Shown here one piece after another: positions 1-64,000 of a stretch of DNA of 64,000 nt. The translations under genes and the position numbers were made by a program. The stretch spans positions 62,001-126,000 of the forward strand of contig JAPKMP010000012.1 in assembly GCA_026645935.1 (NCBI GenBank), read 5' to 3'. Source of the DNA: Candidatus Villigracilaceae bacterium. Lineage in GTDB: Bacteria; Chloroflexota; Anaerolineae; Anaerolineales; Villigracilaceae. Every line of letters starts with the position of its first letter. Within the stretch, counting starts at the first letter, position 1. The notes beneath the pieces are model-generated. The model saw only the letters and a program-made list of their open reading frames with translations. It ran no database searches and was not told the origin of the DNA.

Positions 1-81
1 GTAGACAGGATAAAACGGGCGCGTCCACACGTCCAACTGCAGGCGGAACGGCGCAAGCAGAATCGTCGCGGCAAAAAACAT
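1..81 (-). CDS. Partial membrane protein, N-terminus only (possibly O-antigen-ligase-like)
   Basis: Read on the minus strand, an open frame runs from an ATG at 81 off the left edge and gives about 27 residues. They start with a hydrophobic stretch and then Arg/Pro/Tyr-rich residues (PFRLQLDVWTRPFYPVY). The frame stays open for some distance upstream of the ATG, so the true start may be an upstream GTG. The pattern resembles the N-terminus of O-antigen ligase-type polymerases, and the divergent neighbour is a glycosyltransferase, but too little is visible to assign it. The stretch from 82 to 233 holds nothing else recognised beyond the presumed divergent promoters. Confidence 0.3.
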   Translation of the reverse strand, partial: MFFAATILLAPFRLQLDVWTRPFYPVY

Positions 82-233
82 GCGCGCGCCCGTTCGAAAA
101 AAACGACTGAAGAAGGGATAAGGGAAAATATTCACAACGCTAAATCGGACCTGTGCAATCTGGTTTGCAATTATAATCTGTCGCCGGTCATGTTTCTTTT
201 CCTTTCCTTATCCATTTTTCCCTTGGGCATTTC

Positions 234-1328
234 ATGAAAACTGCCATCGTTCACGAATGGCTGAGCACATTTGGCGGCACCGAGCGCCTGCTCGTCGAAA
301 CCCTGCGCCTCTTCCCGCATGCCGATGTTTTTGCACTGACCCATTTCCCAAAAAATTTCCAGAACACGCCGCTGCGGGAATTAATTGTCCAAACGACCTT
401 CCTGCAAAAAATTCCCCGCATCGAAAAACATTATCGCAAACTCCTGCCCATCATGCCGCTTGCGATCGAAACCCTGGACGTGAGCAAATACGACGTTGTC
501 ATTTCTCTTTCGCATGCCGTGGCGCATGGAGTCAAAACTCACAAACACCAAACTCACATCTCATACATCTCGACCCCGATGCGCTACGCCTGGCACATGC
601 GGGATGATTATTTGAAGCTGCACGGCCTGACGAATCCTCTCATCCGCCTCGCCGCAAACGGGACCTTGAGCCTGTTGCGCCGATGGGACGCCTCTGCCTC
701 CACTCGATCCAATTCATTGATCGCCAACTCCCAGTGGACAGCCTCTCACATTCGCGAAGCATGGAAAAGGGATTCCCAAGTCATCTATCCTTCCGTGGAT
801 ATTAATCGCTTCACACCTTCTAAAAAACGGGACAATTTCTATCTGCTCGTCTCGCGCCTCGTCCCATACAAAATGACGTCGGAGATCGTCAGGGCTTTTA
901 ATCTGCTGGGTTTACCACTCACCATCGTCGGTGATGGACCCGATCTGCCGCACCTTCAACGTATTGCAGGAAAAAGCATAGCGATCATGGGTTATCAACC
1001 AGACAAAGCCGTGACAGAGTTGATGAACAAAGCCAAAGCATTTGTGTACATGGCAACCGAAGATTTCGGCATTGCCATGGTCGAGGCGCAGGCGGCGGGA
1101 TGCCCGGTTATCGCCTATTACAAAGGCGGGGCGTCAGAAATCGTTCGGGACGGGGAGACAGGGCTGCTATTCAATGAGCAAACCGCTGAATCATTGGTCG
1201 AGGCGGTTCAAGATTTCGAAAAAATGAATTTAAACAGCAAAGCCGCAGTGGATAACGCGGCTCGCTTTTCTTCCGAACGTTTTCGGCGGGAATTCTTAAC
1301 GCATATTGAAAACCATCGAAAGGGGTAA
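234..1328 (+). CDS. GT4-family glycosyltransferase
   Basis: A 364-residue GT-B fold glycosyltransferase that would transfer a sugar from a nucleotide-sugar donor to a glycan or lipid-linked acceptor at the cytoplasmic face. The N-terminus carries the usual GT4 opening with a GGTE loop (residues 14-17). The C-terminal half has a GDGP donor-binding turn and the EX7E motif (EDFGIAMVE, about residues 276-284) that contacts the donor phosphates. Length is typical for the family. It ends 3 nt from the convergent DUF2214 gene. The divergent partial membrane protein suggests a surface-polysaccharide setting. Substrate cannot be read from sequence. Confidence 0.85.
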   Translation: MKTAIVHEWLSTFGGTERLLVETLRLFPHADVFALTHFPKNFQNTPLRELIVQTTFLQKIPRIEKHYRKLLPIMPLAIETLDVSKYDVVISLSHAVAHGVKTHKHQTHISYISTPMRYAWHMRDDYLKLHGLTNPLIRLAANGTLSLLRRWDASASTRSNSLIANSQWTASHIREAWKRDSQVIYPSVDINRFTPSKKRDNFYLLVSRLVPYKMTSEIVRAFNLLGLPLTIVGDGPDLPHLQRIAGKSIAIMGYQPDKAVTELMNKAKAFVYMATEDFGIAMVEAQAAGCPVIAYYKGGASEIVRDGETGLLFNEQTAESLVEAVQDFEKMNLNSKAAVDNAARFSSERFRREFLTHIENHRKG

Positions 1329-1331
1329 TAA

Positions 1332-1790
1332 TCAGTTCATGCCGATGGCGCGCGCCATGGCGGGAGCGACGAAAAGGATCAGTGCAATACCGACCAATTC
1401 CAAATTAAGAACAAGTCGGATGCGTTTGTATTCTTCGTCAGGGACTTCGATGGCAGTGCCGGTCTTCAGTCGGTCACCCCATTTGATGAAGCGAATGGTC
1501 GGATAAATGGACATCAGCCCCACAATCACGAACAGCCCCATCTTCACCCAGAACAGCGGGTTGGCGGCATAAAAGTTTGCACCTTTCTCAAAGAAAAAGA
1601 CGCGCAGCAGACCTGCCACTAAAAGTGTGCCCGATGAAATACCATACCAGCCGTCGATGCGTTGAATGCGTCGGGCTTCATTGACCGAAAGGGCTTGTTG
1701 GAATGCCACAAATTCATAGATCAAACAAGCAGTAAGCGCAAATGCAGCAAGGTGATGCAAGGACGCCATGATCGAATTAACGATAAGCAT
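1332..1790 (-). CDS. DUF2214-family four-helix membrane protein
   Basis: This 152-residue integral membrane protein has about four predicted transmembrane helices (roughly residues 6-28, 50-70, 80-100 and 128-148). It carries a conserved-looking RRIQRIDGWYG segment between helices 1 and 2 and a RFIKWGDRLKTG cytoplasmic loop. The pattern matches the DUF2214 family of small predicted membrane proteins, whose function is unknown. It lies 35 nt downstream of the SDR gene on the same strand, so it may be the last gene of the TetR-regulated unit. Confidence 0.7.
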   Translation of the reverse strand: MLIVNSIMASLHHLAAFALTACLIYEFVAFQQALSVNEARRIQRIDGWYGISSGTLLVAGLLRVFFFEKGANFYAANPLFWVKMGLFVIVGLMSIYPTIRFIKWGDRLKTGTAIEVPDEEYKRIRLVLNLELVGIALILFVAPAMARAIGMN

Positions 1791-1825
1791 GATGTTTTCC
1801 TTCTTAATAGATAAAGTTTTTCTGG

Positions 1826-2779
1826 CTATTTCTTTCCAGGGTGACTTTTGTACCAGGCAACCGTCTCCCTGATCGCCTCGCGCATGGGAGTGGCTTTCAT
1901 TCCAAACGTCGTTTCGAACCTGCTCGAATCCACGATGAACGGCTGGTCGAACTCGTACATCATCTCGACCAGTTCCTTCGCGGGCGGCGAGAAGAGCCCG
2001 GCAAACCGCAGCATGCCCGCACCAACGCTGGTCATCTTGAATGTCAGACCTGCTTCTTCGGCAAACATCTTCAGCATTTCACCCTGTGTGATGCGCGGAT
2101 GGTCGTTGGGAACATGCCAGGCCTGCCCATCGGCCTCGTCACGCTCACCCAAAATCACCAAAGCCCGCCCGAAATCCTTCAAAAAGGTATGAGTGTGGGG
2201 AATGTCCGTTCTGCCGATCATCTGGACGGTCTTTCCCTGTAACAACGGATAAAGCTGGCGGCTGCCAAAGGTGGTGGAAGAATCCAATCCCCATGGGCCG
2301 AAATAATCCGACCCGCGCGCCGAGGTGACGCGTACCCTCCCAGCCCCATGTGCTTCGAAGGCAGCCTGACTGGCATCCTTGCGCGCACGCCCTTTACGCG
2401 TGTGGGCATGATGCGGAGTTTCTTCGGTCATCGGCGAGCCGTTCGTATCACCGTACATGTACAAGTTTTCGACGATCACCAATTTGGCGTTGCTGCCCGT
2501 CAGCCCTTCCAGGATGGATTTTTGAAGCGACGGGAATTTTGTAGCAACTTCATGATATGCGGGCACCGCGGCTTGATACACCACCTGCGCACCCCGCGTC
2601 ACTTCCTTGACCTGGGCCGGGTCAAACAGATCAGCAGCTTTCACCTCCACCCCGGCAGGAATCTCCTCCAGCCGTCCCGATCGATTCACCACGCAGACCG
2701 GTTCTCCGCGCCGAACCAGTTCATCCAAAATGCACCGCCCGACCGCGCCTGTTCCCAATACCACATGATTGACTGACAT
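1826..2779 (-). CDS. NAD(P)-dependent epimerase/dehydratase-like SDR
   Basis: An extended short-chain dehydrogenase/reductase-type protein of 317 residues. The N-terminal Rossmann motif GTGAVGRCI follows the first beta strand, and VVNRSGR follows the second, where an Arg could favour NADP. Sequences after residue 100 include YMYGD in the region of the SDR active-site tyrosine. It resembles atypical NmrA/epimerase proteins that bind NAD(P)H and act on nucleotide sugars or other small molecules. The substrate is unknown. It sits 17 nt downstream of the DUF3291-like gene in a TetR operon, which suggests an inducible redox or detoxification role. Confidence 0.75.
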   Translation of the reverse strand: MSVNHVVLGTGAVGRCILDELVRRGEPVCVVNRSGRLEEIPAGVEVKAADLFDPAQVKEVTRGAQVVYQAAVPAYHEVATKFPSLQKSILEGLTGSNAKLVIVENLYMYGDTNGSPMTEETPHHAHTRKGRARKDASQAAFEAHGAGRVRVTSARGSDYFGPWGLDSSTTFGSRQLYPLLQGKTVQMIGRTDIPHTHTFLKDFGRALVILGERDEADGQAWHVPNDHPRITQGEMLKMFAEEAGLTFKMTSVGAGMLRFAGLFSPPAKELVEMMYEFDQPFIVDSSRFETTFGMKATPMREAIRETVAWYKSHPGKK

Positions 2780-2796
2780 TTGATTTCTCCTATTAT

Positions 2797-3198
2797 TTAC
2801 GCCAGCGGCGGAGCCGTGCGTCCTTCCAAATGGAACGCGGTGGGCTGCTTGAGTTTGGATAACTTGCCAGATTCGATCATGGCTTCATGCGCTTCCTGCC
2901 AGGTGGGGACATCTGGAGTCTCCTGCTGCCAGCGAGTGTAGGATGCCTCGCTGCAAATGCCGGCAAGGATGCACATGGCGAGTTGATGCGCGCCCGAATT
3001 GCGGAAGTTCTTCATGGAAGGCTCGTCCTTCCACACGGTCTTCGTCCAGTGCGTGAACGGGTCTTCGACGCGCGTGTCAAAATCGACGATGCCTTCCGAT
3101 CTCATTGCCTGGCTGGCGCTGCGCATGGCGTGCAAGCCAAACAGCGGCAGAAACCAAACAGAACGGACTCGCAAACGGGTAATGGAAACGTTATACAT
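2797..3198 (-). CDS. Small dimeric alpha/beta-barrel-type protein (DUF3291-like)
   Basis: This 133-residue protein has the layout of small ferredoxin-like monooxygenase-fold proteins: an N-terminal strand (VSITRLRVRS), then a WTKTVWKDE segment and a MKNFRNSGAHQLAM helix. A similar arrangement occurs in DUF3291 and spheroidene-monooxygenase-like proteins, some of which bind heme or small hydrophobics. The gene is 2 nt from the TetR gene and 17 nt from the SDR gene, so the three are almost certainly co-transcribed. Family assignment is by pattern only and the function is unknown. Confidence 0.55.
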   Translation of the reverse strand: MYNVSITRLRVRSVWFLPLFGLHAMRSASQAMRSEGIVDFDTRVEDPFTHWTKTVWKDEPSMKNFRNSGAHQLAMCILAGICSEASYTRWQQETPDVPTWQEAHEAMIESGKLSKLKQPTAFHLEGRTAPPLA

Positions 3199-3200
3199 GT

Positions 3201-3893
3201 CTAAATTCCTTTTACAAATTGATCGATGTTGGATCGAATTTCATATTGATACAGAGCCGCGCCGTCCACACCAAAGGGCGGCATATTGCCGGAGATCTCC
3301 AACGAGACCAACCCATGAACACGACTCCAGATCAACATGGAAACCGCCAGCGATAGAATGTCGTAATCGCCTGCATACGTTTTCCAAGTTTCAAACTGTT
3401 CTTCATAGCCGGGTTGAACACTGGGAAATCCTCTTGAATTCAATCTATTGACTACGCGCAGACCCTCAACGACGCTGACCAAAGCGCTCAACGAACGCGC
3501 CGCAGACGGCAGCACTTCCATCATTGGAGCCTGATAGCCGGGAATGGGTGTTCCAAAGATCAACTCATAGCGCTGCGGAAAATCCAACGCCCATTGTCGG
3601 TAGGCAAAGCCAATGGCTTGCAACTGCCCCACCAGGTCATCTTCGGCTTTGGCGTCGCGTGAAGCGATTTGGTAATCCCCAAAAGAAGTGTAGGCATCAA
3701 TGATCAGGGCGGTTACGAGCGCGTCACGGTCTGGAAAATAGTTGTAAATGGCAGGCGCAGTGATGTTCAGTTCGCGCGCGATCGCCCGCAGGGACAATGT
3801 CGCCGCGCCGGTCTCGGCGATCTGCCTCCAAGCCGTTTCTTTGATGGCTTCCTGTAGATTTGGGATCTGTGTCTTTTTGCTGGGTCTGACCAT
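3201..3893 (-). CDS. TetR/AcrR-family transcriptional regulator
   Basis: A 230-residue TetR-type repressor. The N-terminal helix-turn-helix spans about residues 16-60 and shows the typical TLSLRAIARELNITAPAIYN pattern followed by YFPDRDALV. The C-terminal ligand domain looks like the WHG type (FAYRQWALDFPQRYELIFG). It is the first gene of a unit with the DUF3291-like and SDR genes. A 13-bp-arm palindrome 14 nt upstream of its ATG overlaps the promoter, which supports autorepression with an unknown small-molecule inducer. Confidence 0.9.
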   Translation of the reverse strand: MVRPSKKTQIPNLQEAIKETAWRQIAETGAATLSLRAIARELNITAPAIYNYFPDRDALVTALIIDAYTSFGDYQIASRDAKAEDDLVGQLQAIGFAYRQWALDFPQRYELIFGTPIPGYQAPMMEVLPSAARSLSALVSVVEGLRVVNRLNSRGFPSVQPGYEEQFETWKTYAGDYDILSLAVSMLIWSRVHGLVSLEISGNMPPFGVDGAALYQYEIRSNIDQFVKGI

Positions 3894-3907
3894 GCCAACT
3901 CCTAAAT

Positions 3908-3937
3908 AATAAACACTGTAAATATACAGTGTTTATT
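3908..3937. promoter_or_regulatory. Palindromic operator of the TetR regulator
   Basis: Two perfect 13-base arms (AATAAACACTGTA and its complement) are separated by AATA. The palindrome sits between the -35 box and the TetR start codon and covers the -10 box, the classic position for an autorepressing TetR operator. Assignment to this particular TetR protein is inferred from position. Confidence 0.75.
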
Positions 3938-3949
3938 TACAGTTGTCAA
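3921..3949 (-). promoter_or_regulatory. Sigma70-type promoter of the TetR-SDR operon
   Basis: On the minus strand, TTGACA (3944-3949) is followed after exactly 17 bases by TATATT (3921-3926). This is a near-consensus housekeeping promoter directed at the TetR gene. Its -10 box lies inside the palindromic operator, so bound repressor would block polymerase. Confidence 0.75.
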
Positions 3950-3953
3950 GGGG

Positions 3954-3993
3954 CAAAAAAAGACCTCGGAGGTTTGGATGACCTCCGAGGTCT
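3954..3993 (-). terminator. Intrinsic terminator of the AlkZ-like gene
   Basis: A perfect 13-bp stem (AGACCTCGGAGGT, 3961-3973 with 3981-3993) and 7-nt loop begins 2 nt after the stop of the AlkZ-like gene. On the minus strand it is followed by a run of seven T. The same stem word, slightly varied, forms the terminator at 16444-16477. Confidence 0.85.
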
Positions 3994-3994
3994 G

Positions 3995-4846
3995 CTATAC
4001 AAATTCTTTTACTGCCACCCACTCCCCCGCAGACTTCGGGTGTTCTGCAAAAACCAACTTCCTCGCATCCACCAATTTACCAACCGCCCGCTTCACAACC
4101 TCATTGCCCCACCCAAACAATTTCTGCACGTCGCGAATTTGTGCCGCGCCGACCATGCCGAAATATAGTTCCAATAATTTCGCACGTGCTTGAGACTCGG
4201 TAATTTTCCGCGCTTGTTCGGCAAGTTTCGGGAAATGACTGGTCGTGATGGCGTAAATATGGGAATACTTCCACGCGCCTGCCTGCGCCACGCCGACCGG
4301 CAGAATCTTGAAATCCTTTTGCAGGTATTCAAGCGCCTTGTTGAATTCCGAATCTTTGGCATTGGAAAGTTTTGCCTCCTTGCGCAAATCAAGCGTGTGC
4401 ATCGAGCCTTTTTCGAGCAGGGCTTCATAGACCTGTTTCGCCGCCTGCGGCAGGCGTCCCTCGCGATAGGCGATCAGATAATCTTCGTTCGGGTCGCCGT
4501 AGTTTTCGGAGAGCGCATAAAAATACGGCACGACCTCCAACGCGATCATGGTCGCTTTACCGCGCAGAATCTTTCCGTAGTACCAGATCTTTTTATCGAG
4601 CGCGTCATCCTTCCATCCCCAGGTGATGTGACCCGGGTCATCGTGCGCATCAGCCACCGGACGATCACCCGCAACAGCGGTCCACAAAGAAGGCAGGTCC
4701 ACGCCTTTGATGGGCCAGAAATAAACAAAGCCGCGTTTGTTGACGAAGGTCAAAGCCGCAGCGGGGGAAGAAACCCGTTTTTGCGGCGGCAGGTTGAAGG
4801 TCCGTGTGCGAAGCGCCTGGAGTTTTTTCAAGTTGATCCGGGTCAT
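3995..4846 (-). CDS. AlkZ/YcaQ-related winged-helix protein
   Basis: This 283-residue protein is rich in Trp and aromatic residues in its first half (GFVYFWPIKGVDLPSLW, DDPGHITWGWKDD). The second half has helix-turn-helix-like segments (QVYEALLEKGSMHTLDLRKE; RDVQKLFGWGNEVVKRAVGKL). This pattern recalls the AlkZ-related branch of the YcaQ/HTH_42 DNA glycosylase family, whose members contain tandem winged helices. The QxQ catalytic signature of true AlkZ glycosylases was not seen, so enzymatic activity is doubtful. It is a single gene between a strong terminator and the divergent pgl gene. Confidence 0.5.
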   Translation of the reverse strand: MTRINLKKLQALRTRTFNLPPQKRVSSPAAALTFVNKRGFVYFWPIKGVDLPSLWTAVAGDRPVADAHDDPGHITWGWKDDALDKKIWYYGKILRGKATMIALEVVPYFYALSENYGDPNEDYLIAYREGRLPQAAKQVYEALLEKGSMHTLDLRKEAKLSNAKDSEFNKALEYLQKDFKILPVGVAQAGAWKYSHIYAITTSHFPKLAEQARKITESQARAKLLELYFGMVGAAQIRDVQKLFGWGNEVVKRAVGKLVDARKLVFAEHPKSAGEWVAVKEFV

Positions 4847-4884
4847 CGCTCAGATTTTATCATCTGCGTTACAATCGACAAGTC

Positions 4885-5592
4885 ATGGTCATAAAAAAAT
4901 TTAGAGACGGCGATGAATTAAGCCGAACCGCAGCAAAAGCATTGGTCGAACTCACAAATCAAGCCATTGCCGAACGCGGGCGTTTCCTCATCTCACTTTC
5001 CGGCGGCAGTACGCCAATGAAGCTTTATGAACAACTTGCCGTTGAGAAACTGGATTGGACCCGCGCGCATTTCTTTTGGGGCGACGAACGCTGCGTGCCT
5101 GTGGATGACCCCGGCAACACTTACGGGCAGACAAAAAAAAGCCTCTTTGACAAAATTGGGACAACGAATATCCACCGCATCAAATCGGAACTTGAGCCTG
5201 CTCAAGCCGCCCAAGCATATGCCCACACTCTGAGTGGATTCGCTGACGCACCCTTCGATTTTCCGCGATTTGATCTGGTTCTACTCGGTATGGGCGATGA
5301 CGGTCACACGGCGTCCTTATTCCCCGGTTCTCCAGTCGAAATCGACTCTGTCACAATCGCCGTCTCTGCCCACTATCAAGACCGCCCCGCCAAGCGCGTC
5401 TCGTTGACGCCGAAGGTGTTCAACCAAGCCAGGGAGATCTGGTTTCTCGTCACCGGCGCAGGCAAGGCTGAGACGTTACGCAACGTCATACATGGGGAGC
5501 GAAATTTGGAGTTATATCCCGCGCAGAGAATCCAACCCGTGAATGGAAACCTGATCTGGATGATCGATGAAGCGGCGGGAAAGTTTTTATAA
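4885..5592 (+). CDS. pgl: 6-phosphogluconolactonase
   Basis: This 235-residue enzyme hydrolyses 6-phosphoglucono-delta-lactone to 6-phosphogluconate, the second step of the oxidative pentose phosphate pathway in the cytoplasm. Family marks include the LSGGSTP phosphate-binding loop (about residues 34-40), FFWGDERCVP and LLGMGDDGHTASLFPG, typical of the DevB/SOL branch of the isomerase-like fold. Length matches the family. It is followed by gnd and zwf, so all three enzymes of the oxidative branch are adjacent. It diverges from the AlkZ-like gene. Confidence 0.93.
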   Translation: MVIKKFRDGDELSRTAAKALVELTNQAIAERGRFLISLSGGSTPMKLYEQLAVEKLDWTRAHFFWGDERCVPVDDPGNTYGQTKKSLFDKIGTTNIHRIKSELEPAQAAQAYAHTLSGFADAPFDFPRFDLVLLGMGDDGHTASLFPGSPVEIDSVTIAVSAHYQDRPAKRVSLTPKVFNQAREIWFLVTGAGKAETLRNVIHGERNLELYPAQRIQPVNGNLIWMIDEAAGKFL

Positions 5593-5601
5593 ATCTATTC
5601 T

Positions 5602-5715
5602 GGCATTGCGAGGAGCATTCTTGCTCTTCACTGCACCGAACGCATGCGTGTGCAACGAAGCAATCCTAATAAGCATCAGATCGCTTCGGGCGAAGTGCGC
5701 TGCCTTCGCAATGAC
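5602..5715. repeat. Interspersed palindromic repeat, CATTGCGAGG type, copy 1
   Basis: The pgl-gnd gap holds a roughly 114-nt element that starts with CATTGCGAGG and ends with CTTCGCAATGAC. It has imperfect internal inverted repeats around CGAAGCAATC and ATCGCTTCG. A second, better preserved copy lies at 32225-32343. It resembles the small MITE-like repeats scattered in many environmental bacterial genomes. Confidence 0.65.
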
Positions 5716-5738
5716 GATAACACGAGGAGTAACAAAAA

Positions 5739-6650
5739 ATGGAATTAGCATTGATCGGTTTGGGCAAAATGGGATTGAACATGGCAAAACGCCTCACCAA
5801 AGGCGGACATCGAGTGATCGGCTACGCCCGCACAAAAGAGACGGTGGATGGAGCAGTAAAAGAAGGCGTCGAAGGCGCATATTCGTTGGAAGAAGCCGTA
5901 GGCAACCTGACCTCTTCCCCTAAGGCGGTTTGGGTGATGGTCCCGGCAGGAGCCACCACCACAGAAACGATCCAGAAAGTCGCCGCGTTATTGAAACCCG
6001 GCGATATCATCATCGACGGCGGCAACTCGAACTACAAAGACACCATCAAACACGCCGAAATGCTCGAAGCCATGGGCATCGACTTTGTCGACTGCGGAAC
6101 CAGCGGCGGCATCTGGGGTCTCACCGAAGGCTACAGCCTGATGATCGGCGGCAAGGAAGAAGTGACCAGGAAACTGAGCCCCATTTTCGAGACCCTCGCC
6201 CCAGGAAAAGAACTCGGCTGGGGACGTGTCGGTCCGCATGGCGCGGGTCATTACGTGAAGATGGTCCACAACGGCATCGAATACGGCATGATGCAAGCCT
6301 TTGCCGAAGGCTTCGGCATCTTGAAGAACAAGAAGGAATTCGGGCTCGACCTTGCGCAGGTCTCGCACATCTGGCAGCACGGAAGTGTCGTCCGTTCATG
6401 GCTGCTCGACCTCGCCGCCAACGCCCTCGACGAAGACACTGAACTCAAGGACATCAAGCCCTGGGTCGCAGACTCAGGCGAAGGACGCTGGACGGTCTTT
6501 GAATCGATCGACCTCGATGTCCCTGCCCCGGTCATTACACTGGCGCTGCAAATGCGCTTCGCCAGCCGCGATGAAGAAAATTATCCCGCCCGCATGCTGG
6601 CTGCTCTGCGCAATCAATTCGGCGGGCATGCGATCAAGAAAGCTGAATAG
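5739..6650 (+). CDS. gnd: 6-phosphogluconate dehydrogenase, decarboxylating, short form
   Basis: A 303-residue enzyme that oxidises and decarboxylates 6-phosphogluconate to ribulose 5-phosphate. It belongs to the short (about 300-residue) class rather than the 470-residue class. The N-terminal Rossmann motif is GLGKMG (residues 8-13). DGGNSNYKD and DCGTSGGIWGL line the substrate site, and KMVHNGIEYGMMQA carries the catalytic lysine. Short-form enzymes are often NAD-preferring, but cofactor cannot be settled here. It lies between pgl and zwf; both gaps carry interspersed repeats rather than recognisable promoters. Confidence 0.93.
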   Translation: MELALIGLGKMGLNMAKRLTKGGHRVIGYARTKETVDGAVKEGVEGAYSLEEAVGNLTSSPKAVWVMVPAGATTTETIQKVAALLKPGDIIIDGGNSNYKDTIKHAEMLEAMGIDFVDCGTSGGIWGLTEGYSLMIGGKEEVTRKLSPIFETLAPGKELGWGRVGPHGAGHYVKMVHNGIEYGMMQAFAEGFGILKNKKEFGLDLAQVSHIWQHGSVVRSWLLDLAANALDEDTELKDIKPWVADSGEGRWTVFESIDLDVPAPVITLALQMRFASRDEENYPARMLAALRNQFGGHAIKKAE

Positions 6651-6655
6651 CAGAC

Positions 6656-6722
6656 GACAGACGATAGACCGTTGACCGTGGAAAATCCTTTTCCATCGTC
6701 CATCGTCCATCGCCCACGGTCC
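6656..6722. repeat. Intergenic repeat of CCATCGTCCATCG words, copy 1
   Basis: The gnd-zwf gap consists almost entirely of short related words: GACGATAGACCGTTGACCG on one side and CCATCGTCCATCGTCCATCG then CCACGGTC on the other. Together they can fold into an imperfect hairpin. Closely similar words fill the gap at 29518-29562 in the methyltransferase cluster. Confidence 0.5.
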
Positions 6723-6727
6723 TTCTT

Positions 6728-8212
6728 ATGAACACACCACTTTATAACGGATTATTGACGACGATCATCATCTTCGGCGCCTCCGGCGATCTGACCCAGC
6801 GCAAACTCATCCCCTCGCTTTTCAATCTCTTTCACAAGAGACGCACGCCCAAGAAATTCCAGATCTTCGGTTTTGGCGGCACGGAATTCAGCGACGAGCA
6901 GTTCCGCGAACATCTTTACAAAGGGATGAAGGAATTCGCCGGGTACGAATTCACCGACGAAGAGTGGGGCATTTTTGCGCCGAACCTGCACTATCTCGCC
7001 GGGAAATACACTGAAACAGGCGATTTTCATCGACTTGCAGAAGCGCTCACCGCCTCTGAAGGCGGCGATGCAAACCGCCTTTTCTATATGGCACTGCCAC
7101 CCACCCTCTTCCCAACCATCATCGACAACCTCGATGCCACCGGTCAACTGCACGAGAACGGCGGGTGGCGACGTGTGGTGCTCGAAAAACCCTTCGGCAC
7201 CGATCTCGCCTCGGCGATCACACTCAACAAGCAGGTCCACAAGGCACTGAACGAAAATCAGATCTACCGCATCGACCATTACCTCGGCAAAGAGACCGTG
7301 CAGAACATCCTGTTCACACGCTTTGCCAATACCATCTTCGAGCCGATCTGGAATCGCAACTACATCGACCATGTGCAAATCACCGTTTCAGAAAAAGTCG
7401 GTTTGGAACATCGCGCGGGTTTCTACGATGGCGTCGGCGTGCTGCGCGACATGTTCCAGAACCACCTCTTACAACTGCTGACCCTGGTGGCCATGGAGCC
7501 TCCCGCTTCGTTCAGCGCAAGTCACTTGCGAAACGAGAAGGTCAAAGTGTTGAGCGCGATCCAGCCGATGACTCCCGAACAGGTCGCAGTCAATACGGTG
7601 CGCGCCCAGTACAAGGGATACCGCGCCGAAAACAAAGTCAACCCAAAATCCACGACCCCCACGTATGCCGCGCTGCGGTTCTTCATCAATAACTGGAGAT
7701 GGAAGGGTGTTCCATTCTACTTAAGATCCGGGAAAAATCTTTCAGAAAAGATGACCCAGATCATCATCCAATTCAAAGAACCCCCCACCACCATGTTCCC
7801 CATGCAGACCATGAAGCCAAACATGCTGGTTCTTTACCTGCAGCCCGATGAAGGCGTGCATTTGCGTTTCGAAGCAAAAGCGCCTGATACGGTCAATGAA
7901 ACCCGCTCGGTGGATATGGAATTCCATTACGACGACGCCTTTGGCAAGACAGCCATTCCAGAAGCCTACGAACGGCTCCTTCTCGATGCCCTGCAAGGGG
8001 ATGCCTCACTTTTTACCCGCGCCGACGAAGTGGAAACCGCCTGGTCGTTGATCGATCCCATCCTCCAGACGTGGGAAACGCATCAGACTCCGCCTCTGGC
8101 TGTGTACCGCCCAGGGAGTTGGGGTCCACCCGAAGGCTACGATCTGCTCGCCCGCGACGGACGTCGCTGGCTGAACGATGAAGCCAGCAGGCTCCTGGAG
8201 AAGGAAAATTAA
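6728..8212 (+). CDS. zwf: Glucose-6-phosphate 1-dehydrogenase
   Basis: This 494-residue enzyme oxidises glucose 6-phosphate to 6-phosphogluconolactone with reduction of NAD(P), the entry step of the oxidative pentose phosphate pathway. The Rossmann loop GASGDLTQRKL (residues 17-27) binds the nucleotide. EKPFG (153-157) and the substrate-binding, catalytic RIDHYLGKE (181-189) are intact. Length is typical. It is the last gene of the pgl-gnd-zwf group and is followed by a GC hairpin. Confidence 0.96.
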   Translation: MNTPLYNGLLTTIIIFGASGDLTQRKLIPSLFNLFHKRRTPKKFQIFGFGGTEFSDEQFREHLYKGMKEFAGYEFTDEEWGIFAPNLHYLAGKYTETGDFHRLAEALTASEGGDANRLFYMALPPTLFPTIIDNLDATGQLHENGGWRRVVLEKPFGTDLASAITLNKQVHKALNENQIYRIDHYLGKETVQNILFTRFANTIFEPIWNRNYIDHVQITVSEKVGLEHRAGFYDGVGVLRDMFQNHLLQLLTLVAMEPPASFSASHLRNEKVKVLSAIQPMTPEQVAVNTVRAQYKGYRAENKVNPKSTTPTYAALRFFINNWRWKGVPFYLRSGKNLSEKMTQIIIQFKEPPTTMFPMQTMKPNMLVLYLQPDEGVHLRFEAKAPDTVNETRSVDMEFHYDDAFGKTAIPEAYERLLLDALQGDASLFTRADEVETAWSLIDPILQTWETHQTPPLAVYRPGSWGPPEGYDLLARDGRRWLNDEASRLLEKEN

Positions 8213-8217
8213 TCACG

Positions 8218-8240
8218 AGGCCACGCACAAAGCGTGGTCT
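8218..8240 (+). terminator. Hairpin after zwf, weak terminator
   Basis: A 9-bp stem with one G-T pair (AGGCCACGC with GCGTGGTCT) starts 6 nt after the zwf stop. The following bases (CCATTT) are only weakly T-rich. It may terminate the pentose phosphate transcript or act as a 3' stabiliser. Confidence 0.4.
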
Positions 8241-8370
8241 CCATTTAACCCTACTTAAGGATAGGGGCAAAGCCGCCCCCAATGACTATACTGACAGATG
8301 GCTCTGCAACTCCCATCGACCTGCTTCGTATATCCTCAAAGTGATCACCAAGGAATAAAGGAAATATAAA

Positions 8371-9495
8371 ATGAAAAACAAGGTCTTCATTACTTTAATG
8401 CTTCTCGGGTTAATTGCCACTGCCTGTGGAGCCCCAACTCCCGCCGCCGAAGCGACCCCTATCCCCATGGTCGAAGCGGACGACACCGTCATCGCCGAAG
8501 GGAACCTCGAACCCATTAACTACACCGAAATCTCACTGAATGCAAGCGGATTGGTCAGCGGAGTACCGGTGAAGGAAGGCGACACAATAAACGCCGGAGA
8601 CGTTATCGCGACACTGCAATCCGAAGAAACCCTTACATTGGAAGACGCGCGGGCAAAATCGTCTCGAGAACTGACCGAAGCCTACCAGGAGTTCCGCGAT
8701 GCGCAATCCCGGCTCGATGATTTCGACGTGCCCCCGCGCTGGGACGGCATGACCCCCACGCAAGCCGTGGCGGATACCCTTGTCAAACTGAACACAGCCC
8801 GCGCCGAATTCGAGCCCTACAAACATCTCGATGAAAAAACCCTCAAGTATGGCGAACCGAAACCTGATTTCTCCGAGATGACCCCGGAAGAATTTGATGC
8901 ATATATCACCTACCAGGAATGGGCAAGATACCACATAGAGGAACGTCCGAAATCAGACGTACCCGGTAACAAGAAAAAAGCATTGGATGAAGCCTGGCAA
9001 TTGTATCGAGTTGCCATCCGGTGGCTCGAACTGGAAACGAATTACCAGAATGCCCAGGTCCGGCTCGCCAATGCCGAAGCGGACTTCCAGGCGCTTGCCG
9101 ATAATGATTTCTCGCTCGATACCGCCGCCCTGCGCGCCACGCTTGCCAATGCAGAATTGCGCGCGCCGCATGCGGGTGTCATCACCAATCTGAACTTAAA
9201 GGTCGGGGAATTTGCCGCATCGGGTTCGCCTGTGGTCACCATTGCCGATATTTCAAAATGGCTTGTCAAGACCAGCGACCTGACCGAGATCGATGTTGTC
9301 AACATCGAAGAAGGCCAACCCGTTACGGTCAAACTCGATGCCATGCCCGGCGTGGAATTCAAGGGAAATGTCCTCTCGATCAGCCAGGAATATTCCGAGA
9401 ATCAGGGTGATGTGGTGTATGAGGTCACCATCCTGCTCACTGAAAAGGATCCCGTCATGCGCTGGGGAATGACCGCCGTGGTCACATTCGAGTAA
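8371..9495 (+). CDS. HlyD/MacA-type periplasmic adaptor lipoprotein
   Basis: This 374-residue exported lipoprotein has a signal peptide with lipobox ending at Cys19 (LIATAC). The N-terminal half-lipoyl segment (ISLNASGLVSGVPVKEGD) and a C-terminal lipoyl/beta-barrel part (LRAPHAGVITNLNLKVGEF, then VTVKLDAMPGVEFKG) flank a long helical hairpin of about residues 90-245. This is the architecture of membrane-fusion adaptors that link an ABC permease to the exterior. It precedes the ATPase and the permease in the same operon, forming a MacAB-like tripartite or bipartite system. The exported compound is unknown. Confidence 0.88.
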   Translation: MKNKVFITLMLLGLIATACGAPTPAAEATPIPMVEADDTVIAEGNLEPINYTEISLNASGLVSGVPVKEGDTINAGDVIATLQSEETLTLEDARAKSSRELTEAYQEFRDAQSRLDDFDVPPRWDGMTPTQAVADTLVKLNTARAEFEPYKHLDEKTLKYGEPKPDFSEMTPEEFDAYITYQEWARYHIEERPKSDVPGNKKKALDEAWQLYRVAIRWLELETNYQNAQVRLANAEADFQALADNDFSLDTAALRATLANAELRAPHAGVITNLNLKVGEFAASGSPVVTIADISKWLVKTSDLTEIDVVNIEEGQPVTVKLDAMPGVEFKGNVLSISQEYSENQGDVVYEVTILLTEKDPVMRWGMTAVVTFE

Positions 9496-9547
9496 CTCAC
9501 GCTCGAGGGAGCGGAACGATCCGGGATCTTCCGGGAAAGAGTATTAT

Positions 9548-10690
9548 ATGGCCATATCTTTCTTCAAACAAAAAGATGACGAAAGCGTCACCGAATCCCG
9601 ATCGATGATCGATTTACGGAACGTGGATAAATATTACAAGACCGCCGTCGGCGATTACCGGGCGTTGACCGATGTGGACCTGCAGATCAATGCTGGAGAA
9701 TTCGTCAGCATCATCGGGAAATCGGGAAGCGGCAAGACCACCTTGTTGAACATGATCACAGGCATCGACCGCCCATCGAACGGCGAGGTGTGGGTCAACG
9801 GCACTGGCGTGCATACGCTAAACGAAAACAGGATGGCGCGCTGGCGCGGAAAAAACCTAGGCGTGGTTTTCCAGTTCTTCCAACTGCTGCCGATGATCTC
9901 CGTCATCGAGAACATCATGCTTCCGATGGATTTCTGCCGCATGTACACACCCATCGAGCGCCGCAGGCGCGGAATGGAATTGCTCGAACTTGTGGAACTC
10001 GGCGATCACGCGCACAAGCTTCCCACTGCGCTTTCAGGCGGTCAACAACAAAGGGTCGCCATTGCGCGCGCGCTCGCCAACGATCCGCCTGTCGTCATTG
10101 CGGATGAACCGACAGGCAACCTCGATTCAAAGACAGCCGAATCCGTTTTTGCGCTTTTCAACAACCTTGTCGAAAAAGGCAAGACCATCATCATCGTCAC
10201 CCACGACAGCGCAATGGCAAAACGCACCCACCGAACGGCGCTGATCGCGGACGGCGAGATTGTCAACGAATATGTTGCAAAAGCGATGCCGACCCTCAAC
10301 CATGCACAACTTCTACAGGCGACAAGGTCTGCAAAAAAGATGAATTACGAAGCAGGGACGATGATCCTGCACGAGGGCACGAACGCGAACGCCTTCTACA
10401 TCGTCTCCAAAGGGACTGTGGAAGTGATCCTGCCGCGTCCGAACCAGTCCGATGTGGTAGCCGTCCAACTCGGACCCGGGAAGGTATTTGGCGAGATGGA
10501 ATTTTTCCACGAAAAGAGGTATCGCGCCTCGATCCGCGCCTCCGAATCCGGACCGGTGGAAGTCCTCACCATCAGCTATGACGAATTATCAAAATTGGTG
10601 GAACAATCCGAGGCGACGCGTGAATCGCTGCATCAAATGGCTGATAAACACGAGGGCGAGAATCTTTCCTGGAGGGGAGTCTCTTCATGA
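9548..10690 (+). CDS. MacB/LolD-type ABC ATPase fused to a cyclic-nucleotide-binding-like domain
   Basis: A 380-residue fusion. Residues 20-245 are a complete LolD/MacB-class ATPase with Walker A GKSGSGKT (57-64), signature LSGGQ (162-166), Walker B VVIADE (182-187) and the H-loop histidine in VTHD. Residues about 260-355 form a CRP-like cNMP-binding fold with a phosphate-binding cassette (FGEMEFFHEKRYRASIRA) that retains Gly315, Glu316 and Arg326. Classical LolD or MacB ATPases end near residue 230, so the tail is an added regulatory module. Its stop overlaps the permease start by 4 nt. The tail could gate transport with a nucleotide ligand; this is inference. Confidence 0.9.
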   Translation: MAISFFKQKDDESVTESRSMIDLRNVDKYYKTAVGDYRALTDVDLQINAGEFVSIIGKSGSGKTTLLNMITGIDRPSNGEVWVNGTGVHTLNENRMARWRGKNLGVVFQFFQLLPMISVIENIMLPMDFCRMYTPIERRRRGMELLELVELGDHAHKLPTALSGGQQQRVAIARALANDPPVVIADEPTGNLDSKTAESVFALFNNLVEKGKTIIIVTHDSAMAKRTHRTALIADGEIVNEYVAKAMPTLNHAQLLQATRSAKKMNYEAGTMILHEGTNANAFYIVSKGTVEVILPRPNQSDVVAVQLGPGKVFGEMEFFHEKRYRASIRASESGPVEVLTISYDELSKLVEQSEATRESLHQMADKHEGENLSWRGVSS

Positions 10691-13080
10691 TCAGCAGCCG
10701 CTGGAAAAAAGTCTGGGCTGATCTTTGGAGCAACCGCGGACGAACCTTCCTGACCATCATCACGATCTCGGTCGGGTCTTTCGCGGTGGGCTTCAACAGC
10801 AACATGTCGCTGTACATGAACGAAAGCATGGACAGCGATTTCCTTTCTGCAAATCCGTCCGAAGGAGAGGTGTACGCGTCGGACCTCGATGACGATAAAG
10901 TTGAGCTTGCACGCGAAATCCCCGGCGTGGAAGCCGTGGAGGGATTCTCCAGCGTCAGCGCGCGGATCGTCCTGCCAGACGGCTCGTATACGGATATTCT
11001 TTTTACCGCGGCGGAAAAGCCTTCATCCCTGACCTTGAATCTCCTCAAGCCGGCTCTCGGGGAAACTGACATCCCAGCCTATGGCGAAAAGGAAATCATA
11101 TTCGACGAAAGCGCGAAGTCGCTTGGTTACCAACCGGGCGATGTCGTTATGATCGAATTGTCGAGCGGCAAACGGAGAGAGATAAAATTTGCGGGTTATG
11201 TGCATGCCGTGACGGGCTTCCCCTATAACTTTGCCCGACTGGTAAATGCATATGTCACACCGGACACCCTCACATGGCTGGGCGGGAACACAGACCAATA
11301 CGACTGGCTGGCGGTGAGTGTGCGGGAGAAACAAACCGATGCGGATCATGTGACCGAAGTGGCGCAAGCCGTGGCTGACAGGCTCGAACGCGCCGGTTCG
11401 ACGGTCTATTTCGTGAATGTATACCAGCCGGGGCATCATTTCTCGTACTCCGTCACCCAGGGCGTGTTTTTCGTACTTGGCACCCTCGGTTACCTCACCG
11501 TCCTGTTGAGCGCCTTCCTGATCATAAACACCATCACCGCGTTGATGACCCAGCATACGCGGCAGATCGGCATCATGAAAGCCACCGGCGGAAACACCCT
11601 GCAGATATTCAGCATGTACCTTGCGCTGATCTCAATATTCGGACTGGGTTCGCTCGCGATCGCCGTTCCGCTGGCAAATGCCCTCGCTATTGACATCGGC
11701 GGCGGGATGGCGGCGTGGTTGAATTTTCATCCCGCAGAATTCAAAGGTTACCAGGCGACATTGATCCAGCAGGTCTTCGTCTCCCTGATCGTTCCAATCC
11801 TTGCAGCCATCCTGCCAATCTATAACAGCGTCCGCATCACCGTGCGGGAAGCGCTGAGCGATTACGGCCTCGGCGGGAACGCCAGGGCAAAAGAGGAAAA
11901 GGTCAACAAGAATGCGGTCTTAATCCCGCGACCCGTCCGCATTTCGCTCCGCAACACGTTTCGCCGCAAAACCCGGCTCGGGTTGACCCTCTTCACGCTC
12001 GTTTTGGCTGGCGCTGTATTCATCGCCGTTTACAACCTTTGGGCGTCGTTCGACCAGACCATCGAAGACATCCAGGGATACATTCTCGCGGATATCAACA
12101 TTGCCCTGGACCACGGGTATCGGTACGATAAAGTGGCTTCGATCGCGATGAGCATCCCCGGCGTGGTCGGAGCGGAGGGATGGCTGCAGTACACCGGCAC
12201 GCTGGAAATGAGCGAAGAAGAGGCGGGGACTCAAATTCTATTCATCGCCCCTCCCTCCACATCGAAATTGATCGACCCGGTCATTACGTCGGGCCGCTGG
12301 CTGAAACCCGGAGATGAAAACGCCATAGTCATCGGAAACCACCTTTTGCAAATCTTTCCGGATCTAAAAGCCGGCGACTGGCTGACAATCGACATCGAAG
12401 GCAAGAAGACGAAATGGTTGATCATCGGAACTTACAGCATCACCGGGAACATCAGCCCGCCGCCGCTGTATGTAAATTACGAATACCTCAGCAAGCTTGT
12501 GGGCGAGCCTGATATGGCGTACTCCCTGCGCATCATCACGGACAAACACGACTCAGCGACCCAGTTGCGCATCAACGAACAGATCGAAGACGCCTTCGAG
12601 CGGCGAGGAATCCGGATCACCTCCACCCAGTTAGGCGCGGATTTCATTCGTGATCAAAAAGCCACCACGGACATCCTCGTGTATTTCATGCTGGTGATGG
12701 CAACGCTTATCGCCATCGTGGGCGGACTAGGCCTGATGGGCACGATGAGCATCAATGTGCTGGAACGCACACGCGAGATCGGTGTGATGAGAGCCATCGG
12801 CGCCAGCAACGGCGATATCCAGGCCATCGTCATTACCGAAGGGATGGTGATCGGCATCATCAGCTGGGCGATCAGCATCTTTATCGCCATCCCCATCACC
12901 AACGTGCTTTGTTTCGGCGTCGGCATGGCGGTGGTAACCGCCCCCCTGCCCGTCATCTACGGCTTCACCGGAATCATCGCCTGGCTGATCTTTACCATTG
13001 TGCTGGGCACACTGGCAAGCGCGTTGCCCGCAAGACGCGCTTCAAGGCTGACGGTGAGAGACACACTGGCGTACGAGTAG
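10687..13080 (+). CDS. FtsX/MacB-type ABC transporter permease, duplicated form
   Basis: This 797-residue permease has two FtsX-like units. Each has a leading transmembrane helix, a large extracytoplasmic MacB-type domain and a bundle of three helices (first bundle around residues 250-380, second around 665-790). The second starts after a basic linker near residue 400. The C-terminus ALPARRASRLTVRDTLAYE is typical of the family. The start overlaps the ATPase stop (ATGA), indicating translational coupling. With the adaptor and ATPase it forms an exporter of lipoproteins, peptides or hydrophobic drugs; the cargo is not known. Confidence 0.88.
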   Translation: MISSRWKKVWADLWSNRGRTFLTIITISVGSFAVGFNSNMSLYMNESMDSDFLSANPSEGEVYASDLDDDKVELAREIPGVEAVEGFSSVSARIVLPDGSYTDILFTAAEKPSSLTLNLLKPALGETDIPAYGEKEIIFDESAKSLGYQPGDVVMIELSSGKRREIKFAGYVHAVTGFPYNFARLVNAYVTPDTLTWLGGNTDQYDWLAVSVREKQTDADHVTEVAQAVADRLERAGSTVYFVNVYQPGHHFSYSVTQGVFFVLGTLGYLTVLLSAFLIINTITALMTQHTRQIGIMKATGGNTLQIFSMYLALISIFGLGSLAIAVPLANALAIDIGGGMAAWLNFHPAEFKGYQATLIQQVFVSLIVPILAAILPIYNSVRITVREALSDYGLGGNARAKEEKVNKNAVLIPRPVRISLRNTFRRKTRLGLTLFTLVLAGAVFIAVYNLWASFDQTIEDIQGYILADINIALDHGYRYDKVASIAMSIPGVVGAEGWLQYTGTLEMSEEEAGTQILFIAPPSTSKLIDPVITSGRWLKPGDENAIVIGNHLLQIFPDLKAGDWLTIDIEGKKTKWLIIGTYSITGNISPPPLYVNYEYLSKLVGEPDMAYSLRIITDKHDSATQLRINEQIEDAFERRGIRITSTQLGADFIRDQKATTDILVYFMLVMATLIAIVGGLGLMGTMSINVLERTREIGVMRAIGASNGDIQAIVITEGMVIGIISWAISIFIAIPITNVLCFGVGMAVVTAPLPVIYGFTGIIAWLIFTIVLGTLASALPARRASRLTVRDTLAYE

Positions 13081-13182
13081 GATTTCCGGATGAAGCCGAT
13101 CACACAAGATCCACACAATTCCTCCATCCGTTTATAAAAACAGAGTGGGAAAATGGGTGCAGGTTTGCTAATGGAGGTAGAC

Positions 13183-13560
13183 ATGAAATCGAACAAATGG
13201 GTCTGGTGGACGCTTGGCATTGTGCTTGGGCTAGTCGTCCTTGCGGGAGTCGGGTTTGCAGGTTTTCAACTTGGAGTGGCGCAAAACGCCAACTTCGCCG
13301 GGATGATGCCTTTCGGACACTGGCGCGGTTTTGGGATGCATGGCGGTTTCCGCGGGCATGATTTCGGGAGCTGGAACGGGTTTGGCTTTTTCTACCCCAT
13401 CTTTTTTCTGATTCGGCTGGCGATCATCGGCGGCTTGATCTGGCTCGGATACACGCTCATCAAACGAAGCGGCTGGCGGTTTGTGAACGTCAATTCGAAC
13501 CAGGCGGTTCCGCAACCACCCGCAACACCAGACGGCGAAGGTAAGAAGGATGAGGCGTAG
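13183..13560 (+). CDS. Small Gly/His/Met-rich membrane protein
   Basis: A 125-residue protein with two predicted transmembrane helices (about residues 6-27 and 78-100). Between them is a segment extremely rich in Gly, Phe, His and Met (FGHWRGFGMHGGFRGH). The start at 13183 is chosen because GGAGG lies 5 nt upstream; an upstream in-frame ATG at 13153 has no such site. No family was recognised. It sits between the exporter permease and the response regulator. The histidine-kinase ectodomain shows a similar FGRF/GMMHG composition, which hints at a shared ligand such as a metal ion. A terminator follows. Confidence 0.6.
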   Translation: MKSNKWVWWTLGIVLGLVVLAGVGFAGFQLGVAQNANFAGMMPFGHWRGFGMHGGFRGHDFGSWNGFGFFYPIFFLIRLAIIGGLIWLGYTLIKRSGWRFVNVNSNQAVPQPPATPDGEGKKDEA

Positions 13561-13584
13561 TCCACCGCTCGAAACGCCCGATCG

Positions 13585-13614
13585 ACACCCGTTCCGAATG
13601 AGGCGGGTGTTTTT
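13585..13614 (+). terminator. Intrinsic terminator of the exporter operon
   Basis: A 7-bp stem (ACACCCG with CGGGTGT) and 12-nt loop ends in five T, 25 nt after the stop of the small membrane protein. It separates the exporter operon from the two-component genes. Confidence 0.7.
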
Positions 13615-13659
13615 CATATCCACATAATTTCTTCACAGTATTTATGGGATAATCGAATC

Positions 13660-14343
13660 GTGCCGCAGACGATCCTCATCGTGGATGATGAAAGACGCAT
13701 GGTCTCGCTCCTGCAAAGTTACCTCGAGCAGGAGGGCTACCGCGTTGCAACTGCATATAATGGGCGCGAGGCCCTGGAAGTTGCACGACGAGAAAACCCC
13801 GACCTGGTAGTGCTCGATCTCATGATGCCCGAAATGAACGGATATGATTTCATGCGCGCCCGCCGGGCGGAGAGCGATACGCCCATCATCATGCTGACCG
13901 CCAGGGTGGAAGACGACGACAAAGTCATCGGGCTCGAACTCGGCGCGGACGATTACGTCACCAAGCCGTTCAAACCGCGCGAGCTGATGGCGCGTGTGCG
14001 CAGCGTCCTGCGGCGCTCCGGAAAGAACGAAGCCAGGGGTCAAACCCTGAAAGTGCGCGATATTACGCTCAACCGGGAAACCCGCGAAGTGAACATCGGC
14101 GACCAAAACACGGACCTGACCCCTTCCGAGTTCGACCTGCTTGCAGCGCTCATGTCTGCGCCGGGAAAAGTCTTCTCGCGCCTCGACCTGCTGGATGTTA
14201 TCCAGGGTGTGCGCTATGAAGGGTACGAACGCACGATCGACACGCATATCAAGAACCTGCGTGCGAAAATGGAGCCCGAACCGCGGAACCCGAAATACAT
14301 CGAAACCGTATACGGGGTCGGATATCGTTTGCGGAAACAATGA
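13660..14343 (+). CDS. OmpR-family response regulator
   Basis: This 227-residue regulator has a receiver domain (residues 1-118) with acidic pocket D9/D10, phosphoacceptor D53 (VVLDLMMPEMNG) and conserved K102. A winged-helix DNA-binding domain (about 130-227) ends with YGVGYRL. Translation begins at GTG 13660. There is no Shine-Dalgarno sequence, and a GATAAT box at 13648-13653 places the likely transcript start at or next to the GTG, so the message may be leaderless. The cognate kinase is 79 nt downstream. The preceding exporter is its probable target. Confidence 0.93.
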   Translation: MPQTILIVDDERRMVSLLQSYLEQEGYRVATAYNGREALEVARRENPDLVVLDLMMPEMNGYDFMRARRAESDTPIIMLTARVEDDDKVIGLELGADDYVTKPFKPRELMARVRSVLRRSGKNEARGQTLKVRDITLNRETREVNIGDQNTDLTPSEFDLLAALMSAPGKVFSRLDLLDVIQGVRYEGYERTIDTHIKNLRAKMEPEPRNPKYIETVYGVGYRLRKQ

Positions 14344-14422
14344 TCCAAATATGCAAATTGAATGGATCGAAAACAAAATTATCGATCTGCAACGCCTTGT
14401 ACTCCGCGGATAAATCAACTTC

Positions 14423-15766
14423 ATGAAGCTCGCCACAAAACTCATCCTCTCCTTCCTGCTCATCAGCGTCGTCAGCACTGGGCTGTTGGTGGCGGCAACC
14501 CGGCTCGCGACCGACCGTGAATTCGACAGCTTCATCGACAGGCGTTACAAGGCGGAGATGGCGGATGAACTCGCATGGTATTACCGCGAAAACAACTCGT
14601 TCGACGGGGTCGAAAACGGATTCGGGCGTTTCGGCCGCAGGCAGGGAATGATGCACGGCGCCAACCGCGAACCGGCCTTTTTTATCACCGACCCGAACGG
14701 CATTGTGATCGTATCCGACGGTATGATGCACCCGCGCGGTGAACAGATCGTCAACGAGGAGTTGACGAAGGGGACCGAGATCATTGTGGACAGCCAGGTC
14801 GTCGGCATCCTTTTTGTCACCGACCCGATGATGCGCAGCCAGATCGATTTTGCCTTTCTCCGCAGCGTCTATCGGTCCATCTTCTTAAGCGCGGCCGGCA
14901 CGACACTGCTGGCGTTGATCATCGGCGTTCTGATCTCGCGCAGCATCACGCGCCCGGTGAGCGAACTGACCCATGCCACTCATCAAATGGCGGACGGCGC
15001 GCTTGGCAAACAGGTCCCCGTCCGTTCGCGCGACGAGATCGGCGATCTTGCACATTCATTCAACAAAATGAGCGCCGACCTCGCGCGGTCATTCGAACTC
15101 CGCAAACAAATGACCGCCGATATTGCGCACGAACTGCGCACCCCGATCAGCCTCATCCTTGGCCATGCAGAAGGCGTCAAGGACGGCGTCTTAAAACCCA
15201 CCAGCGAAAATTTCGAGATCATCCGCAAGGAAGCGGAACGACTCGAACGCCTCGTCAGCGACCTGCGGACATTGTCCCTTGCCGATGCGGGCGAACTTTC
15301 GGTGGAATTCCAACCTGTGGATGTCAACCGCTTGGTGAGCGATGTCCGCACCCAATACCTGACCCTATTCAACCAAAAACGCATCACCCTGGATCTTCAG
15401 CCTGCTCCGGTTATGCTGAAAGCGAATCTCGACCCGAATCGATTTGCCCAGGTGCTCAATAACATTCTCGATAACGCCCTGCGCCACACTCCGGAAAACG
15501 GACAGGTTCAACTTGCAGTGGCTGAAAAGAACCACAACATCCAGATATCGATCCAGGACAGCGGCGAGGGAGTCAACCCCGAGGAAGCGGGGCACCTCTT
15601 CGACCGTTTCTTCCGCGTCGACGAAGCCCGCGCAAGAGACGATGGCGGTTCCGGGCTTGGCCTTGCCATCGCCAAATCGATTGTCGAAATGCACAAGGGA
15701 CGCATCTGGGCGGAGAATGAAAAAGGGAAGGGGTTGAAAGTATTGATCGAGTTGCCAGCAGGATGA
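14423..15766 (+). CDS. Membrane sensor histidine kinase
   Basis: A 447-residue kinase that pairs with the upstream OmpR-type regulator. It has TM1 at about residues 7-25, an extracytoplasmic sensor segment (26-150) and TM2 at about 152-172. A HAMP domain follows (173-225), then HisKA with phosphoacceptor H236 (DIAHELRTP) and an HATPase_c domain with N box (NILDNALRHT), G1 (DSGEGV) and G2 (GGSGLGLAI). The sensor segment contains a Gly/Phe/Met/His patch (NGFGRF, QGMMHG) similar in composition to the small membrane protein at 13183. Confidence 0.93.
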   Translation: MKLATKLILSFLLISVVSTGLLVAATRLATDREFDSFIDRRYKAEMADELAWYYRENNSFDGVENGFGRFGRRQGMMHGANREPAFFITDPNGIVIVSDGMMHPRGEQIVNEELTKGTEIIVDSQVVGILFVTDPMMRSQIDFAFLRSVYRSIFLSAAGTTLLALIIGVLISRSITRPVSELTHATHQMADGALGKQVPVRSRDEIGDLAHSFNKMSADLARSFELRKQMTADIAHELRTPISLILGHAEGVKDGVLKPTSENFEIIRKEAERLERLVSDLRTLSLADAGELSVEFQPVDVNRLVSDVRTQYLTLFNQKRITLDLQPAPVMLKANLDPNRFAQVLNNILDNALRHTPENGQVQLAVAEKNHNIQISIQDSGEGVNPEEAGHLFDRFFRVDEARARDDGGSGLGLAIAKSIVEMHKGRIWAENEKGKGLKVLIELPAG

Positions 15767-15791
15767 TCGAAGAAACAGGAAAGAAAAGGAT

Positions 15792-16427
15792 TTAGACCTG
15801 CACGATCTCCTCTTTGGTTTCGATCAATTCCGCTTTTATCTTCCCCGCCGACAGCTCGCGCAAATCCATTCGAAACGGTTCGAAATCCTCAACGGGGAAT
15901 TGCAGGGTCATCGTAATATCCACCGCGTAATCTTCGCCCAGTACCCTGCCGTGATGTTTTGACACAAATAACCGGACACGCTCCAGCAGGTTATACGGAA
16001 TCGCAACCATCACCACATGGACCTGGACGCGCCTTCCCCGCCCCACGGCATTGACCACAGATTGCGCCGCCTCGGTATACGCCTTGACCAAGCCACCCGT
16101 GCCGAGCAATGTCCCACCGAAATAGCGAGTGACGACGAGAACAACATCGCCGAGATCGCTGCCGCGCAGGACTGCCAACGCAGGCTTGCCCGCTGTTCCT
16201 GAAGGCTCTCCATCGTCGGAAAAATATTCCGTCACAGTGTTCCCGCCGCCGATGATATACGCAGGGACGTTGTGAGTCGCGTCCGCGAACTCTGCGCGAA
16301 TCCGCTTGATGCAGGCGCGGGCTTCGTCAATGGAAAAGGCGGGCGCGAGCGTGGCAACGAAGCGCGAGTTGACCACCGTCTGTTCGCGGCGGATTTCATT
16401 GAGGGGGACGAGGTACCGTATTTGCAT
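15792..16427 (-). CDS. yigZ: YigZ/IMPACT-family protein
   Basis: This 211-residue protein belongs to the YigZ/IMPACT family. It is recognised by the N-terminal SRFVATLAP segment, the FSDDGEPSGTAGKPAL motif and VVTRYFGGTLLGTGGLVKAY. The C-terminal ferredoxin-like domain (about residues 140-205) is present. Bacterial members are conserved but poorly characterised; eukaryotic IMPACT modulates translation through GCN2. It lies downstream of the formate dehydrogenase terminator and is transcribed separately. Confidence 0.9.
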   Translation of the reverse strand: MQIRYLVPLNEIRREQTVVNSRFVATLAPAFSIDEARACIKRIRAEFADATHNVPAYIIGGGNTVTEYFSDDGEPSGTAGKPALAVLRGSDLGDVVLVVTRYFGGTLLGTGGLVKAYTEAAQSVVNAVGRGRRVQVHVVMVAIPYNLLERVRLFVSKHHGRVLGEDYAVDITMTLQFPVEDFEPFRMDLRELSAGKIKAELIETKEEIVQV

Positions 16428-16439
16428 GAAGTTATTTTA

Positions 16440-16477
16440 CAAAAGACCTCCGAGATTATTAGAACTCTCGGAGGTCT
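16440..16477 (-). terminator. Intrinsic terminator of the formate dehydrogenase operon
   Basis: A perfect 12-bp stem (AGACCTCCGAGA, 16444-16455 with 16466-16477) and 10-nt loop follows the last formate dehydrogenase gene by 5 nt and ends in TTTT on the minus strand. The stem word is nearly the one in the terminator at 3961-3993, about 12.5 kb away. Confidence 0.8.
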
Positions 16478-16482
16478 GCAAA

Positions 16483-18702
16483 TTAGTATCTACCTCTATC
16501 CAACATTACTTCAGGATTCGGTAAATCGCCATCCCTCGCGGGGAAAACCTGCACCGCGCAAGCTTTGAACTCGGGAATCTTTGCCTGCGGGTCGAGGGCG
16601 TCGTTAGTCAGCAGATTCCCCGCGGCTTCGGCAAAATGCCAGGGGATGAAGACCACGCCCACGGAGGTCTTCTCGGTGATCGTGGCGCGCATGACGACTT
16701 CTCCGCGCCTGCTTTGGAGTCTGACCGGGTCGCCGTGTTTGATTCCGTGAATGTCGGCGTCTGCGGGGTGAATCTCGGCGCGGGCTTCGGGGTAGATCTC
16801 GTTGAGCGACGAGTTGCGAGTCATCGTGCCGCCGTGCCAATGCTCGAGCAGGCGTCCTGTTGTGAGAATAAAGGGATACTCATCGTCCGGCTCTTCCATC
16901 ACGGGGACGTAATCCAATTGATGGAATTTGCCGCGTCCGCGCGGGAAGGATTCGGTAAATAGGGTCGGCGTGCCGGGATGATTCAAATCCGGCACAGGGT
17001 AGATCAAGCCGACTTTGTCGATGCGTTCATAAGTGATGCCTGCGTAATCTTCGTTCACGCCCGCCATCTCGCGCAGGATTTCTTCGGGATGCTTGTAATC
17101 CCAATACGCAGAGTTAGTCCGCCCAAGGCGGGCTTCGATGCGTTTGGCTAGATCGCAGAGAATCTCCCAGTCCGGCCGGGCAAGCCCGCGAGGAGGATGA
17201 GCCGCGCGGACTCGCTGCACGCGCCGGTCCGTGTTCGAGAACGTCCCGTCCTTTTCAGCAAATGGCGTGGCTGGCAGGAAGACATCCGCAAATGCGCCGC
17301 TTTCGTTGATGAAAACATCCTGCGAGACGAGGAACTCAAGTTCCTGCATGTGCCTGCGCGTTTCGTTGAGGTTCGGCTCGGACATCATCGGGTTCTCGCC
17401 CATGATGAACAAAGCGCGGACGCCTCCTTCGTGCGCATGGCTGAGGATTTCCGTGGTGGTGAGTCCAAGCTTGAGGCTTAACCCACCCTCTTCGACGTTC
17501 CATGCCTTTTCCCATTTCGCGCGGTTTTCGGGATTGTCCACGCGCATATAGCCGGGGTAATGGAAGGGCATCGAACCCATGTCGCTCGCGCCCTGTACAT
17601 TGTTCTGTCCGCGCAGGGGATTCAACCCCGTGCCATCGCGCCCGACATGACCGGTGAGAAAGGCAAGATGAATCAACGCCAGCGCCGACGCCGTGCCATG
17701 CGAAAGCTGCGAGATGCCCATGCCCCAATAGATCGCGCCGTTCTTTGCCCTGGCATACATGCGCGCTGCCTTGCGAATATCCTCGGCAGGCACCCCGGAA
17801 ATTTCTTCAGCGTATTCAGGCGTGAATTTTTCAAGCGATTCAAGGAACTCGTCGAATCCTTCCGTGCGGTTCTTGACAAATTCCCAATTGACAAGGTTTT
17901 CCTTCACGATCACATGCGCCATCGCCGAAAAGACCGGCACATTCGTGCCCGGCTTGAGCGCCAGCCACATCTCCGCCATATCCACCAAATCGATGCGGCG
18001 CGGGTCCACGACGATCATCTTCGCGCCGTGTTTCATCACAGCTTCCTTCATTTGCAGCGCAATGATGGGATGGTTCTCGGAGGTGTTCGAGCCCGTCACA
18101 ATAAAGACATCGTTCATAATGACTTGCGACGCGGTGTTGCTCATGGCAGACGAGCCGATTGCTTGCTGAAGCGCAACCACCGAACCCGCGTGGCACAAGC
18201 GCGTGCAGTGATCCACGTTATTCGTACGGAACAGGGCGCGGTACATTTTTTGCAGGAGATAATTATCTTCGTTGGTGGCTTTGGCGCAGCAATAGACCGC
18301 CATCGCGTCCGAGCCGTCGCGCCGGTAAATTCGTACGAGGCTGTCAGCCACAAAGTTCAGAGCGGTGTCCCAGTCGGTTTCGACCCAGTCCCAGAGATTG
18401 GAGATCTGAGAATCGGGAATCGGCTTTCCATCTGAACTGATGGCATAGACCTGTTCACGACCTTCGGGTTTTGGTTTTCCTTCGAGAAGGTAACGCCGCA
18501 CGAGCGGAGTCGTAACACGCTTGGGGTGATAGACAAAGTCGTAGCCGAAGCGTCCCTTCACGCATAAATTCCCGTGATTGACGGGCGAATCGAAGGGGCT
18601 GGTCACTTTGTAAATGAAATCGTCCCTGACATGTAATTGCAGGGTACAACCCACGCCGCAATAAGGGCAGGTCGACGTGGTGATATGGTCAGGTTTGATC
18701 AT
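16483..18702 (-). CDS. fdhA: Formate dehydrogenase catalytic subunit, cysteine type
   Basis: A 739-residue molybdopterin oxidoreductase that oxidises formate to CO2. An N-terminal [4Fe-4S] site is formed by C12, C15, C19 and C47. The metal-ligand position in the formate dehydrogenase signature HCTRLCH is C170 with adjacent H171, so the enzyme uses cysteine rather than selenocysteine. The C-terminal cofactor-binding domain begins around residue 610 ([14 protein letters not shown]). Its start overlaps the ferredoxin-like subunit by 4 nt. With the NuoE-NuoF fusion it forms a soluble NAD-linked complex that could drain formate from folate-bound methyl groups. Confidence 0.93.
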
Positions 18703-19397
18703 CGCGGCTTCCTCTGCTTTCTACCGGTATTCATCACGCTGATCTCGGAAGGAGTCTTGCCTTGTTCCAATAAAAACTGTCTTTTTGGTTTCAACGCGCC
18801 TGTCGGGCAGACGCCCACACACTGACCGCACATCACGCAGGTCGTTTCTGGTATCGTTTTATCGAAGAAAGTTCCGATCTGCGATTCGTATCCACGCCCT
18901 TCGAAGTTGATCGCATATGTGTATTGCGCATCGTCCGCGCAGACCTGCACACAGCGCCAACACAACAGACACTTCGAGTAATCGCGGATGTACATCGGGT
19001 TGTCGTCTTTGATATCCGACTCGCGTCGTTCGGCGTCGGGAAACCGTTCATGACTCGCTCCATATTCGTCCATCATGGTGAGGATCTCTGGCGCATCGGA
19101 CAAGTCCATGGTGGAGGCGAGCATCTCAAGGATGGTCTTACGGGAACGGACGACCTTATCGCTTCGCGTCTGGACTTTCATATTCGCCGCCGCCTTGACA
19201 ATGCACGCAGGCTGAAGCAGACGCATCCCCTCCACCTCGACAACGCAGATGCGGCACAAGGCATTCGCCGTGGTCGCTTCGTGGAAACAGATGGTGGGGA
19301 TGTCAATTCCATTTTCGCGCGCGGCTTCGAGCAGGGTTTTGCCTTGTTCGACTGAAATTTCCTGTCCGTCAATTACCAGAGTCAAATTATCGCTCAT
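18699..19397 (-). CDS. Multi-cluster ferredoxin subunit (NuoG-N/HoxU-like) of formate dehydrogenase
   Basis: This 232-residue electron-transfer subunit has a plant-type [2Fe-2S] domain at residues 1-78 (cysteines in [15 protein letters not shown] and QPACI). A NuoG-type linker is followed by two [4Fe-4S] motifs, [13 protein letters not shown] and [18 protein letters not shown]. Its layout matches HoxU and the N-terminus of NuoG. It would wire the molybdopterin subunit to the NAD-reducing subunit. It overlaps the catalytic subunit by 4 nt. Hydrogenase large subunits use similar partners, but none is nearby. Confidence 0.9.
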
Positions 19398-19415
19398 AAT
19401 GCCTCATATCAACAC

Positions 19416-19616
19416 TCAAAGTCGTTCTTTTACCTTCTTCCAAAATTCACGCCAATCGGTTTCCCACTCTTCCTCAGTCGTATCGTCTTTGATATCCAGG
19501 TTGAGGCTTCTGATTATGCTCTCAATCCAATCCTTATACGCCTGCAGACTTTCATCTCTGGGGCGGCTGTAGTATCTTTTAGGCTCGTTTTCAGCTGGCT
19601 TTCCATCTGACTTCAT
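19416..19616 (-). CDS. Small charged protein inside the formate dehydrogenase operon
   Basis: A 66-residue, highly charged and Trp-rich protein (YKDWIESI, EEEWETDWREFWKK) with no signal peptide or membrane segment. It lies 36 nt after the NuoE-NuoF gene and 18 nt before the ferredoxin subunit on the same strand, so it is co-transcribed. Small FdsD-type delta subunits occur in some NAD-linked formate dehydrogenases, but no sequence resemblance to them was recognised. It may be an assembly or structural subunit; the function is unknown. Confidence 0.6.
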   Translation of the reverse strand: MKSDGKPAENEPKRYYSRPRDESLQAYKDWIESIIRSLNLDIKDDTTEEEWETDWREFWKKVKERL

Positions 19617-19652
19617 TTCTTTCCTCTTTCATCATTCCTTTCACACTTTCCA

Positions 19653-21320
19653 TCACTCACTGTCGACGAATATCTCGGGCCATAACTTGATCGCGCTCAA
19701 CACCGCGCTTGCCGCTGTTTGACCCAACCCGCAGAGACTCGCATCGGTCATCGTCCAGCCGACGTCCTGCAAGCGGACCAGATCACCTTCCCGGCTTTTT
19801 CCATCTGCAATGCGGTCGAGAATTTCCATCTGGCGTTGGGTTCCCATTTGGCATGGATAGCATTTGCCGCAGGATTCGTGAGCAAAGAATTTGCCCAATC
19901 TCTTCAACACATCGCGCATGTTGCGGGTTTCGTCGAAGACCATCACCACGCCGGAGCCGAGCGGCAAACCCACAGCGCGCAGGTCTTCGAAGGTCATTTT
20001 CACATCGAGATGGTCCGAAGTAGCGAATGCTCCCGCCGCGCCGCCAAATAGGACCGATTTGAGATTCCTTCCATTCGTCACACCACCCGCCATATCAAGC
20101 ACCTCACGCAGGGATGCGCCAAATGCAACTTCGTACAAACCCGGCTCGACCACATCGCCGGATACACAAAACAGTTTTGGTCCCGGCGATTTCTCGGTGC
20201 CGATCTTGCGATATTCCGCCGAACCCATGGAAATAATCAGCGGCACATTGCTGAGCGTTTCTACATTATTGATGACGGTCGGCATGCCGAACACGCCGTA
20301 AGTCGTCGGGAAGGGCGGCTTTACGCGCGGGAAACCGCGCTTCCCTTCGATGGATTCGAACAGCGCGGTCTCCTCGCCGCAAATATAAGCGCCCGCGCCG
20401 ACGCGAATTTCGATTTCAAAACCGTCGAGATAACCCGCCCTGCCTGCTTCGTTGAGGGCGTTCTCCAAAACAGGAACGATATAAGGATACTCTCCCCGAA
20501 CGTAGATACAGCCCTTCGCTGCACCAATGGCGTATGCCGCAATGCACATCCCTTCGATCATCAGGTGAGGATCGTCGAGCATCAGGATGCGGTCTTTGAA
20601 CGTGCCCGGCTCGGACTCATCCGCGTTGCAGATGACATATTTGACATCCCCCTCCGCCTTGAGCGCGCCCTCCCATTTGATTCCCGTCGGGAAGGCTGCG
20701 CCGCCCCGTCCCACCAGACCCGAGGCTTTGATCTCCTCTACGACCTCTTCACGACTCAAGCTTTTCGCTTTCTTTAACGCCGCATATTCGCCATACTTCC
20801 TGAGCGAGGTGGCCCCGCCGCCGCAATTTTTGGTCAACAGACGCAACGTCCCGCCGACGGGAGACTTCGGACGATAGGTTTTAGTCGACGTAAACTCTTC
20901 TATGGCCTGGTTTCCATTCGTCACCAACACAGCCGGGACCTGGTCGCACAACCCCAGGCAGGGACTCGGCTCGATGGTGAGATCCAACTCCGGGTGAGTC
21001 TGATGCGGTTCCAGTTTGTATTGCAGGCAGAGCTTCTTCAACATCCCATCCGAATCGCGGAGCCCGCATGCCGGGTCGGTGCAAACACGAATCACATTTC
21101 TGCCCGTCGGCGTGTTGTAGTACATCGAGTAGAACTCGATCACGCCGTGAACATCCGCGAGCGGCACACGCAGGGATTTGGCGACCTCGGCAGCTACGGG
21201 TTCGGGCAGCCACCCATAGATGTTTTGAGCCGCATGCAGGGCTGGCAACAACCCCGGGCGGCCCATCGGAATAAATTTCTCGATTGCGGGCTTCAATAGT
21301 GTGAGGTCAAAATCTGACAT
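19653..21320 (-). CDS. NuoE-NuoF fusion, NAD-reducing subunit of formate dehydrogenase
   Basis: A 555-residue fusion. The NuoE-like thioredoxin-fold part (about residues 1-145) carries four [2Fe-2S] cysteines in VCTDPACGL and SPCLGLCD. The NuoF-like part (about 190-555) has the NAD/FMN-binding GRGGAAFPTGIKW and GAGAYICGEETAL segments and a [4Fe-4S] site ESCGKCYPCQMGT. It would pass electrons from formate to NAD. The start at 21320 is preferred because GGAG lies 5 nt upstream; an in-frame upstream start at 21374 lacks one. It is the first gene of the operon and diverges from the GntR gene. Confidence 0.9.
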   Translation of the reverse strand: MSDFDLTLLKPAIEKFIPMGRPGLLPALHAAQNIYGWLPEPVAAEVAKSLRVPLADVHGVIEFYSMYYNTPTGRNVIRVCTDPACGLRDSDGMLKKLCLQYKLEPHQTHPELDLTIEPSPCLGLCDQVPAVLVTNGNQAIEEFTSTKTYRPKSPVGGTLRLLTKNCGGGATSLRKYGEYAALKKAKSLSREEVVEEIKASGLVGRGGAAFPTGIKWEGALKAEGDVKYVICNADESEPGTFKDRILMLDDPHLMIEGMCIAAYAIGAAKGCIYVRGEYPYIVPVLENALNEAGRAGYLDGFEIEIRVGAGAYICGEETALFESIEGKRGFPRVKPPFPTTYGVFGMPTVINNVETLSNVPLIISMGSAEYRKIGTEKSPGPKLFCVSGDVVEPGLYEVAFGASLREVLDMAGGVTNGRNLKSVLFGGAAGAFATSDHLDVKMTFEDLRAVGLPLGSGVVMVFDETRNMRDVLKRLGKFFAHESCGKCYPCQMGTQRQMEILDRIADGKSREGDLVRLQDVGWTMTDASLCGLGQTAASAVLSAIKLWPEIFVDSE

Positions 21321-21338
21321 GCATTCTCCGGTATGGCG

Positions 21339-21344
21339 AGTATA
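21339..21344 (-). promoter_or_regulatory. Candidate -10 box of the formate dehydrogenase operon
   Basis: TATACT on the minus strand lies about 19 nt upstream of the NuoE-NuoF ATG. The -35 region (21362-21367) is poor (ATGTCA) and is covered by the CRP-like palindrome, which suggests a promoter that depends on an activator. Confidence 0.4.
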
Positions 21345-21359
21345 ACCGAATGTATTTTC

Positions 21360-21375
21360 TGTGACATGCGTCACT
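21360..21375. promoter_or_regulatory. CRP/FNR-family-like binding site between the fdh and GntR/mtt operons
   Basis: TGTGA-CATGCG-TCACT lies in the divergent gap and matches the CRP-type consensus TGTGA-N6-TCACA in nine of ten arm positions. Its centre is about 42 nt upstream of the transcript start predicted for the GntR gene, the class II activator position, and it overlaps the -35 region on the fdh side. The identity of the regulator is inferred only from the motif. Confidence 0.5.
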
Positions 21376-21397
21376 TCCGATTTCAGGCAGGATTATA

Positions 21398-21411
21398 TAT
21401 AATATACAATC
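21398..21411 (+). promoter_or_regulatory. GntR promoter -10 box with overlapping half-operator
   Basis: A consensus TATAAT (21398-21403) lies 8 nt before the GntR ATG, so the transcript probably starts at or just before the start codon and is leaderless. TATACAAT (21403-21410) is one exact half of the ATTGTATACAAT operator seen for some FadR-type GntR regulators and could serve autoregulation. Confidence 0.45.
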
Positions 21412-22155
21412 ATGGCGTCAATCCCGACGAAAGAACTCACCCACAAACCCCTGAAGGAAGAAATTTATGATGCCCTTCACCGTCAGATCATCGCGGGGAA
21501 ATATGCGCCGGGAGACTGGCTGAGGCAGGAAGAGATCGCAAGCCAGATGGGCGTGAGCATGACGCCGGTGCGCGAAGCCCTGGACCTGCTGGTGGCAAAA
21601 GGCATCGCCGAACGCGTTCCGTATCGAGGCGTGCGCGTGCGGGAGATGTCGGAGAAAGATGTGGTCGATGCATACGGCATGCGCCTGTTTCTTGAGGCGA
21701 TGATCGCCCGGGAGACCGCGCTCAATATTACGCCCGAACAGGTCGCAAACCTCGAGGTCATCATGGCTGAAATGGACCGGCATGTTGAACTAAGCGAGAT
21801 GCCGCAGGAACGCCAGATGAGCCGCGAGTTCCATGCGGCCATTGCGGAAGCGTCCGGCAATAATTTATTGATCCAGTTGTACGCGATCGTCTCGAATGCC
21901 TTCCCGGATTGGCTTTTATACGAGGCGCTCTACCGCAAACCGGAACTTGTTTCCAGCAGCGTGACGCAAACGCACGATGAACATTCCGCCATTCTGGAAG
22001 CGTTCAAAGAACACGACCCGGACCTAGCGGTGAAAGTCTCGCTGGACCACGTGATGGAATCCGGCCGATGGCTTGAAAATTATCGCAATATTCCCGCCAA
22101 GCTATTAAGGGAAAAAGAAAAACAAGTCTCGCACTTGATAAAAAAATCCAAGTAA
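21412..22155 (+). CDS. GntR-family (FadR/FCD-type) regulator of the methyltransferase cluster
   Basis: This 247-residue regulator has an N-terminal winged helix at about residues 14-80 (YDALHRQIIAGKYAPGDWLR, VSMTPVREALDLLVAKGI) and a C-terminal all-helical FCD ligand domain. The FCD part contains a metal-binding-type set of His residues (REFHAAI, TQTHDEHSAI, SLDHVMESG). FCD regulators usually bind small carboxylates or amino-acid-like ligands. It is 17 nt upstream of the corrinoid protein, so it is likely the first gene and local regulator of the methyltransferase cluster; a betaine-like ligand is plausible. Confidence 0.92.
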   Translation: MASIPTKELTHKPLKEEIYDALHRQIIAGKYAPGDWLRQEEIASQMGVSMTPVREALDLLVAKGIAERVPYRGVRVREMSEKDVVDAYGMRLFLEAMIARETALNITPEQVANLEVIMAEMDRHVELSEMPQERQMSREFHAAIAEASGNNLLIQLYAIVSNAFPDWLLYEALYRKPELVSSSVTQTHDEHSAILEAFKEHDPDLAVKVSLDHVMESGRWLENYRNIPAKLLREKEKQVSHLIKKSK

Positions 22156-22172
22156 ATTCATCAGGAGGCAGC

Positions 22173-22832
22173 ATGTCGGAAGAGATCGAGAAACTATATA
22201 AGGATATGGCGCAGAGCATCATCGACGGGGATTCCGATATATCGGTGGACCTTGCCAAGAAATCCATCGAAATGAACATCCCACCGTTGGATGCGATCAC
22301 AAAGGGGTTCGTGATCGGCGTCAATTACATCGGTGACCAGTTCGGCGCCGGTGAAGCCTTTTTGCCCGAATTGGTGATGGCTGGCGAAGCGATGAAAGCC
22401 GCTGTCGCCGTGCTTGAACCGGAATTGCTCAAACTCGGGGAAGCCCGCGAAACAATGGGCAGGGTCATCCTTGCCACAGTCGAAGGCGACATCCACGAAA
22501 TCGGAAAGACCCTGGTCGGAACAATGCTCAGCGCTTCGGGCTTCGAAGTGACCGATATGGGTGTGGACCAGCCCGCCGACAAGATCATCGGCAAGGCGCT
22601 GGAGATCGATGCGAACCTAATCGGTTTGAGCGCATTGCTCACCACCACGATGGTGCGTCAGCGCGAGTTGATCGAAGAGTTGGACAAGGAAAATCTGCGT
22701 CCGCGCATCAAGGTGATGGTCGGCGGCGCGCCGATCACCCGCGACTGGGCGACCAAGATCAAAGCCGACGGCACCTCGGAAGATGCAGTCGGCGCGGTGC
22801 AACTGGCGAAGCAGTTGGTTGGGAAGGCGTAA
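22173..22832 (+). CDS. Methyltransferase corrinoid protein (MtbC/MtgC-like)
   Basis: A 219-residue cobalamin carrier that accepts a methyl group from an MttB-family enzyme on Co(I) and passes it to a second methyltransferase. An N-terminal helical cap (residues 1-88) has the MAGEAMK segment. The Rossmann-like B12 domain carries the lower-ligand motif DIHEIG (the DxHxxG histidine) and the GLSALLTTT and VMVGGAPITRDWA segments. AGGAGG lies 4 nt before the ATG. It is the only corrinoid protein in the window, so it presumably serves all four MttB homologues. Confidence 0.93.
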   Translation: MSEEIEKLYKDMAQSIIDGDSDISVDLAKKSIEMNIPPLDAITKGFVIGVNYIGDQFGAGEAFLPELVMAGEAMKAAVAVLEPELLKLGEARETMGRVILATVEGDIHEIGKTLVGTMLSASGFEVTDMGVDQPADKIIGKALEIDANLIGLSALLTTTMVRQRELIEELDKENLRPRIKVMVGGAPITRDWATKIKADGTSEDAVGAVQLAKQLVGKA

Positions 22833-22839
22833 GAACACC

Positions 22840-22955
22840 GATGGTCGAGTAGGGCAAAGCCCGTATCGAGACCATCATGTTAGACAAAAACTTTAAGAAA
22901 TTCATAAACTGGTGGTCTCGGTACGCCCCAACGAACACGGGGCTGCTCGACCACC
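22840..22955. repeat. Pair of GGTGGTCGAG-type palindromic repeats
   Basis: The corrinoid-MttB gap holds two related palindromes. One (22840-22876) begins GATGGTCGAGTAG and ends CGAGACCATC; the other (22911-22955), in the opposite sense, begins GGTGGTCTCGGTACG and ends CTGCTCGACCACC. They flank a 34-nt AT-rich core. Repeats of this kind are scattered in many bacterial genomes. They could form a long cruciform or transcript hairpin and partly uncouple corrinoid and MttB expression. Confidence 0.65.
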
Positions 22956-23000
22956 GAGCATCAGAGAGAGAAGAGAGAGACATGGCCTTTGGAGGGCTCT

Positions 23001-24455
23001 ATGTCTCATAAAAAAATCAAAACCATCAGTGATCCAAAACTCAAATTGGAGATACTGAGCAAGCAGGATGTACAGAAAATCCACGAAGCGACCTTGCACA
23101 TCATCGAGAACGTCGGTGTGCGCTTCCCATCGAAGCGAGCGCTGCAAATCTGGGAAGATGTCGGCGCGGACGTGAACCCCGAAAAAAGAATCGTCAAGGT
23201 CAAACCACATCTGATCGAAGATGCGCTCAAACAAGCGCCGCCCGCCTACATCCTCGGCGCGCGCGACCCGCAACAGAATCTCTCGCTTGACGGCAACCAC
23301 GTCAACCTCGGCACAGACGGTTGCGGCGTGGAGATCATCGACATCCACACCGGCGTGAAGCGCACCACCGAACTGCAGGACGTTCGCGACATCGCCCGCA
23401 TTGCTGACGCCACCGAAGAGGTCGCCTTCCACTGGGTTCCTGTTTCGGCGCAGGACACACCCGTCGAAGCGCGCGGTCTGCACGAGATCAAAGCCGTTTG
23501 GGAAAACTCCACCAAACATGTGCAGTCCGAGTCCATTTACAACGCGGACGAAGCAAAAGCTTCCATGGAGATGGCAATCATCCTCGCGGGCAGCAAAGAG
23601 GAATTACGAAAACGCCCCGTGCTCTCGCTGATGCAATGTACCGCGCCTCCTCTCGGGCACGACGGCGGTTCGCTCGACGCAGCCTTGATTGCCGCCGAAC
23701 ACGGGGTCCCGACCGGCTTCATGACGATGACCGCCTGCATGACCACCGGTCCCGCCACGATGGCAGGGACACTCGCCGTCGGCAACGCGGAAGTGATCGC
23801 CGCCACCGCCCTTTTACAACTGGCTTACCCCGGCGCGCCTGTCTTTTACGCAGCCGCCCAGACCGCGTCCGATCCGCGTACGGGTGTCTACACCGGAGGC
23901 GGACCGGAAGATTTCCTCTTCGGCGCGGCCACCAACATTCTGTCGGATTTCTACAACATCCCGCTCTCGATGGGTTCATTTGCCACCGGCGCGAAGGAAC
24001 CGAACTGGCAAGCCGGCCTTGAAGGCAGTCTCTCCACATTCATGGCAAGTGTGGTCATGTCCGATATGCTGCTAGGTTGCGGTTTTCTGCACGGCAGCCG
24101 CATTTGGTCCTACGCCGAAATGATGATGGACTGCGAGATCTTTTCCATCATCGAAAAGATGATGCACGGCATCGAAGTCAACGAGGAGACTCTCGCACTG
24201 GACGCCGTCGCCGCGGTGGGACCGGGCGGTCACTACCTCGCGCAGAAACATACTATCAAGCACATGCGTGAACTGTTCCTTCCCCAATTCCTTGATCGCC
24301 GCCCCTACTCCAAATGGGAGGAGACCGGCGAAGACGCGCGTGAATGGGCAGTGCAAAAAGCCAGAAAGATCCTGAAAGAACACAAGCCCGATCTGCTGGA
24401 TGAAAAAATCAGCAAAGAGTTCGACAGGATCATCAAGTCGGTAGAAAAGAAGTAA
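23001..24455 (+). CDS. MttB-family methyltransferase 1, pyrrolysine-free
   Basis: This 484-residue TIM-barrel protein of the trimethylamine methyltransferase superfamily would demethylate a quaternary or tertiary amine and methylate the corrinoid protein. Family segments include TLHIIENVGVRFPS near the N-terminus, GTDGCGVEIID, YTGGGPEDF and the C-terminal VGPGGHYLAQKHT. The frame is uninterrupted, with no internal amber codon, so it belongs to the non-pyrrolysine branch that includes the glycine betaine enzyme MtgB. The ATG at 23001 has GGAGG 5 nt upstream; an upstream in-frame TTG is not preferred. Substrate is not known. Confidence 0.88.
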   Translation: MSHKKIKTISDPKLKLEILSKQDVQKIHEATLHIIENVGVRFPSKRALQIWEDVGADVNPEKRIVKVKPHLIEDALKQAPPAYILGARDPQQNLSLDGNHVNLGTDGCGVEIIDIHTGVKRTTELQDVRDIARIADATEEVAFHWVPVSAQDTPVEARGLHEIKAVWENSTKHVQSESIYNADEAKASMEMAIILAGSKEELRKRPVLSLMQCTAPPLGHDGGSLDAALIAAEHGVPTGFMTMTACMTTGPATMAGTLAVGNAEVIAATALLQLAYPGAPVFYAAAQTASDPRTGVYTGGGPEDFLFGAATNILSDFYNIPLSMGSFATGAKEPNWQAGLEGSLSTFMASVVMSDMLLGCGFLHGSRIWSYAEMMMDCEIFSIIEKMMHGIEVNEETLALDAVAAVGPGGHYLAQKHTIKHMRELFLPQFLDRRPYSKWEETGEDAREWAVQKARKILKEHKPDLLDEKISKEFDRIIKSVEKK

Positions 24456-24461
24456 CCAGTT

Positions 24462-24511
24462 TTGTAGGGGCGGGGCTTATGCCACGAAGTGGTATGACCC
24501 TGCCCTTACGA
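24462..24511. repeat. GTAGGGGC-type palindromic repeat
   Basis: An imperfect hairpin in the gap between MttB1 and MttB2 has outer arms GTAGGGGCGGGG (24464-24475) and CCCTGCCCTTAC (24498-24509) and an inner CCAC-GAA-GTGG stem. It looks like a member of a common interspersed repeat class rather than a promoter. Confidence 0.5.
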
Positions 24512-24560
24512 TCAAATTATCTCTTCGCCAAAGAGAAATTTCCAATTAGAGGTGTCATCC

Positions 24561-26039
24561 ATGAGACCAAAACTAACCCTGCTCAGCGATTACATCATCG
24601 CCCGCATCCTTGCGGAAGCGTACGAATTATTACTGCGCCCCGGCATCAAAGTTCAGAATGAAGAAGCGCGACATCTGCTCAAGCGTGAAGGCGTGGTCAT
24701 TGACGCCGATACCCACGTTGCACAGATACCCTCCTCGCTCGTACACCGCGCCTTGGAAAGCGCGCCGCGTGAGTTTTACCTCTACGATTATCACGGCAAT
24801 CCCACCGTCCACTACGGCGGTGACTCGGTTCACTTCGACCCGGGTTCCTCCGGCATCACCATGCTCAACCCCGATACGCTCGAGCATGACACCACCGAAA
24901 CAGAACACCTCATCCGCCTGCTGAAAGTCGCGGAACAGATTCCCCAATACGACGCGCAATCCACCGCCGTGATCTGTCACGACGTTCCCAAAGATATTCA
25001 AGATTCCTATCGCCTATATCTGGCGTTGCTCTATTCCAAGAAACCCATTGTCACTGGCGCGTTCACCAACAAGACCGTTCAAGAGATGATCGACATGCTG
25101 GCGCTCTTTGCGGGCAGCCCCGAAGCCGCCCGTGAAAAACCGCGCGCCATCTTCGACGTCTGCCCCGCTCCTCCATTGATCTGGTCGAATTTTGGCGCTG
25201 GCAATCTTATTCAATTAGCACGTGCCGGTATCCCTGCTGAAATTGTCTCCGTTCCGCTGGCAGGCGCAGCGGCTCCCGTCACCATGCTTGGCACGGTCAC
25301 CCAGCACACGGCAGAAGTTCTCGCGGGCATCGTCATTCATCAACTCGCACATCCCGGCTCACCCATCGTCTGGGGTGGCGCAGCAGCCATATTCGACATG
25401 AAGAAAGGCGCAACACCAATGGGCGCCATTGAAACCGCCATGCTCGATTGTTCATACGCGCAAGTCGCAAAGACACTCGGAATGCCCACCCATACCTACC
25501 TCGGCGCAACCGACTCCAAACTCGTCGATGCGCAAGCCGGGCTGGAAAGCGGCATCACCGCCATGGTCGGCGCATTGAGCGGCATCAACATGATCTCCGG
25601 CTCCGGTATGCTGGACTTCCTCGCCTGCCACTCCGCCGAAAAACTCGTCATCGACGCGGAAGGCATCGCCATGGCAAAGCGCATGATCGGCGGCGTCAAA
25701 CAGCACACCGACACGCTCGCCACCGGATTCTACGACGACAAGATCAACTTCAAAGGCGGCGACTTCCTCAAGCAAAAAATTACTATGAAGCTCTTCCGCG
25801 AAGAGCAGCATTTACCCAGCGACATCATCGACCGCAACTCGACCCGCCAATGGAAAGAGTCCGGCTCGTTGGATGCCTTCGGCAGAGCCAAACTGCGCGT
25901 GAAGGAATTGCTCGCCTCCTACCGCCGCCCCGAACTGGATTCTGACCAGACAGCGCGACTCCATTCGTACATGCGCGACCTCGCCAAGAAAGCCGGTCTC
26001 GAAGAATTACCCAGGCTGGAAGATTTGGAAGTTGCATAA
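24561..26039 (+). CDS. MttB-family methyltransferase 2, pyrrolysine-free
   Basis: A 492-residue member of the MttB superfamily in a subgroup shared with the next gene. Visible family segments are RPGIKVQNEEARHLL, FDPGSSGI, WSNFGAGN, GSPIVWGGAAAIF, HTYLGATDSK and a FLKQKITMKLF stretch in place of the GPGGHYL motif of MttB1. No internal amber codon is present. The ATG at 24561 has AGAGG 8 nt upstream. The neighbouring paralogue at 26170 is clearly more than half identical by eye, so the pair arose by tandem duplication and may differ in substrate. The methyl acceptor is presumably the corrinoid protein at 22173. Confidence 0.85.
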   Translation: MRPKLTLLSDYIIARILAEAYELLLRPGIKVQNEEARHLLKREGVVIDADTHVAQIPSSLVHRALESAPREFYLYDYHGNPTVHYGGDSVHFDPGSSGITMLNPDTLEHDTTETEHLIRLLKVAEQIPQYDAQSTAVICHDVPKDIQDSYRLYLALLYSKKPIVTGAFTNKTVQEMIDMLALFAGSPEAAREKPRAIFDVCPAPPLIWSNFGAGNLIQLARAGIPAEIVSVPLAGAAAPVTMLGTVTQHTAEVLAGIVIHQLAHPGSPIVWGGAAAIFDMKKGATPMGAIETAMLDCSYAQVAKTLGMPTHTYLGATDSKLVDAQAGLESGITAMVGALSGINMISGSGMLDFLACHSAEKLVIDAEGIAMAKRMIGGVKQHTDTLATGFYDDKINFKGGDFLKQKITMKLFREEQHLPSDIIDRNSTRQWKESGSLDAFGRAKLRVKELLASYRRPELDSDQTARLHSYMRDLAKKAGLEELPRLEDLEVA

Positions 26040-26067
26040 ATCTCCTTGTTATTGGTAAATGGTTATT

Positions 26068-26157
26068 GGTAATTGGAGATTACAACCTGCTCCAAAACAA
26101 TCTATGAAATCCTTGAGTCTCAAAGACTCAATTACCAATTACCAATCTCCAATTACC
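26068..26157. repeat. ATTACCAATTACCAA-type inverted repeat
   Basis: The gap between MttB2 and MttB3 has perfect 14-bp arms (GGTAATTGGAGATT, 26068-26081, with 26144-26157) and further partial ATTGGTAA and ATTACCAA words. An in-frame ATG at 26059 lies just before the left arm, inside a related word, which is why it is not taken as the MttB3 start. Confidence 0.65.
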
Positions 26158-26169
26158 CAAGGAGGTAAC

Positions 26170-27645
26170 ATGCAACCCAAGTTATCCCTGCTCGACGACG
26201 CCCTCATCGGACGCATCCTCGAGGAAGCCTACCAACTGATGCTCAAGCCCGGCATCAAGGTGCAGAACGCCGAAGCGAGACGCCTGCTCGCCGAAGCCGG
26301 TGCGCAAGTGGACGACGACACCATGGTCGTCCGCATTCCAGAGCAGATCGTGGTCAAGGCGCTGGAAACCGTTCCCAGAGTTTTTCACCTCTACGATTAC
26401 GAGGGGGAGCCCAAAGTCCAGTACGGAGGCGACGCAGTTCACTTCGACCCCGGCTCCTCAGGCATCTCCGTCCTCATCCCGGAGACCTTGGAGCACAAGA
26501 CCGCCGAAACCGAAGACCTGCTGCGCATCCTCAAGATCGCGGAAAGTTTGCCGCAATACGACGCGCAGTCCACGGCAGTGGTCTGTCACGATGTGCCAAA
26601 AGACTTGCATGACCTGTATCGTTTGTACCTGGTCATGCTGTATTCGAAAAAACCGATCGTCACCGGTGCGTTCACCAATCAGACCGTGCATGCGATGATC
26701 GACATGCTCTCCATCTTCTCCGGCGGACGCGACGAACTGCGCACCAAACCGCGCGCCATTTTCGATGCCTGCCCGTCGCCGCCGTTGATCTGGTCTAACT
26801 TTGGTGCGGGTCAATTGATCGAACTCGCACGAGCGGGCGTTCCGGCGGAGATCGTCTCGATGCCGTTGGCTGGCGCGGCGGCTCCAGTGACCTTGCTCGG
26901 CGCGGTCACACAGCACGCGGCAGAATGTCTTTCGGGCATCACCATCCATCAACTCGCGCATGCGGGTTCGCCCATCGTGTGGGGCGGGGCGCCCGCGATC
27001 TTTGAAATGCGCAAAGGCGGTACACCCTACGGCGCCATCGAAACCGCCATGATCGACTCGTCGTACGCGCAGGTCGGGAAGTCGCTGGGTTTGCCCACCC
27101 ATACCTATCTTGGCGCGACCGATACAAAAGTGCTCGACATGCAAGCCGGTATGGACAGCACCATGGGATTCCTCGTCGGCGCGCTGAGCGGCATCAACAT
27201 GATCTCCGGCGCAGGCATGTTGGACTCGCTCCTGTGCCAAAGCCCCGAAAAACTCGTCATCGACGCCGAAGGCATCGCGATGGCAAAACGAATGTTGAAA
27301 GGCATGCTCATCCAATCGGAAACGCTCGCCACCGAATTCTTTGAAGGCGTCAACTTCAAAGGCGGCGACTTCCTCAAACAAAAAGTGACCATGAAACTCT
27401 TTCCGAAAGAACAGCACATGCCCACCAAGATCATCGACCGCGATTCGATCCGTGGATGGAAAGAATCCGGCTCGCTGGATACCTTTGACCGCGCGCGAGT
27501 CCACGTGAAGGAACTGCTCGCCTCTTACACTCGACCTGTGCTGAATCCACACCATGAGGCGGAGTTGCACGCGTATGTCTTGAACCTCGCCAAACAAGCC
27601 GGTATGGACGAACTACCCAGACTGGAAGAACTCGAGTTTGCTTAG
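26170..27645 (+). CDS. MttB-family methyltransferase 3, pyrrolysine-free
   Basis: A 491-residue paralogue of the preceding gene with the same landmarks: KPGIKVQNAEARRLL, VHFDPGSSGIS, LIWSNFGAGQ, SPIVWGGAPAIFEM, HTYLGATDTK and FLKQKVTMKLF. GGAGG lies 4 nt before the ATG at 26170, which fixes the start after the inverted repeat. No in-frame amber codon is present. Differences from MttB2 lie mostly in the N-terminal 80 residues and in scattered barrel positions, so a related but different methylated amine is plausible. Substrate is not known. Confidence 0.86.
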   Translation: MQPKLSLLDDALIGRILEEAYQLMLKPGIKVQNAEARRLLAEAGAQVDDDTMVVRIPEQIVVKALETVPRVFHLYDYEGEPKVQYGGDAVHFDPGSSGISVLIPETLEHKTAETEDLLRILKIAESLPQYDAQSTAVVCHDVPKDLHDLYRLYLVMLYSKKPIVTGAFTNQTVHAMIDMLSIFSGGRDELRTKPRAIFDACPSPPLIWSNFGAGQLIELARAGVPAEIVSMPLAGAAAPVTLLGAVTQHAAECLSGITIHQLAHAGSPIVWGGAPAIFEMRKGGTPYGAIETAMIDSSYAQVGKSLGLPTHTYLGATDTKVLDMQAGMDSTMGFLVGALSGINMISGAGMLDSLLCQSPEKLVIDAEGIAMAKRMLKGMLIQSETLATEFFEGVNFKGGDFLKQKVTMKLFPKEQHMPTKIIDRDSIRGWKESGSLDTFDRARVHVKELLASYTRPVLNPHHEAELHAYVLNLAKQAGMDELPRLEELEFA

Positions 27646-27662
27646 AAAGTAACAAGTGATGG

Positions 27663-27715
27663 GAAATGAGTAACGAGTTAGAAGTTACAATAACCTCGTT
27701 ACTCATTTCTTATTT
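27663..27715 (+). repeat. GAAATGAGTAACGAG inverted repeat with T-rich tail
   Basis: Perfect 15-bp arms (27663-27677 with 27695-27709) sit 17 nt after the MttB3 stop and are followed by a T-rich stretch. This could act as a terminator or attenuator after MttB3. It is a different repeat word from the other gaps in the cluster. An ATG at 27666 lies within the left arm and is not used as the next start. Confidence 0.6.
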
Positions 27716-27731
27716 CTTTTTCTCAATAACC

Positions 27732-29522
27732 ATGCTGACCCTTCCCGAACTCCTCCGCATCCCCAACGTAGACAATGGTCTGCCATTTAGCATTTCGCCG
27801 GATGAAAAGCGGATCGTTTTTTCGTGGAACAAGTCTGGAGTGTGGGAACTATATGTAATGCCATTACAAGCCAGCGACGAGATTGCTTCGGGGCTATCGC
27901 CCCTCCCAATGACATTGGATGGCGCAAAGTTCTCGCCCCGGTTCTCGCCGGATGGGACAAAGATCGCTTTTGCGTTGGATAGGGACGGAAGTGAGTCCTA
28001 TCACATCTGCATTCATGACTTCGCCACCAACACTTCCACCGACCTGACGACGGATATTTTGTATGCGCACCAGCCCAATGTGTCCTGGTCACCAGATGGA
28101 GAGTCGCTGGCTGTGCTTTCAGATGCCAAGGGAATTTTCTCCCTTTACGTCCTGCCGCTGGATGACAGCGGCGCGCGGATGATCCGCAATATCTTCCATC
28201 CCTGCTGGGATGCGGCCTGGTCGCCGGATGGAAAATGGATCGCGGTCGAGTCGGAGGCGGCGGCAAGTGACCGAAGCATTCACATCGTGCCGGTGGGTCG
28301 TCATAAAGGGAAGGTTCGCACCGTTCAATTGACACAGGATGGTAAATCTCTGAATGCGCAGCACCCCGCCTGGTCGCCCGACTCAAAGACACTGGCTTTC
28401 TCTTGTGAGAGCAGCGAGTGGTTCAATATTGGCTTATTCCATGTCGAAACGCAGGAAGTCATCTGGTTGACCGATTCCATCGGGGACGACACGCAACCAA
28501 CGTGGTCGCGGAGCGGGGAAATTATCGGCTGGGTACACAGCGAGGGCGCAAGAACCAACTTCCAGTTTAAGCGCGGAGGCGATGCAATTCGCGAGGTGAA
28601 GGTCGGTGAGGGAGTCCATGCCCGACCGCAGATCACTGCCGATGGGGTCGTCATCCTGTTTGAAGACGTGAATCATCCGACGGATCTATGGAAGATAAAC
28701 CTTGAAAGCGGTCAGGCAACGCAACTCACGAAGTCTTTGGATGCGGAGTTGAATTTTGCGCAGCCTGAAGAAGTTTGGTATCCGGGCTTGGACGGTGTGC
28801 AGGTGCCCGCGTTGCTGTATCGCGGCGCGGGTGATTTTGCCGTACTTAACATCCACGGTGGACCAAATTGGCATCTGCAATTCTCCTGGAATCCGGAGTT
28901 GAGTTTTATGACGGCACAAGGATGGACGGTGCTTGCGCCGAACTATCGCGGCTCGACGGGCTATGGCAAGCAGTGGCAAAATGCCAGCCGATTCGACATG
29001 GGCGGCGTTGACAACGATGATTGTGCAGCGGGCGCAAAATATTTATTGAAGAACGGGCTGTCGAAAAAGGTCGCGGTAACCGGGCGAAGCCATGGCGGGT
29101 ATTTGACCATGACCTGCCTGACGGGTTACCCTGAATTGTTTGTCGGCGGTTCGGCGGTTGTGCCGTTCCTGAACTGGATAAAATCACATTATGCGTCGCG
29201 CGAAGATCTGCAGCATTGGAACATCGAGAATATGGGCGACCCGGAAGAGAATAAAGACCTGTGGATGGCACGCTCGCCGTATTTCTTTTTGGATAAAGTG
29301 AACTCACCCGTTCAGATGATCTGCGGTGAAAATGATCCGCGCTGCCCGGCGTCGGATTCAATTGACTCAAGGGATAAGTTGGTGGAGTTGGGGAAGGAAG
29401 TAGAATTGCTTTTGTACGAAGGCGAAGGACATGCGTTTTATAGGATCGAGAATATCGTCGATGCGGAGGTGAGGCGCATGGATTTTTTGGAGAAAGTTCT
29501 GACGGCGGACGGTGGACTGTAG
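27732..29522 (+). CDS. Prolyl-oligopeptidase-family (S9) peptidase
   Basis: A 596-residue S9 serine peptidase without a signal peptide. Residues 1-330 are WD40/TolB-like propeller repeats (FSPRFSPDGTKIAF, VSWSPDGESLAV, AAWSPDGKWIAV). The alpha/beta-hydrolase domain at about 355-596 has nucleophile Ser453 in GRSHGGY, an acid in CGENDPRCP and the His in EGEGHAFY. Such enzymes cleave short peptides or acyl-aminoacyl bonds. It lies between two MttB genes, so it might release the methylated amine from a conjugate; this is inference. The start at 27732 avoids the repeat; no strong ribosome binding site is visible. Confidence 0.85.
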   Translation: MLTLPELLRIPNVDNGLPFSISPDEKRIVFSWNKSGVWELYVMPLQASDEIASGLSPLPMTLDGAKFSPRFSPDGTKIAFALDRDGSESYHICIHDFATNTSTDLTTDILYAHQPNVSWSPDGESLAVLSDAKGIFSLYVLPLDDSGARMIRNIFHPCWDAAWSPDGKWIAVESEAAASDRSIHIVPVGRHKGKVRTVQLTQDGKSLNAQHPAWSPDSKTLAFSCESSEWFNIGLFHVETQEVIWLTDSIGDDTQPTWSRSGEIIGWVHSEGARTNFQFKRGGDAIREVKVGEGVHARPQITADGVVILFEDVNHPTDLWKINLESGQATQLTKSLDAELNFAQPEEVWYPGLDGVQVPALLYRGAGDFAVLNIHGGPNWHLQFSWNPELSFMTAQGWTVLAPNYRGSTGYGKQWQNASRFDMGGVDNDDCAAGAKYLLKNGLSKKVAVTGRSHGGYLTMTCLTGYPELFVGGSAVVPFLNWIKSHYASREDLQHWNIENMGDPEENKDLWMARSPYFFLDKVNSPVQMICGENDPRCPASDSIDSRDKLVELGKEVELLLYEGEGHAFYRIENIVDAEVRRMDFLEKVLTADGGL

Positions 29523-29562
29523 ATCGTCTTTACCGTCCATCGTCGAAGGTCTACGGTCAACT
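29518..29562. repeat. Intergenic repeat of CCATCGTC words, copy 2
   Basis: The S9-MttB4 gap contains GTAGATCGTC, ACCGTCCATCGTCG and GGTCTACGGTCAAC, the same vocabulary as the gnd-zwf gap at 6656-6722. It is an imperfect palindrome. Confidence 0.45.
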
Positions 29563-29580
29563 TTTTACAGAGGAGAGCCA

Positions 29581-30999
29581 ATGCAACCGTTGAAGTTATT
29601 ATCAGACGAAGATGTGCAGACCATGCATGAAGCGACATTGCAAGTTTTGCATGAAGCGGGCGTATTCTGGACGCACAAACCCAGCCTGGAAATATTGCAG
29701 GGAGCGGGATGCAGGATCACAGACAACCGCGTCTTCTTTCCGCCCGACCTGGTGATCGATTCGATCGCCAAAGCCAACAAGAGACCGGTCATTCGCGGGC
29801 GAAACGGACAGGTTAACAGCCTGGGCGATGGCAACCTTTACTTCCATAACCTCGGCGGCGCGCGGGATGTGTACGATGCGCGGACAGGCTCCCGCCGCGT
29901 GGCAACCGCACATGACTGCGCCGATGCCGTCCGACTTTTGGACGCACTTCCCAATTGCAATACGGTGACGCCGTTCTTCACCCCGCCGGATGTTTCAAAT
30001 GAAATGCTATCGCTTTACATGTACCGTCACGCGCTTTCGAACACAGTCAAGCCGGTGCAGGGACCGGGAATTCAATTCGGTCATGAGGTACGCTTTGCCG
30101 TGGAGATGGCTGCGGTGGTCGGCACGCCTGCCAATGAATTGACGCTTTCACTTTCGCCAGTCAGTCCATTGACGATGCACGACATTGCCGCCGAAGCCAT
30201 CATGGAGATGGCGAAACATGGTGTTAATCATGCCAACCTGCCCTGCCCCACAGGGGGCGCGACTTCGCCAATGACGATCACGGGCAGTATCGTACAGCAA
30301 AGCGCCGAGACGCTGGCTCCACTGGTTCTCGCCCAGCTGATCAACCCGGGATGCGGCGTGGTGTATTGCGGCAGATTGGGGATGCTGGAGCCTCGTACCG
30401 GCCTGATCTGGGGAGGCGTGGAATTGGGCATATCCTCCGCCGCCACGGTTCAACTCGGACATTATTACGGGTTCAGCGTAAATGTGTATGGATTTTCGAC
30501 CAATGCCCATACGCTGGACGCACAAAACGCCTTCGAGCGCGGACTGAACGCCGCCATCCCCGCCCTGGCTGGCGCGGACGAACTTTCGGGCATCGGCGAA
30601 ATGGAAGCGGGCGTGATGGGCTCGTTCGCGCAAATGGTATTGGACAACGAACTTGCGGGAAGCATCCTGCGCCTGCGCAAAGGACTTTCCGCAGATGCGG
30701 ATCATATCGCTGTGAATATCATCCTGGATGTAATGAACGGCACGCGCAACTTTCTCGGACAGAAGCACACCATGAAGCACCTGCGCGGCGGCGAAATGGC
30801 GCTGACCAAATTCGCCGAACGCAATTCGTGGGACACCTGGGACGAAAAACTCGGGCGCAAACAGATGGCGGATTACGCCATCGAGGAATCGGAGCGGATT
30901 TTACGTGAGCATCAGCCCCTGCCGCTGGACCCGAGTCAGGAAGCTGAATTGGATAAGATATTAGCCGCGGCAGAGAAGGAAACTGCGAAGAAAAAATAA
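29581..30999 (+). CDS. MttB-family methyltransferase 4, pyrrolysine-free
   Basis: This 472-residue MttB superfamily member diverges from the MttB2/MttB3 pair. N-terminal ATLQVLHEAGVFW matches the family opening. HNLGGARDVYD, CPTGGATSPMT and a C-terminal NFLGQKHTMKHLRGGE (compare QKHTIKHMRE in MttB1) are visible. The frame has no amber codon. The start at 29581 follows GAGGAG by 6 nt; the in-frame 29512 ATG lies inside the S9 gene and is not preferred. It probably methylates the same corrinoid protein from a different amine. Confidence 0.85.
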   Translation: MQPLKLLSDEDVQTMHEATLQVLHEAGVFWTHKPSLEILQGAGCRITDNRVFFPPDLVIDSIAKANKRPVIRGRNGQVNSLGDGNLYFHNLGGARDVYDARTGSRRVATAHDCADAVRLLDALPNCNTVTPFFTPPDVSNEMLSLYMYRHALSNTVKPVQGPGIQFGHEVRFAVEMAAVVGTPANELTLSLSPVSPLTMHDIAAEAIMEMAKHGVNHANLPCPTGGATSPMTITGSIVQQSAETLAPLVLAQLINPGCGVVYCGRLGMLEPRTGLIWGGVELGISSAATVQLGHYYGFSVNVYGFSTNAHTLDAQNAFERGLNAAIPALAGADELSGIGEMEAGVMGSFAQMVLDNELAGSILRLRKGLSADADHIAVNIILDVMNGTRNFLGQKHTMKHLRGGEMALTKFAERNSWDTWDEKLGRKQMADYAIEESERILREHQPLPLDPSQEAELDKILAAAEKETAKKK

Positions 31000-31035
31000 A
31001 CCAGGACCAAACAGACTTCCTTCAGATTTATTTCC

Positions 31036-31043
31036 TTGTATAC
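31036..31043. promoter_or_regulatory. Candidate GntR operator core upstream of the M20 gene
   Basis: TTGTATAC contains the palindromic GTATAC core of FadR/FCD-type GntR operators (ATTGTATACAAT) and lies 22 nt upstream of the M20 ATG. The right half is degenerate. The GntR gene of this cluster has a matching half-site at its own start. The link is inferred. Confidence 0.3.
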
Positions 31044-31065
31044 TTGTACGCAGGAGAATAGTTTT

Positions 31066-32223
31066 ATGATCAAACAGGCCCATACAATCTCAGAAGAACT
31101 CATCGAATGGCGGCGCGATTTTCACATGCACCCCGAAACCGGCTTTGACGTCTATCGCACGGCGGGAATCGTGGCAGATGAACTGGAAAAGATGGGGTAC
31201 AGAGTCAGGCGCGGGGTGGGCAAAACAGGCGTGGTGGCGGAGATAGGCGAAGGCGGCAAGCTGGTCGCCATCCGCGCGGATATGGATGCGCTGCCCATCT
31301 TCGAACTGAACGAGACCGATTACGTCTCGCAGAACGAGGGAAAGATGCACGCCTGCGGGCACGACTCGCACACCGCCATGGCTTTGGGTGCCGCGAAAAT
31401 CCTTGCCAAAGAAAAACTGAATGGGCGGGTACGTTTTCTCTTCCAACCCTGCGAAGAGACCGCAGACGAGGAGGGAAAGAGCGGCGCGCAACGCATGTAT
31501 GCCGAGGGCGCGGCGGAAGGCGCGGATTATGTCATTGCCCAGCATGTGGACCCATCTCACCCGGTCGGAACAATCACGATCAATGAAGGTCCGAGCGGCG
31601 GCGGCGTCACCTCATGGACCGCGACCATCCACGGCAAGGGCGGGCATGGGGCGCATCCGCACGCTACGATCGATCCGTTCGTACTGCTGGCGCATGTGAT
31701 CATGGGAGTCAACTCGATCATTTCTCGCAGGCTCGATCCGTTCGAGCCGGCGGTGGTCAGCATCGGCGCGGTCAATGGCGGGTTTACTGAAAATGTCATC
31801 CCGGATAAGGTGGAGATGAAGGGCACGATCCGCTTCACCTCCCTCGACATCGAAAAGCAGATCCGGGTGGAATTGACCCGCGTCTTCGAAATCGTCAAAA
31901 CGCTCGGCGGCGATTACAAACTGGATTTCCTCTTCGGCGGCATGCCGACCATCAACGATAAATTCGTGGCGGAAACAATTGCCAAGGTCGGTGAAGACCT
32001 GCTTGGAGAGGGAAAGGTGCTGCCCATGAACAAGACCCTCGGCGCGGAGGACTTCCCCGAATTCCTGCGGGACGCGCCGGGAGCGATGTACATGCTCGGC
32101 GTGAGGATCGAGGATCGCCCCTTGTATGAATTACATCATCCCAAGTTCGACCTGGATGAACGCGCCCTGCCGATCGGCACGGCGGTTCTGGCGGAAACGG
32201 CGTTGAGGTTTTTGAAGTCATAG
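31066..32223 (+). CDS. M20D-family amidohydrolase
   Basis: A 385-residue metal-dependent amidohydrolase of the peptidase M20D group, related to hippurate, IAA-amino-acid and N-acetyldiaminopimelate deacylases. Metal ligands are expected in HACGHDSHT, FQPCEETADEEG and QHVDPSHPVG; RADMDALPI precedes the first. A dimerisation domain (about 180-290) is inserted. It would split an N-acyl amino acid or amide. The start at 31066 has AGGAG 9 nt upstream. In this cluster it may liberate a methylated amine or amino acid; no sequence feature fixes the substrate. Confidence 0.87.
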   Translation: MIKQAHTISEELIEWRRDFHMHPETGFDVYRTAGIVADELEKMGYRVRRGVGKTGVVAEIGEGGKLVAIRADMDALPIFELNETDYVSQNEGKMHACGHDSHTAMALGAAKILAKEKLNGRVRFLFQPCEETADEEGKSGAQRMYAEGAAEGADYVIAQHVDPSHPVGTITINEGPSGGGVTSWTATIHGKGGHGAHPHATIDPFVLLAHVIMGVNSIISRRLDPFEPAVVSIGAVNGGFTENVIPDKVEMKGTIRFTSLDIEKQIRVELTRVFEIVKTLGGDYKLDFLFGGMPTINDKFVAETIAKVGEDLLGEGKVLPMNKTLGAEDFPEFLRDAPGAMYMLGVRIEDRPLYELHHPKFDLDERALPIGTAVLAETALRFLKS

Positions 32224-32224
32224 T

Positions 32225-32343
32225 GTCATTGCGAGGGCGAGTCCTGAGCAGAGCGAGTGTTCGTCGAGCGCCGTCGAAGGAGCGCCCGAAACAACCTCAC
32301 ATTGATATGGAGATTGCTTCGGCGCTTTGCGCCTCGCAATGAC
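32225..32343. repeat. MITE-like repeat with perfect 12-bp terminal inverted repeats, CATTGCGAGG type, copy 2
   Basis: The element begins GTCATTGCGAGG (32225-32236) and ends CCTCGCAATGAC (32332-32343), exact complements, 119 nt in all. It contains internal complementary words (GAGTGTTCGTCGAGC, AGATTGCTTCGGCGC). It fills the gap between M20 and the MtgA-like gene and is related to the degraded copy at 5602-5715. It has no coding capacity and no obvious target-site duplication. Confidence 0.75.
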
Positions 32344-32364
32344 ATAAAATTATCCGGAGGGCAC

Positions 32365-33237
32365 ATGCATACAATTCTAAAATCAGAGAAGAAGGAAGTC
32401 GTGATCGGTTTCGACAAGCCGTTCGTCATCATCGGCGAGAAGCTCAACCCAACCGGAATCAAAAAGCTGGGGCAGGCGCTGGTCGAGCGGAACATGGATT
32501 ATGTCAAGCACCTCGCCAAACGCCAGGTGGATTGGGGGGCAGATGTGCTGGATGTGAACGTGGGGCATCCGCAGATCGAAGAAGCGGAAGTCATGCCGTT
32601 GGTGGTGGAGGCGGTTCAATCCGTGACGGATGTGCCGTTGTGCATCGACTCGAACGAGCCGAAAATCCTCGAAGCGGGTTTGAACGCGATCAAAGGCGGC
32701 AAACCCCTGGTGAACTCGGTCAATGGGGAGGATAAGCAACTGGCGACCGTGCTTCCCATCGTCAAGGCAAGAGGCGCGGCGGTTATCGGGTTGACCATCG
32801 CCGATGAGGGCATCCCGCCCACAGCGGAGGGGCGCTTCGCGGCAGGCGCGAAGATCATCGAACGCGCAACAAAGATGGGCATCCCCATCGAGGACATCAT
32901 CCTCGACCCACTGGTGATGACGGTCGGGCACGATTACAGAGCGGCGATGGTCACTCTCAAAGCCATCGAAATGATCAGGAACGAATTCGGCGTGAACATC
33001 AGCCTTGGCGCGAGCAATGTTTCCTTTGGTCTACCGGACAGGCACTCGGTCAACGCGGCGATGCTTTCGATCGCGATGCTGACCGGCGCAACCACGTCCA
33101 TCACCGACCCGATCAAACTGGGAAGCGCCATCCGCGCGACAGACCTGTTGATGGGACGCGACTCGAATTCGATGAGGTATCTGAAATATTTCCGCGCGAC
33201 GGAAAAATTACGCGAGGCTGAAGCCGCGGCAAAATGA
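32365..33237 (+). CDS. MtgA-like methyl-corrinoid:tetrahydrofolate methyltransferase
   Basis: This 290-residue pterin-binding TIM barrel is related to MtgA, AcsE and the MetH folate domain. IGEKLNPTG near the N-terminus, DVNVGHPQIEEAEVM, CIDSNEPKILEAGL and GASNVSFGLPDR are the family's folate-site segments. It would move the methyl group from the methylated corrinoid protein to tetrahydrofolate. The start at 32365 has GGAGG 4 nt upstream; longer in-frame starts fall in the MITE-like repeat. Its stop overlaps the next start (ATGA), so it is translationally coupled to the homocysteine methyltransferase. Confidence 0.9.
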   Translation: MHTILKSEKKEVVIGFDKPFVIIGEKLNPTGIKKLGQALVERNMDYVKHLAKRQVDWGADVLDVNVGHPQIEEAEVMPLVVEAVQSVTDVPLCIDSNEPKILEAGLNAIKGGKPLVNSVNGEDKQLATVLPIVKARGAAVIGLTIADEGIPPTAEGRFAAGAKIIERATKMGIPIEDIILDPLVMTVGHDYRAAMVTLKAIEMIRNEFGVNISLGASNVSFGLPDRHSVNAAMLSIAMLTGATTSITDPIKLGSAIRATDLLMGRDSNSMRYLKYFRATEKLREAEAAAK

Positions 33238-34184
33238 ATCCGCTCGAAAGCATTCTCAAAGAACAGCGCGTCGCCATCATCGACGGCGCGATGGCGACCG
33301 AACTTGAAGCGCGTGGCTGCGACCTGAACGATGCACTGTGGTCAGCAAAGGTTTTGCTCGAACAACCCGAACTGATCCGCGCCGTGCATTTGGATTACTT
33401 CAACGCGGGAGCAGACATCGCCATCACTGCCAGTTATCAAGCGACAGTCGAGGGTTTTGCCAAACGCGGGTCGAATCGCGAGCAAGCGATCGATTTGATG
33501 AAAAAATCCGTGCGCCTGGCTCAGGAGGCGCGCGATGAATTTTGGTCGAAGGAAATAAACCGGATCGATCGCGCTTATCCATTGATCGCCGGTTCGGTGG
33601 GACCCTATGGTGCGTATCTCGCGGACGGTTCGGAATATCGCGGCGATTACAACCTGAGCGAGGATGAGTTGATCGCATTCCACCGTCCACGGATCGAAGC
33701 GCTGGTCGCCTCGGGCGCGGACCTCCTGGCCTGCGAGACCATCCCATGCGGAATCGAAGCCCGGGCGTTGATTCGCCTGCTGGCTGAGTTCCCAAAAACG
33801 TTAGCATGGTTCACATTCACCGCCAAAGACGGAGAACACATCAGCAACGGCGAAAGGATCGCAGACATCGCCGCATTTCTAAATAAACAGCCGCAAGCCG
33901 CCGCGATCGGAGTCAATTGCTCCTCGCCGCTTTTCATCCCGGCTCTGATCCGTGAGATCAGGAAGAAGACCGGGAAGCCGATCATCGTCTATCCCAACTC
34001 CGGCGAGATCTACGACCCGTCCACCAACACATGGCACGGGGAGACCTCCTGCGATTCGTTCGGGCTGCAATCCAAGGTCTGGTATGAGGCGGGAGCAAGA
34101 CTCATCGGCGGATGTTGCCGCACCACACCGGGTCATATCCGTGAGATCCATGCCTGGGTCACAAAAGGAGCCGGACGTCCATGA
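33234..34184 (+). CDS. mmuM: Homocysteine S-methyltransferase (MmuM/BHMT-like)
   Basis: A 316-residue zinc methyltransferase that makes methionine from homocysteine, using S-methylmethionine, betaine or a related donor. The N-terminus has DGAMATELEARG. The zinc cysteines are visible in GVNCSS and in the C-terminal GGCCRTTP. Length fits the MmuM branch. Coupling by 4-nt overlap to the MtgA-like gene suggests that it disposes of methyl groups, or uses partly demethylated or intact betaines, in the same pathway. Donor specificity cannot be read from sequence. Confidence 0.9.
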   Translation: MNPLESILKEQRVAIIDGAMATELEARGCDLNDALWSAKVLLEQPELIRAVHLDYFNAGADIAITASYQATVEGFAKRGSNREQAIDLMKKSVRLAQEARDEFWSKEINRIDRAYPLIAGSVGPYGAYLADGSEYRGDYNLSEDELIAFHRPRIEALVASGADLLACETIPCGIEARALIRLLAEFPKTLAWFTFTAKDGEHISNGERIADIAAFLNKQPQAAAIGVNCSSPLFIPALIREIRKKTGKPIIVYPNSGEIYDPSTNTWHGETSCDSFGLQSKVWYEAGARLIGGCCRTTPGHIREIHAWVTKGAGRP

Positions 34185-34239
34185 GCACGGGGAAGAGATG
34201 ATTACTGTTAGGCGCTATTTCTGAAAGAGAGAGATTTTT

Positions 34240-35877
34240 ATGAAATGGGATTTTTACCTCCGTTTGCTTTCCACAATTTCTGTAGTGGGCTTGCTATCTG
34301 TTCAAGCCTGTGCCGCCCCACCTCAGAGTCCAACTCCAACAGCGCAGCAACCTGCTTACTGGCCTGGTGACGAATGGCGCACCTCGACCCCCGAAGAACA
34401 GGGAATCGACTCAGCTATGATATTGGCTATGCTGCAGGAAATTCGGCAAAATGCTCTGCACGTCCACAGCTTTTTGGTCATTCGGCATGGCTATCTGGTG
34501 ACAGAAGTGTATTTCCCACCTTACAGCCAGGAATTAAAACACCCGTTATATTCAATTACAAAAAGCGTGACCTCGGCAATGACAGGTGTTGCCATCAAGG
34601 ATGGTCACATTGAAGGCGTCCAGCAGCACGTATTGGATTTCTTTCCCGAAATTGCCGAGGAAACAAAGGACGAGCGCTTGAAGGAATTGACCATCGAACA
34701 TCTATTGACGATGTCCGGCGGTTTCAACGCCGACACATTGCCGGACCTTTCCAATCCAAACGCGAATTGCGATGCGGTCCAATACATTCTAACGCACAGC
34801 AACCTCCGGTGCGAACCGGACGCGAATTTCGATACAGCCAAATACATACTGACGCACCGCAAAATTCAGCATCAACCGGGAGAGGCATTCTTTTACGATT
34901 CCGGCATGCCGCATGTCTTGTCGGCAATCCTGCAGGAGACCAGTGGCATGACGCTGGAAGGCTACACCAAAAAGAATCTATTCGATCCTTTGGGCATTAA
35001 GGATTTTCGATGGCAGTCTGATCCGCAAGGGATTACGATGGGTCACAGTGGGTTGAGCTTGCGCCCTCGCGAAATGGCGAAATTAGGTTATCTTTATTTG
35101 CATAACGGCCAATGGAATGGGAGGCAAATTATTCCAGCGGAGTGGATTCAGGTATCCATGACCAAGCACATGGAAACGAAAGGCGTGATGAATACCGGCG
35201 AGGACGACGGTTATGGCTATTATTGGTGGATGGATTCGCTCGACGGTTATTTTGCCGATGGGTTTGGGGGACAATATCTCTTCGTGATGCCCCGGTTGGA
35301 TATGATTGTTGTTTTTACCGGCGGTTTTTCCGATCCTGATTTCCCGACTCCGCACCGTTTACTCAAAACATATCTCCTGCCCGCCGCCCAACCGACAGAG
35401 GCCTTGGCAGCCAACCCACAGGCGTTCGATCAACTCAAGGCGGAGATCACGGACATTCAAAACCCGGAGAAGGCTGTCGCGGCGCTTCCTGAAATTGCCA
35501 GACAAATCTCCGGCAGGGAAATACGTATCACAGGAGCTGCAGCTGCGGGCTGGCTCGAGAAGATCAGGTTCACTTTTCCAGGTGGAGACATGTACATGTT
35601 AGAACTAGTTGGACCCGAAAACACCCTGTTGCTGACGGGCGGATTGAATAATTTATTCCAGTTGAATATGCTCGGACCAGAACGAAAGACAATTTTCCCG
35701 CTCAGGGGTTACTGGCAGGATGATCACACTTTTATCGAAGAACAGAACTTTAACCTGACATTTGACCACCAGTTTTTCACCGTGACATACACTTTCGAGG
35801 GCACAAAAGTTCTCATCAAGATAGATTCGAGCCAGGGAATCCCACCCTTCCAGGTCATCGGAGAAATTATTGAATAA
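34240..35877 (+). CDS. Lipoprotein serine hydrolase, class C beta-lactamase-like
   Basis: This 545-residue exported lipoprotein (lipobox VQAC, Cys24) has a penicillin-binding/beta-lactamase-class-C fold. The nucleophile S105 and K108 lie in SITKS. YDS follows in FFYDSGMPHV, and the third motif lies near FADGFGGQYLF, where HxG/KTG is not canonical. The last 150 residues form a separate beta-rich domain. Residues about 174-213 are a 20-residue tandem duplication just before the YDS motif. It is probably an esterase or peptidase acting outside the membrane. It is the last plus-strand gene after the methyl-transfer cluster, with a 55-nt gap. Confidence 0.83.
   Translation: MKWDFYLRLLSTISVVGLLSVQACAAPPQSPTPTAQQPAYWPGDEWRTSTPEEQGIDSAMILAMLQEIRQNALHVHSFLVIRHGYLVTEVYFPPYSQELKHPLYSITKSVTSAMTGVAIKDGHIEGVQQHVLDFFPEIAEETKDERLKELTIEHLLTMSGGFNADTLPDLSNPNANCDAVQYILTHSNLRCEPDANFDTAKYILTHRKIQHQPGEAFFYDSGMPHVLSAILQETSGMTLEGYTKKNLFDPLGIKDFRWQSDPQGITMGHSGLSLRPREMAKLGYLYLHNGQWNGRQIIPAEWIQVSMTKHMETKGVMNTGEDDGYGYYWWMDSLDGYFADGFGGQYLFVMPRLDMIVVFTGGFSDPDFPTPHRLLKTYLLPAAQPTEALAANPQAFDQLKAEITDIQNPEKAVAALPEIARQISGREIRITGAAAAGWLEKIRFTFPGGDMYMLELVGPENTLLLTGGLNNLFQLNMLGPERKTIFPLRGYWQDDHTFIEEQNFNLTFDHQFFTVTYTFEGTKVLIKIDSSQGIPPFQVIGEIIE
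34759..34878 (+). repeat. 60-bp tandem duplication inside the serine hydrolase gene
   Basis: Two adjacent in-frame 60-nt units encode NANCDAVQYILTHSNLRCEP and DANFDTAKYILTHRKIQHQP. Identity is strongest around CGAAT..GAT and YILTH. The copies have diverged, so the duplication is not recent. Confidence 0.8.
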
Positions 35878-36044
35878 GGCAACCTCATCCATTGGAGCCT
35901 CCCTACCATGGATGCGAATACTCGTTATTTATAGCGAACGACGGAAGCCCTCTTGCTGGAGGCAGTATCCCCTGTTCAATTGAAACTTAGTTTAACCAAG
36001 ACCATTCCTCACCGCCGATTACTTGCCATCAACCCACTCCCACA

Positions 36045-37583
36045 ATGCTCGTAAAAACGTTTAAATCACCCCTCTCCACACAACGATCATATAAGTTTCT
36101 TTTCCTCCTCCTTTTAATTCCAACCCTAACCGCCCACGTTCTGTTCCTTGCAGAAATCCCCTCCGGGCTGTATCTCGACGAATCTTCCATAGGTTACAAC
36201 GCCGTCTCCCTCGTCGAAACCGGGCGGGATGAGCATGGCGCGTACTTGCCCGTTTACCCCAAATCCGTCGGGGATTATAAAAATCCTGTTTTTGTCTATG
36301 CCTCGGCGGTGGTATTGAAAGTTTTCGGGGTATCCGAGTTCACGCTCCGGTTTACCAGCGTCATATTCTATTTTTGCGCGCTCGCATTTACTCTCTTGCT
36401 GATCAACCGGGTATTTGACAAGAGCCAGATCGTCCGCTTGTATGCGCTGGTAACTTTCGGCTTCCTGCCGGTGTTCTTCACGATTTCACGAATTGCCTTC
36501 GAGGTCATCGCCCAATTAACATGGACTTCCGCAGGGATTCTTTTGATATGGGTCGTTTTTCACGAGAATGACTCGAAAAGGGATATCCTGAAAGCGCTTG
36601 CCTGCGGAATAATTCTCGGCACGTCTACCTACACATATTCCACGGGAAGATTGTTGTCCTTTCTCGGGCTGGCATTGCTTTGGGTAATTTACATTAAGCG
36701 AGAGAACCTCAAAAAACTGTCGCTGATCACGGTTGCATTTGTTATCGCATTGATTCCGTTCATCTTTTTCACTATCCGCAATCCAAGGGCGATCACGTCA
36801 AGGTTCAATACGCTATCCTACTGGAGCGAGTCGATTCAGCTTGGTGAGAAAATCTCCATTTTCATTCAAAACTATTTCACCTATTTTTCCCCTCGCTTCC
36901 TGCTCTTTCAAGGTGATCCCAACCTGCGTCACTCGACGGGATTCGGTGGCGTCATTTTCATCTCCGTCTTTTTGCTGTCCATGATCGGCTTGATGGGCAT
37001 TCTTGTCCGGCGAAAGTGGAATCGCTTTAACATTTTCCTTTTCGTCAGCCTGTTCCTCTCACCCATCCCCGCCGCATTGACCTCCGAAGGGACTCCGCAC
37101 GCGTTAAGGAGCATGACACTAGGATATTACATTCTCATATTCTCCTGTTACGGAATTGCTGAATTTGCTTACATCAGAAACCAACGCGCCAAGTCACTGG
37201 TTTTGATCGGCATATCCCTGCTCCTATTGGCTGAAGTGATCAGTTACCAACTGGATTACTTCAGCGCCTATCCCACCCGAAGCGTAAAAGCGATGGGGAG
37301 TTTCGACTTCGAATCCGCCCTGCAATTTGCGATCGATCGGCAACCCGGTGAAATAATCTTTATGAACAAGCCGCGCGAGACGTATGCGAACGTGCAGTTC
37401 TATTCCCTGCTGGTCGAAAATCCTCAAAATATCCGAGTAACATGGGACAATCGCCCCAAGCCGAAAGGAAATCTGTGCATCGTTTACCATGTCCAAAACG
37501 AATCGGAGTTGAATTCGTTTCCGGATCCTTTCGAGGAGTATGACAGCGGAGGCGTGACGAAGGCGAGATGTTATTTGCCATAA
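36045..37583 (+). CDS. GT39/ArnT-like polytopic glycosyltransferase
   Basis: A 512-residue membrane protein with about ten to twelve predicted helices. The first extracytoplasmic loop has the catalytic-type acidic pair in YLDESSIGYNAV, as in GT-C enzymes (PMT/ArnT family) that transfer sugars from polyprenyl-phosphate donors. A soluble C-terminal domain of about 100 residues follows. It would act at the outer face of the membrane on lipid or protein acceptors. No Shine-Dalgarno sequence is evident. The 167-nt gap before it shows nothing recognisable. Substrates are unknown. Confidence 0.75.
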   Translation: MLVKTFKSPLSTQRSYKFLFLLLLIPTLTAHVLFLAEIPSGLYLDESSIGYNAVSLVETGRDEHGAYLPVYPKSVGDYKNPVFVYASAVVLKVFGVSEFTLRFTSVIFYFCALAFTLLLINRVFDKSQIVRLYALVTFGFLPVFFTISRIAFEVIAQLTWTSAGILLIWVVFHENDSKRDILKALACGIILGTSTYTYSTGRLLSFLGLALLWVIYIKRENLKKLSLITVAFVIALIPFIFFTIRNPRAITSRFNTLSYWSESIQLGEKISIFIQNYFTYFSPRFLLFQGDPNLRHSTGFGGVIFISVFLLSMIGLMGILVRRKWNRFNIFLFVSLFLSPIPAALTSEGTPHALRSMTLGYYILIFSCYGIAEFAYIRNQRAKSLVLIGISLLLLAEVISYQLDYFSAYPTRSVKAMGSFDFESALQFAIDRQPGEIIFMNKPRETYANVQFYSLLVENPQNIRVTWDNRPKPKGNLCIVYHVQNESELNSFPDPFEEYDSGGVTKARCYLP

Positions 37584-37592
37584 TCATCTTGT

Positions 37593-37629
37593 CATGCTAA
37601 GTGGCGCGGGCGCCACTCCCTCAGAATGA
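37593..37629. repeat. GTCAT...ATGAC hairpin after the GT39-like gene
   Basis: A short palindrome has outer GTCAT and ATGAC arms and a strong AGTGGCG-CGGG-CGCCACT inner stem. It is similar in style to the TGTCATGCTGAG-type interspersed repeats and may also serve as a 3' hairpin. Confidence 0.45.
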
Positions 37630-37678
37630 CACTAATCCGCAAACGTAAGTTTCCCATCCCCAAAATCATCTACACGAC

Positions 37679-38521
37679 ATGAACAACAGAACTATATCCC
37701 AAATCATCGAACCCAAACTTGTGATCGAGGGCGCGGGCGTTTTATTGAGGCGCTCCTTCGGTCCGCACGCCAGCAACCAGTTCGACCCCTTTCTTTTATT
37801 CGACCATTTCGCCTTCAACAACCCGCTCGAAGGTCCAATTCGCGGCTTCCCCACCCATCCGCACCGCGGCATCGAAACCGTCACCTACATGCTCGAAGGC
37901 ACGGTCCGCCATCGCGACAGCCTCGGCAACATGGGCACCATCGCCGAAGGCGACGTGCAATGGATGACCAGCGGGCGGGGCATCCTGCACGAAGAAATGC
38001 CGCGTCGAAGCCCCAACGGAAACATTTACGGTTTCCAACTTTGGGTCAACCTGCCCGCCGCGCAAAAGATGAGCGAACCGCGCTATCAGGAGGTCGCCGC
38101 GGGGACGATCCCCGTCATTGAAAAAGACGGCGCGATGATTCGACTCGTGGCCGGGGAAGTGGATGGCGTCCGCGGACCTGTGACCGAGATCGCCGCTTCG
38201 CCTCTTTACATGGATGTGAAGTTGAATCCTGGTTCCCGATTCGATTATCCCATCCCAGCCGGACACACAACCTTGATATACGTCTTCGAAGGCGTTGGAG
38301 AGTTTTCAGGTCAAGTTGTAGAAGGCGTCAGCATGGTGAAATTCAACGACGACGGCGACCAGGTCGAGGTCAGGACAGAAGCGGGCGTCCGTTTCATGCT
38401 CATCACCGGCGCTCCGTTCAAAGAGCCCATCGTGCCGTACGGTCCCTTCGTGATGAACACGCGCGAAGAGATCGAAGAAACCATTCGCGAACTGCGGAAC
38501 GGGACGTTCATAAAACCTTAA
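37679..38521 (+). CDS. Pirin-family bicupin protein
   Basis: This 280-residue pirin-like protein has the N-terminal cupin metal-binding pattern FPTHPHRGIETVTYM followed by WMTSGRGILHEE, which supply the His and Glu iron ligands. The C-terminal cupin (about 160-280) lacks metal residues, as is usual. Bacterial pirins can act as quercetinases or redox-sensing regulators of pyruvate metabolism. It lies alone between the GT39-like gene and the Nudix gene. Confidence 0.92.
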   Translation: MNNRTISQIIEPKLVIEGAGVLLRRSFGPHASNQFDPFLLFDHFAFNNPLEGPIRGFPTHPHRGIETVTYMLEGTVRHRDSLGNMGTIAEGDVQWMTSGRGILHEEMPRRSPNGNIYGFQLWVNLPAAQKMSEPRYQEVAAGTIPVIEKDGAMIRLVAGEVDGVRGPVTEIAASPLYMDVKLNPGSRFDYPIPAGHTTLIYVFEGVGEFSGQVVEGVSMVKFNDDGDQVEVRTEAGVRFMLITGAPFKEPIVPYGPFVMNTREEIEETIRELRNGTFIKP

Positions 38522-38620
38522 TCCCAATGCTCCCTGCGCCGTCCCCGGCGGCAGGTCTCCATAAAAATACATCTGGTTCCAATACCTCGCCACCGAGGAC
38601 GGCGGCTGAAGCAAAATAAT

Positions 38621-39085
38621 ATGACCCAAGTTCTATATGGTCCCCGGCTCGGCAGGGAAGGCGAATTGCGAGTCGGTTGCTGCGCTGTCCTGTTCGACCA
38701 ATCCCGTAAAAAGGTTTTACTCACGCGCCGCGCCGATAATGGACGCTGGTGCCTGCCTGGCGGCAGAATGGAGCCCGGCGAAAGCGCGGCGGAAACCTGC
38801 GAGCGCGAGTTTTGGGAGGAGACGGGCTTGAAAGTCCGCGCGACCCGTTTGATCGGTGTGTACAGCAACCCGAATCAACTGGTGATCTATCCCGACGGGA
38901 TGAAAGTCTTTATGGTCGTGATGAGTTTCGAAGTAAACGCATTTGAAGGGCAATTGGGCTTGAGCGAAGAGACCACCGATTTTGGATTCTACTCACTCGA
39001 TGAAATGGACTCCATGCCGATGCACGGCGAGCATAAGATGAGGGTCGAAGATGCAATACGCGGCGGGGATGCGGCGATAAAATAA
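38621..39085 (+). CDS. Nudix hydrolase
   Basis: A 154-residue hydrolase with a complete Nudix box, GGRMEPGESAAETCEREFWEETGL in effect, covering about residues 46-69. It hydrolyses a nucleoside diphosphate linked to another moiety with a divalent metal. Substrate is not predictable; YSNPNQLVIYPDG downstream resembles the ADP-ribose/CDP-type Nudix proteins often called MutT-like. It is followed by two consecutive hairpins. Confidence 0.9.
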   Translation: MTQVLYGPRLGREGELRVGCCAVLFDQSRKKVLLTRRADNGRWCLPGGRMEPGESAAETCEREFWEETGLKVRATRLIGVYSNPNQLVIYPDGMKVFMVVMSFEVNAFEGQLGLSEETTDFGFYSLDEMDSMPMHGEHKMRVEDAIRGGDAAIK

Positions 39086-39104
39086 CCTCCCACCAATGTG
39101 GGAT

Positions 39105-39142
39105 AAGAAACACACCACCTGATACCAGGCAGCGTGTTTCTT
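39105..39142 (+). terminator. First hairpin after the Nudix gene
   Basis: Perfect 9-bp outer arms (AAGAAACAC with GTGTTTCTT) enclose a nested CCTG/CAGG stem. The element lies 20 nt after the Nudix stop. It has no long T run of its own and is followed after 3 nt by a second hairpin. Confidence 0.45.
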
Positions 39143-39145
39143 CAA

Positions 39146-39175
39146 GTTGACAGCCCTACCCATGTGGCTGTCAAC
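39146..39175 (+). terminator. Second hairpin after the Nudix gene
   Basis: Perfect 10-bp arms (GTTGACAGCC with GGCTGTCAAC) and a 10-nt loop are followed by TATTTT. This is the better terminator of the pair and ends 22 nt before the next start codon, so it could instead attenuate that gene. Confidence 0.5.
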
Positions 39176-39197
39176 TATTTTCGTCAATGGAGGTTCC

Positions 39198-39761
39198 ATG
39201 TTACAAAATATTTCGCAAAAGTTTCATCAATGGGCAAAAGGCGGGCTGGTGCTTGGAATGCTGGTCGTCTACGGATTCTTCGCAGGCTATATGATGCCGC
39301 AAATGGCCGCATGGATGAATTCCGCCGCCGGTCAGAGCGTGACCCCGCTGGACCTGATGATGTACTACACTCCACAGCAGGCATTCGAGATGATGGAACG
39401 GTACGGCGAAGCAGGCCGCTCGGCATATCTCACCATCGAACTGACCGCCGACATTATTTACCCGCTCTCGACAGTGTTGTTTTTCTCGCTGTTTCTTTCG
39501 TGGCTTTTTCAGCGCGGATATAAACCCGGAAACGCGATGCAAAAATTCAACATCATGCCGGCCGGCTCCTGGCTGTTCGATCTGGTCGAAAACACCGCGA
39601 TCATCCCCATGATTCTGATGCATCCCGCTCAATCCGCCGCGCTGGCATGGATCGCCATGGCGCTGGGGCTTGTGAAGTGGGGTTTCGCATTTATCAGTCT
39701 TGGGCTGGTACTGGTCGGCATTGTCAAGGCGGCGTTGAACGGTTTCAAACTGCAATCGTAA
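39198..39761 (+). CDS. Four-helix membrane protein of unknown function
   Basis: A 187-residue integral membrane protein with about four predicted helices (roughly 14-32, 75-98, 112-135 and 145-178). A soluble loop (33-72) contains YYTPQQAFEMMERYGEAGR. The start at 39198 has GGAGG 4 nt upstream. No family was recognised, though similar four-helix proteins are annotated as hypothetical in many bacteria. It is a single gene preceded by the double hairpin. Its 3' end overlaps the convergent cdsA end by 17 nt. Confidence 0.65.
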   Translation: MLQNISQKFHQWAKGGLVLGMLVVYGFFAGYMMPQMAAWMNSAAGQSVTPLDLMMYYTPQQAFEMMERYGEAGRSAYLTIELTADIIYPLSTVLFFSLFLSWLFQRGYKPGNAMQKFNIMPAGSWLFDLVENTAIIPMILMHPAQSAALAWIAMALGLVKWGFAFISLGLVLVGIVKAALNGFKLQS

Positions 39762-40635
39762 TCAAAAGATAAAAAACCGGCGCGGCAAAGATCAAGCCAT
39801 CGAACCGGTCCATTACTCCGCCCTGAGCCCCAAGCATGGCGGAGTAATTTCGTTTACCCAGTGCGCGTTTCCACATCGAGGCGGTCAGGTCGCCGATCAG
39901 GCCCGCCAGCCCGATCGTAAATCCGATCATGCCTGCTGTGATGTGCGTCATCCCAATTGACTGACCTAGAGCAACTGCCATTGCAACAGCGAATAAAAGT
40001 CCGCCGATTGCGCCCTCGACCGTTTTTGCCGGGCTGACCTGCGGAGCCAATTGCCTGCGTCCGAAAGACTGCCCGATGATCTGCGCGAAGGCATCATTCG
40101 TGGCAATGACGAGATACAGAAAAGCGGCTCGAAACCCTGCCGGGTCGTTTTGTTGAATCCAAATATATGTTGTGAGGCATATCGGAAGATATACCAGACA
40201 CCCGGCAATAACGAAGGCGAACGAGGGATAATCCTCTGGTTTACGGGTCAAAGTCCCCATCGAAAAGAGGACCAATGTCAATGCAAGCCAGGCTTTCAGC
40301 CAGATCTCGATTGGAAAAAAATCGGCAAGAACGATTCCCGTAAAAGTGACAGCCGCAAAACAGAAGGCCAGCGAAGGCAGCCTGAGCGCATTCGATATCT
40401 CCCAGGAAGCGAAGGCTCCCAATAACCCAAGCAGAATGGTCAACGCATGCCAATTTGGCGGGAGCCAGCCCGCGGCTACAAAACAAAGGTTGATGAAAAT
40501 ATAAAGCGGATATTTCCGCCAGACACTTTCGCCCGTTCCATTCGGGCGCAGCCAGCGGCGGGCAAACGCAAGGAATGTAGCAATCACCAGGAAAAAACCA
40601 TAGATGAGAAGCACGTTCCAATGAAGGGCTGTCAT
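39745..40635 (-). CDS. cdsA: Phosphatidate cytidylyltransferase (CdsA-like)
   Basis: This 296-residue polytopic membrane enzyme transfers CMP from CTP to phosphatidate or another lipid phosphate. The C-terminal family signature is present (SMWKRALGKRNYS followed by GGVMDRFDGL), with KRN where many members have KD. About eight helices are predicted. It is the last gene of a coupled operon and starts 4 nt inside the PEP-synthase-like gene. In this setting it may make the CDP-activated lipid used by the CDP-alcohol phosphatidyltransferase upstream, possibly from an unusual lipid phosphate. Confidence 0.88.
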   Translation of the reverse strand: MTALHWNVLLIYGFFLVIATFLAFARRWLRPNGTGESVWRKYPLYIFINLCFVAAGWLPPNWHALTILLGLLGAFASWEISNALRLPSLAFCFAAVTFTGIVLADFFPIEIWLKAWLALTLVLFSMGTLTRKPEDYPSFAFVIAGCLVYLPICLTTYIWIQQNDPAGFRAAFLYLVIATNDAFAQIIGQSFGRRQLAPQVSPAKTVEGAIGGLLFAVAMAVALGQSIGMTHITAGMIGFTIGLAGLIGDLTASMWKRALGKRNYSAMLGAQGGVMDRFDGLIFAAPVFYLLITIAV

Positions 40636-43040
40636 GGGAGAATTTTCACCGTACCGCGTCCGCCGTTCATTTCCACCCGGTCACCGCTCTTTACCCGCCT
40701 CGTTAAGTTTGGGATATTGACAATGATGGGCTTGCCCAACTCGCGGGCGACGATGGCAGAATGAGAAAGCGGACTGCCGCGCTCGACCAAAATCCCTGAT
40801 GCGGAAGGATACAGAAAGACCCAGCCGGGGTCGGTTCGTTCGGCAACCAAAACCTGACCGCCAAGATCGCTGATTTCGTTCACGCTGTAAACCACGCGGG
40901 CTTTTCCAGTCACAATGCCGGAGCAGCAGCCCACGCCCTGCAGATCCGCGTCATCCGCCATCGGGCGCACCAGCAGGTCACGAGGCGAATCAAGGTATGG
41001 GATGCCAAACGTCTCGAACCGGTCGGGCAGACTCACTGAACCGGTTTTGTATACCGCATACTCGGTGCGGCGCATGGACACAATGCTTTTCAAATTTTGT
41101 GTGACCGCCGTGCCATGCACAAAATCCCATATCTCACCGATGGTTAGATAATAAACATCCGCAGCCTGCGGCAATACTCCCACCTGCGCCCATTGCTTCC
41201 CAAGCGAATTCAAGATTCCGCGCAATAAACCGAACAAGCGCGAGCGCGCAAAGCGAAGGTTCTCACGATTGCGAACATACCGGCGCGCATTGTTCAAGAT
41301 CCATTGGAAGGCGAATCGTTTGTGAAGCGGCAAAGCGGACAAACGCGCTTCGGCTCGGATTCGGACCGGGGAATGCTCGGGCATCTCAGACGGATTCTTC
41401 GCCGCGGCCGCGATCATCCGGATCAACGGCAGAGGGTCATCCCGCAGATTGGGTTCCTCCAATTTGAGTTCGTTCATGCAGCGGTCGCCATAGGTTTGCA
41501 AATATTCATCAAATTCCAAACGAAAGGCGGCAATATTTTCCTGGTTCCGAATCCGCTCAAGGATTTCAACCGGCTCGAGATCGAATATGGCTCCGAGTTC
41601 CCGGTCGTTTCTAACGATGCGAGCCATCACCTGCACCCGCCTGGCGGGTTGAATCGACTCGATATCGCCATCCCCAGCCAAAAGGTCATTATGAAGCGAG
41701 TTTCCGGGTTCGAACCACTTCTCCGTCAGACGGCGTAAAATCCCGAAGAAAATCATCGCCAGAAAATCGTTCAGGATCGGGGCACGCCATTCCCCCAGCA
41801 CGCGCGTTTCAAGGTCGCGATATGACTCATGAAGTTGATGGGGCGTCATGGTCGAGAAATCCTTGGCGCGGTACTCCGCCAGGACGGTGTTGAAAGCAAG
41901 AAGAAAATCTTTCGCGCGGCGTTCGCTGGTGAGGTGTAGCCCGACCATGCGCATCCCCCAACCAAACAGAGCAAACCAACCGCCGGTTCTTTTACCGTGT
42001 GCTTCCCCTGCAGATTGCTTCACGCCCATCATTTGCTCGAGAAAACGCCGGTTTTGATCGAAGGCAGGCAGCCAGCTCAGGGCTTCATACCAGTTGAACA
42101 ATTGATAATAGACCTGCCCATTGTAAAAACCGAGCAGATTCTTCAGCACCGTCTCGTCCATTTCCTTTACGCCCATCAGGGACAGAAATTGACGATAGAC
42201 ATTCGCATATGAGCCGCGAATGATGGAAAACGTCAAAGGCGAAGTAATGCCCGAATAACTCTCGGTGATATTGGCGTTGTCCCATAGGATGTGTTCCGTG
42301 GGAATCGGCGTCGTAATGGGGCGGGCCTGAAGAATTGAAAGCCCGTCTTCGATAAAGGCAAATTCAATATCCTGCGGAGATTTGAACAGGGCTTCGATCC
42401 GACTGGAAACGGCAACCAAATCCACGACCTGACTCTTTTTTAATAAAGCCCCGTCTCCATCCCATTCTCCTGTCTCGCGGTTCACTCGAATGGTTTCCCC
42501 GCTGACAGTTCCCTGAACAAGCGCATCGCCCAATCCTTTTACAGCGGAAATCACCAGCCAGCGCGGGTCTCGCGTTGCGGGATCTGCCGTAAAAACAACA
42601 CCCGAGATAACCGCAGGCGCCATCGTTTGGAGGATCACTTCCATTTCGATCTTTTTATCTGACAATCCATTCTTAAGGCGATATGCCTGCGCCCTTTTAC
42701 CATACGCGGATGCCCAGCATTTTTTAACCGCACCGAGCAGCGCATCTTTGCCGCGAACGTTCAGAAAGGAGTCGAGCTGACCGGCAAAGGAATATTGGGC
42801 AGAGTCTTCTTCAGCGAGAGAGGAGCGAACCGCCAAATCCACATCCGGAAGTTGGCGCACAAGTTCAAGAATTTCATTTTGGATGGCCGCAGGTAAGTAT
42901 GCCTGTATGATGTTTTCTTCGTTCGCCCCGTCTGCCAAATTTGAGCGGAAGTCATCAAAGGTACGGGCGGGAACAACGACAAAAGACGGAACTCGAAAAC
43001 CCGCTTCACTCAAGACTCTTAAATTCGACGCCTTGCTCAT
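40632..43040 (-). CDS. PEP-synthase-like phosphotransferase (PPDK_N plus mobile His domain)
   Basis: An 802-residue protein. It has an ATP-grasp pyruvate/PEP-binding-type domain (about 1-250, AVRSSLAEED, SGVVFTADPATRDP), a long central domain (about 255-690, opening ITESYSGITSPLTFS) and a C-terminal swivelling domain with phosphohistidine H760 in GSPLSHSAIVAREL. Canonical PEP synthase ends in a TIM barrel that is absent here. The domain order is that of rifampicin-phosphotransferase-like enzymes, which use ATP to phosphorylate an acceptor via His. In this lipid-type operon it may phosphorylate an alcohol or prenyl acceptor. It overlaps both neighbours by 4 nt. Confidence 0.8.
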   Translation of the reverse strand: MSKASNLRVLSEAGFRVPSFVVVPARTFDDFRSNLADGANEENIIQAYLPAAIQNEILELVRQLPDVDLAVRSSLAEEDSAQYSFAGQLDSFLNVRGKDALLGAVKKCWASAYGKRAQAYRLKNGLSDKKIEMEVILQTMAPAVISGVVFTADPATRDPRWLVISAVKGLGDALVQGTVSGETIRVNRETGEWDGDGALLKKSQVVDLVAVSSRIEALFKSPQDIEFAFIEDGLSILQARPITTPIPTEHILWDNANITESYSGITSPLTFSIIRGSYANVYRQFLSLMGVKEMDETVLKNLLGFYNGQVYYQLFNWYEALSWLPAFDQNRRFLEQMMGVKQSAGEAHGKRTGGWFALFGWGMRMVGLHLTSERRAKDFLLAFNTVLAEYRAKDFSTMTPHQLHESYRDLETRVLGEWRAPILNDFLAMIFFGILRRLTEKWFEPGNSLHNDLLAGDGDIESIQPARRVQVMARIVRNDRELGAIFDLEPVEILERIRNQENIAAFRLEFDEYLQTYGDRCMNELKLEEPNLRDDPLPLIRMIAAAAKNPSEMPEHSPVRIRAEARLSALPLHKRFAFQWILNNARRYVRNRENLRFARSRLFGLLRGILNSLGKQWAQVGVLPQAADVYYLTIGEIWDFVHGTAVTQNLKSIVSMRRTEYAVYKTGSVSLPDRFETFGIPYLDSPRDLLVRPMADDADLQGVGCCSGIVTGKARVVYSVNEISDLGGQVLVAERTDPGWVFLYPSASGILVERGSPLSHSAIVARELGKPIIVNIPNLTRRVKSGDRVEMNGGRGTVKILP

Positions 43041-43960
43041 GACCAGGTCAGCCCATGCGAGCGGATCAATTCCACCGCCAAAAGAATATCGAAGGCAAAG
43101 ATGAACATCCCTGCATAAATCTGCAGGCTTGCTGCCGTCCTGCCCGTCGTTTTAATATAAAAGAACAAAACGCCAAATACGACCACCCCCAACAGCGCTG
43201 CGACCGCTGCGTGATACCACCAGGCGAAATCCATTTGAGCGCCGACGATCATACTGACCACGCCCGAAAACAACAACGCCAGCAGGCTGATGAAAGCGGA
43301 ACGATACGGTCCCATCACAGCCGAATATGTAATCAGCCCTTCGCGTTCATCCGCAGGCGCGCGCGTTTTGCGGGCAACTTCATACCCGAACCCCACTCCA
43401 TAGCTGACCCAGGCATAGAGCAATATCGGCATGGGCGCCAGCCAGAACGACCTGTCGACGGCAACGGAAAATACAAACAGACAATAACAAGGCATGATCA
43501 ACAAGTGAATAAATGCATTCGCCAGCAGATGTCTTTCAAGGATTTCCGCGATAAAAAATTCCTTGTAGATAAGCCAGGAAAAGGCAAGTACCACCAGGCA
43601 CATCACGAACGCCGGAACCCCCAAAAGAAGACTCAGTGTCACTTCGGCGACCACTGCAACGATGCCCGCATTCCGAAGTTGTTTCAACGTGACCAATCCA
43701 CGTGAAAGCACCCGCTCCGGGTGTACGATACGATCCTGCTCATAATCCTTGTGTTCGTCTATGACCCGCATATGAAAGAACATGAACAACAAAACCAGGC
43801 AACCCGCAGCGAATCTCCACGACATTTCAAGGGGCTGGCTTTTACCGAAAACCGCGCCAAGCGCAAGTAGATAGTTGGCTGTGAAATAAGAAACGATTAG
43901 GAGTCCGTTCGCATGTAAAGGAAAACGTTCCTGCAAGTATGCCCAAAAATGTTTTATCAT
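43037..43960 (-). CDS. UbiA-like membrane prenyltransferase
   Basis: This 307-residue protein has eight or nine predicted helices. The first aspartate motif lies in MRVIDEHKDYEQDRIVHPER (DxxxDxxxD form) and a second acidic motif in RKTRAPADEREG, matching the two diphosphate/Mg sites of the UbiA superfamily. Members attach isoprenoid chains to aromatic, glycerol or sugar acceptors. It starts 4 nt inside the OleC-like gene and overlaps the PEP-synthase-like gene. No quinone or chlorophyll genes are near, so a lipid-type acceptor is plausible. Acceptor and prenyl length are unknown. Confidence 0.75.
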   Translation of the reverse strand: MIKHFWAYLQERFPLHANGLLIVSYFTANYLLALGAVFGKSQPLEMSWRFAAGCLVLLFMFFHMRVIDEHKDYEQDRIVHPERVLSRGLVTLKQLRNAGIVAVVAEVTLSLLLGVPAFVMCLVVLAFSWLIYKEFFIAEILERHLLANAFIHLLIMPCYCLFVFSVAVDRSFWLAPMPILLYAWVSYGVGFGYEVARKTRAPADEREGLITYSAVMGPYRSAFISLLALLFSGVVSMIVGAQMDFAWWYHAAVAALLGVVVFGVLFFYIKTTGRTAASLQIYAGMFIFAFDILLAVELIRSHGLTWS

Positions 43961-45513
43961 CCAAATCTCTTTGTTTTCAAGCGCTTGTAATCCAACCTTG
44001 AGTTATGGCGGGCATCCACCGGCAGGCGGCGGGCTGCATGGACCTCATCCAGCGCCCAGCCATGCTCACCGCACAAGGCGCGCAATTGATTCGCCCAATC
44101 TTTTGGTTTTGGCGAATTTTCCGCGAATTCTACTATTAATACAGAACGCTCACCCAGCTTCGAGTCCGGCACTCCAATCAATGCCGCGCGGCGCACGAAC
44201 GGCAAAGCTTCCGCCATCGTTTCCACAAACACCGGGTATAAAATTTTTTCATCGCGCACAACAATCGTGTTCACCCGCCCGGCAAGCCATAAAAGACCGG
44301 TCTCGTCCTTGTAACCCATGTCACCCATGCAATGCCATAAAACGCCGTCCGAGTAGAATCGTTTATTTTTTGATTCCGCCGTCGGGTTGGAAAAATATTT
44401 CCGCGCCACATGATTCCCGCCTACCCAAATTTCACCCACCTGACCTGTCTCAAGCTCAATCCCGTCCGCACTTAGAATCCGGATTCTGACCTCGGGCACG
44501 CTTCTTCCCAACGGGATGCCTGCCCTGGGCGCTCCAGGCTTTTTTATCTCATCCATGGCATCGCTACTATTAATGACCGCAACCGGTTCCGCTTCTGTAC
44601 TGCCATAAACGTTTACGATCTCTGCGCGAGGTGCAACGCGTTCCAGTTTTTCCAATAAGAAGGGCGAAACCGGCGCTCCGCCTGTGACAATGCGCCGCAG
44701 AGGTAGAGTCCGCTGAAGGCGCAGGCAATGGTCCACAATCACAGACCAGTAAGCGGGTGGTCCCGATGCGGTTGTAACTTCATGCTGACGAATCTGTTCG
44801 AGAATCCGTTCCGGTCGAACTGCTTCCGGGCGGCGAAATGGAAAATCCGGGATGACGCTTGGCACGCCGGATGCCAGATTGTGCAAAGTCGCAATCGGGA
44901 ATGCAGGCATGTCGATATCCGAGGTGTCATTGGGCAGCGCGCGACTCAATGCGGCATGTTGTGCAGCCAGCAATCCGTGAGTGCGAATCACGCCGCGCGG
45001 ACCCAATGGATCGGTACTTCCGCCCGTAAATGTGATCAACGCCGGAGATTCGAGGTCCACTTCGCAGATTTCGGAGTGCGGTGAAAAGGAAACAGCCAGA
45101 CGATTCAACGAAAGCCTGGAATTTCCATCCGCTAGAAAAACACGGGGGATGCGGCGCAAGCCTGGTAAAAACCACCGCAGCCAATCTATCCTTTGACTAC
45201 AGATCAATCCATCCGGTCGTATCGAAGAGATCGTCTTCCCCAATTGTCCAAATCCGCTTTGCGGATCGTGGAACACCGGCGTGGCTCCCATTTTGAATAA
45301 TGCGATCAGACCAGCATAAAGGTTTAATGAAATCGGAGCCAACACAACGACCCGGCTCCTTGTATTCAAGCCGCTTCCAACAAAGCCCCCCGCCAACCGG
45401 GACGATAATTCATCAAGATGCCGAAAAGAAAAAATGGATGGATGACTTGTCGGAAAAATAAGCGCAGGACGATCCGGCTCGGGCACCGAGCCAAGCAGGG
45501 ATGCAATGTTCAT
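43957..45513 (-). CDS. AMP-dependent synthetase, OleC-like
   Basis: A 518-residue ANL-superfamily enzyme that activates a carboxylate with ATP. The P-loop is altered to TFTGGSTDPLGPRGV, where TSGTTGxPKG is usual, so the P-loop lysine is an arginine. VYGSTEAEPVA, GDMGYKDETGLLWLAGR and a final region with RLDYKRLK carry the remaining motifs. The spacing and TEAEPVA/MGDMGY context resemble OleC beta-lactone synthetases more than acyl-CoA synthetases. Product could be an acyl adenylate, thioester or lactone. It overlaps the GNAT and UbiA-like genes by 4 nt each. Confidence 0.78.
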   Translation of the reverse strand: MNIASLLGSVPEPDRPALIFPTSHPSIFSFRHLDELSSRLAGGFVGSGLNTRSRVVVLAPISLNLYAGLIALFKMGATPVFHDPQSGFGQLGKTISSIRPDGLICSQRIDWLRWFLPGLRRIPRVFLADGNSRLSLNRLAVSFSPHSEICEVDLESPALITFTGGSTDPLGPRGVIRTHGLLAAQHAALSRALPNDTSDIDMPAFPIATLHNLASGVPSVIPDFPFRRPEAVRPERILEQIRQHEVTTASGPPAYWSVIVDHCLRLQRTLPLRRIVTGGAPVSPFLLEKLERVAPRAEIVNVYGSTEAEPVAVINSSDAMDEIKKPGAPRAGIPLGRSVPEVRIRILSADGIELETGQVGEIWVGGNHVARKYFSNPTAESKNKRFYSDGVLWHCMGDMGYKDETGLLWLAGRVNTIVVRDEKILYPVFVETMAEALPFVRRAALIGVPDSKLGERSVLIVEFAENSPKPKDWANQLRALCGEHGWALDEVHAARRLPVDARHNSRLDYKRLKTKRFG

Positions 45514-46541
45514 GATCGGAGTTGCCGTGTGTACAAGGTGTACTCCCGCGTTACTTCACCCAAGCCGCCGTCAAATTTATCGGCGCGGTTGCCTGCCCGT
45601 AACATACAATGATTCACACATTTGTATCCTTTTTGCTTAAAACGCCGATACACTTCATAGGCAAGCGCCGCGCCGACCCCCTCCCCGCGGACGCGTGGCA
45701 ATACGCCAAAGGTTTTGACGTTCACCGTCCCGGTCATACGGTGATCGACAAACGAATAACATAATCCCACCGGGTTCTGCTGCGGATCCAAAATGAATAG
45801 CAACAGATCGGGGTCGAGCCTGCCAGCCGCACCCGCGTACAAGGCGCGAAATTCGTTTTCGGAAATATCAGTGAAATAATAATTTTCGCGGAACATATCT
45901 GTCGAGAGCCGGTAAACCAAGGACATTTCTGCAGATGCATCGGCTGGGTTGAAAGCCCGGACGGAATATCCCCAAGAGATCGCGCGTGAATGATATTCCC
46001 GCCACACATTCAGAACAGGATCCAGGTCGTTAACCATTTTGGTGACATAACGGGTGATGGGGGCAAAACCAAGTCTTTCCAACATTCCCGGATAATACGC
46101 CGGGTTACAGGGTTCCATGAGGAAGGTCGGCTGGTCGAAGCCTTTGGTGCGAAGGCGGTACGGGTGCCAAGTGTCAAAGTTCATCGGCGCAAAAATCGTG
46201 GATTTGGGTCCCAGTTTTGACCTCAACCAGGTCAGCGCTCCATCGACCATCCATTGCGCAGCCTGAAGATCATCATTGCAATCAAAGAAACCCAATTGTC
46301 CATAAGGCTGACCGTGTTCGTCACGCAGCAAAGGGTTGATGATGGCGGTGACTCTTCCGACAATTTCGTTTCCATTCAAGACCAAAAAATTCCGCCAGAG
46401 GGAGGAGGAAAATCCGTCGGTGAGCAACCGCTCCTCATCGGGATCGGGCAGCCAGTTCGGGTCTGAGGCGTAAAGTCGCTGTGGAAAATCCAAAAATCGT
46501 TTCAGCAAGTCCCGGTCGAAATCAAAATCCAATACCTTCAT
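45510..46541 (-). CDS. GNAT-family N-acetyltransferase-like protein
   Basis: A 343-residue protein. Its opening FPQRLYASDPNWLPDPDEERLL and the C-terminal acetyl-CoA-binding stretch TFGVLPRVRGEGVGAALAYE (R/Q-x-x-G-x-G/A type) match large GNAT-fold proteins of the YghO type. The start at 46541 is chosen because it gives a 4-nt overlap with the upstream gene, as in the rest of the operon, and because the 60 residues added by the longer frame have no family character. It may acylate an amino group of a lipid or head-group intermediate; this is inference. Confidence 0.75.
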   Translation of the reverse strand: MKVLDFDFDRDLLKRFLDFPQRLYASDPNWLPDPDEERLLTDGFSSSLWRNFLVLNGNEIVGRVTAIINPLLRDEHGQPYGQLGFFDCNDDLQAAQWMVDGALTWLRSKLGPKSTIFAPMNFDTWHPYRLRTKGFDQPTFLMEPCNPAYYPGMLERLGFAPITRYVTKMVNDLDPVLNVWREYHSRAISWGYSVRAFNPADASAEMSLVYRLSTDMFRENYYFTDISENEFRALYAGAAGRLDPDLLLFILDPQQNPVGLCYSFVDHRMTGTVNVKTFGVLPRVRGEGVGAALAYEVYRRFKQKGYKCVNHCMLRAGNRADKFDGGLGEVTREYTLYTRQLRS

Positions 46542-47164
46542 GGAGTATGAATACCGATCAGATGGAGGCAAAGATAGGCAAACGCCACAGCCAGGATGAT
46601 GATGGACTGAAGAACATATCGGGTCGGCTTTGGAAAACGCAAATTGCGAATCATGAAAAAACTCATCAGGAACAGGATCTGCGCCAGTATAAACCGGGAG
46701 ATATCCCCCAGCCAGGACCAAAGCGGAAACGCCAACACAACGAAAAGCTGACTCCAGATCACTTGCAGACCGATGTGGTAGGCAGTCCCCGCTTCCTCCA
46801 CGACGCCGGTCATGTTGAACTTCGAAAGCCTGAGCAGGCCGCCGGCGAGATATGCGAATAGCGAAATTATCGAAAGCGCGTCGTTCATGCCAATCTGAAA
46901 TAAAATGTATAACGGCAGGACCAGATATGTAAATACGTCGCAGAAACCATCCAGCTGTTTGCCGAATTCGCTTTCCAATTTCAAACGCCTCGCGATCAGG
47001 CCATCGAACATATCCGCGAACATCGCGCTCAACATGAATACGATGGCGAGACTAAGCCGACCTCGCGCAGCCTGATATAAACCGAGAGCGGAGAGCACCA
47101 AACTTCCCAGAGTTAAAACATCCACCCAGGTTGGAGAGACAATGAAATAATCTTTTCGATTCAT
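46538..47164 (-). CDS. CDP-alcohol phosphatidyltransferase
   Basis: This 208-residue membrane enzyme joins a CDP-activated lipid to an alcohol and releases CMP. The catalytic signature DGxxARx8Gx3Dx3D is complete (D54, G55, A58, R59, G68, D72, D76). About six helices are predicted. It could be a phosphatidylserine, inositol-phosphate or glycerol-phosphate type; the sequence does not decide. It overlaps the lipid-kinase-like and GNAT genes by 4 nt. With cdsA in the same operon, both steps of a CDP-lipid pathway are present. Confidence 0.9.
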   Translation of the reverse strand: MNRKDYFIVSPTWVDVLTLGSLVLSALGLYQAARGRLSLAIVFMLSAMFADMFDGLIARRLKLESEFGKQLDGFCDVFTYLVLPLYILFQIGMNDALSIISLFAYLAGGLLRLSKFNMTGVVEEAGTAYHIGLQVIWSQLFVVLAFPLWSWLGDISRFILAQILFLMSFFMIRNLRFPKPTRYVLQSIIILAVAFAYLCLHLIGIHTP

Positions 47165-48039
47165 ACGATACAGCGAAGTTTACCCGGCAAAATCTCGAAA
47201 CGAACTTCATGGATGTCCTCCCATAACTCCCCATCGATCATAAGCCGCTTGGGATTCGGAAGCTTTAATGTCAGGCAACGAGCAGGCTTCTCTTCCGCTG
47301 TCCGATAAAAATAAGTGCGGCTCAGCACAGCCAGATTATGGGTGAATTGTCCCCAAAAGCCTGCCTTCGCCAACAGAATCTCGAATTTGCCGTCGCCGGT
47401 ATCCGATTTCCGAAATGCGCGGAAATTCCCCGCATGGCGGGTATTGTTTATCATGACGTTGGTTAATTTACGTTCCTGAAAAGGGCTGTCGTCGATGGAT
47501 ACTTTCAGGGAGAAGGCAGGTTGGCGCATTGCCTGAAGGGTGGCAGACAGCGGATAACACCAACTCCCCAGTTGTTTGAAGTAGCGATTCGCCAGTGAGA
47601 CCACTTCCGCAGCGTATCCAATAGACGCAGTGCTGATGGCAAGCCGCGATCTCGTTTGGTCTGAGGATCGAAAGATTATCTGTATCAGGTCAAGTGCGCG
47701 AAATTCATTTCTTTTTGCGGCGAGGAAGGCGGCATCCAGAGAGGTGACGGCGAAGTCGCGCGCCAGCCCGTTGCCCGTTCCGCCCGCGAGAAGCAACAAA
47801 CTCTGCCGATCCAAATCCATACCGTTGACGACTTCTGCAACCGTTCCGTCGCCGCCGAAAACAGCGATATGATCACAGGTCGCGCCGCGGGCAAGTTCCT
47901 CCGCATGACCGTGGCGCTCCGTAAAGGCGACCTCTGTTTGAAGTTCATCCTCAAGGCGCCTTGCAAAGGATTCCTTCCAAGACGAGGAACGCGGATGCCC
48001 GGCAACCGGGTTGACAATTGCCAGCCAGCGGACTGTCAT
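47161..48039 (-). CDS. Diacylglycerol/lipid kinase family protein (LCB5/YegS-like)
   Basis: A 292-residue soluble or peripheral kinase of the DAGK_cat family. The nucleotide-binding motif FGGDGTVAEVVNG (GGDGT at residues 62-66) and the opening VNPVAGHPRSS are intact, and GTGNGLARDF continues the catalytic site. It transfers phosphate from ATP to a lipid hydroxyl such as diacylglycerol or a long-chain base. It is the first of seven genes linked by 4-nt overlaps and lies 24 nt after the unknown 204-residue gene. It would supply the lipid phosphate that CdsA activates. Confidence 0.9.
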   Translation of the reverse strand: MTVRWLAIVNPVAGHPRSSSWKESFARRLEDELQTEVAFTERHGHAEELARGATCDHIAVFGGDGTVAEVVNGMDLDRQSLLLLAGGTGNGLARDFAVTSLDAAFLAAKRNEFRALDLIQIIFRSSDQTRSRLAISTASIGYAAEVVSLANRYFKQLGSWCYPLSATLQAMRQPAFSLKVSIDDSPFQERKLTNVMINNTRHAGNFRAFRKSDTGDGKFEILLAKAGFWGQFTHNLAVLSRTYFYRTAEEKPARCLTLKLPNPKRLMIDGELWEDIHEVRFEILPGKLRCIV

Positions 48040-48063
48040 GTAACGATATTCTTCGCCCTGGCA

Positions 48064-48678
48064 TTAATGCACAGTGATTTCCTCGCGCCAGTCGACGTAC
48101 CATTTGGCTAAGCCCGCCCAATCGGATACCTTACCAGAGGCGTCTGCGGCTAGCACCCTGCGCTGAAAATCCAGAAGTTGGGCGGGAGTCAGCGCCAGCC
48201 TCCGGTTCGGCGTGCCATGCAGACCGGGAATCACCAGCCATTGTTTGTTGACGTAGACGATCGTAAGCTGAAGGTCCTCGTTGCCACTCGGGTCGATCAG
48301 AACTTCCTGCCAATACGTATCGACCTTGACGATCTTATGCACGGCGGTGTTGCTCAGGATCGGCATCGCCAATGCGGCTTTCAGGCAGGGCACCATCATG
48401 AACTTCACGATCCGATATTCTTCCTCGGCGCTGATCGTGTCATCCGAGAATGCCTGTACCAGGTTGCCCACATTTTCGCTTTTCAACGGAATGACGAAGT
48501 TCGGCTTTTTGGCATGAAACCCGGATACCACCTCCGCGCTGTCTCCACGATGCAGAATGGTATATTTTTCACCCGTATCCGTTATTTCAAGATGAACCTG
48601 GGTAAACAAACCCTTGAACCACTCAAGCACGGACTTCTTTTGGGTCAATTGTTCAAGCAAAGATTGATTCGAACTCAT
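48064..48678 (-). CDS. Unknown 204-residue protein at the head of the lipid-type operon
   Basis: A soluble protein without signal peptide. The first 110 residues (LEWFKGLFTQVHLEITDTGEKY, GFHAKKPNFVIPL, ISAEEEYRIVKFMM) loosely recall a sterol-carrier (SCP2-like) fold, a lipid-binding type, but the match is weak. The second half (QLTIVYVNKQWLVIPGLHG, LDFQRRVLAADASG) was not recognised. A good Shine-Dalgarno sequence (AGGAGG) precedes the ATG. It lies 24 nt before the lipid-kinase-like gene on the same strand, so it is probably co-expressed and might carry a lipid intermediate. Confidence 0.6.
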   Translation of the reverse strand: MSSNQSLLEQLTQKKSVLEWFKGLFTQVHLEITDTGEKYTILHRGDSAEVVSGFHAKKPNFVIPLKSENVGNLVQAFSDDTISAEEEYRIVKFMMVPCLKAALAMPILSNTAVHKIVKVDTYWQEVLIDPSGNEDLQLTIVYVNKQWLVIPGLHGTPNRRLALTPAQLLDFQRRVLAADASGKVSDWAGLAKWYVDWREEITVH

Positions 48679-48717
48679 GAGAACCTCCTATCGGACTCCG
48701 GTCGGATTATTCGGGTT

Positions 48718-48745
48718 ATTATGACAGATTTCGTCAAAAAAGCAA
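48718..48745 (-). promoter_or_regulatory. Candidate promoter of the lipid-type operon
   Basis: On the minus strand TTGCTT (48740-48745) and CATAAT (48718-48723) are separated by 16 bases. They lie about 40 nt upstream of the first gene and within the gap after the methyltransferase stop. Match to consensus is moderate. Confidence 0.35.
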
Positions 48746-48749
48746 GACG

Positions 48750-49442
48750 TTATATGTTCAGCCACCACACACCGGTACATTCCGGCAGAATCGTCCATTT
48801 TTTTTGTCCGACCTGATTCGCCAACTCGTCGCCGAAGAAGAAGCGGGAAAGCTCATCTGCTTCAGCAAGGGATTCAAACATGTAATCCGTGCGGATCCAT
48901 TTGTTTCGAAATCCGACTTCATCCAACCATGGATAAAAATCCTTGAGGTGTTCGAGCCTGACGGGAGACTCGTTCCCCGTACCAAACGATTCAAAGAGGA
49001 CGATGGGGCTTCCCGGCTTTAGAACGCGTTTCATTTCCGCGAGCCAATTCTCCAGTTCTCTCTTCCAAGTATCAGGATTCCATACCGCCAGGTAACTTAC
49101 ACTCCACCCAGAGACAGCCAGGTTGGCAGATTGATCCGACACGGGGAGTTTTCTATGATCGGCGATTTCCACCCGCCAGTTCGACAATCCGCTTTTGACT
49201 AATTTCTCGCGGCAAACCCGCAGCATTTCCTCCGACACGTCAAAGGCGCGGACGCCAGTCACATGCGGCGCAAGCATGCAGGCCAATCTCCCGGTGCCCG
49301 CTCCGAGGTCCAAAACGAGGCGGTCTTCGAGAGGCGTGATCTCCTTCAGGGATTTGAGAATGTTTCCCTGATAATCCTCGCGCGCGATCAACGCCTCGTA
49401 TTTATCCCCTTCGGTCTTGTAGATTTCTTCCTGAGTAGTCAT
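48750..49442 (-). CDS. SAM-dependent class I methyltransferase
   Basis: This 230-residue methyltransferase has motif I in VLDLGAGTGRLACML (about residues 42-56), a following acidic residue in RAFDVSEEM and a VSGWSVSYL motif IV region. It uses S-adenosylmethionine on an unknown small molecule. The start at 49442 was chosen because the sequence upstream has no family character. It is 71 nt upstream of the lipid-type operon on the same strand, so co-transcription is possible but not shown. Confidence 0.85.
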   Translation of the reverse strand: MTTQEEIYKTEGDKYEALIAREDYQGNILKSLKEITPLEDRLVLDLGAGTGRLACMLAPHVTGVRAFDVSEEMLRVCREKLVKSGLSNWRVEIADHRKLPVSDQSANLAVSGWSVSYLAVWNPDTWKRELENWLAEMKRVLKPGSPIVLFESFGTGNESPVRLEHLKDFYPWLDEVGFRNKWIRTDYMFESLAEADELSRFFFGDELANQVGQKKWTILPECTGVWWLNI

Positions 49443-49524
49443 GGGCTGATTATAAATCAGTCCCCTGGCGGGTTTTTTGACCAGAGGCGGTTGTGCTATT
49501 CTCCTGCAACAAAGGAGAAGACAG

Positions 49525-49938
49525 ATGAATATCTCGCCGGAACGACAATTCGATTTTTGGCTCGGTGAATGGAACGCGGTTTGGGATGGCGGCCGGGGGA
49601 CGAATCGCGTCGAGATGGCATTCGACGGAAAGGTGGTGATGGAAAATTTTACAGCGCCTGACTTGATCGGCATGAGCGTTTCATGCTACGACCCTGAGCG
49701 GAATCTGTGGTGCCAGACCTGGGTGGACAATACCGGTTCGTACCTCGACTTCACAGGCGGATTCGAGGATGGAGAGATGATCCTGGCTCGTGACGCGGTC
49801 GTGAATGGCGAGCGATGTAAACAGCGCATGGTCTGGTCCAATATCGAAGCCAGGCAATTCGACTGGAGCTGGGAGCGTTCCGATGACGGAGGGGTGACCT
49901 GGCAGATCAGGTGGCGAATCAAATACACACGCAAATAA
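49525..49938 (+). CDS. DUF1579-like small beta-barrel protein
   Basis: A 137-residue protein opening with ERQFDFWLGEWNAVWDGG, the pattern of DUF1579-type calycin-like proteins. Further strands have VMENFTAPD, SVSCYDPERNLWCQTWVDN and DWSWERSDDGGVTWQIRW. It has no signal peptide. The ATG at 49525 has AAAGGAG 6 nt upstream; the longer frame begins outside any such site. The family may bind small hydrophobic ligands; function is unknown. Confidence 0.75.
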   Translation: MNISPERQFDFWLGEWNAVWDGGRGTNRVEMAFDGKVVMENFTAPDLIGMSVSCYDPERNLWCQTWVDNTGSYLDFTGGFEDGEMILARDAVVNGERCKQRMVWSNIEARQFDWSWERSDDGGVTWQIRWRIKYTRK

Positions 49939-49956
49939 GTTGTTTATAATTGGCGG

Positions 49957-50433
49957 ATGCCCACGCTATCCCCCTCCGCCCAAAAAATCCAAAACCTATT
50001 GATCGAACTCGGTTACAGCTACTCCGTGATCGAACACGCCGAATCGACCCGAACCGCCCAGGAAGCCGCCGACCGCGCTGGCTGCGAACTGGGTCAAATC
50101 GTAAAGTCTTTGATCTTTCGCGGAAAATCCAGCGGCAAGCCGATCCTGGTATTGACGTCGGGTCCGAACCGCGCAAACGAAAAGCTTGTCAGCGAATACG
50201 CAGGCGAACCGATCGGCAAGGCAGACGCGGACTTCGTTCGCGCCGTGACAGGATTTGCCATCGGAGGCGTGCCGCCGATCGGTCACGCCCAACAAATGGA
50301 AACCTATATTGATGAGAGCTTCCTCCAATATGAAACGGTGTGGGCAGCGGCGGGAACGCCAAATGCGATCTTCGAATTAAAGACCTCCGACCTGCAAAAA
50401 ATGACGAGCGGAAGGGTCGTTAGCATAACGTGA
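49957..50433 (+). CDS. YbaK/EbsC-type aminoacyl-tRNA deacylase
   Basis: This 158-residue protein of the YbaK/ProX/INS family hydrolyses mischarged aminoacyl-tRNA. EHAESTRTAQEAADRAGC, the catalytic-lysine region IVKSLIFRGK and FAIGGVPPIGHAQQ are the family landmarks. Length is typical of stand-alone editing proteins. The stop overlaps the following GTG start by 4 nt, which couples its translation to a phosphatase-like protein. Which tRNA it edits cannot be decided here. Confidence 0.9.
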   Translation: MPTLSPSAQKIQNLLIELGYSYSVIEHAESTRTAQEAADRAGCELGQIVKSLIFRGKSSGKPILVLTSGPNRANEKLVSEYAGEPIGKADADFVRAVTGFAIGGVPPIGHAQQMETYIDESFLQYETVWAAAGTPNAIFELKTSDLQKMTSGRVVSIT

Positions 50434-50888
50434 ACGACATCCATAATTTCCTGCATTACCACGATAAACTGTCCAGCAGCGGCATGCCCCTGCCGGAACA
50501 AATGAAATCCATCGCGGATGCGGGGGTGCAATTGGTCATCAATCTTGCTCCGCATGATGCGCCAGATGCCGTACCTAATGAAGAAAAAGTTGCCGCTGCG
50601 CTGAGCATGGATTACGTCAACATCCCTGTCAATTGGGGGACGCCAACGAAAGATGGATTAAATCTCTTCATGGACAGGATGGATGCAAACAACGAAAAGA
50701 AAATCCACGTGCATTGCGAGGCGAATTTCAGGGCAACCGCATTCATTGCAATATATCGCATCCTCAGACTTGGATGGAGGGAAGAAGACGCCTTCGAGAT
50801 AATGCACAAGATCTGGGATGAGGACGCATACCCGGTCTGGAAGATGTTCATCGAAGACGCGATAAAAAGAAGCCCAAGCGGAACCTAG
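50430..50888 (+). CDS. Protein tyrosine phosphatase-like (DSP/DUF442-type) protein
   Basis: A 152-residue protein of the dual-specificity/BLH-like phosphatase group. The active-site segment VHCEANFRA places the nucleophile at C96 and the Arg at R101, a C-x4-R spacing as in DUF442 proteins rather than the C-x5-R of classical PTPs. The preceding strands (LVINLAPHD, MDYVNIPVNW) fit the fold. Translation starts at GTG in a 4-nt overlap with the deacylase. Target is unknown; the pairing with a tRNA editor is unexplained. Confidence 0.78.
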   Translation: MNDIHNFLHYHDKLSSSGMPLPEQMKSIADAGVQLVINLAPHDAPDAVPNEEKVAAALSMDYVNIPVNWGTPTKDGLNLFMDRMDANNEKKIHVHCEANFRATAFIAIYRILRLGWREEDAFEIMHKIWDEDAYPVWKMFIEDAIKRSPSGT

Positions 50889-50933
50889 CGGCCGCCCTGA
50901 TGATTTGATCCTCATTACACAATGGAGTCTATT

Positions 50934-51677
50934 ATGTTGGAATTTTTCTCCGTCGAACACACAAAAACCTCCCTGCAAATTTTCGGTCCCAAACATTTGA
51001 CCGTGGTGGTGGTCTTCGTGCTATTCTGGTTATCGCTGTTCTATTTCCGCGGTATTTGGAACGAGAAGCAGAGAAACACCGTGCGGCTAATGCTGGCGAT
51101 CCTGCTGGCGGTCAACGAGATCGGGCTGCATCTCTGGTCTGCATACTGGGGTATTTGGAATGTTCAAACCATGCTGCCGCTGCACATGTGCAGCATGATC
51201 CTATGGATCATCGTCTTCATGGTATTAATTCATAATCATTCCCTTTATGATTTCGCCTACTTTTTGGGTATCGGCGGCGCATTGCAAGCCTTCCTCACAC
51301 CCGCGGACGGTGCGATGTACGACATCCCCCATTACCGCATCATGCAAACGCTCATCGCGCACGGATTGATCATCTCCATCCCGCTCTTCATGACGATCGT
51401 GGACGGATACCGTCCAACCCTTGCGTCGTTCAAACGCATCTTCATCTGGACGAACATCTACATGGTGATCATCTTTTTCCTGAACTACGCCATCGGCAGC
51501 AATTATTTGTTCATCGCCCAAAAGCCGCCCTCACCCACCCTGATGGACATCCTCTCGCCCTGGCCCTGGTACATCCCCCAATTGGAAGTCGTTGCCTTTG
51601 TGATCTTCTTTATTATGTACATCCCGTTCCTGGTCAAAGACCGGCTGGAAAAATCGGCGCAGGTCAAATCAGCCTGA
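50934..51677 (+). CDS. YwaF/TIGR02206-family membrane protein
   Basis: This 247-residue integral membrane protein has seven predicted helices and the family marks HLWSAYWGIWN, LPLHMCSM, FLGIGGALQAFLTPAD, YRIMQTLIAHG and NYLFIAQKPPSPT. Function is unknown. The start at 50934 is preferred because GGAG lies 6 nt upstream; an in-frame ATG 12 nt earlier is possible. A terminator follows. Confidence 0.87.
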   Translation: MLEFFSVEHTKTSLQIFGPKHLTVVVVFVLFWLSLFYFRGIWNEKQRNTVRLMLAILLAVNEIGLHLWSAYWGIWNVQTMLPLHMCSMILWIIVFMVLIHNHSLYDFAYFLGIGGALQAFLTPADGAMYDIPHYRIMQTLIAHGLIISIPLFMTIVDGYRPTLASFKRIFIWTNIYMVIIFFLNYAIGSNYLFIAQKPPSPTLMDILSPWPWYIPQLEVVAFVIFFIMYIPFLVKDRLEKSAQVKSA

Positions 51678-51692
51678 GAAGTTCAAAAACCG

Positions 51693-51721
51693 CCCAGACT
51701 GTAACAGTCCGGGCATTTTTG
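51693..51721 (+). terminator. Intrinsic terminator after the YwaF-like gene
   Basis: A 10-bp stem with one mismatch (GCCCAGACTG with CAGTCCGGGC) and 3-nt loop is followed by ATTTTT, 15 nt after the stop. It ends the deacylase-phosphatase-YwaF stretch and precedes hppD. Confidence 0.8.
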
Positions 51722-51780
51722 TTTATTGCGCCCGCCGGTCATTTATCGTAGAATCCGGCAAACCAACCAAAGGAGAGAAA

Positions 51781-52908
51781 ATGGCAACAAAAGCGAAAAC
51801 TGAATCGCGCCCCATGACCGAAGAGGCGGATTTCCTCCAAATCAAGTCGGTTGACCATGTCCATTTCTATGTGGGCAATGCCAAGCACGCCATGTATTAT
51901 TGGTGGAAGGCGTACGGATTCAAACCCGTCGCTTATTCGGGATTGGAAACCGGCAACCGCGAATTCGCTTCGTACGTGCTCGAATCGGGCCAGGCGCGCT
52001 TTGTCGTCTCCGCGCCTTATTCCCCTTCCAGCCCGCTTGCGTCCCATCACATGGTTCATGGCGACGGCGTCAAAGTCATCGCGCTCGGCGTGGACGATGT
52101 GGAAAATGCCTGGCGCGAGACCACCAGCCGCGGAGCCAAATCCGCGTGGATGCCGCGCGACGAAAAGGATGATTTCGGCATTTACCGCACATCCGCCATC
52201 TATACATACGGCGAGACCCTGCACGTCTTCGTAGACCGCGACGATTACAAAGGCGCCTTCGCTCCCACCTACAAAGCTATCAATTACGAAACCGACTCCA
52301 CCGGGCTCGCCGCCATCGACCACATCGTCGGCAACGTGCAGCTCGGCAAGATGAATCACTGGGTTAATTTCTATCATCGGGTGATGGGCTTCCGTCAGCT
52401 CATGCACTTCGACGACAAGGACATTTCCACCGAGTATTCCGCGCTCATGTCCAAGGTCATGCAGAATGGGAACGGACGGGTCAAGTTCCCGATCAACGAA
52501 CCCGCGGAGGGTAAACGCAAAAGCCAGATAGAAGAATATCTCGATTACTATCTCACACCAGGCGCGCAGCATGTCGCCATCATCACCGGCGATATCATCG
52601 AAACCGTCGACAAGCTCCGTAAAAACGGCGTGGAATTCCTGCGCGTGCCGGACACCTACTACGAAATGCTTCCCGACCGTGTGGGCAAGATCAAAGAAGA
52701 TTTCAAGACCATTCACGAACTTGGCATTTTGGTCGATAAAGACGACGAAGGCTATCTCCTGCAGATATTCACCCGCCCCATTCAGGACCGCCCCACCATG
52801 TTCATCGAGGTGATTCAACGCCACGGCGCGCAGGGATTCGGCAAGGGAAACTTCAAAGCCCTGTTCGAATCACTCGAATTGGAACAGGAACGACGCGGGA
52901 ATCTATAG
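51781..52908 (+). CDS. hppD: 4-hydroxyphenylpyruvate dioxygenase
   Basis: A 375-residue Fe(II) enzyme that converts 4-hydroxyphenylpyruvate and O2 to homogentisate in tyrosine catabolism. It has tandem vicinal-oxygen-chelate domains. The iron ligands are expected in IDHIVGNV (His), GAQHVAI (His) and MFIEVIQRHG (Glu). The C-terminal RHGAQGFGKGNFKALFESLE is diagnostic. GGAG precedes the ATG. hmgA lies 1.7 kb downstream in what looks like one operon with two lipoproteins between. O2 dependence implies at least facultative aerobic life. Confidence 0.95.
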   Translation: MATKAKTESRPMTEEADFLQIKSVDHVHFYVGNAKHAMYYWWKAYGFKPVAYSGLETGNREFASYVLESGQARFVVSAPYSPSSPLASHHMVHGDGVKVIALGVDDVENAWRETTSRGAKSAWMPRDEKDDFGIYRTSAIYTYGETLHVFVDRDDYKGAFAPTYKAINYETDSTGLAAIDHIVGNVQLGKMNHWVNFYHRVMGFRQLMHFDDKDISTEYSALMSKVMQNGNGRVKFPINEPAEGKRKSQIEEYLDYYLTPGAQHVAIITGDIIETVDKLRKNGVEFLRVPDTYYEMLPDRVGKIKEDFKTIHELGILVDKDDEGYLLQIFTRPIQDRPTMFIEVIQRHGAQGFGKGNFKALFESLELEQERRGNL

Positions 52909-52909
52909 G

Positions 52910-53767
52910 ATGAAGAAACTTTCAAGCCTGTCGATCCTGATGCCATTCCTCCTGCAGGCATGCGGAGCCATACCCGCTTCAGCGCCCGCCCAGCCCAACG
53001 TGGAAACTGTTGTTGCTGCCACATTAAATGCCGTCACACAACAGGCGGCAAACGCACCGACTGAATCCAGTGGAACAGCAATCAACTTTCAAAACATCAA
53101 TTTTGTAATTCCTCAAGGGCTCGCAAGCGGCGCGAACGGCGAGATCGTCCCGCTTGTGGATGAATCGCAGGGACCCTGGGGAGTCGCGCCGGAACATCTG
53201 CTTTTTACACTCCAGGACTATCCCGCGCCATCAGAGGATGGTTTCGATGCGGTGATACGCATTTACCCGGCGCAAGCATATGCAGACGTCAACCCCTGGG
53301 CGGAAGGCAGCATCGACCGTTTGCGGGCGATTCTGGCAAGCCCCGGCATGACAATAACAAACGATAACGCGCCTACGGTTCCATTCAACGGCGCGGCCGC
53401 GCAACAATACGCTGCGCAGATTCAACGCCTCTCCTTCATTAGCGGAAACGGCATCCGCATGATCTCGCAATATGGGCAGTTTCCTGGTCCAATTACCAAA
53501 AACAACAGCTTCTATCATTACGAAGGATTGACGAGCGATGGGAAGTATCTCATTGCCGCCTTACTCCCGTTGACTCTTCCCCTGCAATCCACCTCTGAGA
53601 ATCCTTCCGCTGACGGGGTTGTTTATCCCGCCGACATCTCGGATTCCGAAGGTTTGACCGCATATTATCAGGGCATAACGGACGTGTTGAATTCCGCCAA
53701 CCCGGATTCTTTCCAACCGACGCTTACCCAACTGGATGCGCTTATGCAATCCATTGCCGTCCGATAG
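52910..53767 (+). CDS. Lipoprotein of unknown function 1 (hppD operon)
   Basis: A 285-residue predicted lipoprotein with signal peptide and lipobox LQAC (Cys18). A Pro/Ala/Thr linker follows, then an extracellular domain with QGPWGVAPEHLLF, MISQYGQFPGP and a C-terminal GLTSDGKYLIAAL region. The ATG is 1 nt after the hppD stop, so it is co-transcribed. The next gene encodes a protein with the same C-terminal layout (GVTDDEKYFLSFL), so the two are diverged paralogues. No family was recognised. Confidence 0.75.
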   Translation: MKKLSSLSILMPFLLQACGAIPASAPAQPNVETVVAATLNAVTQQAANAPTESSGTAINFQNINFVIPQGLASGANGEIVPLVDESQGPWGVAPEHLLFTLQDYPAPSEDGFDAVIRIYPAQAYADVNPWAEGSIDRLRAILASPGMTITNDNAPTVPFNGAAAQQYAAQIQRLSFISGNGIRMISQYGQFPGPITKNNSFYHYEGLTSDGKYLIAALLPLTLPLQSTSENPSADGVVYPADISDSEGLTAYYQGITDVLNSANPDSFQPTLTQLDALMQSIAVR

Positions 53768-53774
53768 GATTCAG

Positions 53775-54611
53775 ATGAAACAGAAGTTGTTCCTTTTTAT
53801 AGCGCTTTTCTTGGCCGTAGGATGCGCGCCCGCCTCTCCCTCGACCGACGCCGACCCGGCGATATCAGTTTTACCTTCGCTGGCAGCATCGTCTGCGACA
53901 CCTGAAGCGGCAGAAACAGAGTCAGCCCTCCCTGCGGAGATCGAGGCGGAGAACCTTGTCACGTTCGATGAAATGGGAATCGCTGTCGGGTTCGATTATC
54001 CCGAAGGCTTCCTGCAAGGCGTCAGTACCGGAGTTTTGGGCGTTTACGAGCCGAGTGCGCCTTTCGACCTGCCATATCCGGCTCATGCGCGAATTTTGTT
54101 CACGGCTTATACCAACGGGTCTGAAAATATCACGGCCGCGGGGATTCGCGTTTTTCGGGTAGACGAGATCAATGCGCTTCAAGCGGGCGTGGTGGAAAAT
54201 CTCTCCGCGGTGCGTGAAGGACAGGCAGATCATCATAACGATTTCCCGCGGCTCGCCGGGGCAGGCAATGTGATCGATGCGCAGTTATCTCCCGTCGACT
54301 TCAAGAACGGAACCGGTTATCGCTTTCTGCTCACCAAATCATTTTCTGCCGATCCGCTCATGAGCACCGGCATGACTTATATGTATCAGGGCGTCACGGA
54401 CGATGAAAAATATTTTCTTTCTTTCCTTATCAGCGTTGACGCGCCCTTCCTCGCACCGTATCTTAACCAGCCCCTTACAACCGTCGAAGAATTCGAATCC
54501 TTCTATTCGAATATCAACACCCTGATCGATACGTCCGCGCCGAATCAATTCACGCCTTCGCTCGATATTCTGGACGAACTGGTCTCATCCGTTATCATCA
54601 GCGAAAAATAA
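53775..54611 (+). CDS. Lipoprotein of unknown function 2 (hppD operon)
   Basis: A 278-residue lipoprotein paralogous in layout to its neighbour: signal peptide with lipobox AVGC (Cys17), Ser/Ala/Glu-rich linker and a domain ending in TLIDTSAPNQFTPSLDILDEL. In both proteins a TSDGKY/TDDEKY strand precedes a proline-rich loop and an amphipathic C-terminal helix. The start at 53775 is chosen because it opens the signal peptide. It lies 7 nt after the first lipoprotein and 11 nt before hmgA. Function is unknown; a role tied to aromatic uptake is only a guess. Confidence 0.75.
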   Translation: MKQKLFLFIALFLAVGCAPASPSTDADPAISVLPSLAASSATPEAAETESALPAEIEAENLVTFDEMGIAVGFDYPEGFLQGVSTGVLGVYEPSAPFDLPYPAHARILFTAYTNGSENITAAGIRVFRVDEINALQAGVVENLSAVREGQADHHNDFPRLAGAGNVIDAQLSPVDFKNGTGYRFLLTKSFSADPLMSTGMTYMYQGVTDDEKYFLSFLISVDAPFLAPYLNQPLTTVEEFESFYSNINTLIDTSAPNQFTPSLDILDELVSSVIISEK

Positions 54612-54622
54612 GGAGAAACCGA

Positions 54623-55783
54623 ATGCCTTTCTATCATAAACTCGGAAGCATCCCCCACAAGCGTCATACGCAATTCAAAAAACCGAACGGCAAACTCTAC
54701 CGCGAAGAAGTAATGGGACTGGAGGGATTCTCATCGATCCAATCCATTCTTTATCATCACTTCCTGCCGCCGCGCGTAAAAGAAACCAGGGACCTCGGCT
54801 CTGCAAAACCTCAATACGTGGATTTCGGTCCCATTCGCCACCGTGCCTTTAAGACGGAACCGATCCCCGCTGGCGCAGATCCGGTTTCCTCCAGGATTCC
54901 CCTGCTCGGAAACAACGACATCATCCTAGGCGTCTCGCGTTCGAAGAACAGCATGAATTATTTCTATCGTAATGCGCAGGCTTACGAAACCTGGTGGGTC
55001 CACGAAGGAAGCGGCGTGTTGAAATCGCAGTTCGGGAGCCTGCCTTTCCACAAGGGCGATTACATCGTCATTCCGTTCGGCACGACCTGGAAGATGGAAT
55101 TGAAAGAAGAATGCAAATTCTTCACAATCGAGAATCCCAGCCAGATCGAACCGCCCAAGCGATATAGGAATAATTTTGGGCAAATGCTCGAACATGCCCC
55201 TTATTGCGAACGCGACATCCGGGTGCCCGAAGAATTGGAAACCCACACCGAACGAGGCGAGTTCGAAGTACGCGTCAAGGTGCGCGACAGGATCTCGGTG
55301 CATATCCTCGATTATCATCCCCACGATGTCGTCGGCTGGGACGGTTATCTTTATCCGTGGATCTTCAACATCGAAGACTTCGAGCCAATCACGGGACGCA
55401 TCCACCAGCCGCCACCCGTTCATCAAACCTTCGACGCTCATAACTTCGTTGTCTGTTCCTTTGTGCCGCGCCTCTTCGACTATCACCCGGACGGAATCCC
55501 CGCTCCGTACAATCATTCCAACGTCCAGTCTGATGAGGTCATCTATTACGCAGAAGGCAATTTCATGTCGCGCAAGGGAATCGAACGCGCGGATATCAGC
55601 CTGCATCCGTTCGGCTTGCCGCACGGTCCCCAACCAGGTATGACCGAAGCCAGCATCGGAAAGAGCGAGACGAAGGAACTCGCCGTGATGGTCGATACCT
55701 TTCATCCGCTTCAAATGACCAGTCATGCGCTCGAAATGGAAAAGCCCTATATGGAAACCTGGCTGGAAGGGGACGGGGAATAA
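54623..55783 (+). CDS. hmgA: Homogentisate 1,2-dioxygenase
   Basis: This 386-residue Fe(II) cupin enzyme opens the ring of homogentisate to 4-maleylacetoacetate, the step after HppD. Family landmarks are HTQFKKPNGKLYREEVMG near the start, WWVHEGSGVL, DRISVHILDYHPHDVVGWDG, PPPVHQTFDAHNFVVCSFVPR and SLHPFGLPHGPQPG, which hold the iron and substrate ligands. It is a shorter, bacterial-type version. AGGAG precedes the ATG. Maleylacetoacetate isomerase and fumarylacetoacetase are not in the window. Confidence 0.93.
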   Translation: MPFYHKLGSIPHKRHTQFKKPNGKLYREEVMGLEGFSSIQSILYHHFLPPRVKETRDLGSAKPQYVDFGPIRHRAFKTEPIPAGADPVSSRIPLLGNNDIILGVSRSKNSMNYFYRNAQAYETWWVHEGSGVLKSQFGSLPFHKGDYIVIPFGTTWKMELKEECKFFTIENPSQIEPPKRYRNNFGQMLEHAPYCERDIRVPEELETHTERGEFEVRVKVRDRISVHILDYHPHDVVGWDGYLYPWIFNIEDFEPITGRIHQPPPVHQTFDAHNFVVCSFVPRLFDYHPDGIPAPYNHSNVQSDEVIYYAEGNFMSRKGIERADISLHPFGLPHGPQPGMTEASIGKSETKELAVMVDTFHPLQMTSHALEMEKPYMETWLEGDGE

Positions 55784-55806
55784 TTCCTTTGACATCGGAG
55801 AATGCC

Positions 55807-56517
55807 ATGCAGCGTTGTAGTCACATTCTTTTGCTAATCAGCCTGTTCGTTTCGTCATGTAACATGCCCCCCGCAAGCGAAATCACGGATCCCGGCGTTG
55901 CCACATCCGCCGCGCAGACCGTCGAAGCGGCGTTGAACAACCAGAGTCCTCTCGCCAGCCCGACTGCTGGGGTTTCAGGACAAGACAAAACTCCGTTCGC
56001 GGGAGAGGCGCCATCGGCAAGTTTCGAAGATGTGACCAATTGCCGAACCGGTCCCGGCGTGAACTACCCGCCTGTGACCCAGATTCAGCCCGGCGTCTCC
56101 GTCGAGATCGTGGGTTTCCTCCCGCCAAGTTTTTGGATCGTTGAAACCGACAAAGGTCAATGCTGGGTGGCGGGTCAATTCGTTACTCCAGCAGGAAACA
56201 CGAGCGCTGTGCCGACCGTCACCGCGCCGCCCCTGCCCGAGGGAGGCGCACCGCAAAACGTCAGCCTGCAAAAATGGGATATCTCCTGCAATTACGAGAC
56301 GAATCAAGCCAATGTCACCATTCGCTGGGCGGATAAGGAAGATGAAACAGGCTATCGCGTCGTGCGCAACGATGTTGTGGTTGCCGAACTTCCTGCAAAC
56401 TCGATTGAGTTCACCGAAACCATCACACTGTTATCGGGCCAGACCGTGGGGTATCGCATCATTGCGTTCAATCCCGCGGGCGATACAAGCAGCAAGGCGA
56501 TAACACTTGGTTGTTAA
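55807..56517 (+). CDS. Lipoprotein with SH3b-like and fibronectin-like domains
   Basis: A 236-residue lipoprotein (lipobox VSSC, Cys18). After a Ser/Thr/Pro linker comes an SH3b-like domain at about residues 70-130 (NCRTGPGVNYPPVTQIQPG, then DKGQCWVAGQFV). A beta-sandwich resembling fibronectin type III follows (VTIRWADKEDETGYRVVRN, GYRIIAFNPAG). The ATG at 55807 is preferred over an upstream TTG because it opens the signal peptide. It lies 23 nt after hmgA; SH3b domains often bind peptidoglycan. It may be the last gene of the operon. Confidence 0.78.
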   Translation: MQRCSHILLLISLFVSSCNMPPASEITDPGVATSAAQTVEAALNNQSPLASPTAGVSGQDKTPFAGEAPSASFEDVTNCRTGPGVNYPPVTQIQPGVSVEIVGFLPPSFWIVETDKGQCWVAGQFVTPAGNTSAVPTVTAPPLPEGGAPQNVSLQKWDISCNYETNQANVTIRWADKEDETGYRVVRNDVVVAELPANSIEFTETITLLSGQTVGYRIIAFNPAGDTSSKAITLGC

Positions 56518-56526
56518 TTTCTAAAT

Positions 56527-56560
56527 ACAGGAGAGCCACACATTCGCGCGGCTCTCCTGT
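56527..56560. terminator. Bidirectional-type hairpin between convergent genes
   Basis: Perfect 11-bp arms (ACAGGAGAGCC with GGCTCTCCTGT) and a 12-nt loop lie between the convergent SH3b lipoprotein and HAAS-domain genes. T runs on both sides are short. Confidence 0.5.
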
Positions 56561-56582
56561 TTGAGGATATTAACTTGGCGAA

Positions 56583-57470
56583 CTACTCACCCACCAGCAT
56601 CCACTTCGCCATTTTTCCATGCAGCTGCCCGATGCCGCGCGCAATATTCATGAAGATCGTCCACAACATAAATCCGCCGATTGCCCACAAGGGGTACGTC
56701 CACGACGGAAAGAAGAAGCGGGTTTCTCCGATCACCATTGCACCCTGATTTAGCGCCTCTTGAAAGACAGGGATCGCGATAAACGCCAGGGAGAAACTCA
56801 GCACGAGCACAATCAAGATGAAATAAACAGTTCCCAACACGAATTGAATCAGCATGTAAAGCAGCATCATCCAGGTTTGCCGGTCCACCAAAAGCACCTT
56901 GAGGCGGTCCAGCCATTTCATGTCATGATGAGAGAAAAGCGGGCGGCGGGGCATCCGTACGCCGAGCAATGCTTCAACCAATCTTCCCTCCAGCAAGGCG
57001 AGTCCGCGAATCGAAAGCAGGAAAAGCAGTGAAAGCGGAAAACCAAAGATAAAGATCAAAAAGGAGATCGAGATCGATGCGCCAGTCACAGCCCAGGTGA
57101 AATAGAAGACGCCCGTGATAAATGCAATGAACATATACAGCAGGGCGCCCCAGGCTCGCGGGTCCACATACACGCCAAAGAAACTCCCAAGGATGGAACG
57201 CGGCTTGACCGGTTGATTCAAGGCCGGGGAGATGCGGCGCTCCGCCTCGCGATACGCCTGCGCGGTCTCTTCAGGCAAGCCATATTCCTGGATGATCTTC
57301 GCCAGTGCGTCAGCGTCGTTTCTTTCAGGTTGCTTTTCTTTTGCCGAGGCAAGCGCCAGGGTCAGATGTTCCCGCGCATCCGATAAGGCATCCTGCGCCA
57401 ATGCAGGGTCCACATCCTTCATCTCCATTTTCAAAGCATTCAAATACTCTTCGATTGTATTGAACATCAT
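56583..57470 (-). CDS. HAAS-domain membrane protein paired with PadR
   Basis: A 295-residue membrane protein. Residues 1-80 form an N-terminal HAAS/DUF1700-type helical domain (EEYLNALKMEMKDVDPALAQDAL, EYGLPEETAQAYREAE), followed by five or six predicted helices. HAAS proteins are usually encoded next to PadR regulators and are thought to act as membrane partners or sensors. The gene starts 1 nt after the PadR stop. Confidence 0.75.
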   Translation of the reverse strand: MMFNTIEEYLNALKMEMKDVDPALAQDALSDAREHLTLALASAKEKQPERNDADALAKIIQEYGLPEETAQAYREAERRISPALNQPVKPRSILGSFFGVYVDPRAWGALLYMFIAFITGVFYFTWAVTGASISISFLIFIFGFPLSLLFLLSIRGLALLEGRLVEALLGVRMPRRPLFSHHDMKWLDRLKVLLVDRQTWMMLLYMLIQFVLGTVYFILIVLVLSFSLAFIAIPVFQEALNQGAMVIGETRFFFPSWTYPLWAIGGFMLWTIFMNIARGIGQLHGKMAKWMLVGE

Positions 57471-57471
57471 T

Positions 57472-57828
57472 TCATCCTTTCAAGATCGAATCCACGAACT
57501 TCCGGGTTTGTTTCCATAATTCGGTCCACTCCGCCAGCGCCTCCCGGCCCTCTCTCGTGATCTTGTAATAACGGCGCGGCGGACCGGACACAGACGGTTC
57601 AACAACGCTGCCTAGCAAGCCATTATCCTCCAGCGAGCGCAGGACGGGATATAAAGTCCCCTGCTTCATCATTGGGAGATCCGGCGCGCTTTCTTCGAGC
57701 ATCTTCGCGATCTGATAACCGTACATCGGTTCGCCGCTGCGGTTCAACACGCTCAACAGCACGAGCGAGGAGGTTCCCGCGTTAAGTTCCTTTTGGAATT
57801 TTTTTGTATGAGCATCAAGATCGACCAT
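57472..57828 (-). CDS. PadR-family transcriptional regulator
   Basis: A 118-residue winged-helix regulator with LVLLSVLNRSGEPMYGYQIAKML, the wing region QGTLYPVLRSLEDNGLLGS and RRYYKITREGREAL. The start at 57828 has GGAG 6 nt upstream. It probably represses its own operon, which includes the HAAS-domain membrane protein. A palindrome covering the promoter supports this. Confidence 0.92.
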   Translation of the reverse strand: MVDLDAHTKKFQKELNAGTSSLVLLSVLNRSGEPMYGYQIAKMLEESAPDLPMMKQGTLYPVLRSLEDNGLLGSVVEPSVSGPPRRYYKITREGREALAEWTELWKQTRKFVDSILKG

Positions 57829-57860
57829 ATGGGCTCCTTTTGATAATATCAATTTCTTAC

Positions 57861-57882
57861 TACTAATAATCAAATATTAGTA
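57861..57882. promoter_or_regulatory. Candidate PadR operator
   Basis: TACTAATA-N6-TATTAGTA, perfect 8-bp arms, 32 nt upstream of the PadR ATG, overlapping the -10 box of the promoter at 57874-57902. It differs from the ATGT-N8-ACAT form known for some PadR proteins, so specificity is inferred from position. Confidence 0.5.
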
Positions 57883-57902
57883 TAAATCTAATAATATGTC
57901 AA
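57874..57902 (-). promoter_or_regulatory. Promoter of the PadR-HAAS operon
   Basis: On the minus strand TTGACA (57897-57902) is followed after 17 bases by TAATAT (57874-57879). The -35 box is perfect and the -10 moderate. The palindromic operator lies across the -10 box. Confidence 0.55.
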
Positions 57903-57919
57903 GGGTTTTAATAGATAAG

Positions 57920-57951
57920 AAATCAGCCCCGGAGGTGACCGGGGCTGATTT
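57920..57951 (-). terminator. Terminator after folD
   Basis: A perfect 13-bp stem (AAATCAGCCCCGG with CCGGGGCTGATTT) and 6-nt loop lies 25 nt beyond the folD stop. Both sides carry short A/T runs, so it may function in either direction. Confidence 0.7.
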
Positions 57952-57976
57952 CATCACCAACGAAAGCTGGCTGCTT

Positions 57977-58891
57977 CTACTTGTTATCCTGGATTTCCGC
58001 CGCCCTGAATGTATTTGCCATCAACATTGCAATCGTCATGGGACCAACGCCGCCGGGAACAGGCGTGATGAAACCAGCGACTTCCTTCGCTTCTTCGAAA
58101 TTAACATCTCCAACCAGACGCTGAAGAGGTTTGCCCGTTTTCTGGCTGATCATCTGTGTACCATCTGGATTAAGTTTCGGAATGCCGTTGATACCCACGT
58201 CGATGACCGCCGCGCCGGGTTTGATCCAATCGCCGCGAACCATCTCAGCACGTCCAATGGCGGCGATGATGATATCCGCATCGCGCAGGACACCGGGGAT
58301 GTCTTTCGTCTTCGAGTGGACGACTGTCACGGTGGCGTTCTCCTTGATGAGCAGTAAAGCCGCGGGCATGCCGACGATGTTCGACCGCCCCAACACCACA
58401 GCGTTCGCACCAGCGATCTTGACCCCGGCTTCCTTGAGGAGGTAAATGCATCCATAAGGCGTGCAGGGAACAAAAAGCGGTTCGCGTCCCTTTTGTGCGA
58501 GGCGTCCCAGGTTGATGGGCGAGAATCCATCCACATCCTTTTCTATTGATATGAGTTGGAGAACTCGCTCCTCATCCAGATGATCCGGCAAAGGCAGTTG
58601 TACCAAGATGCCATTCACCTTCGGGTCGGCGTTCAACTCCTTGATGAGTTTTTCCAGGTCCGCCTGCGAGACATCCGCCGGGAGAGGGTGATGATATGAC
58701 GTCATTCCCAACTCGGCGCAAGCCTTCTGTTTCATGCTGACGTAGGTCGCCGAATCGATCCGGTCCCCCACCAATACGGTCGCTAGACCCGGCTGTGACT
58801 TGCCTTCGGCAAGCCGTTTTGCGGTTTTTTCCTTCACTCCATCGCGCACCTTCTGCGCAATGGCGGTTCCATCTATTAATTGAGCTGTCAT
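57977..58891 (-). CDS. folD: Bifunctional methylene-THF dehydrogenase/cyclohydrolase
   Basis: This 304-residue enzyme interconverts 5,10-methylene- and 10-formyl-tetrahydrofolate. The catalytic pair Y50 and K54 lies in ATYVSMKQK. VNGILVQLPLP, VLGRSNIVGMP (NADP site) and GFITPVPGGVGPMT complete the signature. It is a stand-alone gene with its own terminator. It gives the organism a route from methyl/methylene-folate toward formate, which links it functionally to the MtgA-like and formate dehydrogenase genes, although these are more than 24 kb away. Confidence 0.96.
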   Translation of the reverse strand: MTAQLIDGTAIAQKVRDGVKEKTAKRLAEGKSQPGLATVLVGDRIDSATYVSMKQKACAELGMTSYHHPLPADVSQADLEKLIKELNADPKVNGILVQLPLPDHLDEERVLQLISIEKDVDGFSPINLGRLAQKGREPLFVPCTPYGCIYLLKEAGVKIAGANAVVLGRSNIVGMPAALLLIKENATVTVVHSKTKDIPGVLRDADIIIAAIGRAEMVRGDWIKPGAAVIDVGINGIPKLNPDGTQMISQKTGKPLQRLVGDVNFEEAKEVAGFITPVPGGVGPMTIAMLMANTFRAAEIQDNK

Positions 58892-58977
58892 GGGTTGCTC
58901 CTTCTGCCTTGATATTCATATGAAATTATATAGTCTGCGCCCGATTCGATATAGTGACATTTGTAACGATAAGAACC

Positions 58978-60693
58978 TTATACAACCTGACTCTGCCCAC
59001 CAGCAGGGTAATATTCCCGCATATAGCACAAGAAAAGCGGGATGAAAACCAGCGCCTGCGGCACGAGGAAAAGGCGAGCCTCCGAAACCACTCCGCCAAG
59101 AAAATGGGCGGGGAACCATAGCGGGACGATTGCAATAAAAAACCGCTTCAGCAACGGCGGCCATTGCCTGTAGACCAACAACCCGACCAAGGGCGCAAAA
59201 CTGAGAAAACGGAGAAATAATATCAATGAGAACGGGGTCAAATTGTAGGATAGGAGTTCGGGCCCGGGATGATAACCATAAGGGATGAACAACTCACGGT
59301 CGGGGTACAACGCTCGTAAAAGGAAAAAAATCACCGTCCAAACAACCAGAGAAAATAGGATCGGAGCGAGTTTCGCCCTGTCGGTTCGGAAATTTCGGAG
59401 CGAGGAAAATCCCATGAGAGGAATCAGTCCGCTCGTTTCTCGATTCAGTGAAGCGAAAATCATCAGATAGGGCAGCCGTGGATAAAGGTCGTTCAGAATC
59501 AACAACCCCGCGGTGAGGTAAAAGATCAAATCGAAATATGTGTTAAAGGAAAGGTCGCTTTGGTGAAACGAGTTAAGCATCGAGCCGGTCAGGAAGACGA
59601 GCCCTGCCATGGAAACCATGTCGGAAAATCCCAGTCTTCGAAAATAGGAAAAAGCCAGAAAAAAGATCGCAAGATTTTGGGCGACCCTCAAAACGGCAAA
59701 AACCCAAAGGTACGGATCCGCGGCTCCAAGAGATACCACGATCCACATCAAGGCATCGATCAGCCACTCTGCAAGCGGGCGATACTGCCAGGGGTCCAAT
59801 GCAGTACCGGCAATCACCGCATTGTGCCTGTCGATTTGCATATCGAGCCGCCCCTTGATCTCGGGATTTTCAAATTGAAGGTAAGCTGAATACAAACTCA
59901 ATAGAGCGAGCAGGACAACGATCGCAATCCGCCTTTTCTTCAGGTTTCCCACAGACTCAAACACACTGAAGAAAACAAAGAAAGCAAAGCCGAGGCAAAC
60001 AATACTCGTAATAACGATCAGCGCATAATACAAAAAGGGGGTCGAGCTTTTCTTGTTGACGATAAACGGCTTGTCCACCAATATGGAATCGAATTTCTCA
60101 CCATCCCACAATATAGTGACCTTTGCCCGCTTATCCAATGGAAACAGCGTCAGGGTTGCCCGCTCCCCAATGCTCCCCTGCCAGAGCAATTCGCCGACTG
60201 AACCGGGGTTTAGTAAAAAATGATCGAATTCAGCTTCCCACTCCCCTGAAAAAATAAAATCCTTATGGGAATGGGTTTTGTCGTCGAATCTCAACCATAC
60301 CCCCTTCAATTGAACCGGATCATTCTCTTCGTCCGGATAATCAATCGTGATTTTCAGATTGCTGGCTGCCTGGAAAAACGGAGATGTGGGATAATGAGGA
60401 ATCGGGAAAAAGCATGGGCTGAGCAGGAGAGCCAGAAATATCCAGAACCCCAGGGTTTTCAGGAACCGTGCCTGATCCTCAAAATAATGCTTTCTCTTTA
60501 GAAAAAGGATCAAAGCAAGACTCAAGAACGAAAACACAACAATGATAATTCCCCCAAACAGAGCACGCCTCAAACTCAATCCAATCGATTGAAAGTAATG
60601 GATATAGAGTAGTACGACAAGATTGACTGAAAAGGCGACCGATGCCGCTACGACCAAACCATGTGTGCGAACAAACGGATTGAGCTTGCTCAA
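58978..60693 (-). CDS. Large polytopic membrane protein of unknown function
   Basis: A 571-residue protein with about twelve predicted helices. A soluble beta-rich loop (about residues 108-205, LKITIDYPDEENDPVQLKGV) lies between the third and fourth helices. After it the sequence LDPWQYRPLAEWLID, with its Tyr-Arg-Pro-Leu pattern, resembles a family of predicted GT-C-like proteins. A SEARLFLVP motif lies near the C-terminus. It might be a glycosyltransferase or a transporter of lipid-linked sugars; neither is shown. It overlaps mtaB by 4 nt. Confidence 0.65.
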   Translation of the reverse strand: MSKLNPFVRTHGLVVAASVAFSVNLVVLLYIHYFQSIGLSLRRALFGGIIIVVFSFLSLALILFLKRKHYFEDQARFLKTLGFWIFLALLLSPCFFPIPHYPTSPFFQAASNLKITIDYPDEENDPVQLKGVWLRFDDKTHSHKDFIFSGEWEAEFDHFLLNPGSVGELLWQGSIGERATLTLFPLDKRAKVTILWDGEKFDSILVDKPFIVNKKSSTPFLYYALIVITSIVCLGFAFFVFFSVFESVGNLKKRRIAIVVLLALLSLYSAYLQFENPEIKGRLDMQIDRHNAVIAGTALDPWQYRPLAEWLIDALMWIVVSLGAADPYLWVFAVLRVAQNLAIFFLAFSYFRRLGFSDMVSMAGLVFLTGSMLNSFHQSDLSFNTYFDLIFYLTAGLLILNDLYPRLPYLMIFASLNRETSGLIPLMGFSSLRNFRTDRAKLAPILFSLVVWTVIFFLLRALYPDRELFIPYGYHPGPELLSYNLTPFSLILFLRFLSFAPLVGLLVYRQWPPLLKRFFIAIVPLWFPAHFLGGVVSEARLFLVPQALVFIPLFLCYMREYYPAGGQSQVV

Positions 60694-61958
60694 TGAATCT
60701 CCCCACGTATAACGCCTTCCCCCATTTCCTGTAAAAATACATTGTCCAACTCATTCCACCTTGGCGAAGGGGCTGTGGCGCTCACCCGCAGATAATTTCC
60801 CGTCCAGCCTTCCATCCTCCAACCGAATTCATCATATTCAGTTGTCGACTCCCACAAAACGGGCATGGATTTTCCAATAAATCTTTCGCGATAAGACCTT
60901 GCCGACCTTTCAATCGATTCCTGCAGGATGCGATTCCGCTTCTTTCTTAATTCAGGCTTGACCTGCCCCTTCATCCTTGCCGCCCCCGTGCCGGGACGGG
61001 GCGAATACGAGAAAACATGCCCGCCCGAAAAATTCATTTCGGTGACGAAGCCCAGGGTCTCGGCGAATTCCGCTTCCGTCTCGCCGGGGAAACCTGCAAT
61101 AAGATCGGTCGTGACGGCGACATCGCAAATCGCCGCGCGGGCGGCATCGACGAGTTCTCGAAAAGAATCCGTTGTTGTTTTTCGCGCCATCCTTTTCAAC
61201 GTGGAGTCGCTGCCAGATTGGAGCGGCAGGTGAAGGTGAGGCATGAGGCGGGCATCTTCCCATAAAGAGAAAAAGTCCGCATCCAGATCCCAGGGCTCGA
61301 GAGAGGAGAGTCTCAGGCGGCGGAGATCCGTATCTTGTAAAAGCGCTTTTACCAAATCACGGAGATGAAGCCCAAAATCGTTTCCCCACGAACCAAGATG
61401 AACACCAGTCAGGACGATCTCCTTCGAACCGCCTGCGAGCGCCGAATTGACGTCGCGAATCACATCACCGATATGCCGTGAACGTCCTTCGCCGCGGGCG
61501 AGTGTCGTAATGCAAAACGTGCATTGGTTGTCGCAGCCATCCTGCACTTTTATGAATGCACGCGTGCGGCGATGCAAGCCGGGAATGGGCACCCGGTCGA
61601 TCGGTTCATGATCGAACGACTCTTTGGGCAAGCCGAGGATCTCGGAAACAAGCAGATCTTTTTTTTCGTTTGTAATAATATACTTGACATTGGGGAGGCT
61701 CGCGGCTTCCTTCGGCTGGAGGGTAGTCCAACATCCGGTGGCGGCGATCTCGCTCACGCCCGCTCGCGCGATGGCGCGAACCTTGCCGCGCGAGTCAGAT
61801 GCCGCCTGGGTCGTGACCGCGCAAGTGTTAACCACCGCCATATCTGCGCGATCGGCAGACGCGACGATCTCGTGACCCGCAACGCGAAACTGCCGCGACA
61901 TGGTTTCGATCTCCGCCTGGTTAAGACGGCAGCCTATCGTATCGAGAAAGATCTTCAT
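60690..61958 (-). CDS. mtaB: tRNA t6A37 methylthiotransferase MtaB
   Basis: A 422-residue radical SAM enzyme that adds a methylthio group to t6A at position 37 of tRNAs. The N-terminal UPF0004 domain has cysteines in DTIGCRLNQ, VNTCAVT and ATGCWTTL. The radical SAM cluster motif is CDNQCTFC. A TRAM-like C-terminus follows. Length fits MtaB rather than MiaB. It ends 4 nt inside the polytopic membrane protein, so the two are co-transcribed, with the lipoprotein and TPR genes just upstream. Confidence 0.93.
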   Translation of the reverse strand: MKIFLDTIGCRLNQAEIETMSRQFRVAGHEIVASADRADMAVVNTCAVTTQAASDSRGKVRAIARAGVSEIAATGCWTTLQPKEAASLPNVKYIITNEKKDLLVSEILGLPKESFDHEPIDRVPIPGLHRRTRAFIKVQDGCDNQCTFCITTLARGEGRSRHIGDVIRDVNSALAGGSKEIVLTGVHLGSWGNDFGLHLRDLVKALLQDTDLRRLRLSSLEPWDLDADFFSLWEDARLMPHLHLPLQSGSDSTLKRMARKTTTDSFRELVDAARAAICDVAVTTDLIAGFPGETEAEFAETLGFVTEMNFSGGHVFSYSPRPGTGAARMKGQVKPELRKKRNRILQESIERSARSYRERFIGKSMPVLWESTTEYDEFGWRMEGWTGNYLRVSATAPSPRWNELDNVFLQEMGEGVIRGEIH

Positions 61959-61965
61959 AAAACCA

Positions 61966-62616
61966 TCATGGCTGCAAAACGACGAAATTGTCGAAAATTA
62001 TGTCAACGCCCGACGCGCCGAAGGTACCTGCAAGGATTCCCACATCGCCGGAAGAAAGAGCCGCATCCTGCGCCTGCGCCACCAGATTCCCGTTCACATA
62101 AAAGCTCAATGTGTTTCCGGCACAGTCTGCGCGAATGTGATTGATGGCAAGTCCCTTGTTGATACTGGACGAGGCCAGCATTTCGGATTGACCGAGCAAT
62201 ACCGCCTGGCCTCCTTGAAAGAGACCCATGCCATAGTAGCCATCGCTGGTGAGGATGAAGAAATAATAGTCCTTCCCGTTGTAGCGGCAGATCACACCGA
62301 TGCGGTTCTCATCCGGACCCGCCAACTTGCCGGTATCCACTTCGACGCGCACGTCGGTGAAATTGCGGCGCGGGGTCGCCCAAAAATTCGTCTGCAAGGC
62401 ATTGACGAGCATGCGGTAACCGCCGGAATAATAATCCATCACGCCTTCGGTGACGAGCAGGCGATCCCAGCCGGTAGTGGGCTGCGCAAAGTCATCCTGA
62501 AAGAGCACCGAACCCGAGGCTTGCGGCGCGGCGGGAGCCTGCCCCTGACCGGGAGGCGTTCCCGCGCAGGCGGTAATCAGAGCGGACAAAACGAAAAACA
62601 AAAGGAATCGATTCAT
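61966..62616 (-). CDS. Lipoprotein with a concanavalin-like domain
   Basis: This 216-residue lipoprotein (lipobox ITAC, Cys17) is followed by a linker and a beta-sandwich domain with LFQDDFAQPTTGWDR, VRVEVDTGKLAG, GVICRYNGKDYYFFIL and VDIIFDNFVVLQP. This is the pattern of DUF1080/LamG-like domains that bind or cleave sugars. The start at 62616 opens the signal peptide; the longer frame is not preferred. It lies 13 nt after the TPR gene and 7 nt before mtaB. No catalytic residues were recognised. Confidence 0.75.
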   Translation of the reverse strand: MNRFLLFFVLSALITACAGTPPGQGQAPAAPQASGSVLFQDDFAQPTTGWDRLLVTEGVMDYYSGGYRMLVNALQTNFWATPRRNFTDVRVEVDTGKLAGPDENRIGVICRYNGKDYYFFILTSDGYYGMGLFQGGQAVLLGQSEMLASSSINKGLAINHIRADCAGNTLSFYVNGNLVAQAQDAALSSGDVGILAGTFGASGVDIIFDNFVVLQP

Positions 62617-62629
62617 AAACGCGATTTTA

Positions 62630-64000
62630 TCATCTAAAGTATTTATCCAATAACTGACGCGCGACGTCGGCGTACCCGCCGGTATTTTGAGCATCGCGGA
62701 CAAATGTCAGCAGGTTGAAAGCCGCCGCTCGATTCCCCTGCGCGAGATGCGTGAGGGCGAGATGGATGTGCGCAGAATAAAACTCGGGCGCAATGTCAAT
62801 GGCTTTCTTCAAGACCAGTTCGGCATTGGCAAATCGCCCTGTGGATAGATAAACATAGCCGAGGGTATCCAATACAGCGGGATCGGTTGGCGCGAGTGCA
62901 AAGGCTTGCTGGGCGGCGGGTAAACCGATCTCCTCGATCTGGATGGTATTCTCCGCACAAAAAACAGCGAGCAGGCGCAGGTATTCCGCTGAGTTTGGTT
63001 CAAGTTCCACAGCACGCTGATACGATTCCAACGCAAGAACCAGGTCGCCAAGTTTGGCATACGCTTCGCCGACACCGGCCCGCCAGCGCGGATTTTCCGG
63101 TTCGATACCGGCCGCGAGTAGATATTCCGCGAGCATTTGTTCGTACTTACCTTTACGACTCCAATACAACCCGCGCAACGCGCGAACACTGACAGAATTT
63201 CGATCCAGGGACAACGCCCGATCAAGTTCCGCGCTTCCATCCTGACCGGTCTGCTGTTTCGCCTCCCCAAGCCATGCCCAGGCCTCAGCATTGATGTCAT
63301 TTATCCGAATCGCCTCTTCGAATGCCGCTGTGGCCAATTCCCAGTCCTGAACGAGACCAAAGGCTTGACCGATGATCACCCTTTGCATGGAAGGGTCGTC
63401 CTGTTGGCTTGATACTGCAAGGGCGGCACGTAAAGTCTGGACAGCTGAATCAACCTCCGGATTGAGAGTCGAGGCGCGGGTCAATTCGGGCAGTGCATCG
63501 TCGGGAGAGAGCAAGATCGATAACATGCCAAGTCGATACGCAGCATAGGCATCCGAAGAATCCAGTCGGGTTTGATTTTCTAGAGCGAGCCGCTCCGCCT
63601 CCCAATCCTTCTCTTCGCGATGTATGAAAGCCAGCAGGCTGTACAACCCCGCTGATTCATGGCGTTCGACACCTTTGTTGCAAATAGGCGCAGCTGCTGA
63701 CAAATTCCCGAGCTGTATATGAGATGTGCAATACCAGATCCAGCCTTGTTCTGAGAAATCATCCCCCTTTTCGAAATAACCCACGGCTGCGGAAAACTCC
63801 CCCGCCTCCGCCCAGTTAATGCCCGCGCGTTCGAACAAATCCCTGCGCCAGGGTAAAAATCTTGCGGCATGGGCAAAGGATTCTGCGGCAATGGCGTAAT
63901 TCCCCGCCCGCTCTGCCTGCTCTGCGCGATCGAGGCTGGAGTAGCCCCCAAGAAGCATCGAGACCACCGCCGAGGAGATGAGAAGAAAAACGATCCAATA
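62630..64000 (-). CDS. TPR-repeat membrane-anchored protein, truncated by the window edge
   Basis: The frame continues past an internal GTG (63967) to the right edge of the window, reading an N-terminal hydrophobic helix (WIVFLLISSAVVSMLLGGY) before the soluble part. At least ten tetratricopeptide repeats follow (AERAGNYAIAAESFAHAARF, WELATAAFEEAIRINDINAE, LVLALESYQRAVELEPNSAE). It is probably an inner-membrane scaffold with TPRs on one face. The 5' end is missing. The lipoprotein gene starts 13 nt downstream, so the two are co-transcribed. Confidence 0.83.
   Translation of the reverse strand, partial: YWIVFLLISSAVVSMLLGGYSSLDRAEQAERAGNYAIAAESFAHAARFLPWRRDLFERAGINWAEAGEFSAAVGYFEKGDDFSEQGWIWYCTSHIQLGNLSAAAPICNKGVERHESAGLYSLLAFIHREEKDWEAERLALENQTRLDSSDAYAAYRLGMLSILLSPDDALPELTRASTLNPEVDSAVQTLRAALAVSSQQDDPSMQRVIIGQAFGLVQDWELATAAFEEAIRINDINAEAWAWLGEAKQQTGQDGSAELDRALSLDRNSVSVRALRGLYWSRKGKYEQMLAEYLLAAGIEPENPRWRAGVGEAYAKLGDLVLALESYQRAVELEPNSAEYLRLLAVFCAENTIQIEEIGLPAAQQAFALAPTDPAVLDTLGYVYLSTGRFANAELVLKKAIDIAPEFYSAHIHLALTHLAQGNRAAAFNLLTFVRDAQNTGGYADVARQLLDKYFR

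Follow-up and report, generated by a model that had tools for sequence, protein, structure and literature searches.

The window analysed here, a stretch of 64,000 nucleotides (G000:C3:62001-126000), carries eight minus-strand genes, termed A to H, that are transcribed in this order from position 48678 to position 39745. Seven of these, B to H (39745-48039), are chained by six 4-nt overlaps (47161-47164, 46538-46541, 45510-45513, 43957-43960, 43037-43040 and 40632-40635), every one of which is ATGA and lies exactly where the original prediction had placed it. That prediction had described seven welded genes; this holds for the seven that overlap, but the whole block comprises eight, with gene A lying upstream of gene B and set off by a gap of 24 nt. 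The families proposed for genes B-H were borne out by Pfam matches:

48064-48678, minus strand: gene A, unclassified 204-aa protein with a possible SCP2-like lipid-carrier fold (predicted fold)
47161-48039, minus strand: gene B, DAGK/YegS-like lipid kinase (PF00781, DAGK_cat, 72 bits)
46538-47164, minus strand: gene C, CDP-alcohol phosphatidyltransferase, nearest to phosphatidylserine synthase (PF01066, CDP-OH_P_transf, 47 bits)
45510-46541, minus strand: gene D, tandem-GNAT acyltransferase (PF00583, 29 bits)
43957-45513, minus strand: gene E, OleC-like ANL (AMP-binding) protein (PF00501, 151 bits)
43037-43960, minus strand: gene F, divergent UbiA-superfamily transferase (PF01040, 56.2 bits)
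40632-43040, minus strand: gene G, PEP-synthase-like phosphohistidine phosphotransferase (PPDK_N, 172 bits; PEP-utilizers, 79 bits)
39745-40635, minus strand: gene H, the genome's second CdsA-type CTP transferase (PF01148, CTP_transf_1, 140 bits)

The start of gene D is taken to be the ATG at 46541, not the TTG at 46721. In a rough set of open reading frames, from which two of the six operon overlaps were absent, 9 of the 43 same-strand neighbour pairs in the window have a start permitting a 4-nt overlap, and five of these nine lie outside A-H, so that single ATGA overlaps are common in the window. All six overlaps are retained in a genome of the same genus (G027, locus L015), and four of the six are exact, with ATG, in the assembly UWPOB_ANAER1 (L023), where the exceptions are D-E, spaced at +2, and E-F, which begins with TTG at -4 or with ATG at -1 or +2.

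A discrete cassette between syntenic flanks

Genes A-H occur in the same order in L015 and L023, and gene order is therefore kept beyond this genome, a check that had been named with the original prediction. As the window and these two loci also share flanking genes, the three are not independent evidence for that order. Gene F was searched for in 249 genomes drawn from across the class and gave matches at E<=0.001 in 12, five strong (G000, G027, G200, G170 and G206; E 1e-18 or better) and seven weak. Among the five other genomes drawn from the same genus only G027 has the gene, and it is absent from the seven same-family and two same-order genomes listed.

The edges of the block are marked by genomes that lack it. 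In the operon-less G213 (L137), homologues of the pirin, Nudix, 39147-39761, methyltransferase and YbaK genes stand consecutively, with the matches of the window's two operon-flanking genes 44 bp apart, and in G111 pirin directly adjoins YbaK. Since syntenic flanks adjoin where the operon is missing, the start and end originally proposed for the operon coincide with the limits of a cassette, and A-H is a discrete unit that is present or absent as a whole. The upstream methyltransferase gene (48750-49448) was ruled out as a member, being present in the operon-less G213, G179, G130 and G089. GC content is 0.525 within the cassette and 0.540 around it, a difference that does not point to recent acquisition from elsewhere.

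Copy numbers point the same way. PF01148 genes number two each in G000 (the second copy at C11) and G027, and one each in the other 13 of 15 family and order members; PF01066 genes number four in G000 and four in G027, as against 3, 2, 3, 2, 1 and 2 in the operon-less G061, G111, G179, G213, G089 and G130, respectively. The cassette's CdsA and CDP-alcohol transferase are thus not the sole housekeeping copies, and the possibility that housekeeping genes have here gathered unrelated passengers is ruled out by these counts together with the empty site in relatives. Families, conserved order and presence or absence as a unit all support the view, first put forward from the letters of the window, that this is an operon of lipid-type enzymes.

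A kernel of four genes in many phyla

Relatives were sought in genome contigs with a five-member alignment of gene F, which returned 146, of which the best 80 loci were kept. Together with L015, L017 and L018 these make the 83 loci analysed, a count that excludes the window; L016 was dropped, as it lies on the same contig as L052. Gene F is present in all 83, G in 77, a gene termed T in 60, D in 53, E in 51, a gene termed K in 49 and a gene termed R in 33. F and G lie on the same strand within about 1.3 kb of each other in 76 of the 83 loci. By neighbour clustering, the recurring order is R-F-G-T-K-D-E, and in Clostridia T-K-D-E-F-G. Pfam searches of representatives identified R as HMG-CoA reductase, F as UbiA, G as PPDK_N plus PEP-utilizers, T as DUF3419 (PF11899), D as GNAT and E as AMP-binding; T was confirmed by PF11899 in L077, L018, L029, L032 and L052 (G200), and its assignment elsewhere is by BLAST score.

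According to their record titles, carriers of gene F are cyanobacteria, planctomycetes, verrucomicrobia, clostridia, acidobacteria, elusimicrobia, proteobacteria, Trueperaceae, Brevibacillus and Acidimicrobiia. The kernel F-G-D-E (UbiA, PEP-synthase-like, GNAT and OleC-like ANL) spans many phyla and is not specific to Chloroflexota, and the window block is almost certainly a variant of this cross-phylum operon. Trees built from G and from F both place the window trio as the sister of L018, at weak support of 0.44 and 0.74, respectively. In Nocardia (L101) a PEP-synthase-like part shares a single open frame with an aminotransferase and a reductase-like domain, and in a Bdellovibrionales locus (L035) F is preceded in frame by what by eye appears to be an ANL-like C-terminus, Pfam giving UbiA only. 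K is a putative lipid kinase of the cross-phylum operons, with motifs that we take to be VTE5/SEC59-like; few of its 37 members have Pfam matches, all weak (DUF92 in four, CTP_transf_1 in one), and the K protein of L083 gave no phmmer match in the PDB.

The R protein of relatives departs from HMG-CoA reductase at the substrate pocket, whose residues we take to be Lys735 and Ser684 (human numbering). In the 30 copies that could be aligned from the 33 loci, Lys735 is replaced by Met (20), Val (3), Ile (2), Ala (2), Thr (2) or Phe (1), and Ser684 is Glu in all 30; the catalytic Lys691, Asp767 and His866 are kept in 30 of 30 and Glu559 in 29, the remaining copy having a gap there. Human and 6hr7 chains were used as controls, since the HMG-CoA reductases of Anaerolineae relatives are too far removed to be class I references. 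Mevalonate genes were searched for in 50 of the 80 locus genomes, covering 19 of the 33 R loci and 31 loci without R. Each of the 19 R carriers has a single HMG-CoA reductase gene save G288 (L078), whose R copy (L126) has the same pocket pattern as the others and whose second HMG-CoA reductase adjoins a mevalonate kinase. This is the only mevalonate kinase above the curated cut-off in the 50 genomes (sub-threshold matches occur in 36 more), so that 18 of the 19 R carriers lack one at that threshold. Thirty of the 31 carriers without R at the locus lack any HMG-CoA reductase, and in the remaining one, G272 (L037), an R-type copy is encoded at another site. The altered pocket and the missing kinase argue for a different acyl substrate for R and disfavour mevalonate, whether as a building block or as a source of IPP; the 30 carriers without an HMG-CoA reductase further mean that neither mevalonate nor the R step can be universal. 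The same findings would fit a reductase whose substrate is an acyl thioester of more hydrophobic character. The window genome has a single HMG-CoA reductase, which is encoded away from the cassette and differs from R in class.

Two putative head-group modules and the enzymes around them

The distribution of T separates the window type from its relatives. The full kernel is present at 49 loci, 47 of which carry T, and the two exceptions, L015 and L023, are the sole loci with C and H; the window is a third full-kernel case without T and, like these two, carries B, C and H. PF11899 is absent from the window genome. T is missing from 17 of the 77 loci that have both F and G: the two of window type and 15 in which D or E is missing as well. 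D or E is missing from 28 of the 77 in all, some of them cut by contig ends, and 13 of these 28 have T. One of the 15, G170 (L017), carries T at another genomic site. Its fusion to G in a single polypeptide in Obscuribacterales (L029 and L032 according to Pfam, L057 according to BLAST) links T to the kernel. Beyond the window-type set, a B-like kinase (47 bits) directly follows F at one locus, the Bdellovibrionales L035.

The two modules are unrelated, yet they are likely to be functional equivalents. BtaA-type enzymes move the 3-amino-3-carboxypropyl group of SAM, and other DUF3419 proteins presumably do likewise. The best match of T among solved structures has an E-value of 0.72. For the window type, the families of B, H and C support the proposal that kinase, CdsA and CDP-alcohol transferase form a head-group module. 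A PSS-like C and a BtaA-like T suggest that either module could yield a lipid bearing an alpha-amino acid, and we lean slightly towards an amino acid as the head group. Among solved structures gene C is closest to the phosphatidylserine synthases 7pow (E 1.1e-8) and 7b1k (E 1.7e-8), with PI synthase at 0.0035. Whether the head group of the window type is serine we rate as an even guess, since gene C falls below the cut-off for pssA (TIGR00473; 78.1 bits against 107, the best of 11 models). Counting against this reading, K would have no explained role in T-type operons if T alkylates a hydroxyl.

Both modules have known counterparts. DAG kinase, CdsA and phosphatidylserine synthase assemble phospholipid head groups, and enzymes of these three kinds (B, H and C) occur here in one operon; unlike in that pathway, the window copies are extra (as counted for C and H) and joined to UbiA, PEP-synthase-like, GNAT and ANL genes, and we know of no phospholipid pathway that includes the kernel F-G-D-E. 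Gene B scores 80.9 bits with TIGR00147, below the cut-off of 118.65. The BtaA/BtaB betaine-lipid system resembles the related operons in its DUF3419 protein and differs from the window genome, which has none; no methyltransferase partner was recognised beside T among the neighbour proteins of the representatives scanned, and G200 has a separate DUF3419-methyltransferase pair (L103) in addition to its operon T.

Gene F is nearest in profile to digeranylgeranylglyceryl phosphate (DGGGP) synthase (6m31, E 2.3e-8) and carries eight residues that are invariant in 84 of 84 sequences (D68, E69, K71, D72, D76, E194, R197 and K198). The first Asp-rich motif is kept (D68, D72 and D76); at what we take to be the position of the second, all 84 have ExxRK (E194, R197 and K198), so that F may not use a prenyl diphosphate. 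Like rifampin phosphotransferase and PigC/RedH, gene G combines ATP-binding and phosphohistidine domains, with His760 present in all 73 sequences that have a residue there (3 more are gapped); it differs from them in its partner genes and in that all 25 matched NCBIfam models are under their cut-offs.

Gene D is modelled with a pLDDT of 92.1 and matches tandem GNATs in Foldseek, including the mycothiol synthase MshD, an amine acyltransferase. Gene E is OleC/PRK09274-like (360 bits with PRK09274), but it scores far below the OleC beta-lactone synthetase models (214.4 of 900 and 179.3 of 850 bits needed), no OleA was recognised among the eight genes, and its catalytic lysine is Arg. Indeed, both the A10 catalytic Lys and the P-loop Lys are Arg in the window, L015 and L023, whereas L018 has changed the A10 Lys only and the other 48 of 52 gene E sequences keep it. 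Enzymes that have lost both lysines may not adenylate; as the Arg residues are retained among window-type copies at 57-66% identity, the change looks selected.

No Pfam or NCBIfam match to gene A was found at E<=0.01. Its AlphaFold model (pLDDT 83) gave no Foldseek match at E<=0.001; the top rows were TsaB chains whose probability did not exceed 0.33, and rows of high probability were mostly SCP2/UbiJ chains. The best VIA-align comparison, to the SCP2-like 3bdq (Z 8.3 over 94 residues, rmsd 3.3), lends moderate support to a possible SCP2-like fold for the model. Gene A lies beside kernel genes in G027, L023 and L084 (there with D-E-F-G-T); G170 and G206, which also possess F, encode homologues at other genomic sites. 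It occurs in four of the 249 class genomes, all four among the five with a strong F match. Among the genomes of 50 loci from other lineages it is present in that of L084, with one weak partial match in G293, which places it in a minority of operons.

A proposed pathway and its alternatives

The best overall explanation, to which we give a probability of about 0.5, is a lipid-biosynthesis cassette, the Chloroflexota variant of a widespread operon, that works as follows. G would transfer phosphate or diphosphate from ATP, via its phosphohistidine, onto an alcohol, and F, as a relative of the archaeal ether-forming UbiA enzymes, would couple the activated chain to an alcohol acceptor, giving a hydrophobic core. 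B would phosphorylate a remaining hydroxyl, H would make the CDP-lipid, and C would exchange CMP for serine to leave a phosphoserine head; elsewhere, T would install an equivalent amino-acid head in one step with the 3-amino-3-carboxypropyl group of SAM. D, with E handling the acyl group, would N-acylate the amine of the head, and A may carry a hydrophobic intermediate. Its parts differ in strength. N-acylation by D and E is tentative and somewhat doubtful, the Arg substitutions in E being its weak point, and it is rather unlikely that G feeds F by (pyro)phosphorylating an alcohol. The account is firm at the level of families, and the chemistry is offered as a hypothesis drawn from sequence.

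Alternatively, the product may be an exported, lipid-tailed secondary metabolite rather than a membrane lipid, made by a mobile biosynthetic gene cluster in which the head-group module serves for tailoring. The patchy distribution (five strong F matches in 249 class genomes, with clean presence or absence within one genus) is in keeping with this, as are the sulfotransferase, P450, aminotransferase-reductase or MMPL-type transporter genes of some relatives; we nevertheless hold it rather unlikely, as no transporter, regulator or resistance gene was recognised among the eight genes and GC content shows no sign of recent foreign origin.

Less probable still is an isoprenoid ether phospholipid of archaeal type, in which F would act as DGGGP synthase on prenylated glycerol, H as CarS and C as archaetidylserine synthase, with B rescuing phosphate and D, E and G decorating the product. 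F is indeed nearest to DGGGP synthase among solved structures, and C scores 66.5 bits with archaetidylserine synthase, one of its best NCBIfam models, and matches the PSS structures 7pow and 7b1k, which we take to be archaeal. Against this, H is CdsA-like rather than CarS-like (80.7 bits with PRK11624 versus 21.3 bits with PRK04032, both under cut-off), no geranylgeranylglyceryl phosphate synthase, the G1P prenyl enzyme of that pathway, was recognised among the eight genes, and F lacks the second Asp motif. To our knowledge, D, E and G have no part in archaeal lipid synthesis, which also counts against it.

It is highly improbable that F simply prenylates quinones or other aromatic compounds and that loosely related lipid genes share its transcript by chance. 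In favour of this are a similarity of F, under cut-off, to the PRK05951 and PRK13592 prenyltransferases and a gene that we take to be HPPD-like, 3 kb away; against it, F and G are neighbours throughout most of the 83 loci, D and E recur with them across phyla, the block comes and goes as a unit, and the weak UbiA loci L008-L014 (about 3.5 kb each) lack G, D, E and C, L012 having a B-like kinase.

Returning to the lipid cassette, the cross-phylum gene set probably builds a lipid that has not been described. The original prediction knew of no described pathway with this set, and neither such a pathway nor a product of the operon kept across these phyla was found in the open-licence PMC literature searched. 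The nearest analogue in kind within that literature is the ebo operon (PMC5133447), likewise conserved across phyla, with a divergent UbiA-superfamily protein (EboC) and no known product; as described there, it is set apart by an AroB-superfamily enzyme, and phosphoenolpyruvate does not appear in the main text.

In its boldest form, which we consider quite improbable, the proposal is of a new class of polar lipids across phyla, in which G would pyrophosphorylate a long-chain alcohol directly from ATP, F would make the ether from the resulting alkyl diphosphate and R would supply the alcohol in some carriers as a fatty-acyl reductase. The lipid would then have two N-acylated forms, one free of phosphate with a SAM-derived homoserine-ether head and, in this Chloroflexota lineage, one with a phosphoserine head. 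If true, both the modified HMG-CoA reductase and a PEP-synthase-like enzyme that activates alcohols would represent new enzymology. If the exchange of modules holds, the head group is predicted to be an amino acid, carried as a homoserine ether where T is present and as phosphoserine where B, C and H are. The window would then offer a lever on the operon as a whole, in that one lineage exchanged a SAM-dependent head-group gene for a set comprising a kinase, CdsA and a PS-synthase-like enzyme.

Neighbors of the cassette in the window

Two genes near the eight-gene cassette (A-H) retain their synteny in L015 and L023, the loci of two relatives that carry genes A-H in window order:

48750-49448, minus strand: class I methyltransferase gene, lying upstream of gene A and separated from it by 71 nt
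51781-52908, plus strand: presumed 4-hydroxyphenylpyruvate dioxygenase-like gene, judged by its resemblance to that enzyme

Because the methyltransferase gene is also found in sister genomes that lack the operon, it was ruled out as a member of the cassette.

Possible parallels to gene pairs

A match to gene B, the lipid kinase, was found in L012, a locus with a weakly scoring UbiA. In genome G086 (L134, 6917-8776), a gene that by its sequence we take to be UbiA-like adjoins a presumed YegS-like lipid kinase gene, and this pair is possibly a distant parallel to B and F (UbiA-like). A DUF3419 gene adjoining a methyltransferase gene is the arrangement of betaine-lipid synthesis, and the same neighbors occur in genome G200 (L103, 851-2715; the second gene methyltransferase-like), whose operon additionally has its own DUF3419 protein, T.

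Additional genes in related loci

Upstream of F in L041, L043, L049, and L075 lie a radical SAM protein (Pfam run on the L075 protein) and a two-repeat membrane protein; the latter, presumably akin to lycopene cyclase domains, gave no match in a Pfam search. Four other loci (L034, L058, L098, and L101) encode an additional, lower-scoring PEP-synthase-like protein that adjoins, or is fused with, an aminotransferase III and a reductase-like protein, with sulfotransferase and P450 family genes close by in the first three. A family of 706-725 aa proteins is encoded inside or adjoining the operon in L078, L081, L086, and L092. The L078 member was identified by Pfam as an MMPL/RND-type protein, an identity that would fit with export of a lipid product.
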